The translations under genes and the position numbers were made by a program. Below the pieces are notes generated by a model that did not search any database, was not told the DNA's origin, and was given only the letters and a program-made list of their open reading frames with translations. This document shows positions 1-32,753 of a stretch of 32,753 nt of DNA, in pieces (position 1 is the first letter of the stretch; the number at the start of each line of letters is the position of its first letter). This DNA is from Thermoplasmatota archaeon (GTDB lineage: Archaea > Thermoplasmatota > Poseidoniia > Poseidoniales > Poseidoniaceae): assembly GCA_030830875.1 (NCBI GenBank), contig JAURMD010000060.1, forward strand, positions 1-32,753, in the 5' to 3' direction.

Positions 1-1393
1 TGCGTTTGAGGTAGGGCGTGCCGCAGACGTAGGGTTTGGTGGACATCAGCGGGCCGGTCGCGTAGGTCCCCATGCCGAGGACGTTGGGCTCGACCACCCA
101 ATCGTAGGCGTCTGTGAACATGGCCCAGAACCAGTCGGTGATCTCCCTTGGGCGCACGCCGAGCAGCGTCGCAAGGTTGGCGAGCACCATCAACCGCGGG
201 ATGTGGTGGGTCCAGCCGTCCTCCACCACCGCCTCCACCACCTGGTCCAAACAGGCCAAGCCGCTTGAGGTGCCCCAAAAGGCGGCAGGCAAGGGCACGT
301 TCGCGCCGAGGGCATCCACGGCCGACGCAGGCGCGGCCCAGTCGCCCGCCCATCCCGAGCCGGGGCGGGCGTCCGTGCTGAAGGCAACCTGCACGCCGTC
401 GCGCAACCCGTCGGTCGCTTCGTGGACGTGGCGGACGAATTCGCGCCAGCCAAGCACCTGTCGGATGAAGCCCTCCCGGCTGTTCAACGGCAGGTCCGCG
501 GTCTCGACATCGGCGACCACTTCAGCGGGGAGCAGGCGCGAGAGGTTGAGCAGCGCGGCGATTCGCGTGTGGAAAAGCGAGCGGTGCTCGCTGGTCATTG
601 CGTCCTCGTAGGGCCCGAACCACGGCATCGCCTCCTTGAGGGCCCACGCCCATGCCCGTCGGGCGTCCTCCGCGCTTGCGGGCAGGTCGTCGGGCGTCAC
701 CCGTCCCGGATGGTGGCCGTACCGGGTGCAGACGAGGTCGACCACCTCCGCGGTGATCTCGTCTGGGGGGAAGCGAGGTATGTCGGGAAGCGGCACGGCG
801 CCGTCCCATGGCAATCGGTTCTCCGCGTCGAAGGACCACGCTCCACCCTCGGGTGTGCCGTCCTCGGTGAGCAGCACCCCCGTCCATGTACGCGCCGCCC
901 GGTAGAAGGCGTCCATGCGCCACGGGCGGCGGTCGCCCACCGCCTTCTGGAAGAGATCGTGGCCCGTCATCCAACCGGTGTGCGGGTGCAGCAGCAGACG
1001 GCCTTCCTCCACCAGCGGCTGCAGGGCGACCCTGGTTTCGCGCTCTGCCCAACGCATCGCGTGGAGTGGCCCCACCTCGTCGGCCACCTCTGCGAGGACC
1101 GCTTCGTAGGGACGCTCGTCGTGCAGGACCCGAACGGGGTGGCCGGCCGCTTGGGCCTCGAGGGCGAAATGGCGCAGGTTGGTCAGCAGCAGCGCCAACT
1201 TCTGCTGATGGTAGGGGCGCTGGCGCGCTTTCCAGGAGGTTTCCACCAGCACGAGGCCGATGCGCGCACGGGTTTCGTCCGCAGCAGGTCGCCACGGCCC
1301 AAGGTCAAGGTGCAATTGGTCGACGTGGACGTAGCACCAGCGGTCCACCTCCACGCCCTCCGTGGGGCGCAACGCCGTGCGGAAGGCCCCCAT
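1..1393 (-). CDS. FeS-BCP/PhrB-type (6-4) photolyase / cryptochrome-like protein, C-terminus truncated by left window edge
   Basis: Hand translation of the minus strand from ATG at 1393: MGAFRTALRPTEGVEVDRWCYVHVDQLHLDLGPW... with MTSEHRSLFHTRIAALLNLSRLLP, NSREGFIRQVLGWREFVRHVH, SGLACLDQVVEAVVEDGWTHHIPRLMVLANLATLLGVRPREITDWFWAMFTDAYDWVVEPNVLGMGTYATG..MSTKPYVCGTPYLKR, characteristic of the bacterial/archaeal FeS photolyase family. Open to the left edge, so absent from the ORF track. ATG directly abuts the stop of the upstream gene (TGAATG). Confidence 0.9.
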   Translation of the reverse strand, partial: MGAFRTALRPTEGVEVDRWCYVHVDQLHLDLGPWRPAADETRARIGLVLVETSWKARQRPYHQQKLALLLTNLRHFALEAQAAGHPVRVLHDERPYEAVLAEVADEVGPLHAMRWAERETRVALQPLVEEGRLLLHPHTGWMTGHDLFQKAVGDRRPWRMDAFYRAARTWTGVLLTEDGTPEGGAWSFDAENRLPWDGAVPLPDIPRFPPDEITAEVVDLVCTRYGHHPGRVTPDDLPASAEDARRAWAWALKEAMPWFGPYEDAMTSEHRSLFHTRIAALLNLSRLLPAEVVADVETADLPLNSREGFIRQVLGWREFVRHVHEATDGLRDGVQVAFSTDARPGSGWAGDWAAPASAVDALGANVPLPAAFWGTSSGLACLDQVVEAVVEDGWTHHIPRLMVLANLATLLGVRPREITDWFWAMFTDAYDWVVEPNVLGMGTYATGPLMSTKPYVCGTPYLKR

Positions 1394-3712
1394 TCAGGCC
1401 CCCCATGCCGCGAGGTCGGTTTGCCGTGCCTGCACCGGCGGCCCTTTCGGTGACCACGGCCGAAGATGGAGGTCGGCCACGGCGCGCGCGGCGCTGTCGA
1501 GGGCAGCGCCGCCCGTGCCGATCGGCGCTCCAAAGGCGTCGCCGAGCAGCACGACGGGCCCCTCATGGACAACGTTCGAGGGCCCGTGCACCGGGCGTGA
1601 GAAGCGCCAGCGGTGAGCCGTCCATCCTTCGGTGCTGAGTCCAAGGTGCTCGGACACGAGCCGCGCGATGTCGCCGAGGTCCTCGTCCAGCCAAGGCTGG
1701 CTCGCTTCATGGTCCAGGCGCACGACGAGCCGTCCGTCGTGGACCTCAGTCGTCCATCCAGAAGGTGCGTCAGGGAGGATGGCCGGTTGAGGCCCCCATG
1801 CGATGAGCGAGGCTTCGCTGTGACCCTCGAGGCTGAGCGTTGAGACGAGGTCGCGCGCCTGTTCCAGCGGCACCGCGAGGAGCACGACATCGTGGTGCAC
1901 GTGGATTTCCTCGTCCCCGGCCCGGCCGCTGACCCATGCGCCGTCCTCGCCCGCTTCGATGGAGGTGATGCGGGTGCGCAACCGCACATCGAGGTCTTCC
2001 CCAAGGTGCTCCAGCAGGGCCGGCAGGCCTTGACGGGGGACGATGGAGGCTGACCCATCTCGAACCACGAGGCCGCGTTCCACCCAGTCGTCGACGTAGC
2101 GACGGCTCCATTCAGGAAGCCCGTCGAGCCGAGGTGCACCCATCGGGAAGGACGCGCCCTCGTCACCTCGGCGGTCGGCGAGGCGGCCGCTGGCACGCCC
2201 TCCCTTGTCCCACACCGTCACGCGATGCCCGAGGTCCTTCAGCAAGCGAGCGGCGAACCGCCCGGCCAGCCCACCACCAACCACGCCCACGTCAAGTGTG
2301 AGGCCCGTGCTCGGGGCCTCCGTCCACGCGCGGTAGCGGGCAAGGTCGATGCGTCGTGCGTGGTCGGCCGTCGGCCGACGCCGAACCCGTCCCATGCGGA
2401 GTTCGGGTGGGTCGAAGGGGCGGTCGAAGAGGCCGAAGCACCACTGCACGCCGGCGATGGAGGAGGCGTCGCGTCCGTCGAGCGCGTATCGGTCGTTCAG
2501 GGCGAGGGCGAGGTGCATCGCGGCTTCAGGGTCCTTGATCCACTGCGGGACGCCTTTGCCCCAGGTCATCCGGACGTTGTTGTGCATCACGCCGTGGCGC
2601 ACGAGCCCGCGCTGGGCAGCATCCCAAAGCGGGTCCATCGCTCGCCCACGCTCTACCTCGAGGGCCGAGCGCGTCGTTCCTGTGAAGGCTGAACGGTGCC
2701 ACGACGCCCGCGCCCACGCCGGCAGGTGCTCCCAGCCGTCCGCACGCTCCACGGCGTGAACGTGGTGCTGCGCGTGTTCGCGGAACACCAGCATCTCGTC
2801 GAGGAACTTCTCCGCCCCGTTCCCCCCGCGCTCAACGGCGTCCCGCACCACACGGGTGGCGGCCACCATGCCGAAGTGCAACCACGGGGACATCCCGCTG
2901 ACCCCCTCGCGTTCGGCCGCGTCGTTGCGGTGGCGATGGTACCGCGGCAGCCCTTCGTCGCACCATGCCGCCCATCGGGCGAGGCCGGCGCCCGCACCTC
3001 CGTGCAGGTCGGTCACGGGCACCACGGTTGCGTCGATGGCGCACGCTGAGAGCAGGGAGCGTCCCCCGTCGGCCGCGAGTTCGGAGCGCACGTCGACCGG
3101 TTTGAACGGGGGCCTCCACGCTTCAGCAAGCCGTCGGATTGGCACGTCACAACGTGGCCAAGGCAGACCAGCACGTCGCGTCATTTCCTTCGACGTTGCA
3201 TCGCGGAAGCGGAAGGGCCGGTCGAGGCTTCGGCCGAAAACAGGTCGAGGCAGCACGCAATGCGCATCCACTTCGATCAGGTGGCGCATGCCGGCCACGC
3301 GAACCGTCCACGCACGCCATGGTTCGAGGTCGGCCATGTCGGTGACGACCACGGCCGCGTGGGCCGCGAGGTCGAGCAGCGCCGGGCTTCGATGCCCTTC
3401 CCTCGCCACGTGCACGTGGTGATCAACACCGATGGCTTCAGCACGAGCCGCCACGTCGGCCGCCCCTTCCAGCAAGAAGCGGTGCAACCGGTAGGAGGCG
3501 TGCGGGTAGCGCTCGTCGATGCCGTGGTACACGAGGAGCGGCAGCTCGAGGCGATCGGCCATGCACCGGGCCACGTCGAAGGTGGGCGACTCGTCGAGCC
3601 GGATGGCGGTGCGCATCCAGTGCAGCACATACGCAGGCTCCGCTGCGGCGGGACCGGGTCGCTCGATGCAGCGCTCCGCGAGGTGGAGCGGCAGCCTCGC
3701 GGCGGCGAGCAT
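1394..3712 (-). CDS. Class II-like DNA photolyase fused to C-terminal FAD/NAD(P)-dependent (renalase/amine-oxidase-like) oxidoreductase
   Basis: ORF 1394..3790. N-terminal half has MSPWLHFGMVAA, FLDEMLVFREHAQHH, LWDAAQRGLVRHGVMHNNVRMTWGKGVPQWIKDPEAAMHLALALNDRYALDGRD (class II photolyase-like). C-terminal half has the Rossmann motif DVGVVGGGLAGRFAARLLKDLGHRVTVWDKGGRASGRLADRR and terminal FAD motif LLGDAFGAPIGTGGAALDSAARAVADL. The start at 3712 (MLAAARLPLHL) is more plausible than 3790, given the divergent gene at 3799. Confidence 0.9.
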   Translation of the reverse strand: MLAAARLPLHLAERCIERPGPAAAEPAYVLHWMRTAIRLDESPTFDVARCMADRLELPLLVYHGIDERYPHASYRLHRFLLEGAADVAARAEAIGVDHHVHVAREGHRSPALLDLAAHAAVVVTDMADLEPWRAWTVRVAGMRHLIEVDAHCVLPRPVFGRSLDRPFRFRDATSKEMTRRAGLPWPRCDVPIRRLAEAWRPPFKPVDVRSELAADGGRSLLSACAIDATVVPVTDLHGGAGAGLARWAAWCDEGLPRYHRHRNDAAEREGVSGMSPWLHFGMVAATRVVRDAVERGGNGAEKFLDEMLVFREHAQHHVHAVERADGWEHLPAWARASWHRSAFTGTTRSALEVERGRAMDPLWDAAQRGLVRHGVMHNNVRMTWGKGVPQWIKDPEAAMHLALALNDRYALDGRDASSIAGVQWCFGLFDRPFDPPELRMGRVRRRPTADHARRIDLARYRAWTEAPSTGLTLDVGVVGGGLAGRFAARLLKDLGHRVTVWDKGGRASGRLADRRGDEGASFPMGAPRLDGLPEWSRRYVDDWVERGLVVRDGSASIVPRQGLPALLEHLGEDLDVRLRTRITSIEAGEDGAWVSGRAGDEEIHVHHDVVLLAVPLEQARDLVSTLSLEGHSEASLIAWGPQPAILPDAPSGWTTEVHDGRLVVRLDHEASQPWLDEDLGDIARLVSEHLGLSTEGWTAHRWRFSRPVHGPSNVVHEGPVVLLGDAFGAPIGTGGAALDSAARAVADLHLRPWSPKGPPVQARQTDLAAWGA

Positions 3713-3798
3713 GGTCGGGACTCGTCGGCTCGCTCTTGAAGACCCGTCTCGACCCGCGCTCGCGGAGGCTTTGAGAGGGGGCCGCGGCACGCTACGCC

Positions 3799-5289
3799 AT
3801 GCGCGCCGTCGCCGTGCTGCTCTCCGTCCTGATGCTCGCCACCCCGCTGGCCGGCTGCCTCGGCAGCGAGGAAGCCGTCGAGGTTCCCGAGGCCGAGACC
3901 GTCACCGACGGCATTTGGGTGCACGACGGCCGCGGACTCCCGCTGGACCTCGAGCCCTTTGAGAGCACCTACTTCGTCAACGACGTGGGTGAACTTGGCC
4001 CAGAACCAAGCATCGGCGTGACCTCGTCTGGCTGCATCTTCTTCATCGCGCTTGAGAAGGTCATGCGCTCGTGCGACAACGGGCAAACGTGGGACAACAG
4101 CGCCGAGGGCGAGGTCACGCAGGCCCCCTCCACGAGCGACCCGTGGGGCTGGGTGGACCCGGTCACGGACCGCATCTTCAACGTCCAGATGGTCGGTTTG
4201 GCCACGACGTGGATAGGCTGGTCCGACGACGATGGCGAGACCTGGCTTGGCAATCCTCACGATTCAGGCCCCGTGCCGCTCAACGACCACATCAAACTCG
4301 CCACCGGTCCATGGACCGATGCTGGCTACGGCGCGCTCGGGGGGGTCAATCCCACCTACGAAACGGCCGTGTACTTCTGCTACAACAAGCTGGCCGGCAT
4401 CTTCTGCTATACCTCCTTTGACGGCGGTGCGACCTTCACCCTCGGAGGGCAGGCCTTCGGTTTGGTGACCACAAACGGTGGCCTGCATGGGGCCATTTCC
4501 GCGGCGCCCGACGGCACCGTGTACGTCCCGCCGCGTGTCGAGACGCCCACGTTGGTCGTCTCCAAGGACAATGGCCTCAACTGGGAAGAGAAGATCATGG
4601 GCACGGACGTCGGGACGCCGAACCCGCGCAAGAACTCCGAAATGGCGGCGGACGCGGACAGCAACGGCTTCCACGTCTGGACTGGGGGGGACCAAGGCGT
4701 CTACATGTCCCGAAGTTTCGACTCCGGCGATTCTTGGGAGCAGACCAGCCTGCGCATTTCCCCGCTGGACATCGTCTCCTCCGTCTTCCCGCAGATCATC
4801 GCCGGCGACCCCGGCCGCATCGCCGTGACCTACCTCGGCAGCGAGGACGGGGACCTGCTGAACACCACAGACATTGACGGCAGCCCGTGGAACGGGAACG
4901 CGCACTATGCGCCGGGCAACGCGACCTACCACCTCTACGTGACCTTCAGCCTCAACGCGCTTGACGAGAACCCTGTGTTCCAAACCATCCGCATCACGGA
5001 GGACCCGGTGCAGAAGGGCTCCATCTGCCTCAACAGCGGCGACTGCCGCGACATCGGGGGCTCCAACCGCAACCTGCTGGACTTCAACGACATCGTCATC
5101 GACCAGGACGGTCGAATCTTCATCGCCTACACCGACGGCTGCACCGGCGAGTGCACGACCATGGAGAACCCGATGGCGGAAAACTCGCGCGACCGGCTTG
5201 GAACGATGGCCTACCTCGCGACCGGGCCGAGCCTGTACGCCGACGTGGGCGACCTCACGCCGCTTGTCGAAGGCAACGCCTCTGCTTGA
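3799..5289 (+). CDS. Secreted lipoprotein with sialidase/BNR-like beta-propeller repeats
   Basis: Signal peptide and lipobox (MRAVAVLLSVLMLATPLAGC); Asp-box/BNR-like motifs: SCDNGQTWDN, WSDDDGETWLG, SFDGGATFT, SKDNGLNWEE, SFDSGDSWEQ. Confidence 0.85.
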   Translation: MRAVAVLLSVLMLATPLAGCLGSEEAVEVPEAETVTDGIWVHDGRGLPLDLEPFESTYFVNDVGELGPEPSIGVTSSGCIFFIALEKVMRSCDNGQTWDNSAEGEVTQAPSTSDPWGWVDPVTDRIFNVQMVGLATTWIGWSDDDGETWLGNPHDSGPVPLNDHIKLATGPWTDAGYGALGGVNPTYETAVYFCYNKLAGIFCYTSFDGGATFTLGGQAFGLVTTNGGLHGAISAAPDGTVYVPPRVETPTLVVSKDNGLNWEEKIMGTDVGTPNPRKNSEMAADADSNGFHVWTGGDQGVYMSRSFDSGDSWEQTSLRISPLDIVSSVFPQIIAGDPGRIAVTYLGSEDGDLLNTTDIDGSPWNGNAHYAPGNATYHLYVTFSLNALDENPVFQTIRITEDPVQKGSICLNSGDCRDIGGSNRNLLDFNDIVIDQDGRIFIAYTDGCTGECTTMENPMAENSRDRLGTMAYLATGPSLYADVGDLTPLVEGNASA

Positions 5290-6069
5290 TCATGGTCGAG
5301 GCCACGGGAAGAGGGCGGGGGTCGACGCCACCCATTCGGCGAAGCCGGGACGTGCCTCGAGGTCCTCCTCGGACATGCGCACCCCGGAGACCCAACGCAG
5401 CAGCAGCGTGAGCAGCAGCGGTCCGGCCAGCACGGGCCACGCCGACCAGCCCGCCACCGCAAGCGCGGCGAGGCCGAAGCCCCACCAGACCATGGCCTCG
5501 CCGAGGTGGTTCGGATGACGGACCACGGCAAAGAGGCCCGTCGTCAACAGGTGGCCGGGGCCCTCACGGGCGCGGAAGCGTCGCAGGGACTCGTCGGCCA
5601 CCGCCTCCAGAAGCAGGCCAAGGCCGACGAGCAGGCCGGCCGCCGCCATGAGCACGGTCGCGTAGGGCAGCGCCTCGCGCTGGTCCGCATCGAGCAGCGG
5701 CCGGAGGGGGGCCGCCACGACGAGCAGGATGAGGCCCTGCAGCAGGAAGACCTGCACAAGGCTGCCCCACCACCATCTCTCGCCCCAGCCTTCACGCATG
5801 CGGACGTAACGAGGGTCCTCGCCGCGCGACCGGGTCCGGAGGTGCAGGTGCGTCGCCAGCCGGAGCGCCCAGACAAGCAGAGCGCCGTAGGCCACCCAGC
5901 CGACGGCGTCCGTCCCGCCCTGCGCCACGAGCCGTGCGCTCGCCACGACGAGGAAGCCGAGCCCCCAGAGGACGTCCATGACCGTCACAAGGCCGCTGGC
6001 GACCGTGCGGATCCACGCGAGCACGACCATCGTCAGCACGGCCAAGGCTTCCCACGCGAGCGGTTCCAT
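5290..6069 (-). CDS. DUF1295 family membrane protein (steroid 5-alpha-reductase-like fold)
   Basis: Polytopic membrane protein with GPGHLLTTGLFAVVRHPNHLGEAMVWWGFGL and RTRSRGEDPRYVRMREGWGERWWWGSLVQVFLLQG, typical of DUF1295. Confidence 0.88.
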   Translation of the reverse strand: MEPLAWEALAVLTMVVLAWIRTVASGLVTVMDVLWGLGFLVVASARLVAQGGTDAVGWVAYGALLVWALRLATHLHLRTRSRGEDPRYVRMREGWGERWWWGSLVQVFLLQGLILLVVAAPLRPLLDADQREALPYATVLMAAAGLLVGLGLLLEAVADESLRRFRAREGPGHLLTTGLFAVVRHPNHLGEAMVWWGFGLAALAVAGWSAWPVLAGPLLLTLLLRWVSGVRMSEEDLEARPGFAEWVASTPALFPWPRP

Positions 6070-6269
6070 GAGGCGCTCGGACCCGCAGGCAGCGCATCAG
6101 CCCATCGCTGGTCAACGAGGAGGTGGCCGTAGGCGGTTCAAACCTAAACATCGACCCATGATGGGTGAGGGCGGGCGATGCAGCCAACGGGTTGGACCGC
6201 AGCCAACGGAGGCCAGCCAAGGGAAACCCGTGGCCAGTCGCCCGCGGGGGCACTGAGCCGCACAAAGAG

Positions 6270-6343
6270 CGGGCGATGCAGGATTCGAACCCACGTCTCC
6301 GGCTCCGAAGGCCGGAAGGATATCCAGACTACCCTAATCGCCC
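6270..6343 (-). tRNA. tRNA-Arg (anticodon TCG)
   Basis: Minus strand: acceptor GGGCGAT/ATCGCCC, D-stem GGGT/ATCC, anticodon arm CCGGC-CTTCGGA-GCCGG (anticodon TCG), T-arm GTGGG-TTCGAAT-CCTGC. No encoded CCA. Confidence 0.88.
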
Positions 6344-6348
6344 AGTGA

Positions 6349-6385
6349 ACCCTCCTGAGGGCCACCCTTCTTGAAGAAGGAGGGT
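6349..6385. other. Alternative inverted repeats near the YkgJ-family gene start
   Basis: ACCCTCCT (6349-6356) complementary to AGGAGGGT (6378-6385); nested palindrome CCTTCTT-G-AAGAAGG (6366-6380). Both include the AAGGAGG SD-like element. Confidence 0.5.
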
Positions 6386-6399
6386 GCGATGAGCAGGAT

Positions 6400-6807
6400 G
6401 TGTCGATGCGGTTGCCTTGCCTTGATCAGGGCTGCTCACGCTGCTGCCGGGACACAACGATGCCCATCTCACGGGACGAGGCTGCTCGCCTTTCACGAAG
6501 AACAGGCATGGCCGTCGAGGACTTCGCGTGGGAAAACGAACAGGGCGTCCTGACGCTTCTGAACGATGCTGAAACGCGTGCCTGCGTGTTTTTGGTCACC
6601 GAATCGGCGGCCGAAGACGCGCCGGGGTTGTGTGCGGTGCATGAGGACCGACCCGAAGGCTGCCGGCACTACCCCTTCGTGCTGAACGACGACGACGTTG
6701 CCGTGCTGGACGAGGGCTGCCCTTTCCCTGAAGCCTTTCCTCCGCCAGGGCCGGAAGAGGCTGCGGCCCTGCTCAACCTTGAGGAGCGCATGCTGCGAGG
6801 AGGATGA
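6400..6807 (+). CDS. YkgJ-family cysteine cluster protein (putative Zn/Fe-chelating)
   Basis: MRLPCLDQGCSRCCRDTTMPIS...CAVHEDRPEGCRHYPF: Cys pattern of YkgJ/CxxCxxCC family. Start GTG 6400 or ATG 6406. Confidence 0.85.
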   Translation: MSMRLPCLDQGCSRCCRDTTMPISRDEAARLSRRTGMAVEDFAWENEQGVLTLLNDAETRACVFLVTESAAEDAPGLCAVHEDRPEGCRHYPFVLNDDDVAVLDEGCPFPEAFPPPGPEEAAALLNLEERMLRGG

Positions 6808-7888
6808 GCCGGCCAAGGCTGCCGTGCACCTTGACGCTCCAGCGTCGGGGGTCGAGGGTCCAGGCCGAGGCTGCAAAGAGGTCGAGCACGTCCTGCCAAC
6901 TGCCGTGAAGCAGGTCGACCTCCACTGCTGGGTCCACGGCCCCTTCGTTGAGGTCAATGTCAAGCGGGTGGATTGGGAGGATGAGGCAACACCCCGCGCC
7001 TTCAGGCCCGACCTGCCCTGCCGTGCTTGCAAGCACCCTCGCCAGCAGGTCCCACGGGCCGTGCGAGCCGTGCGAATTACGACCGTATGGGGGGTCGAGC
7101 ACCAGCCCAGCGATGCGGCCAAGGGCGCTGCTCGGCAGCGTGTTCTCAAGGTCGGTGGCGTCCCCTTCAACGACAATGGCGTGCGCCGAGGTCACGGGTT
7201 GTGTCGCCCATGCGAGGTTGGTGCTGGCGCCTTCGACCATCCGAGGGTCGAGGTCGAGCGCCACCGTTTCGCGTCCGCTCAACGCGGCTTCGATGAGAAA
7301 GCCACCCGTTCCGGTCATCGCATCGAGCAGCACGCCTGAGCGAACACCAAGCGCGAGGTTGACGGCGGTCCGTGCAAGGTGCGGGTCCAGGCTCACGGGC
7401 CGGAAAAAAGGCCGTTCACCAGGGCGACGTGCTCCGATCCCGTCGTGGTCGACATGCCGTCGCCAGCCCCAGCCAAGGTGAGGGCCAGAAGCGTCGATGT
7501 GGACGTCAAGCACGTGGGCGGGAGCGGTGAGGTCGATGCTGGCTCCACGCTGCATCAACCGGCCTCCGAGGTCCTTCGCAAGGGCCTGCGTCGAACATCC
7601 CTCGACCTTTCCACCGAGGCGATGCACACGAACCGCAATCGGTCCCTGAGGAAAGCGAAGTTCGCTCATGATCTGATTCAGGGCCTCCTCGTGCCCCGTC
7701 CATCCGTCCATGCCGCCGCCGTCCATCACCGCATCGATGCCGGCTGCATGGACCATGGGCGGCGCTTCCCCAAGGAGGAGCCTGCCCCTCCGTTCGATGA
7801 CGCGCATGCCGAGCGCGGCGGCTTCGGCGGCGGCCAAGCCCGTGGTCAAGCCACGCAGGACGACGACGGCCCGCCCTTCGCCCTCCAT
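6773..7888 (-). CDS. THUMP-domain tRNA (guanine(10)-N2)-methyltransferase (TrmG10/Trm11-like)
   Basis: LARTAVNLALGVRSGVLLDAMTGTGGFLIEAALSGRETVALDLDPRMVEGASTNL and DPPYGRNSHG catalytic motif. Start assigned to MEGEGRAVVVLRG (7888); the ORF extends to 8044 but would overlap the divergent FEN1 gene. Confidence 0.88.
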   Translation of the reverse strand: MEGEGRAVVVLRGLTTGLAAAEAAALGMRVIERRGRLLLGEAPPMVHAAGIDAVMDGGGMDGWTGHEEALNQIMSELRFPQGPIAVRVHRLGGKVEGCSTQALAKDLGGRLMQRGASIDLTAPAHVLDVHIDASGPHLGWGWRRHVDHDGIGARRPGERPFFRPVSLDPHLARTAVNLALGVRSGVLLDAMTGTGGFLIEAALSGRETVALDLDPRMVEGASTNLAWATQPVTSAHAIVVEGDATDLENTLPSSALGRIAGLVLDPPYGRNSHGSHGPWDLLARVLASTAGQVGPEGAGCCLILPIHPLDIDLNEGAVDPAVEVDLLHGSWQDVLDLFAASAWTLDPRRWSVKVHGSLGRLILLAACAPQG

Positions 7889-7967
7889 GGACCCTCCAAG
7901 CGCTGCGCCCTTCTCATCCCTGCGGCCGAGCCGAAGCCTCTCAAGGGAGGAACCCCGCGTGGATTCC

Positions 7968-8993
7968 ATGGGCTGCAACCTGAAGGACCTCGCCACCCCG
8001 GAACGCGTCCGGCTTCCTGACCTCGCAGGACAGCGCGTGGGCATCGACGCCTTCCTGACGGCCTTTCAATTCCTCACCACCATGCGAGATCGTTCCCCGG
8101 AGGGGGACGGCATGCCCCTGCGCGCACCCGACGGCCGGTACGTGGCCCACCTGATGGGGTTCCTGCAGCGTACTGTTTCGTTGCTTGAAGCCAGCATCAT
8201 CCCCGTGTTCGTGTTCGACGGGCCCTCCCCCGCACTGAAGGAGGCTGAACTTGCCGCTCGGCGGGCCAGGCGCGTCGAAGCCGAGGAGCAGTACGCCGCG
8301 GCACGCTCAGCAGGTGACCATCGCCTCGCGCAGAAATTGGCAGCGCGCATCATGCACTATTCCCCAGAAATGGTTGAGGAGACGAAGACGATGCTTGACA
8401 TGCTCGGAGTTCCTTGGGTGGCTGCAGCGGCGGAGGGCGAAGGTCAGGCAGCGGTGATGGCCAAACGCGGTCACCTCGACGTGGTGGCCACGCAGGACTG
8501 GGACGCCTTGCTGTACGGGTCTCCAGTGCTCGTACGGCACCTGATGGCGGACGGAAGCAAGGCCTACGGCAAGGTCATCCATGCTGAACGGATCGATTTG
8601 GCCGCCATGCGCGAGGCCATCGGGTTGAGCCAAGACCAATTGGTTGACCTCGGCATCATGATTGGGACCGATTTCCACCCCGGTGTCCGCGGAGTGGGGC
8701 CGAAAACAGGCCTGAACCTCTTGCTCAAGCATGGAACCCTGGAAGGTGTCTGCGCCGCGAAACAGGTCGAAGTTCCTGACAACCTCGACGAGATTCGGGC
8801 CATCTTCAACCATCATCCCGCGTCGGACACCGATCCGGCCTCCCTCTCGCTGGGGCCGGTCGATGCAACGGGGTTGACGCGTTTTCTTCAGGACGAGCGT
8901 GGGTTCAGCCAGCGCCGCATGGACGACGCCTTTGACCGCCTGAAGAACGCAGGGCGCCTTGGCGGCGGCCAGACATCGTTGTTTTCGTTTTGA
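7968..8993 (+). CDS. fen: Flap endonuclease 1
   Basis: MGCNLKDL, GIDAFLTAFQFLTT, VFVFDGPSPALK, AAAEGEGQAAVMAKRG, ATQDWDALLYG, IGTDFHPGVRGVGPKTGLNLL; C-terminal PIP-box-like GQTSLFSF. Confidence 0.95.
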   Translation: MGCNLKDLATPERVRLPDLAGQRVGIDAFLTAFQFLTTMRDRSPEGDGMPLRAPDGRYVAHLMGFLQRTVSLLEASIIPVFVFDGPSPALKEAELAARRARRVEAEEQYAAARSAGDHRLAQKLAARIMHYSPEMVEETKTMLDMLGVPWVAAAAEGEGQAAVMAKRGHLDVVATQDWDALLYGSPVLVRHLMADGSKAYGKVIHAERIDLAAMREAIGLSQDQLVDLGIMIGTDFHPGVRGVGPKTGLNLLLKHGTLEGVCAAKQVEVPDNLDEIRAIFNHHPASDTDPASLSLGPVDATGLTRFLQDERGFSQRRMDDAFDRLKNAGRLGGGQTSLFSF

Positions 8994-9099
8994 GGCGGTC
9001 GCGCAACATTCCTCAGGGCTTTGCTTCCTCAAGGCGTCCGCGGAGTGGACGGGTTGATAAGGGTCCATCGCGTCAAACTACTGAACAACGAGTTCAGGA

Positions 9100-9531
9100 A
9101 TGAGAACGATGAACCGACGAACGACGCGAATGAGCACGCCTTGGGATCTTTTTGGGGACGTGGACCGGCTGATGTCCAACCTCTTCGTGCCGATGGCCCG
9201 GCCCGCCCGTGGTCACGGCCACCCCGCCTGGCGGGTTGAGCAGCGTGAGGAGGGATGGGACCTCGAAGTGGACCTTCCAGGCTATGCTCGCGAGGAGGTG
9301 ACCGTGGACGTGGCCGAAGGGGAACTCACCGTGGAAGCACGTCGCGTGGGTGTGGCACCGGAGGACGGTTCCGATGCCCCCGTCTTGCGAGAACACCGCC
9401 TTCGCCTGACCCTGCCCGACGACGTCGATGTGGCGGCGGTCGAAGGTGGACTTGCTGATGGACAACTTCGTCTCCACCTGCCTCGGGTGCTTCCCGTGCT
9501 GCCAGAGAGCCGACGGATCGAACTCGTCTGA
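9100..9531 (+). CDS. Small heat shock protein, Hsp20/alpha-crystallin family
   Basis: PWDLFGDVDRLMSNLF, WDLEVDLPGYAREEVTVDVAEGELTVEA, REHRLRLTLPDDVDVAAVEGGLADGQLRLHLPR. Confidence 0.92.
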   Translation: MRTMNRRTTRMSTPWDLFGDVDRLMSNLFVPMARPARGHGHPAWRVEQREEGWDLEVDLPGYAREEVTVDVAEGELTVEARRVGVAPEDGSDAPVLREHRLRLTLPDDVDVAAVEGGLADGQLRLHLPRVLPVLPESRRIELV

Positions 9532-9533
9532 GC

Positions 9534-10571
9534 TCAGGCGTGAAAGCGGTGCGGACTCGCCACATGAGGCACCCCTTGCGTTGATGCAACAGCACCGGAT
9601 GCGCTTGATTGTGCATCGGCCAGCGCCTCAAGGATGCTGTTTACAGGGGCGCACGGAACGCCGACCAAGCGCTGTTCGACCTCCACCCTGCTGAGGTTCA
9701 TCACGACCGCCGCCACAGCAGCTTCGACGCGTGCACGGTCCAGCACCCGGCCGGAATTCGTGCTCCAGGCGCCGTCGTCGGGAACGTCCAACGAGAACGC
9801 GTCGACAAGCGTGCTCCATTGTGCGTCTGACCCAACGGCAATCGCCACGTCGCCGTCTGCTGCGGAAAAGACCCGGTAGGGCACGAGGTTCGGATGTGCC
9901 GTACCCATCCGCACGGGCTCCCCGCCCCCGATCAACGCGTTCTGGGCTTGGTTGATGAGCAGGTCCAACGCGCAGTCCCACAGCGACAAGCGAAGCCTCG
10001 CGCCTTGTCCGGTACGCTCCCGACGGTACAGCGCAGCCAGGATTGCAGCGCTGGCATGGAGTCCCGTGGTGACGTCGATCACGGCGACACCAACCTTGGC
10101 CGGCGCTCCCTCGGCATCACCGGTGATGCTCATCAGGCCGCTGCGGGCCTGCATCGCGAGGTCGTATCCCCCCTCGTCCCGGCGTGGTCCGTCGTTGCCG
10201 TAGGCCGTGATGCTGCAGACGATGGCCCGTTCCGGCCATGGTGCGAACCACCTATCGGCCGTTCCCGGGCGGAAGTTCTCGAGGACCACATCGGCGTTCG
10301 CGACCAGTCGGCGCACGTCGTCGACATCCTCCTGCTTGCGGAGGTCCCGTCGGATGATGTGTTTGCCGAGGTTCACCGACGTCCAGTAGGCCGCGACCTC
10401 TTCACCCTCCACGTTCGTGAATGGCGGGCCCCAGCCACGGGTATCGTCGCCCCACGGCGCTTCGATGCGCAGCACGTCGGCGCCAAGGTCCAGCAGCGCC
10501 TTCGCCGCGTAGGGTCCAGCCAGAACCCGGGACAGGTCGAGCACGCGCACGCCCTCCAAGGGTCGGAACAT
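9534..10571 (-). CDS. CaiB/BaiF family CoA-transferase (type III)
   Basis: MFRPLEGVRVLDLSRVLAGPYAAKALLDLGADVLRIEAPWGDDTRGWGPPF, LVANADVVLENFRPGTADRW, GEPVRMGTAHPNLVPYRVF. Start trimmed from the ORF start at 11018 to 10571. Confidence 0.93.
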   Translation of the reverse strand: MFRPLEGVRVLDLSRVLAGPYAAKALLDLGADVLRIEAPWGDDTRGWGPPFTNVEGEEVAAYWTSVNLGKHIIRRDLRKQEDVDDVRRLVANADVVLENFRPGTADRWFAPWPERAIVCSITAYGNDGPRRDEGGYDLAMQARSGLMSITGDAEGAPAKVGVAVIDVTTGLHASAAILAALYRRERTGQGARLRLSLWDCALDLLINQAQNALIGGGEPVRMGTAHPNLVPYRVFSAADGDVAIAVGSDAQWSTLVDAFSLDVPDDGAWSTNSGRVLDRARVEAAVAAVVMNLSRVEVEQRLVGVPCAPVNSILEALADAQSSASGAVASTQGVPHVASPHRFHA

Positions 10572-10635
10572 GGCCCGTGCTCGTCCAGACGGTGGATGAA
10601 GCCTCTCCGTCGACTGCAACGGCCTCAGCGTTCTT

Positions 10636-12144
10636 GTGCAGGCGTGCACGCCGAGGACCGTGGAGGAGCGTGGACGCCGTTGGCTCGCCGTTGGCGTGCT
10701 GCTCGTGGTGGTCGCCCTTGTTCGGAACGCACCGGGGCTCGACACGACCCTCCTGCTCGCCGTCGATGAGGACGGGCAGGCTCCGTGGGGCTCTGCTCGA
10801 ACGGTGGACCCGCTGGCCAGCGACCCGGACAGCAGCACTTCGCTGAGCCAAGCGGCGTGGATTGACCCGCTCGGTTTGGGCCTGCTTGGGGTACGGTTGG
10901 TCGGTGTCGCTTCCCTTTCCCTCCTGGCATGGGGGTTGGGGAGCCTTCCACGCTGGCGCGATCCTGAGGCGGCATGGTCGCCGTGGTTGGCGTCCATCGT
11001 CCTGTTGCACCCGGGCATGCTCTTCGCGGTCGGGCGCGGCTACAGCGAGCCGCTGGGAGCCGTGCTGGGAGGCGTCATGCTCCTCGTCACCGTGCATCCA
11101 GCGCTGGCCAAGCGCCCGCTTGCCCAGCGGGCGCCGATCACGGTGGTGGTCGGGACCGCTGCTGCCTCGGCCCTCTTGGCCCTGAAGGGGCTCAATCCAG
11201 CCCTCGCGTTGGGCTGGGGCCTCCTGCTGCTCCTGTGGTTTGCTGCGAAAGCCGCTGGAGGCGGGAAAGGAAACCTTGCGGCCGCTCACCCCTTGGGTCG
11301 ATTGCTCATCATCGCGTTCCTCTGTGGGGTGATGTACACGGGCATGCTTGGTCCGGGCAGCGTTTCCGATGCCATCGAGATGGGCGTGTGGTGGGTCTAC
11401 GTGCCCTTCGCCGTGTTCGACCTGTTCGGGCTCTACCTCCTGCTGGGTGCAGGCCTTTGGGCCTTCCTCGGTACCGCGTCCACGCCCTCAGGACGACGCG
11501 AGGGCGGGTCGATGCTGCTCGTGATCGCCACCCTGCTTGGAGGTTTGTCGGCCTACGTCGCGGCCTTGTGGGCCGTTGAGGGCCAGGCGTGGGACCTTGC
11601 ATGGTGGAAAACGATGGTCGTCCTCGGCAACAACGGAAGGCACGGACTGGTGCTGCTTCCTGCAGCGCTCTGGGCTGCCGTGCAGCTCCGTGGGGACGCA
11701 CCGCTTCCCACCGAACGCATGCATCTCGCCTTCGTGCTCATCCTCCCGTTGGCGGTGCTCGCCGCCGCGCACGGACAGACGCTGTGGACCGACGAAGCGG
11801 CCGAAGCGGCGCTCCCCTACCTCGAGGAGGGCGACGACCTCCTCTTGATTCACAACCCAACCCTCGCCGTGCACTGGTTGTACAGCATGCATCCCGTCCT
11901 GTCCGTGGAAGGCCCCGAAGGGCTTGTTGGCCACTGGCGTGCACCCGATGCAGGATGGGAGGACGAACTGTTCAACGGCAGCGTGCTGCCCAATCGCGGC
12001 GATTTGTCCAGCGTTGCGGTCGTCGTGGTGGCACCCGACCTCGATGTGGCCCTCGAGGGTTGGGTCGAGGTCGACGCGGGCGACGCGCCTTGGATGAACG
12101 GCGGCGGGACGTGGCGCATCCTCGTCCCTGCGGCAAACCCCTAA
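10636..12144 (+). CDS. Polytopic membrane protein of unknown function
   Basis: Long ORF with many hydrophobic segments (WLAVGVLLVVVALV, GLGLLGVRLVGVASLSLLAWGLG, LLIIAFLCGVMYTGM, LAFVLILPLAVLAAA) and a soluble C-terminal tail. Exact start uncertain (GTG 10636 or downstream GTG). Confidence 0.75.
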   Translation: MQACTPRTVEERGRRWLAVGVLLVVVALVRNAPGLDTTLLLAVDEDGQAPWGSARTVDPLASDPDSSTSLSQAAWIDPLGLGLLGVRLVGVASLSLLAWGLGSLPRWRDPEAAWSPWLASIVLLHPGMLFAVGRGYSEPLGAVLGGVMLLVTVHPALAKRPLAQRAPITVVVGTAAASALLALKGLNPALALGWGLLLLLWFAAKAAGGGKGNLAAAHPLGRLLIIAFLCGVMYTGMLGPGSVSDAIEMGVWWVYVPFAVFDLFGLYLLLGAGLWAFLGTASTPSGRREGGSMLLVIATLLGGLSAYVAALWAVEGQAWDLAWWKTMVVLGNNGRHGLVLLPAALWAAVQLRGDAPLPTERMHLAFVLILPLAVLAAAHGQTLWTDEAAEAALPYLEEGDDLLLIHNPTLAVHWLYSMHPVLSVEGPEGLVGHWRAPDAGWEDELFNGSVLPNRGDLSSVAVVVVAPDLDVALEGWVEVDAGDAPWMNGGGTWRILVPAANP

Positions 12145-12193
12145 AGCGGCGCAATCGGAGCATCGCTCGCCCCGAGGGGCACGTGGTGTTCCG

Positions 12194-14125
12194 ATGACCG
12201 TTCGCTATCCCGGAATTCCCGCCATCACCGACGGTGCGGGCAACATCGTGCACGTGGAGACGAACATCACCGAAGGCTCCTGCGCCTACCCCATCACGTC
12301 CTCGACCACGATGGGCGTGGGCTACGGTCAGGCGGTCGCCAACGGCAAGCGCAACCTCTGGGATACCCCCCTGATCTTCATCGAACCTGAGTCCGAGCAC
12401 TCCAGCGCCTCCGCCGCAGAAGGCTACGCGCTCGCGGGCGGTCGGGTGACGAACTTCACCTCCGGCCAAGGCCTCATCCTCATGAAGGAGGTGCTCTATG
12501 TCATCAGCGGCAAGCGCCTCCCCGTCGTCTTCCACATCGGTGCGCGCGCGATGACGAGCCACTCCCTCAATGTGCACGCCGGGCACGACGACATCATGGG
12601 CGTCGCCGACACGGGATGGGGCATCCTCTTCGGTCGCAACGCGACCGAAGCGGGGGACCTCGCGCTCATCGCGCGCCGCGCCGCGGAAGCGTCGTCCACC
12701 CCCTTCTTCAACGTCCAGGACGGTTTCTTGACGACCCACACCACCGAGAACGTGCTCCTGTGCGAGCCCGAATTCATGCAGGAGTTCGTTGGCAATCCGG
12801 CGGACAAGCTCCGCAACCTGATGGACCCAGCGCACCCCATTATGACGGGCGTCGTGCAGAACCAGGATTCGTACATGAAGGGGAAAATCGCTCAACGTTA
12901 CTTTACCGACACCGTGCGGCCTGCCCTCGAGGAAGCCATGGCCCTCTTCAGCAGCGCCACCGGCCGGGAGTATGGGCTCATCGACACCTACCAGATGGAG
13001 GACGCCGAGCACGCCATCGTCGGCATCGGCTCGATGATCGAGACCGCCACCACCGTGGTCGATGCCCTCCGCGCCGAGGGCCGAAAGGTTGGATGCGTCC
13101 ACGTGACCTGCTTCCGCCCCTTCCCCGGGCCAGAGATCGTTCAAGCGGTGGCCAACTGCGCCAGCGTCGCGGTCCTGGAGCGCATGGACGATGGCCTTGC
13201 CAAGGACAACCCGCTGACCGCCGAGATCAAGGCCGCGATGATGGACGCCCTTCAGGGTGCCCCGGGCTACCCTGCGCTCGAACGCGTCCCGCGCGTCCAC
13301 ACCGGCGCGTATGGTCTTGGCTCCCGCGACGTCACCAGCGGCGACATCGTCGCCGTCTTCGACCTGCTCGCTTCGGACGAGGCACCTCGGTATTTCTCCC
13401 TCGGCATTGACCACGAAACGGCCTTGCCTTCCGTGGGTGGATTCGACGGGCGCCCGCACGGGTCGTTCTCGATGCGTGGTCACAGCGTTGGCGGCTTTGG
13501 CTCGGTCACGACGAACAAAGTCATCGCGGACGTGACCGCTGACCTGTTCGGAAAGACCGTGCAGGCCTACCCGAAGTACGGCTCGGAGAAAAAAGGCCTG
13601 CCCACCAACTTCTACCTGACCATCGCGGACGAACGCATCCGCATTCACCACGAACTCGATATCCTCGATTTCGTAGCAGTTCAGGACCGTTTCGCCTTCC
13701 TCAATGGCAACCCGCTGAAGGGCCTGCGTCAAGGCGGAACGGTGTTTCTGCAAACCACCGCCACAAGCGATGAAGACGTGCTGGCCGCGTTGCCCGCTTC
13801 CGCACGTGCGACCATCGCAGAGCATGGCCTCCGCGTGCTGTGGCTCGACACCGCCGCCATCGCCCGCGAGGTGAGCAGCCGCGACGACCTCATCGTCCGC
13901 ATGCAGGGCATCGTCCTGCTCGGCATCTTCCTGCGCAGCACACCCTTCGGCTCAAGCACGGACGAAACCTCCCTCTTCGAAGCCATCGAAGGCAGCCTGC
14001 GCAAGTACTTCGGGAAGAGTGGTGAACAGGTTGTTCAGGACAACCTCACATGCGTCCGTCGAGGGTTCAGTGAAGTCAACGTCATTGAGGCCGGTGCCTC
14101 AGCCGTCGTGGGGGTGAACGCATGA
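12194..14125 (+). CDS. Pyruvate:ferredoxin (2-oxoacid) oxidoreductase, fused alpha-gamma subunit (NifJ domains I-III-like)
   Basis: EGSCAYPITSSTTMGVGYGQAVANG, FTSGQGLILMKEVLYVISGKRLPVVFHIGARAMTSHSLNVHAGHDDIMGVADTGWGIL; C-terminal gamma domain FSMRGHSVGGFGSVTTNKVIADVTADLFGKTVQAYPKYGSEKKGLPTNFYLTIA. Confidence 0.95.
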   Translation: MTVRYPGIPAITDGAGNIVHVETNITEGSCAYPITSSTTMGVGYGQAVANGKRNLWDTPLIFIEPESEHSSASAAEGYALAGGRVTNFTSGQGLILMKEVLYVISGKRLPVVFHIGARAMTSHSLNVHAGHDDIMGVADTGWGILFGRNATEAGDLALIARRAAEASSTPFFNVQDGFLTTHTTENVLLCEPEFMQEFVGNPADKLRNLMDPAHPIMTGVVQNQDSYMKGKIAQRYFTDTVRPALEEAMALFSSATGREYGLIDTYQMEDAEHAIVGIGSMIETATTVVDALRAEGRKVGCVHVTCFRPFPGPEIVQAVANCASVAVLERMDDGLAKDNPLTAEIKAAMMDALQGAPGYPALERVPRVHTGAYGLGSRDVTSGDIVAVFDLLASDEAPRYFSLGIDHETALPSVGGFDGRPHGSFSMRGHSVGGFGSVTTNKVIADVTADLFGKTVQAYPKYGSEKKGLPTNFYLTIADERIRIHHELDILDFVAVQDRFAFLNGNPLKGLRQGGTVFLQTTATSDEDVLAALPASARATIAEHGLRVLWLDTAAIAREVSSRDDLIVRMQGIVLLGIFLRSTPFGSSTDETSLFEAIEGSLRKYFGKSGEQVVQDNLTCVRRGFSEVNVIEAGASAVVGVNA

Positions 14126-15723
14126 CCATTGAACGCGCACGAAAGATGACCGCCCACGACCCTGAATTCTTCGACGTCAAAGACTTCGAACAGCGCATTG
14201 TTGGCTCCTACAACGACGGCAGCGCGGACCATGGACTTCCGGCGGACCCGGTGGTCGGTCGTTCGATCATCGCCGCGGGAAGCGGCCGGTTGCGCGACTT
14301 CTCCTACATCGCGGACGAGATCCCGGCGTTCAAGGCCGACGCGTGCGTCGGATGCATGGACTGTGTGACCATGTGCCCCGACACGGCCATCCTCGGCAAG
14401 GTCGTCTCCGAAGACGACCTGCAGTCCGCCCTTGCGGAGTTCGACGGCGACGTCGAGGCGATGGAAGCGATGTGGCCGAAGGTGCGCAAGTACTGGGACC
14501 AGCGCGAGAAGAAGGGCGACGAACCCGGGCGATTTGGCATTTTCATCGACCCGTCCAAGTGCAAGGGCTGTGCTGAGTGCGTCGACGTGTGCGGTTCCAA
14601 AGAAGCCCTCGCCATGGTGTCGAAGGAAGCCAAGGGGCTCGACCAACATCGCGAAGAATTCGCTTTTTTCACGTCGCTGGGCGACACCAAGCAGGACTTC
14701 GTGAACGAGAAGTCGGTGATGGACATCATGCTCCGCCAAGACGCCCTCGGCTACGTTGGCGGCGCGGGCTCCTGCGCTGGCTGCGGCGAAGGCACGGCCC
14801 TCCGCATGATGGCCGCCGTTCTCGGGTACGACCACGGCAACGAGAATTGGGGCATCGTCAACTCGACCGGATGTTCGACGGTGTACGGCAGCACCTACCC
14901 GTTCAACCCCTGGAGCGTCCCGTGGACGAACTCCCTTTTCGAAAACGGACCCACCGACGCCATGGGTGTGCGGGTCCGCTGGGACCAAATCGGCTGGACC
15001 GACAAGAAACTCTGGGTGATCGGTGGCGATGGCGCGATGTACGACATCGGCTTCGGCGCCCTGTCCCGCATGATGGCCAGCGGCATGGACATCAAGGTCC
15101 TCGTCCTCGACACGCAGGTCTACTCAAACACGGGCGGTCAAACCTCCACGGCATCCTACACCGGCCAGAACGCCAAGTTCTACGCCCACGGTGCGGCCAT
15201 TCCCGGCAAGCAGGAATTCCGAAAGGAACTTGGCGCCATCGCCGCGATGCACCCCAACGTGTACGTGGCGCAGACCGTGACCTCCCTGCCCAACCACTTC
15301 TATCGGGCCATCCGTGAGGCCAACGCCCACAAGGGCCCCGCGGTGGTCTCGGTCTACACCACCTGCCAGCCGGAGCACGGCGTGGCCGACAACGGGGCCT
15401 ACGCGCAAGCCAACCTCGCCTTGCGAAGCCGCGCCTGGCCGATCTTCATCTTCGACCCGTCGAAGGGCCCCCGCTTCCAGGACCGTTGGGACCTTCGAGG
15501 CAACCCAAGCCCGAACAAGGACTGGCACCGCGTCAAGGACGAGAGCGGGGAGTGGCAGGAGGTCAAGTTCCGTGATTTCGCCATCACCGAAGGGCGCTTT
15601 GGCAAGCAATTCAGCAAGGACGGCACGCCCTCGAGCACCATCCTGTTGGCTGAGCAGGACCGCTTGGCCTACTGGAACCGTCTGCAGGACATGGCGGGCA
15701 TCGAGCGCGAAATCGAGGAGTGA
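14122..15723 (+). CDS. Pyruvate:ferredoxin (2-oxoacid) oxidoreductase, fused delta(2x4Fe4S)-beta(TPP) subunit
   Basis: CVGCMDCVTMCPD and CKGCAECVDVCG ferredoxin motifs, CAGCGEGTALRMM, GDGAMYDIGFGALSRMM, DTQVYSNTGGQTSTAS (TPP/Mg motif). ATGA overlap with preceding gene. Confidence 0.95.
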   Translation: MTIERARKMTAHDPEFFDVKDFEQRIVGSYNDGSADHGLPADPVVGRSIIAAGSGRLRDFSYIADEIPAFKADACVGCMDCVTMCPDTAILGKVVSEDDLQSALAEFDGDVEAMEAMWPKVRKYWDQREKKGDEPGRFGIFIDPSKCKGCAECVDVCGSKEALAMVSKEAKGLDQHREEFAFFTSLGDTKQDFVNEKSVMDIMLRQDALGYVGGAGSCAGCGEGTALRMMAAVLGYDHGNENWGIVNSTGCSTVYGSTYPFNPWSVPWTNSLFENGPTDAMGVRVRWDQIGWTDKKLWVIGGDGAMYDIGFGALSRMMASGMDIKVLVLDTQVYSNTGGQTSTASYTGQNAKFYAHGAAIPGKQEFRKELGAIAAMHPNVYVAQTVTSLPNHFYRAIREANAHKGPAVVSVYTTCQPEHGVADNGAYAQANLALRSRAWPIFIFDPSKGPRFQDRWDLRGNPSPNKDWHRVKDESGEWQEVKFRDFAITEGRFGKQFSKDGTPSSTILLAEQDRLAYWNRLQDMAGIEREIEE

Positions 15724-16509
15724 TCACCGCAGCGGAGGGGTCCACGCCCCGTGGTGACGGGCGTGGTCGTCAAGGTGCCAATACACCGTGACCAACGGCC
15801 GAGAGGCGTCCTCAACGACCGGCACCTCCTCGGCCTTCAGCACGTCAGGCAAGGCCCGCCATGCGCGTCGGGCGTTTCGACGAAGCAGCGGCAGATGGAG
15901 GGCTGGGCCGCAGGTTGGCAAACCCTTTCGCACCAACCAGGGGCGTTCAACCAGGCCTGCATCGGTCATCGCCCGCTCCACGTCCGTCCACGAACGCCCG
16001 GGTCCTGCCTTCTTGCGTACGAGGAAGGAAGGGTTCACGGAGGAATCCACGGTCATGCCGACGCCGGCCAGCACCCTCGCCATCCACGGTGCAACGTAGC
16101 CAGATGGAGCGCGAAACCATGGCTGAACGCGGTCACCAAACGCTTCCCGCAATCGATGCATGGACGTTGTGAGCGCGTCGTTGAAGCGGAGTTCGTCGGC
16201 GGGCCAAGCCCCCCAGGCTCGATGGTGAAGCCCGTGGCAGCCCACGGTCACGCCCGGGCGGTTCGTGAGGCTCAGAAGGGCGTCCCGGGAGGCATCGACC
16301 TCGAGTTGATCGGCGATGACGAAGAGCGTGACGGGGACCGATTGACGGTCAAGCCACGCCCCCAACGCTGAGCACGCCGAAAGCCACGCCTCGCTCGGCG
16401 TGCGGTCCACGCCCCGTCCATCGGGTGATGCACTGCGGGTTGGGTGGCCTTGCATCGAGGGCCGGTGATGACGGTCGTCCGTGTCCACGGTCAGCCACGT
16501 GCGGGTCAC
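15724..16509 (-). CDS. Polysaccharide deacetylase (NodB-homology) family protein
   Basis: GTG start VTRTWLTVDTDDRHH; VTLFVIADQLEVD, GVTVGCHGLHHRAWG, WFRAPSGYVAPWMARVLAGVGMTVDSSVNPS. GTGA overlap with the GNAT gene. Confidence 0.85.
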   Translation of the reverse strand: MTRTWLTVDTDDRHHRPSMQGHPTRSASPDGRGVDRTPSEAWLSACSALGAWLDRQSVPVTLFVIADQLEVDASRDALLSLTNRPGVTVGCHGLHHRAWGAWPADELRFNDALTTSMHRLREAFGDRVQPWFRAPSGYVAPWMARVLAGVGMTVDSSVNPSFLVRKKAGPGRSWTDVERAMTDAGLVERPWLVRKGLPTCGPALHLPLLRRNARRAWRALPDVLKAEEVPVVEDASRPLVTVYWHLDDHARHHGAWTPPLR

Positions 16510-17066
16510 GCCTCCCCGCCCCCAACCTGCACAAGGTGGAGGTGGTGAGGGATGGTCCGGCCTCCGAAGTCGATGCCAACAAACTCGTCGAGAGGCGTGC
16601 CGCCCCAGCGGCTGCACAAGGCGCGTGCGGTGGCCAAGCCGGGAGCGTTGTGGGGGTGCACCGCCACTTCAACCACGGCGTGGACTCCACGTTCGTGGAG
16701 CCACGAGAATACGGCATCGATGGCCCGTGTGGCCACGCGCTGACCTTGACGGTCGGCTCGAATCCAATACCCGAGGCTCCATGAACTGACATCGAGTTGC
16801 AGCTCGTCCCCAAGGGCGATCGTCCCAACGGTCCGTTCTTGGTCGCGAATGCACCAGAAATGGATTCTGTCCTCGTTCTCCGCTTGAATGATGTCACGGA
16901 CCATGTCGCCAATTTGTTCGGCCACCTGGTGCGGGTAGAGCCACGGCAACGCGGTCCGCCCGTCAACAGGTGCTTCGTTGTACATCGCCAAAAATTCGGT
17001 TAGGTCCCCTAGGGCCACAGGATGAAGGACGAGACCTCCTGCGGCCTCAAGGGTTGGCGTACGCAT
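16506..17066 (-). CDS. GNAT family N-acetyltransferase (RimJ/RimL-like)
   Basis: RTVGTIALGDELQLDVSSWSLGYWIRADRQGQRVATRAIDAVFSWLHERGVHAVVEVAVHPHNAPGLATARALCSRWGG. Confidence 0.88.
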   Translation of the reverse strand: MRTPTLEAAGGLVLHPVALGDLTEFLAMYNEAPVDGRTALPWLYPHQVAEQIGDMVRDIIQAENEDRIHFWCIRDQERTVGTIALGDELQLDVSSWSLGYWIRADRQGQRVATRAIDAVFSWLHERGVHAVVEVAVHPHNAPGLATARALCSRWGGTPLDEFVGIDFGGRTIPHHLHLVQVGGGEA

Positions 17067-17070
17067 CCGC

Positions 17071-18165
17071 TCACCTCAGGGCTGCCGCCGCTTGGGCGAT
17101 GCGAGGGTCCCCCGGATGCGCGGCTGCGGCACCAAGGAAGAGCGCCTTGAAAGCCTCCCCACGGCCAAGTTGCTTCAGCAGCATGCCAACGTGGTAGAGA
17201 AGGTCGAGGTCGTCCGGCAGGTGTTGGCCGACGTGATCGAGCTCCTGCCCTGCTCGCTCAATCCGTCCGGCTTGCAGCGATTCAAAGGCGGGAACCAGGG
17301 CTTGCTGGGCCACGGCAAGGTTCCACGGTTGGGTGGTCAGCGGCCAGGGCATCCAGCGCGCCGGATGCTGGACAGGAGGGGCGGTTGCGGGGCCCTCGTT
17401 GTCTGCGACCTCGTCGAGGTCGGGAAGGTCGGGCATGTCATCGTCGGGCAGGTCGTCGTTCCGCCCGTGTTCGGTCGTTACGGATGGAGCAACGTCAACG
17501 GCCGGAGCGGGCTGTGGTTCGTCCACCACGTTGTCCTCAACCACGGCGGAGGCCAACGTGACCTGGGCCTCCTCAGCCACGTCCGAGAGGTCGATGGCGT
17601 CGAGGTCAGGAAGTTCGGGCAGCGGGTCCATCGCCGCGGTGAGGTCCTCGTCCCGTTGATTCGGTGCGGAGGGGGAGTGCAGTCCGCCAAGGCCCAACGG
17701 GACGGGTTCACCCACGTCGTCCATCGGATCGTGTTCGGGGACGATGAAGGTACCCGCGTTTGGACGAACGTCCGAGGCCTGCAACTCGACCTCTTCAGGC
17801 AGGCTCCAGGCCTGCGTGTCGTTGAGCGTAGGTCCGGCCGTGGGCATGAATTCGACCTCACCGCTGAGGTCGTCGTCTCCCGTCGGTGCGCTTGGTGCGT
17901 ATTCAGGTACCTCGACGGTGATGTCGGCCATGCTGAGCACGGCCTCGACCAGAGGGGCTACTTCCTCCACCGTGTCGTGTTCCGATTCAAGCAAGGTCAG
18001 CAATTCCAACTGTGTTTGGTCGTCAGGGCGTTCGTCTTGGTGGCGAGGTGAGCGGTCCAAAGCGTAGTAGCACTGCGGGCAGGTGCTCACTCCGTCGGGC
18101 ACAAGATGGTCGCAAAACGGGCAGGCCTCGCCACCCTCGACCTCTTTTCGACGGCGACGGAACAT
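17071..18165 (-). CDS. Zinc-ribbon protein with long acidic linker and C-terminal TPR-like helices; unknown function
   Basis: MFRRRRKEVEGGEACPFCDHLVPDGVSTCPQCYYALD zinc ribbon; acidic, Pro-rich linker; C-terminal LQAGRIERAGQELDHVGQHLPDDLDLLYHVGMLLKQLGRGEAFKALFLGAAAAHPGDPRIAQAAAALR. SD-like AAGGAGGG a few nt upstream of ATG. Confidence 0.85.
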   Translation of the reverse strand: MFRRRRKEVEGGEACPFCDHLVPDGVSTCPQCYYALDRSPRHQDERPDDQTQLELLTLLESEHDTVEEVAPLVEAVLSMADITVEVPEYAPSAPTGDDDLSGEVEFMPTAGPTLNDTQAWSLPEEVELQASDVRPNAGTFIVPEHDPMDDVGEPVPLGLGGLHSPSAPNQRDEDLTAAMDPLPELPDLDAIDLSDVAEEAQVTLASAVVEDNVVDEPQPAPAVDVAPSVTTEHGRNDDLPDDDMPDLPDLDEVADNEGPATAPPVQHPARWMPWPLTTQPWNLAVAQQALVPAFESLQAGRIERAGQELDHVGQHLPDDLDLLYHVGMLLKQLGRGEAFKALFLGAAAAHPGDPRIAQAAAALR

Positions 18166-18265
18166 GGGGCTCCCTCCTTCGTTGGGTCTGCATGTCCGGT
18201 TTAATCCTCGTCCCTCCGCGTCCCAGCGACGGCAGAGCCTCATACCCAGACCTCACGGACGGGGC

Positions 18266-20254
18266 ATGGCGCGCCGAGGAGAGGTGCGTCGGCTCGACAG
18301 CCGCGCTGTCGATGACGAGGCGCCGTTGCGATGGGACCGCGGTCAGGACCACCTTCAGCGCTTTACGGACCTGATCGCGCTCGAACTGGAAGATGAACTT
18401 CAGGAGGTGGAAGAGCGATGGCGTTCGTGGGACAAGCGACGGTTGCTTGATGCAGGATTGGCGCTCTACGACCTGGTGGCCAGGCCCCAAGGTCACTTGT
18501 TCGGTGACCCAATCCTTGTCTTCGAGGCCAAGGACCGAGGTGCTCTGCCCGTGCATCGCTTCACCCACGGTGACATGGTCGTGCTGAGTCGTGCCCGTCC
18601 TTGGGGCGAGCGGACGGTGGAGGGCGTGGTGCTTGACCGTGGGTCCACGCGCCTCCGCATCGTTGTGACGGAGCGTCCAAAGGGCGTGCGCGAGGGCACC
18701 TGGAGGCTCGACCGGGGCGCCAACCGCGTGGCGCACGACCGCATGGCCGACGCGTTGTTGCGGATGCACGACGCTGACGCTGCCGACGGGACTCCGCTGC
18801 GAGACCTCATCCTCGGTCAAGTGCATGACCCCGCGGAGGCCGCGGCCGCACCGCCCGGGCTGGGTGGCCGACCACGGCGGCGGCGACCGGACCCCTCCTC
18901 CCGCCTCAACGCGTCGCAATCGGCGGCCGTTGAGGCTGCATTGCACCAGCGCCTGACCCTCATTCAAGGCCCCCCGGGAACGGGGAAAACGCATACGGCG
19001 GTTCACCTTCTTGCCCAACTTGCCGCGGAGGGGCGTGGACCTATCCTCGCGACCGCGGAATCGAACGTCGCGGTGGACAACCTGCTCGAAGGCTTGCTTG
19101 ACGCAGGGGTCAAAGCCGTTCGCATTGGACGACCTGTGAAGGTGAGGGAAGGCCTTCGGGAGGCGACCCTGGACGCCATCCTCGAAACGCATCCGAAGCA
19201 AGAGGACTTGGCCGGCGTACGCGACGAACACGACGCCTTACGCAAAGGGATTGGGTCGCTCAAGGGACGGGAACGAGGACTTGCCCACAAGGACCTCTCA
19301 TCGCTGCGACGTGAGATGCAACGCCTTGAGCAGGACATGGTCGATTCCGTCCTTGACGGAGCAGAGGTGGTCTGTTCCACCACGATTGGTTCGGGCCACC
19401 GCATCCTTGGACGCCGGCGCTTCCCCATCGTTCTGCTCGACGAAGCCACACAGGCCACCGAACCAAGCAGTCTGGTGCCGGTGGTGCGTGGATGCCGTCA
19501 ATTCGTTCTCGTTGGTGACCACCGTCAATTGCCACCAACGGTCACGTCGGAGCGTGCAGACGCAGGAGGCTTGGGGCGGTCCTTGTTTGAGCGGTTGATC
19601 GACCTTGGACTGCCCACGCACATGCTGACCACGCAATACCGGATGCACCCCACCATCCGCGAATTTCCCGGTGCCCGTTTTTACGATGGCAGGCTCGACG
19701 ACGGCTGCGACCGCGCATCGCGACCGCCACCGGCCGGCTTCCTGTGGCCGGACTGGGACCGCCCTGTGGCCTTCGTACCGGTGGAGGGCCACGAAGAGCT
19801 CGACACGGAAGGGTCTTCCAAAGCAAACCGGGACCAAGCCGCCACCACGTTCGCCGTGGTGGCCGACCTCCTTGCTGCGGGAGACCTCCACGCCGAGGAC
19901 ATCGGCGTCGTGACCCCCTACACCGCCCAGGTACGGTTGCTCACCGACCTGTTCTCAGAAGGCGGTGGATTCGACGAGGGTGGACGTTTTGCTGGCCTTG
20001 AAGTGCGCAGCGTGGACGGGTACCAAGGCCGCGAAAAGGAGGTCATCGTCTTCTGCACGGTGCGTTCCAATCCAGACGGCGACATCGGATTCCTCGCCGA
20101 TCAACGTCGCCTGAACGTGGCGGTCACCCGAGCACGTCGCGGCCTGGTCGTGATTGGGGATGCGACCACCCTGCGCCGTGATGGCGTCTGGCGCAGTTGG
20201 TTGGAATGGGTTGAGGAGTCCGGCCTCATGGCGTGGCACGTCGGCCGGTCCTGA
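18266..20254 (+). CDS. UPF1/IGHMBP2-like superfamily 1 DNA/RNA helicase
   Basis: LNASQSAAVEAALHQRLTLIQGPPGTGKTHTAVHLLAQLA, ATAESNVAVDNLLEGL, VLLDEATQATEPSSLVPV, LVGDHRQLPPTV, TQYRMHPTIREFPGARFYDGRL, VRSVDGYQGREKEVIVFCTVRSN, RRLNVAVTRARRGLVVIGD. Confidence 0.96.
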   Translation: MARRGEVRRLDSRAVDDEAPLRWDRGQDHLQRFTDLIALELEDELQEVEERWRSWDKRRLLDAGLALYDLVARPQGHLFGDPILVFEAKDRGALPVHRFTHGDMVVLSRARPWGERTVEGVVLDRGSTRLRIVVTERPKGVREGTWRLDRGANRVAHDRMADALLRMHDADAADGTPLRDLILGQVHDPAEAAAAPPGLGGRPRRRRPDPSSRLNASQSAAVEAALHQRLTLIQGPPGTGKTHTAVHLLAQLAAEGRGPILATAESNVAVDNLLEGLLDAGVKAVRIGRPVKVREGLREATLDAILETHPKQEDLAGVRDEHDALRKGIGSLKGRERGLAHKDLSSLRREMQRLEQDMVDSVLDGAEVVCSTTIGSGHRILGRRRFPIVLLDEATQATEPSSLVPVVRGCRQFVLVGDHRQLPPTVTSERADAGGLGRSLFERLIDLGLPTHMLTTQYRMHPTIREFPGARFYDGRLDDGCDRASRPPPAGFLWPDWDRPVAFVPVEGHEELDTEGSSKANRDQAATTFAVVADLLAAGDLHAEDIGVVTPYTAQVRLLTDLFSEGGGFDEGGRFAGLEVRSVDGYQGREKEVIVFCTVRSNPDGDIGFLADQRRLNVAVTRARRGLVVIGDATTLRRDGVWRSWLEWVEESGLMAWHVGRS

Positions 20255-20291
20255 GGCACACGTTCAACAGGGGAGCGCCCTGAGCAGTTCC

Positions 20292-20849
20292 ATGGCCTCC
20301 CCCGTTCAGGTCAACCCGGCTGGGACCTTGGCTCAACAGGCCTTGGCCAGCGCCCCCGAAGGGATGCTCATCGCGCCCGTCTGGCGAAGGGCCTCGGCCT
20401 TCGTGCTTGATGTCCTTGCGATCAGCCTCCTCATGCACCTGTTGACTGGACAGCGCCTGTTGGTGACCTTGGCCGACACCACCTACCTGACCGGAGGCCC
20501 ACGCTTCCTTGCCTCTTGGGCCATCAGTTGGGCCCTCTTTTTGACGGGATTCTGGCTCTATTGGAAGTACACCGGGCGCGCCTATCACCGTTCGCTTGGC
20601 CAACGCGCGTTTCGGATCGCCTTGGTCCACGACGATGGCACCTTGCTTGACGACCACCATTGGGGGCCGAGGGCGTTGTCGAAACTTCGCTACCTCGTTC
20701 CCGTGCTCGGCTGGTTCTTCGCTGCCCGCGACCTGCTACGGGCACGCTCTCCCGCCGCGGAACATCGAACCGCCGTTGACCGCGCACATCACACGGTTGC
20801 GGCGGTCGATTGGTCGCTACCAAGCGAGACCCGCAATGGCTTGGGTTGA
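20292..20849 (+). CDS. RDD family membrane protein
   Basis: PVWRRASAFVLDVLAISLLMHLL, FWLYWKYTGRAYHRSLGQRAFRIALVHDDGTLLDDHHWGPRALSKLRYLVPVLGWFF. Confidence 0.82.
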   Translation: MASPVQVNPAGTLAQQALASAPEGMLIAPVWRRASAFVLDVLAISLLMHLLTGQRLLVTLADTTYLTGGPRFLASWAISWALFLTGFWLYWKYTGRAYHRSLGQRAFRIALVHDDGTLLDDHHWGPRALSKLRYLVPVLGWFFAARDLLRARSPAAEHRTAVDRAHHTVAAVDWSLPSETRNGLG

Positions 20850-20896
20850 GCAACGGCGGCACCGCATTCAAGTACGGCGTGGCCGAGTCCGGTCCG

Positions 20897-21882
20897 ATGT
20901 CCGACGACCACCGAGCACGTGCCGATGCGGTCGAGGTGCGGCTGCTTGCCGTTCGCATGGAGATTGACGACGACGACGAGGACGTCCTCGAAATCGAAGT
21001 CGAGATGGTCAACGAATCCTCGATGCCCCTCGGTGGCCTTGACGCCAGCGTTCACACCTCAGACGGTCGCCGCGTGGCCCCCACCACGCCGATCACCTCG
21101 CTCGGCCCCGGCGCGCAACGCCCGCTTCGGTTCGAAGTTCGACTTGGAGACGGCACCTGGACCTTCAGCGCCACCTGCATGGGTGGCACCGTTGAACTCG
21201 GCCCTTACGACGCCGACTTCACCTTCGAGGCCCCCAAGGGACGTCGATTGGCGAACGCCATGGGCTCCAGCATGTTTGTGGGGGCCTTTTCGGACCAACT
21301 CGGCGAGTTTGGGCAGGTGCAAGAGCGCGGGTTCATCGATCCGTCTCAGGTTGTCATGACGACCTTCACGGCCACCAACGCTCAGGGTGGATCGACGATC
21401 GTCAGACCATCAGGCACGGAAGAGGAGCCGCCCGCTGCGGCCCCACCGTGGGCCACGCCATCGTCCACGGTCAGCGACCCGCTGTCCATGCCGTTCGAAA
21501 CCCCAACCCCCCTGGTCCAGACGGACGTCTTGACGGGCCCTCAGGTGGATCCGCTCTCGATGCCGATCGTCGCTCCAACCCCTGTGAGCGAGCCCGACGA
21601 GATCGATACCCCGCTGGTCGACCCGTTGTTCGCCCCCCTGCCGGGAGCGGTGAAGGCTGAACCAACGCCCGAACCCGAGGCCGCGGTGGAGCACGCAGCG
21701 GTCGAACCGGCTCCTGAAGCAACCTACGAGGACCCGCTGCTTTCGGCCCTTCCACGCACTGCGCCAACGCCGCCCCGGTTCCTTCCGGCCCTCCCTCCGG
21801 CCCTCCGAGCGGTCCTCCCTCCGGCCCTCCGAGGGGTCCTCCTTCCGGCCCTCCGAGCGGTCCACCGCACGAGGACGCATGA
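20897..21882 (+). CDS. Hypothetical protein with N-terminal beta-rich domain and Pro-rich C-terminus; apparent -1 nt indel near 21773-21776, intended product probably ends ...SGPPSGPPHEDA at 21882
   Basis: MSDDHRARADAVEVRLLAVRMEIDDDDEDVLEIEVEMVNESSMPLGGLDASVH...; repeated DPL motifs (SDPLSMP, VDPLSMP, VDPLFAP, EDPLLSA). The uncorrected ORF continues to 21961 and overlaps the next gene by about 70 nt; see finding. Confidence 0.7.
21783..21867 (+). repeat. 12-nt tandem repeats encoding (S/R)GPP units
   Basis: Successive units tccggccctcc / ctccggccctcc / gagcggtcctcc / ctccggccctcc / gaggggtcctcc / ttccggccctcc / gagcggtccacc. Confidence 0.85.
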
Positions 21883-21891
21883 GGTGCTTCC

Positions 21892-22164
21892 ATGGCTGAT
21901 GCCTTCACAATGGAACTCTGCGGCTCCCGCGGGGCATGGCAAATCGTCCCCGAAGGCGTGACGAGGATCATCATCGAAGAGGTCGCCGAGCGGATTGAGG
22001 CGGACGGGTACACCGTGGGATTGCAGTCTCGGCTGATGTGGACCTTTAGCGGGCCGAGCGATCTCTCGCTCTTCCCAAGCGGCAAGTTGCTTGTGAAAAC
22101 ACAGGACAAGGACCTCGCAGCAGACGTCGCCAGGCGTCACCTTGAGGCGTGGATTCCTGGGTGA
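21892..22164 (+). CDS. Small hypothetical protein (90 aa)
   Basis: MADAFTMELCGSRGAWQIVPEGVTRIIIEEVAERIEADGYTVGLQSRLMWTFSGPSDLSLFPSGKLLVKTQDKDLAADVARRHLEAWIPG; fits tightly between neighbouring genes on the same strand. Confidence 0.7.
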   Translation: MADAFTMELCGSRGAWQIVPEGVTRIIIEEVAERIEADGYTVGLQSRLMWTFSGPSDLSLFPSGKLLVKTQDKDLAADVARRHLEAWIPG

Positions 22165-22167
22165 GGC

Positions 22168-22770
22168 ATGGCCATGGACCTTGAGTCGGTTGTCCAGCGC
22201 GTTCTGGACGGGCAGGCTGTGGTCTACCCCACCAGCACGCTCCCTGCTTTGGGCGCGCTGCCGAACGGACCGGGTCTCGATGCCGTGTTTGCGCTCAAAG
22301 GCAGGGGCGATGCCAAACCGGTGAGCCTCGGCGTACGTGAGTTGACGGACGTCGAGGACCTGGTCGAAGTTCCACCGCTGGCCTACGCCCTCCTCGATGC
22401 CTTCCCGCGAGGCAGCCTCACCCTCATCCTCCCCGCTCGTTCAGAACAGGACCCTCGGTTGGGCGGGCGCAGGCTCGCTGTTCGCCGGCTCGCGAACCCA
22501 GTCGCGCTGGCGCTCATCGACCGCGTTGGTCCATTGACCGCAACGAGCGCCAACCCAAGCGGTGAAACGCCGGAGGTGGAGACGACCGCCGCGGCTGGAC
22601 GGCTCGGCTTGCCGATGGAGGCGGCCCTTCCCGGCCGATGCCCCGGTGGGCCGGGCAGCACCTTCGTGTTGCTCGTGGACGGTGCTGAGGGAGTTGAGGT
22701 AAGCGTTATGAGGGCTGGCGAGGTACCTGCGGAGGACGTGATGACGTGGGTGACTTCGAAGAGGGCATGA
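22168..22770 (+). CDS. YrdC/Sua5-family L-threonylcarbamoyladenylate synthase-like protein
   Basis: GQAVVYPTSTLPALGALPNGPGLDAVFALKGRGDAKPVSLGV, FPRGSLTLILPAR, LAVRRLANPVALALIDRVGPLTATSANPSGETPE. Confidence 0.9.
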   Translation: MAMDLESVVQRVLDGQAVVYPTSTLPALGALPNGPGLDAVFALKGRGDAKPVSLGVRELTDVEDLVEVPPLAYALLDAFPRGSLTLILPARSEQDPRLGGRRLAVRRLANPVALALIDRVGPLTATSANPSGETPEVETTAAAGRLGLPMEAALPGRCPGGPGSTFVLLVDGAEGVEVSVMRAGEVPAEDVMTWVTSKRA

Positions 22771-23762
22771 AGTACTGGCGCGATGCGGGCCATGTGGCGC
22801 GTCGTACGCTAGAAGCGATGCGTGACGAACTCACGCCGGGCAAGGCGTGGCACGACATCCTCGAGTCCGCGGAGCGCTTCATCCACCGCCACGGCGGCAA
22901 ACCTGCCTTCCCCGCGACGATCGCCGTGAACAACATCGCAGCCCACTTCACCACCGACCACACGGTCGCCCCTCCCGAGGGGTGGGAAGGCGACATGGTG
23001 CTCAAGAACGGCGACCTCGTCAAGATTGACTTCGGCGTGCACATCAAGGGGCACATTGGCGACAACGCGCTCACCTTTGAGGTGGGCAATGCAGGCAACC
23101 ACACCGAGCAGATCAAGGCCGCTCGGGAGTCAAGGGATGCGGCGATTGAGATGCTGCACCCCGGTACGCCGTGGCACGAGGTTGGGGCTGCGGCCGAACA
23201 ACCGACCATCGATGCCGGCTTTACGCCCATCCGAAACCTGTGCGGTCACCAACTGAAGCCGTGGGTGCTGCACGCGGGTGTTTCGGTCCCTTCCTATGCC
23301 TGCGGCCCCGACCATCGTGGATTCAAGGGCGTGGTGGAAGAAAACGCGGTGTATGCGGTCGAACCCTTCAACACGACAGGAAGCCAAGGCCTCGTCAAGG
23401 ACGTTGGCGCATCAAATTCGTCCAACATCTACCGCGTGACGGGCATGACCACTTCCCGCAAGGCAAGGGCCAAAGGGCAACTTAAGCCGCTGGGTGCCCA
23501 GATGGCGCGGAACATGGAAGAGCGCTACGAAACGCTTCCGTTCGCGGAACGATGGGCGTTCCCCATGCTCGAGACGCCCTTTCCAGAAGCGGACGAGGTC
23601 AGCCGGCAGTCAAAGTGGAACGCCCTCGTTCGAAAGCTGGTCAGCATCCGCTTCCTCGAAACCTACCACGTGCTGGCCTGTGCCGACGACGGATTGATCG
23701 GTCAGTTCGAGCACACCGTTGCCGTCACATCTGGTGGACCAGAAATCCTCACCGTGGAGTGA
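22746..23762 (+). CDS. map: Methionine aminopeptidase, type II
   Basis: GKPAFPATIAVNNIAAHFTTD, LKNGDLVKIDFGVHIKGHIGDNALTFEVG, NLCGHQLKPWVLHAGVSVP, VEENAVYAVEPFNTTGSQGLV, GLIGQFEHTVAVTSGGPEILTVE. GTG start overlaps the Sua5-like gene by 25 nt. Confidence 0.95.
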   Translation: MGDFEEGMKYWRDAGHVARRTLEAMRDELTPGKAWHDILESAERFIHRHGGKPAFPATIAVNNIAAHFTTDHTVAPPEGWEGDMVLKNGDLVKIDFGVHIKGHIGDNALTFEVGNAGNHTEQIKAARESRDAAIEMLHPGTPWHEVGAAAEQPTIDAGFTPIRNLCGHQLKPWVLHAGVSVPSYACGPDHRGFKGVVEENAVYAVEPFNTTGSQGLVKDVGASNSSNIYRVTGMTTSRKARAKGQLKPLGAQMARNMEERYETLPFAERWAFPMLETPFPEADEVSRQSKWNALVRKLVSIRFLETYHVLACADDGLIGQFEHTVAVTSGGPEILTVE

Positions 23763-23767
23763 CGTGC

Positions 23768-24133
23768 ATGACCCTGCTTCAGTCCGGCATCAAGGTCGGC
23801 ATCACCGCCATCGTGGTGGTCATCGTCGCAGAACTGTCGAAACGTGATGCTCCGGCTGCGGCCCTCCTCGCGTCTATACCGTTGACGAGCGTCCTGGCGA
23901 TGCTTTGGATGCATCAGGGTGGAGCGGAGGCCACGGAGGTGGCCGCTTTTGCGACCGAAGTGCTGTGGCTCGTTCTTCCCTCGTGCGCCCTCTTCGTGGC
24001 CCTTCCCATGCTTGTCCAACGCGGGTGGGACCTGGTTCCAGCGCTTGGTGTTGGACTTGTGGTGACGGCCATGGCCTACGCGCTGGTGCTGCTCCTGCGT
24101 GCGCGCATGGTTGGAGACGGCGTTGTGGTCTAG
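23768..24133 (+). CDS. Small integral membrane protein, DUF3147-like
   Basis: MTLLQSGIKVGITAIVVVIVAELSKRDAPAAALLASIPLTSVLAMLWMHQGG...; about 4 TM segments, size and motif similar to DUF3147. Confidence 0.7.
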   Translation: MTLLQSGIKVGITAIVVVIVAELSKRDAPAAALLASIPLTSVLAMLWMHQGGAEATEVAAFATEVLWLVLPSCALFVALPMLVQRGWDLVPALGVGLVVTAMAYALVLLLRARMVGDGVVV

Positions 24134-24384
24134 GCCTCAGAGAAGGGTTCATCAAGGCGGGCGTCATGCTCCACAACGAACAGGACTGAATGGCTCCGTT
24201 GAGTGCATCCCATCCCCTCTGCGTCTGCTCTCACCCTGTTCACCTTCACTCACGGTCGCCGCAAGGCTCTTCACAAAGCCTCTGTACCACTCCGCACGGA
24301 GAAGAAATTTCACCTGCCACGGGACAAATCCTGCGCAGTCCATCGTTTTTACACCTCCAGTCTGAAGAAAGCCGTCGCCATGTC

Positions 24385-24392
24385 TAAATAAG
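24385..24392 (+). promoter_or_regulatory. Putative TATA box for pilin gene
   Basis: TAAATAAG about 48-55 nt upstream of the pilin ATG, in an intergenic region of about 306 bp, followed by SD-like GGAAGGA. Confidence 0.4.
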
Positions 24393-24439
24393 GCGGTGGA
24401 CTTCGGAAGAAAGCCCGCAATGGGCAGGAAGGACTGAAA

Positions 24440-24958
24440 ATGAACAACGAAAACCGAAACGAAGAGGCTGTGAGCCCCGTCATCGCGACCATCCTGATGG
24501 TGGCGATCACGGTGGTGCTGGCCGGTGTGCTGTACGTGTGGGCGAGCTCCCTTGCAGAAGGCAACACCGACGGCGACCTGACGCTGTACGTGTTCACCGC
24601 GGAAGACGCGGGCGGCACGGTCAGCGCCAACACCGACGACGCGCTCGTGCGCGTGGCCATGACCCAGGGCAGCGGCATCAACTGGGCCTCGCTTGACGTG
24701 AAGATCACCGTCGGCGAAGGCACCCCGATGACCTGCGACCGCTCCGAAGCCGGCGACGGCTCGGACGTCGAGACCGACTGCTACATGGTTGAGTACGGCA
24801 CCACCAACGATGCCGAGTGGACCATTGGCGACGGCGTGACCATCTACGAGAACGGTCAGGACCTCTGCTCTGTGAGCGAGACCTGCGCGGTTGAGGTCGT
24901 CATCGTCAACAGCCGCGAGGGCCAGACCCTCGACGAGTCGAACACCGTCGCTGAGTGA
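24440..24958 (+). CDS. Archaeal type IV pilin (class III signal peptide, Pilin_N domain)
   Basis: MNNENRNEEAVSPVIATILMVAITVVLAGVLYVWASSLAEG: conserved archaeal pilin N-terminus; four Cys in the mature domain. Confidence 0.92.
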   Translation: MNNENRNEEAVSPVIATILMVAITVVLAGVLYVWASSLAEGNTDGDLTLYVFTAEDAGGTVSANTDDALVRVAMTQGSGINWASLDVKITVGEGTPMTCDRSEAGDGSDVETDCYMVEYGTTNDAEWTIGDGVTIYENGQDLCSVSETCAVEVVIVNSREGQTLDESNTVAE

Positions 24959-25001
24959 GCCCCTCGGGCAACCTCACGATCTTACGTCAACAGACGTGGC
25001 C

Positions 25002-25032
25002 GTCCCCCGGGTGCTGCGGCACCCGGAGGGAC
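25002..25032. terminator. Strong inverted repeat, putative bidirectional terminator between convergent pilin and GT2 genes
   Basis: GTCCC-CCGGGTGC-TGCG-GCACCCGG-A-GGGAC: 13 bp stem with one bulged A and a 4-nt loop. Confidence 0.6.
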
Positions 25033-25039
25033 CCCCCCC

Positions 25040-26260
25040 TCATTCTTGTCGCGCATCGGCGTTGGGCGTCCACAGATGGGCCGGTCGGCCTGCGAGTTCC
25101 AAGCACCACGCCTTGAGCAGCGGCACCATGCCTGCAAGCACCGTGGACACCCCACCGAGCGGCCCGGGCAACCGCCGCTCAAGCAAGCCCGCCACGAGGC
25201 ACAACAGACCAACGGTTTCAGCAACGAGGAGGCCGACGCCTGCGGGGTCCGACCATGGCGTTTCGCCGTGTTGCAACTGAACCGTCCAACGAAGCACAGC
25301 AGCGACCGCCGCCACCACCGCCAACCATGGAGCACGCAGGTGGGCATGCCGCTGGAACCGTAGCGTCCGTGCGAGGTGGGACGGTGACCGGAGGCGCCTG
25401 TACCGACGCAGGACGCGAAGTAAACCTCGAGCGCGGCGGGTGCGTTGGCGTGCCCTTCCTCGATGCGAGGACGGAGCACGGTCGCTGAAGATGGCCTCAG
25501 GTTGCTGCAGCGTGCGCCAACCGGCCGCTGCGATGGCGAGCGTGATCTGTGCATCGTCGGCGTTTGAGGTCGGGTCCAAGGCTTCGTCCGGAAGCGCACC
25601 AAGGCGGAAGGCGAGGAGGCTGCCTTCGAGGAAGGGCGTGGCCCCCATCGCACCTTCGGCCCGGCGGAGGTTGCTGAAGCGTCGACGGTGCTCAGCCTCG
25701 CGCGCGGTGGCCCCCCTTCGCTGCGGTGTCCCACCAGCTGCGCCAACCTGCTCGTTCGAAAAGCATCCGAGAAGCACGGCGAGGGAACCTTCGGCGCACG
25801 TGGCGTCCGCGTCCACCATGACAACGACGTCGGTGTGTTGCGCTTCGCGAAGATGCGTCAGCGCTGTGGCGACAGCCGCGGTTTTTCCCTTACGCGACCC
25901 CATCAGCAGCACGTCGTGGGACGCGAAGGCCTCGGGGTTGGCATCCAACCATGCAGCAGCGCGTTCCACCGTCGCGTCGTCCGAGGCCGAGTCGATCACC
26001 ACGAGACGAAGCCCGGCTGCCCCAGGCCCGGTTCCGTTGATCCGTTGCGCAGCAAGGTTGTCCAATCGGCGTTCGATGACGGACGCTTCGTTCCACGTCG
26101 GCAGCAGCACCGTTGTTCGTGAGCACACCTGAGGTGGCGCTTCCTGCACGGCGTGGTCCTCCACAGCGGCCAAGGCGCGTCGGCAGCGTGCCTCATGCAG
26201 CAGGAAGGGCACCCCAAACCAGAGCATGGCCACGCCCTCAAGCAGGCCGGTCCACAGCAT
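25040..26260 (-). CDS. Family 2 glycosyltransferase, membrane-associated
   Basis: TTVLLPTWNEASVIERRLDNLAAQ, LRLVVIDSASDDATVERAAAWL, VVVMVDADATCAEGSLAVLLGCF; C-terminal hydrophobic segments. Start MLWTGLLEG at 26260. Confidence 0.9.
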   Translation of the reverse strand: MLWTGLLEGVAMLWFGVPFLLHEARCRRALAAVEDHAVQEAPPQVCSRTTVLLPTWNEASVIERRLDNLAAQRINGTGPGAAGLRLVVIDSASDDATVERAAAWLDANPEAFASHDVLLMGSRKGKTAAVATALTHLREAQHTDVVVMVDADATCAEGSLAVLLGCFSNEQVGAAGGTPQRRGATAREAEHRRRFSNLRRAEGAMGATPFLEGSLLAFRLGALPDEALDPTSNADDAQITLAIAAAGWRTLQQPEAIFSDRAPSSHRGRARQRTRRARGLLRVLRRYRRLRSPSHLARTLRFQRHAHLRAPWLAVVAAVAAVLRWTVQLQHGETPWSDPAGVGLLVAETVGLLCLVAGLLERRLPGPLGGVSTVLAGMVPLLKAWCLELAGRPAHLWTPNADARQE

Positions 26261-26339
26261 GCGACGACCTTCCTCCTCTCGACCTTGAGGCCTTCCTCGG
26301 CGCCGGTGTGCTGATGGGGCATTCCTGCTTCGTCCTCGT

Positions 26340-27329
26340 GTGACCGACCTCCTGCACGTCGGACCTTCGGATTCGCCGGGAGGGATGGCGAAGGTCATGC
26401 GAACCCTGGCCACCGCGCCACCGCCGGGTTGGGCCCCGGTGCTGCAGGCTTCCCACGGGCCGAACCATGCAACGACGCTCCTTCGCGCACGCCGTGCTCG
26501 TGCAGCCCTGCGAGGCAGCCCACCAACGACACTGATCCACCTTCACGCAGCGAGCGACTGGTCCCTCCGGCGCAAACTCAGCATCGCGCGAATGGCAGGC
26601 CCCCGCCCTGTGGTGCTTCACCTGCACAGCGGCAACACGGCCTCGTGGCTGGCGGCCTCAACCGCTCGTGCCGCGCGCATCCGTTCGGCCATCGATGCCC
26701 ACGTCGATGTGGTGGTGGTCCTTGATGACGCGTGGAAAGCACGGCTGGAACCGTGGCTCGGCGAGGTGGAGGTCGTCCCGAATCCCGTGGATCAGATCCA
26801 CGTCCCCCCCACCGCTCCTTCGAGCGGCACCAACCTGCTCGTGATGGGACGCGATGCGCCCGTCAAGCGCCGTGGCTTTGCCCTCGACGTGCTCCACCAC
26901 GTCCGACGCGAACGTCCGGAGGTGCACCTTCACCTCACGGGAGGAAAGCGCTCGACCGGCGCAGGGTGGACCCGGCACGGTTGGCTTGAGGACGCTGATC
27001 GGCTACGCCTGCTGCAGTCCACCGACGTGCTGTTGCTTCCTTCCCGGTTTGAAGGGCAACCGCTGGCGGCCCTCGAAGCCCTTGCCTGTGGCGTGCCCGT
27101 CCTGGCTTCGCACGCCTTGGTCGGCCTGCCCCCCACCGTGGCTCGTCCCGACAACGACACCCTCGAGGCTTGGAGCGTCGCCGTATGTCGCCTGCTTGAC
27201 GACCGACCGTCGCAGGAAACCCTCGTGGCCTCGGTGGCCCCGCATGCGGTCGAGGCGATCACCGCACGCTGGGCCGAGGTCTACGCGCTGGCCGTGGAGC
27301 GAGCCGCCCGCCGCGGCGTGTCACCTTGA
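26340..27329 (+). CDS. GT4-like (GT-B) glycosyltransferase
   Basis: MTDLLHVGPSDSPGGMAKVMRTLA, VVPNPVDQIH, LLVMGRDAPVKRRGFALDVLHHVRRERPEVHLHLTGG, LLQSTDVLLLPSRFEGQPLAALEALACGVPVLAS. Confidence 0.9.
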   Translation: MTDLLHVGPSDSPGGMAKVMRTLATAPPPGWAPVLQASHGPNHATTLLRARRARAALRGSPPTTLIHLHAASDWSLRRKLSIARMAGPRPVVLHLHSGNTASWLAASTARAARIRSAIDAHVDVVVVLDDAWKARLEPWLGEVEVVPNPVDQIHVPPTAPSSGTNLLVMGRDAPVKRRGFALDVLHHVRRERPEVHLHLTGGKRSTGAGWTRHGWLEDADRLRLLQSTDVLLLPSRFEGQPLAALEALACGVPVLASHALVGLPPTVARPDNDTLEAWSVAVCRLLDDRPSQETLVASVAPHAVEAITARWAEVYALAVERAARRGVSP

Positions 27330-28286
27330 GGCGTTGGTGAGCCGTTCGTCCACCATCCGTGCAAGCCCGTCTTCGAGCGACACGGTGGCTTGCCATCCGA
27401 GTTCTTCGCGAATGGCGTCCACACAGGCGAGCGAATCGGTGATGTCGCCGGGTCGAGGAGGTCCAAACTCTGGGTTGAGGTGTGCACCGTCCACGCCGCG
27501 TGCGCGCAAGGCACCGGCCAACGTGTGCACGAGGTCCAGTAAGGACACGCGACGACCCGTCGCCACGTTGTACGCGTGCCGTGGCGTCGGACGCCACGGC
27601 GCCGTCGTAAGGTGGAGCAACAGGCCAGCCACGTCGTCCACGTGCACGAAATCCCGGGTTTGCTTACCCGTTCCAAGGATGCGGGGTGACGTTCCACCGC
27701 ACATGCGGTCCACGAAAGCGGGGATCACCGCTGCGTAGGCTCCATCAGCCCGCTGACCGGTTCCGTAGACGTTGAAGAAACGAAGGGCAAGCGCTTCCCA
27801 ACCCGCTGCACGCCGTCGGAGGACCTCTGCTTCGTTGGCCCATTTGCTGTCGGCATAGGGCGAAAGGCGCTTTCCTGCCGCGTCTTCACCCAGGGGCAGG
27901 TCGGCTGCGTCGCCGTACACGGCGGCGGACGAAGCGAGCACCAAGCGCCGAATGCCGCGGGCCTCCATGTCGTTGGCCAAGCCTTCCGTGGCGTGGATGT
28001 TGATCGACGCCGTCTCCTGTGGGTCCTCGACCGAGCGGGCCACCGAAACCTGCGCAGCGAGGTGAACAACGGCCTCGACCCCTTCCAAGGCCTGAGCCCG
28101 GGCCTCGGGGTCACGCAGGTCGCCCCGTACGGCGTGTCCTCCCTTGGCTTCGAGCGCTTCCAAGCGTTCCACGCGCCCTGTGCTGAGGTCGTCGAGCACG
28201 GTCACCGCGTGCCCTGCCTCAAGGGCGAGGGCGGCGACGCGACCGCCGATGAAACCGGCGCCGCCGGTGATGAGCAACCTCGTCAT
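27321..28286 (-). CDS. NAD-dependent epimerase/dehydratase (UDP-glucose 4-epimerase-like, extended SDR)
   Basis: MTRLLITGGAGFIGGRVAALALEAGHAVTVLDDLSTGR, LVLASSAAVYGDAADLPLGEDAAGKRLSPYADSKWANE, LALRFFNVYGTGQRADGAYAAVIPAFVDRM. Confidence 0.94.
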   Translation of the reverse strand: MTRLLITGGAGFIGGRVAALALEAGHAVTVLDDLSTGRVERLEALEAKGGHAVRGDLRDPEARAQALEGVEAVVHLAAQVSVARSVEDPQETASINIHATEGLANDMEARGIRRLVLASSAAVYGDAADLPLGEDAAGKRLSPYADSKWANEAEVLRRRAAGWEALALRFFNVYGTGQRADGAYAAVIPAFVDRMCGGTSPRILGTGKQTRDFVHVDDVAGLLLHLTTAPWRPTPRHAYNVATGRRVSLLDLVHTLAGALRARGVDGAHLNPEFGPPRPGDITDSLACVDAIREELGWQATVSLEDGLARMVDERLTNASR

Positions 28287-28356
28287 GCCTTCGGGTTCGC
28301 CTCGCCGTCCATCAAGGTTCAACCTACAACGCGGCAACCTGAAGCATCGAGTTGAC

Positions 28357-29739
28357 GTGAATCCGTTCATGGGGCTGTGGCGAAAAGAGCTCTTGCGTCG
28401 TGCCTACAACAACGGAGACGATTCCCGTGTCGACCGTTTGTCGCGCACCTTGCTCAACCACCCCAAGCATGCGCCATTCGCGCGAGATGTGCTCATTCGA
28501 AGCATGTGGAGGAGACGACGTTGGGAGGATGTTGTGGATTTGTGTCGCCGATGGCCTGAATCGGATGTGCACGCCCTCGCGGGGCGTGCCGGCCAACACC
28601 TTGAGCGAAGGCATCCTCCGAAGAAGACTTACCCTTCTGAACGGCCGCCGGAGGGACTTGGGCATGTAGACTGGAATGCTACCGATCTTCACCGCATGTG
28701 GCATCAGGTCGAGCAGAAGCTGTGGTTTCGACACCCATGGGGTTGGTGCCATTGGGACATGCCTGCAGGGTGGTCGTTGGACTCCACCCATCCTGCATTG
28801 ATTGAACTCGCTGCTGACGTGCTGTTGCGACCTTGGGTGAAGGAGGTCATGGCCCCCTTGACCACAGGGAGGGAGAAAGGGTCTCGACTTGGGCTTGCTT
28901 GGTCCTGTGGTGTCGATTCAACTGCGGCCATGTTGTTGCTTAACGACGAAACGGTTCTCGCGTATCACGAGCGGGATGTCCAGTCGATGTTGGACCACCG
29001 AAATGCGAAGCACCTGATCAAGAAGGTCCAATCGCTTGGCCGTGATGTCCTTGTGGTTCGATCAGACCACGAATTGATTCGTACGAACCATGGCAAGATG
29101 ATAGGTTTTTCAACGGATTATGCGAGTGGAGTTCACCTCATCCTGCTGGCGGATTGGCTCGATTTGGCTGGTATTGCGTTCGGTGTCCCCATCGACAACA
29201 CCTGGCTGCACAAAGGACGGACCTTCCGGGATTTTTCTCAATCCGCCCACTGGATTGCATGGCAAGCTCGCTTCCATGAAGCAGGATTGGACCTCGTTCT
29301 GCCAATCAACCATATCTCGGAAGCAGGAGCACTCCGAATTGTCCAAGCCAGTGCGTTAGCGTCGGACGTCAACTCCTGCATGAGGGGGGACGGCCTTGGT
29401 GGGTGCGGTCGATGTTGGAAGTGCTTCCATAAGAACGGGCCAATGGGCCGTCCGTACGATGTTTCAAGCCACGAGATCTCCACGTTTCTCTCTCAGCGAC
29501 CGTTGCGAACGGCGCAGCACGCGCTCTGGGCGCTCAAACATCTTGGTCTCGAGGATTTGGTCCCTGACCTTCAGCCTCTCTTGAAGGAAGATCTTGGTTG
29601 GTGGGAATCGGCGTTCGAACCAGGTCTCGAACTGATTCCAAACCCGTGGAGGGCTGAGGTGGAATCCCGAACGCGTGAACTTCTCGAAGTGAAGGGTGTT
29701 GAGTCCCCCTTGGTGAAGGTCAACCTCTTCGCAGATTGA
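28357..29739 (+). CDS. PP-loop (N-type ATP pyrophosphatase) protein with QueC-like C-terminal Zn motif and helical N-terminal domain; possibly DUF6395-like
   Basis: GLAWSCGVDSTAAMLLL (PP-loop SxGxDS), and CMRGDGLGGCGRCWKC matching the QueC C-x8-CGxC-x2-C arrangement. Start GTG 28357 or ATG 28369. Confidence 0.75.
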   Translation: MNPFMGLWRKELLRRAYNNGDDSRVDRLSRTLLNHPKHAPFARDVLIRSMWRRRRWEDVVDLCRRWPESDVHALAGRAGQHLERRHPPKKTYPSERPPEGLGHVDWNATDLHRMWHQVEQKLWFRHPWGWCHWDMPAGWSLDSTHPALIELAADVLLRPWVKEVMAPLTTGREKGSRLGLAWSCGVDSTAAMLLLNDETVLAYHERDVQSMLDHRNAKHLIKKVQSLGRDVLVVRSDHELIRTNHGKMIGFSTDYASGVHLILLADWLDLAGIAFGVPIDNTWLHKGRTFRDFSQSAHWIAWQARFHEAGLDLVLPINHISEAGALRIVQASALASDVNSCMRGDGLGGCGRCWKCFHKNGPMGRPYDVSSHEISTFLSQRPLRTAQHALWALKHLGLEDLVPDLQPLLKEDLGWWESAFEPGLELIPNPWRAEVESRTRELLEVKGVESPLVKVNLFAD

Positions 29740-29798
29740 GCATGCATCAAGCCCTCATCCCCCAACGGTGAAGAAGGATTCCGCAAAGCGAAGACGTG

Positions 29799-31124
29799 AT
29801 GGAAGTGTCTGGGCCATCGGCCGAGGAGCAGACTCGCTCCCTTCAGGCTGAAATCCAAAGGCTTCGACGTGACCGTCAGCGGCTTCGCCAGACCGTATCG
29901 TTCCGTCTGGGTCTTCATCTCACGACCGCTGTTCGTCGTCCATGGCGGTTGCTTGCGCTTCCAATCAGTTTCCCGTGGCTGGCCGTTCGGCTTGGCCTCG
30001 AACGGCTCGGGCGCACACCTGCTCTGCTTCCCGATCTTGATGTCATGGAGAAAAAGCGTTCGAAGTCGGTCGTTCTCTTCCCAACAAACGGGGTTGGATT
30101 TGGGCATTTTACACGGATGTATGCCTTAGCAAAGCGATTGAGAGAGGCGGATTCAGAACTTGAAATCGTGTTCTTCACGACCATGCCAACGTTGCACATT
30201 CCATATGCGGACAATTTTCCAACCTACCATCTTGCAGGTCGAGGAAAACACAAATCATTGGAACCATCAACGTGGAACGGACTTGTCGAAGATATGCTTC
30301 ATATGGTGCTCGACGTTCATCGACCTGCAGTCTTCGTGTTTGATGGGGCCTTTCCATACCGAGGCATGCTCAACGCCATCGTGCAAGAATCGAACATGCA
30401 CCGAATTTGGGTTCGCCGTGGCATGTTTCGCGAAGGCTCCAGCATACCTGTTGACAGCATTTCGTGCTTCGATCTGCTTGTTCGACCTGGTGATGCGCTG
30501 CCCCCCGCTCTCGACGGCATTGAGGTTGGCACAAACGAATTGGAAGTTGAGACCATGCTGGTGGTCGAGCCGAACGATATGCTTGACCGCGCAGCAGCTC
30601 GGCGGCGCCTCGGTCTGCCAATGGATGCTCGTGCCGTCTACGTTCAACTCGGTGCAGGGCGCATCAACGACATCGAATCCGAAGTCCGACGCGTGGTCGA
30701 TGCCCTTCACAAGGAGCCTGACGTCCACGTGGTGCTTGGTGAATCCATGCTGGGCGAACGCCTGGATGTTGACCTTGATCGGATTCACCTGTTGCGTGAT
30801 TACCCGAATGCCCTGTACCTCAAAGCCTTCGATGCGAGCGTTCAAGCGGGTGGCTACAACTCCTTCCATGAGATGCGGTCCCTCCGGATTCCAACGTTGT
30901 TCCTCCCCAACCTTTCCACAGGCATGGATGATCAGGTTGCACGGTGCAACGTCGCGGTGGATGAAGGCTGGGGGTGCGTCAACCTCGACCGTTCCTCTGA
31001 CTCCATCGCGCACGATGTTGACGCGTTGTTGTCTCTGAAACCTCAACCCCTCCCTGCCGCAGAAGCGAACGGGGCCAGAACCCTTTCCTCGCACATTTTG
31101 TCGTTGTTCGGAGAGGATGCATGA
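29799..31124 (+). CDS. GT-B (GT28/MurG-like) glycosyltransferase with N-terminal coiled-coil/basic region
   Basis: EEQTRSLQAEIQRLRRDRQRLRQTVSF coiled coil; SVVLFPTNGVGFGHFTRMYALAKRLREAD; YLKAFDASVQAGGYNSFHEMRSLRIPTLFLPNLSTGMDDQVARCNVAVDEGWG. Confidence 0.8.
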   Translation: MEVSGPSAEEQTRSLQAEIQRLRRDRQRLRQTVSFRLGLHLTTAVRRPWRLLALPISFPWLAVRLGLERLGRTPALLPDLDVMEKKRSKSVVLFPTNGVGFGHFTRMYALAKRLREADSELEIVFFTTMPTLHIPYADNFPTYHLAGRGKHKSLEPSTWNGLVEDMLHMVLDVHRPAVFVFDGAFPYRGMLNAIVQESNMHRIWVRRGMFREGSSIPVDSISCFDLLVRPGDALPPALDGIEVGTNELEVETMLVVEPNDMLDRAAARRRLGLPMDARAVYVQLGAGRINDIESEVRRVVDALHKEPDVHVVLGESMLGERLDVDLDRIHLLRDYPNALYLKAFDASVQAGGYNSFHEMRSLRIPTLFLPNLSTGMDDQVARCNVAVDEGWGCVNLDRSSDSIAHDVDALLSLKPQPLPAAEANGARTLSSHILSLFGEDA

Positions 31125-31651
31125 TGGATCCGGACCCGGTCTGGATGCTCCCAGAATCGGCCATGTCGTGGATTGAGTCAACGTTGCCAAACGGAGCGCA
31201 CATCCTTGAATTCGGAAGCGGCCATGGGACGGACCGGCTCGCACGCAGGTTTGAGATGCTCAGCGTTGAGCACGATGCCGAATGGGTGGAACGGTGTCCA
31301 ACACCATGCATCCACGCGCCAATTGAGGAGAACGCGACGTCTTTTTCTGCCGGTGAGCAGGGGTGGTATCGGCTTTCGGTGGTGCTCGAATCGATTCCAA
31401 CTGACCTTGATTTGGTCATTGTCGATGGACCTCCAGGATCCATCGGGCGTACCGGTCTCTTGCAAAGCCTACATGCACTCCCTAGTGACGTTCCTTTTAT
31501 CGTGGACGATGTCCATCGACAAGCGGAGTCGGCATTGTTCATGAAGCTTGAAGCATGGCACTCGGGGTCAGCCACGTGGCATTGGATGGAGCATGACGGA
31601 ATTGCCAAAGGGCGTGCTTGGGGGATTTTGATGGTGGAGGGTGGCCAATGA
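31124..31651 (+). CDS. Class I SAM-dependent methyltransferase-like protein
   Basis: [37 protein letters not shown] (motif I) and [20 protein letters not shown] (motif IV-like). In-frame ATG also at 31121. Confidence 0.7.
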
Positions 31652-32753
31652 CCGAGTACGGGACCACCCTCCCCGACGGCATGGTGTTGCCTCCTTTGCG
31701 CGGTCCTGGTAACAATTACACGTTCATCGAGGCGAGGGTGGGGAGCGTTGAACCGAATTTCCCAATCAGCATTGTGATTCCCGTCTACAATCGGATCGAG
31801 ATGTTGCGGCGGACGATGGGGATGCTCACGCATCAGACCTACCCCCTAGACCTGATCGAGGTTGTCATTGCCGATGACGGCTCTTCTGACCACCCGGAAC
31901 AGTTGATCGATGAATTCTCTCCCTTCTTCGAAGTCAATTACGTTCGCCAGCAAGACCTTGGGTATCGGCTTTCTCACGCACGTAACCTCGGGGTTCGGGC
32001 TGCAAGGCACGACCATGTCATCATCCTGGACTGCGACATGGCGCCGGTTCCTGGGCTTGTGAAAACTTACGCTGAATGGCTTGCTGTTGGGGAGAAGGTC
32101 ATCCTGATTGGGCATCGACGCTACGTTGATGCCAACAACGTGGACCCAAGCGCCGTCCTAGAGGATCCAACGGTGATGATGGAACTCCCAAACGTGCAAA
32201 CAAAAAACGCCGTCATGAAAAACAGCCCTTCGAGTGATTGGCGCGAACCGATTTACGAAGCAACAGATTACCTGAAGCAATCCCCGTATCCATTTCGATG
32301 CTGCTCCTGCGGCAACGTGGCCTTCCACCGCCGTCTTTTCCAAGAGGCGGGTTCCTTTGATGAGGCGTTTACGGCATGGGGGGCCGAAGACAACGAATTC
32401 GGCTATCGAGTCTGGAATGCAGGGTACTACTTCATCCCGATGCTCGATGCGCTTGGTATGCATCAGGAGCCTCCCGGTGGCAGGGAGTTTGTCGACCGGG
32501 AGGCCGGACGGGCCATCACCAAGCCCATGCTTCTCGACAAGGTTCCAGCGTTCTATCGAACATACGACCCCGAGGTGGAGACCTCCGTGCCCGCCGTTTC
32601 CATCTACATACCAGCCTACAACGCTGCGAATACCATTGAACAAGCCATCGATTCAGCTCTTGCTCAAACCTATCGTGACTTCGAAATCGTAGTCTGCAAC
32701 GACGGATCAACCGACCGGACAAGGGCCATCTTGAATCAGCGGTATGGCCAACA
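31648..32753 (+). CDS. Dual-domain (tandem GT2) glycosyltransferase, C-terminus beyond window edge
   Basis: Hand translation from ATG 31648: [29 protein letters not shown]...[29 protein letters not shown]...[15 protein letters not shown]...[26 protein letters not shown]...[48 protein letters not shown]. Open at right edge; ATGA overlap with previous gene. Confidence 0.88.

Follow-up and report, generated by a model that had tools for sequence, protein, structure and literature searches.

A QueC-like PP-loop protein of the DUF6395 family encoded among glycosyltransferase genes in a Marine Group II archaeon

PP-loop enzymes of the QueC-like kind adenylate an oxygen of their substrate, which is then attacked by a nucleophile. 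The fold has been put to several uses, QatC and Cap9 being repurposed QueC-like enzymes and the N-sugar amidotransferase WbpG/WbuX (TIGR03573) being a PP-loop enzyme that amidates a surface sugar. The conversion of uronic acid to uronamide on sugars requires WbpS, a member of the AsnB family (PMC7468200). A further QueC-like protein, encoded by a Poseidoniales (Marine Group II) archaeon, was compared with these systems in this work. The window, i.e. the whole stretch of DNA analysed (32,753 nt), is contig C29, from its first base, of a 1.8 Mb genome in 176 contigs. Its closest relatives were found in Poseidoniales (Marine Group II) genomes, at up to 53 % identity.

The QueC-like gene occupies positions 28357..29739 (+), in a frame that runs uninterrupted from a GTG codon at 28357 to the stop at 29739, with an in-frame ATG at 28369 as an alternative start. 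As had been guessed in the original prediction, its 460 aa product belongs to DUF6395 (PF19932; E=2.4e-20), scoring 73.7 bits against a Pfam gathering cut-off of 25. It is an architectural variant of this named but uncharacterized family, for which literature text searches with DUF6395 and PF19932 found no paper; the group of the window protein adds a TPR-like N-terminal domain and an SCG or SAG PP-loop, and paralogues are fused to GT2 domains. Searches of NCBIfam and PADLOC with the window protein gave nothing meaningful, and a search of the PDB with the single sequence gave chance matches to UvrA only.

Both motifs on which the original prediction was based were found in the translation. The PP-loop SCGVDS (residues 183–188, S183-C-G-V-D-S188; 28903..28920, +), predicted to function in ATP pyrophosphate binding, is followed by a predicted zinc site of four cysteines (Cys4), C341-x8-C350-G-x-C353-W-K-C356 (29377..29424, +), which was invariant in the family alignments; the stretch CMRGDGLGGCGRCWKC has the zinc spacing of QueC. 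The two motifs in that order occurred once in the window and in none of 300 codon shuffles. Motif counts were made on 66 distinct DUF6395 members, with Escherichia coli QueC as the control. All 66 possessed the four cysteines, with a first spacing of 7–10 residues, and 63 possessed S-x-G-x-D-S, indicating that the motif pair is not due to chance. The PP-loop read SGG in 45 of the 66, SAG in 15 and SCG in three, the window protein having SCGVDS and QueC SGGxDS. Residues R206, E239, R242, G250-F251, S321-E322, R343, K355 and K359 were invariant or nearly so in the DUF6395 alignments, as was R291 in one of the two alignments; the conserved basic residues would fit an acidic or phosphate-bearing substrate. 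No invariant cysteine was present in these alignments beyond the Cys4 site, leaving no evident candidate for a cysteine that would catalyse sulfur transfer.

The AlphaFold2 model of the window protein (mean pLDDT 93.9) starts with an N-terminal helical repeat, continues through a small region of strands into the PP-loop core and finishes with helices at the C terminus. The helical N-terminal region that had been predicted consists of five helices in residues ~3–85 (28363..28611, +) and is TPR-like by Foldseek. This domain is missing in the Thalassarchaeaceae members, the matches of three of these (L029–L031) beginning at residue ~115. The catalytic core (residues 168–384; 28858..29508, +; core model pLDDT 88) is a PP-loop (HUP) domain, and the fold class can be regarded as settled. 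Foldseek comparison of the core alone with the PDB gave six matches with E<0.001 (best E 1.5e-4), among them TilS, GMP synthase (GMPS), NcsA and LarE; the full-length model gave no PDB match with E below 0.001. Named top matches among viral models were mostly QueC proteins, but no match reached E<0.001. Since TilS, GMP synthase, NcsA and LarE rank above QueC, the fold is no specific pointer to QueC chemistry. In a profile comparison with QueC only the stretch from the proline to the Cys4 site aligned (pairwise E=1e-4), and the cysteine site makes a specific QueC ancestry likely.

The window protein resembles QueC in its PP-loop ATPase core, in C-x8-C-G-x-C-x2-C and in the profile match over that stretch, but differs in lacking all three QueC substrate motifs, in possessing extra N- and C-terminal parts, in its glycan gene neighbours and in the presence of a separate QueC in the same genome. 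It matched neither the Pfam (PF06508) nor the NCBIfam (TIGR00364) model of QueC. YxQxHxxE, VPxRN and YPDC were each found in 0 of the 66 DUF6395 members, whereas the E. coli control has all three. The lost motifs include ones assigned to substrate recognition in papers on the QueC family (PMC13329287; PMC13279940), and their loss makes a deazaguanine substrate unlikely for DUF6395.

The host genome contains one DUF6395 gene and one canonical queC, on different contigs, and translations of the latter contig revealed folE, queE, queC and queD side by side. The window protein is therefore not the tRNA enzyme and was rejected as the QueC of the host; the concern that it might be the only QueC of the genome, with queD and queE elsewhere, proved unfounded. 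Neither queD nor queE was present in the window among the genes scanned (the Pfam scan covered positions from 12 kb onwards), in agreement with the original prediction. Among canonical QueC proteins from Marine Group II, 31 of 31 have themselves lost the four-cysteine zinc motif and kept SGG-x-DS and YPDC; the copy in the host (L002:1486-2271) also keeps YGQRH and VPNRN. The zinc motif has likewise been lost from a Flavobacterium phage QueC (L098).

Comparison with QatC and Cap9, which had been suggested at the outset, showed the window protein to be neither, since their motifs and partner genes were absent. QatC too has N- and C-terminal extensions, but its motifs C(x)19CGxCxxRR and D(x)4R(x)7WxR were each found in 0 of the 66 DUF6395 members, as was YxDC of Cap9; PADLOC gave no match, no qatABD genes were seen, no CD-NTase was present among the scanned neighbours and the gene context differs. 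Identity with WbpG was rejected, as TIGR03573 matched neither the window protein nor any protein of the host genome and CxxC(x)6CxC was found in 0 of the 66 members; this known sugar-amidation family does not, therefore, account for the window protein. The uronamide synthases WbpS/WbqG share with it the reaction proposed below, uronic acid to uronamide. WbpS is AsnB-like, with glutaminase and Asn_synthase domains, whereas Pfam found DUF6395 alone in the window protein, and no glutamine amidotransferase was present among the scanned neighbours.

To the left of the QueC-like gene lie a PgaC/NodC-like GT2 glycosyltransferase (25040..26413, −; Pfam, NCBIfam), conserved as a neighbour in 13 loci, a GT4 glycosyltransferase (26340..27329, +; Pfam), conserved in 18, and an SDR nucleotide-sugar epimerase (GalE/TviC-like; 27321..28286, −), which is divergent from the QueC-like gene and directly upstream in 20 instances. 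To the right are a 442 aa GT-B-like protein (29796..31124, +; weak GT28_C match, E=0.23), directly downstream in 20 instances, on the same strand in 15 of them, for which a profile search of the PDB found nothing, a putative SAM methyltransferase (EFGSGHG; 31121..31651, +) and a protein with two GT2 domains (31597..32751, +; Pfam), open at the contig end. The glycosyltransferases and epimerase described in the original prediction were thus confirmed by Pfam for the GT2, the GT4, the SDR and the terminal GT2; the methyltransferase gave only weak matches (Pfam E=0.21, PDB profile E=0.02). No nucleotide-sugar 6-dehydrogenase was seen in the window, whose contig ends inside the cluster, and the strong 6-dehydrogenase match of the host is on contig C24, with no recognized cassette gene beside it. 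An archaeal type IV pilin N-terminal domain is encoded directly left of the glycan cluster (24440-24958). The G+C content is ~0.67–0.69 in the three glycan genes on the left side but only ~0.56 in the stretch that begins with the QueC-like gene and reaches the contig end (28357-32753), as would be seen had this stretch been exchanged separately.

The cassette is conserved in Marine Group II in the order GT2–GT4–[GT4]–SDR–DUF6395–GT-B, the second GT4 being frequent and the SDR divergent from DUF6395. In addition, in DUF6395 paralogues of 920–1226 aa from three independent genomes the PP-loop domain was fused to GT2 domains, which gave between one and three matched stretches. The DUF6395 domain was found in 44 of the 146 sampled genomes of the host's family, with up to five matches each, and was nearly absent elsewhere in the phylum. 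In a complete Marine Group II genome, a single 16 kb stretch comprised a 6-dehydrogenase, an ABC permease and ATPase, a GT-B, two DUF6395, a GT2x2, a 217 aa protein that aligns with the putative methyltransferase of the window, a GT-B, a third DUF6395, an SDR, two GT4 and a GT2. A genome of the same genus as the host encodes a 1559 aa protein (L107:3652-8328, −) related to the multi-GT2 proteins, adjoining a DUF6395 gene without the TPR domain, an ABC exporter permease and a 6-dehydrogenase.

A strong match to PF03721, the nucleotide-sugar 6-dehydrogenase that makes uronic acids, lay within 12 kb of 28 of 70 DUF6395 copies, with 0.8 expected by random placement, a weak null given that glycan genes cluster. 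Glycan loci commonly contain 6-dehydrogenases, and the excess may be a property of such loci at large. At the level of whole genomes, a 6-dehydrogenase was present in 29 of the 44 with DUF6395 and in 31 of the 102 without it (Fisher p=1e-4). Behind the generic subfamily model, UDP-HexNAc dehydrogenases (TviB/WecC) gave the best scores for the archaeal dehydrogenases of these loci; the SDR matches included TviC, the exporter ATPase in relatives was Wzt/TagH-like and WecB-type epimerases adjoined nine copies of a second DUF6395 subgroup. Given the conserved glycan gene order, the GT2 fusions and the nearby 6-dehydrogenase, DUF6395 of Marine Group II very probably serves in surface-glycan synthesis. 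The motifs, the separate QueC and the gene company all support the original view of a QueC-like PP-loop enzyme repurposed in glycan biosynthesis; of the sugar, lipid or protein acceptors envisaged there, the gene neighbourhood favours a sugar, namely a uronic acid.

Bacterial members were drawn from plasmid records. On a Priestia megaterium plasmid, a gene annotated as DUF6395 was accompanied by GalU, UDP-glucose dehydrogenase, glycosyltransferases and a pyruvyl transferase. The Priestia polysaccharide locus also encodes two further QueC-like proteins of 400 aa (L066:7485-8687 and 8890-10095, −) with SGGVDS and Cys4, which have relatives on haloarchaeal plasmids; the two haloarchaeal regions that were read had glycosyltransferase, epimerase or polysaccharide deacetylase genes nearby. 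A distant relative in Nonomuraea (L067:19713-21077) has a flavin amine oxidase and three Ser/Thr kinases as its neighbours, with no recognized glycan genes, indicating that DUF6395 members need not all be glycan enzymes.

With a uronic-acid maker in many DUF6395 loci, conversion of a carboxylate to an amide is the most economical reaction. It is quite possible, and is tentatively favoured here, that DUF6395 is a PP-loop ATP pyrophosphatase of a surface-polysaccharide locus which activates a uronic-acid carboxylate so that ammonia or another amine can form an amide with it. The PP-loop would bind ATP and adenylate a hexuronic acid at its C6 carboxylate; this acid would probably be a HexNAc uronic acid of the type produced by the nucleotide-sugar 6-dehydrogenase and TviC-like epimerase of such loci. 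Ammonia or a small amine would then attack to give the amide, by analogy with QueC acting on 7-carboxy-7-deazaguanine, and the Cys4 site would hold a structural zinc. The TPR-like domain may serve for docking on a partner, for example a glycosyltransferase, as paralogues achieve by fusion, and the reaction could take place at either the sugar nucleotide or the glycan stage.

Other acyl transfers in the same glycan locus, joining the carboxylate of an amino acid or other acid to the amine of an amino sugar or forming amide bonds between uronates and amino sugars, appear rather unlikely by comparison. Cap9 is a QueC-like enzyme that uses an amine other than ammonia, as QatC is thought to do (PMC13279940), surface glycans with amino-acyl sugars are known (PMC7468200), and the several DUF6395 paralogues per locus suggest several different couplings; however, no amino-acid-specific partner gene was recognized and the 6-dehydrogenase association suggests that the sugar supplies the acid. 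Sulfur or other non-amide chemistry of the LarE, NcsA or TilS type, with a catalytic or iron–sulfur Cys4 site, is improbable: these three enzymes precede QueC among the Foldseek matches of the core, but the four invariant cysteines are in the exact zinc spacing of QueC with no other conserved cysteine, and no sulfur-carrier gene was recognized in the cassette. Less probable again is deazaguanine chemistry, in which a glycan or protein would receive 7-carboxy-7-deazaguanine, much as Cap9 attaches it to a protein N terminus; the host should be able to make the precursor, having folE, queE, queC and queD together, and the zinc spacing is identical, but loss of the three substrate motifs from all 66 members leaves no Y/D base-recognition pair and neither CD-NTase nor QatABD genes, nor a PADLOC match, were seen. 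A defence protein located in a glycan cluster by chance was rejected as scarcely credible: QatC and Cap9, which belong to the same superfamily, do act in defence (PMC13329287), but the window protein had no defence partners or PADLOC match, viral-contig scans with the DUF6395 family alignment and with QueC found no relatives in phages or viral contigs, and synteny with glycan genes is retained alongside the glycosyltransferase fusions.

Surface oceans harbour abundant Marine Group II archaea, and no description of their surface-glycan chemistry was found in the literature searched. A broader idea, which is speculative and for now doubtful, is that DUF6395 might be a class of enzymes, not described before, that form amide bonds in concert with glycosyltransferases. 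With several such enzymes per locus, Marine Group II and some bacteria would make surface polysaccharides that are amide-linked or amidated, the fused GT2–PP-loop proteins being glycosylate-and-amidate modules. A QueC-like enzyme fused to glycosyltransferases would extend the chemistry of the fold past base synthesis, protein tagging and WbpG-type amidation. For DUF6395, a Pfam family without an assigned function, this provides a concrete hypothesis that is testable in the cultivable bacterium Priestia.
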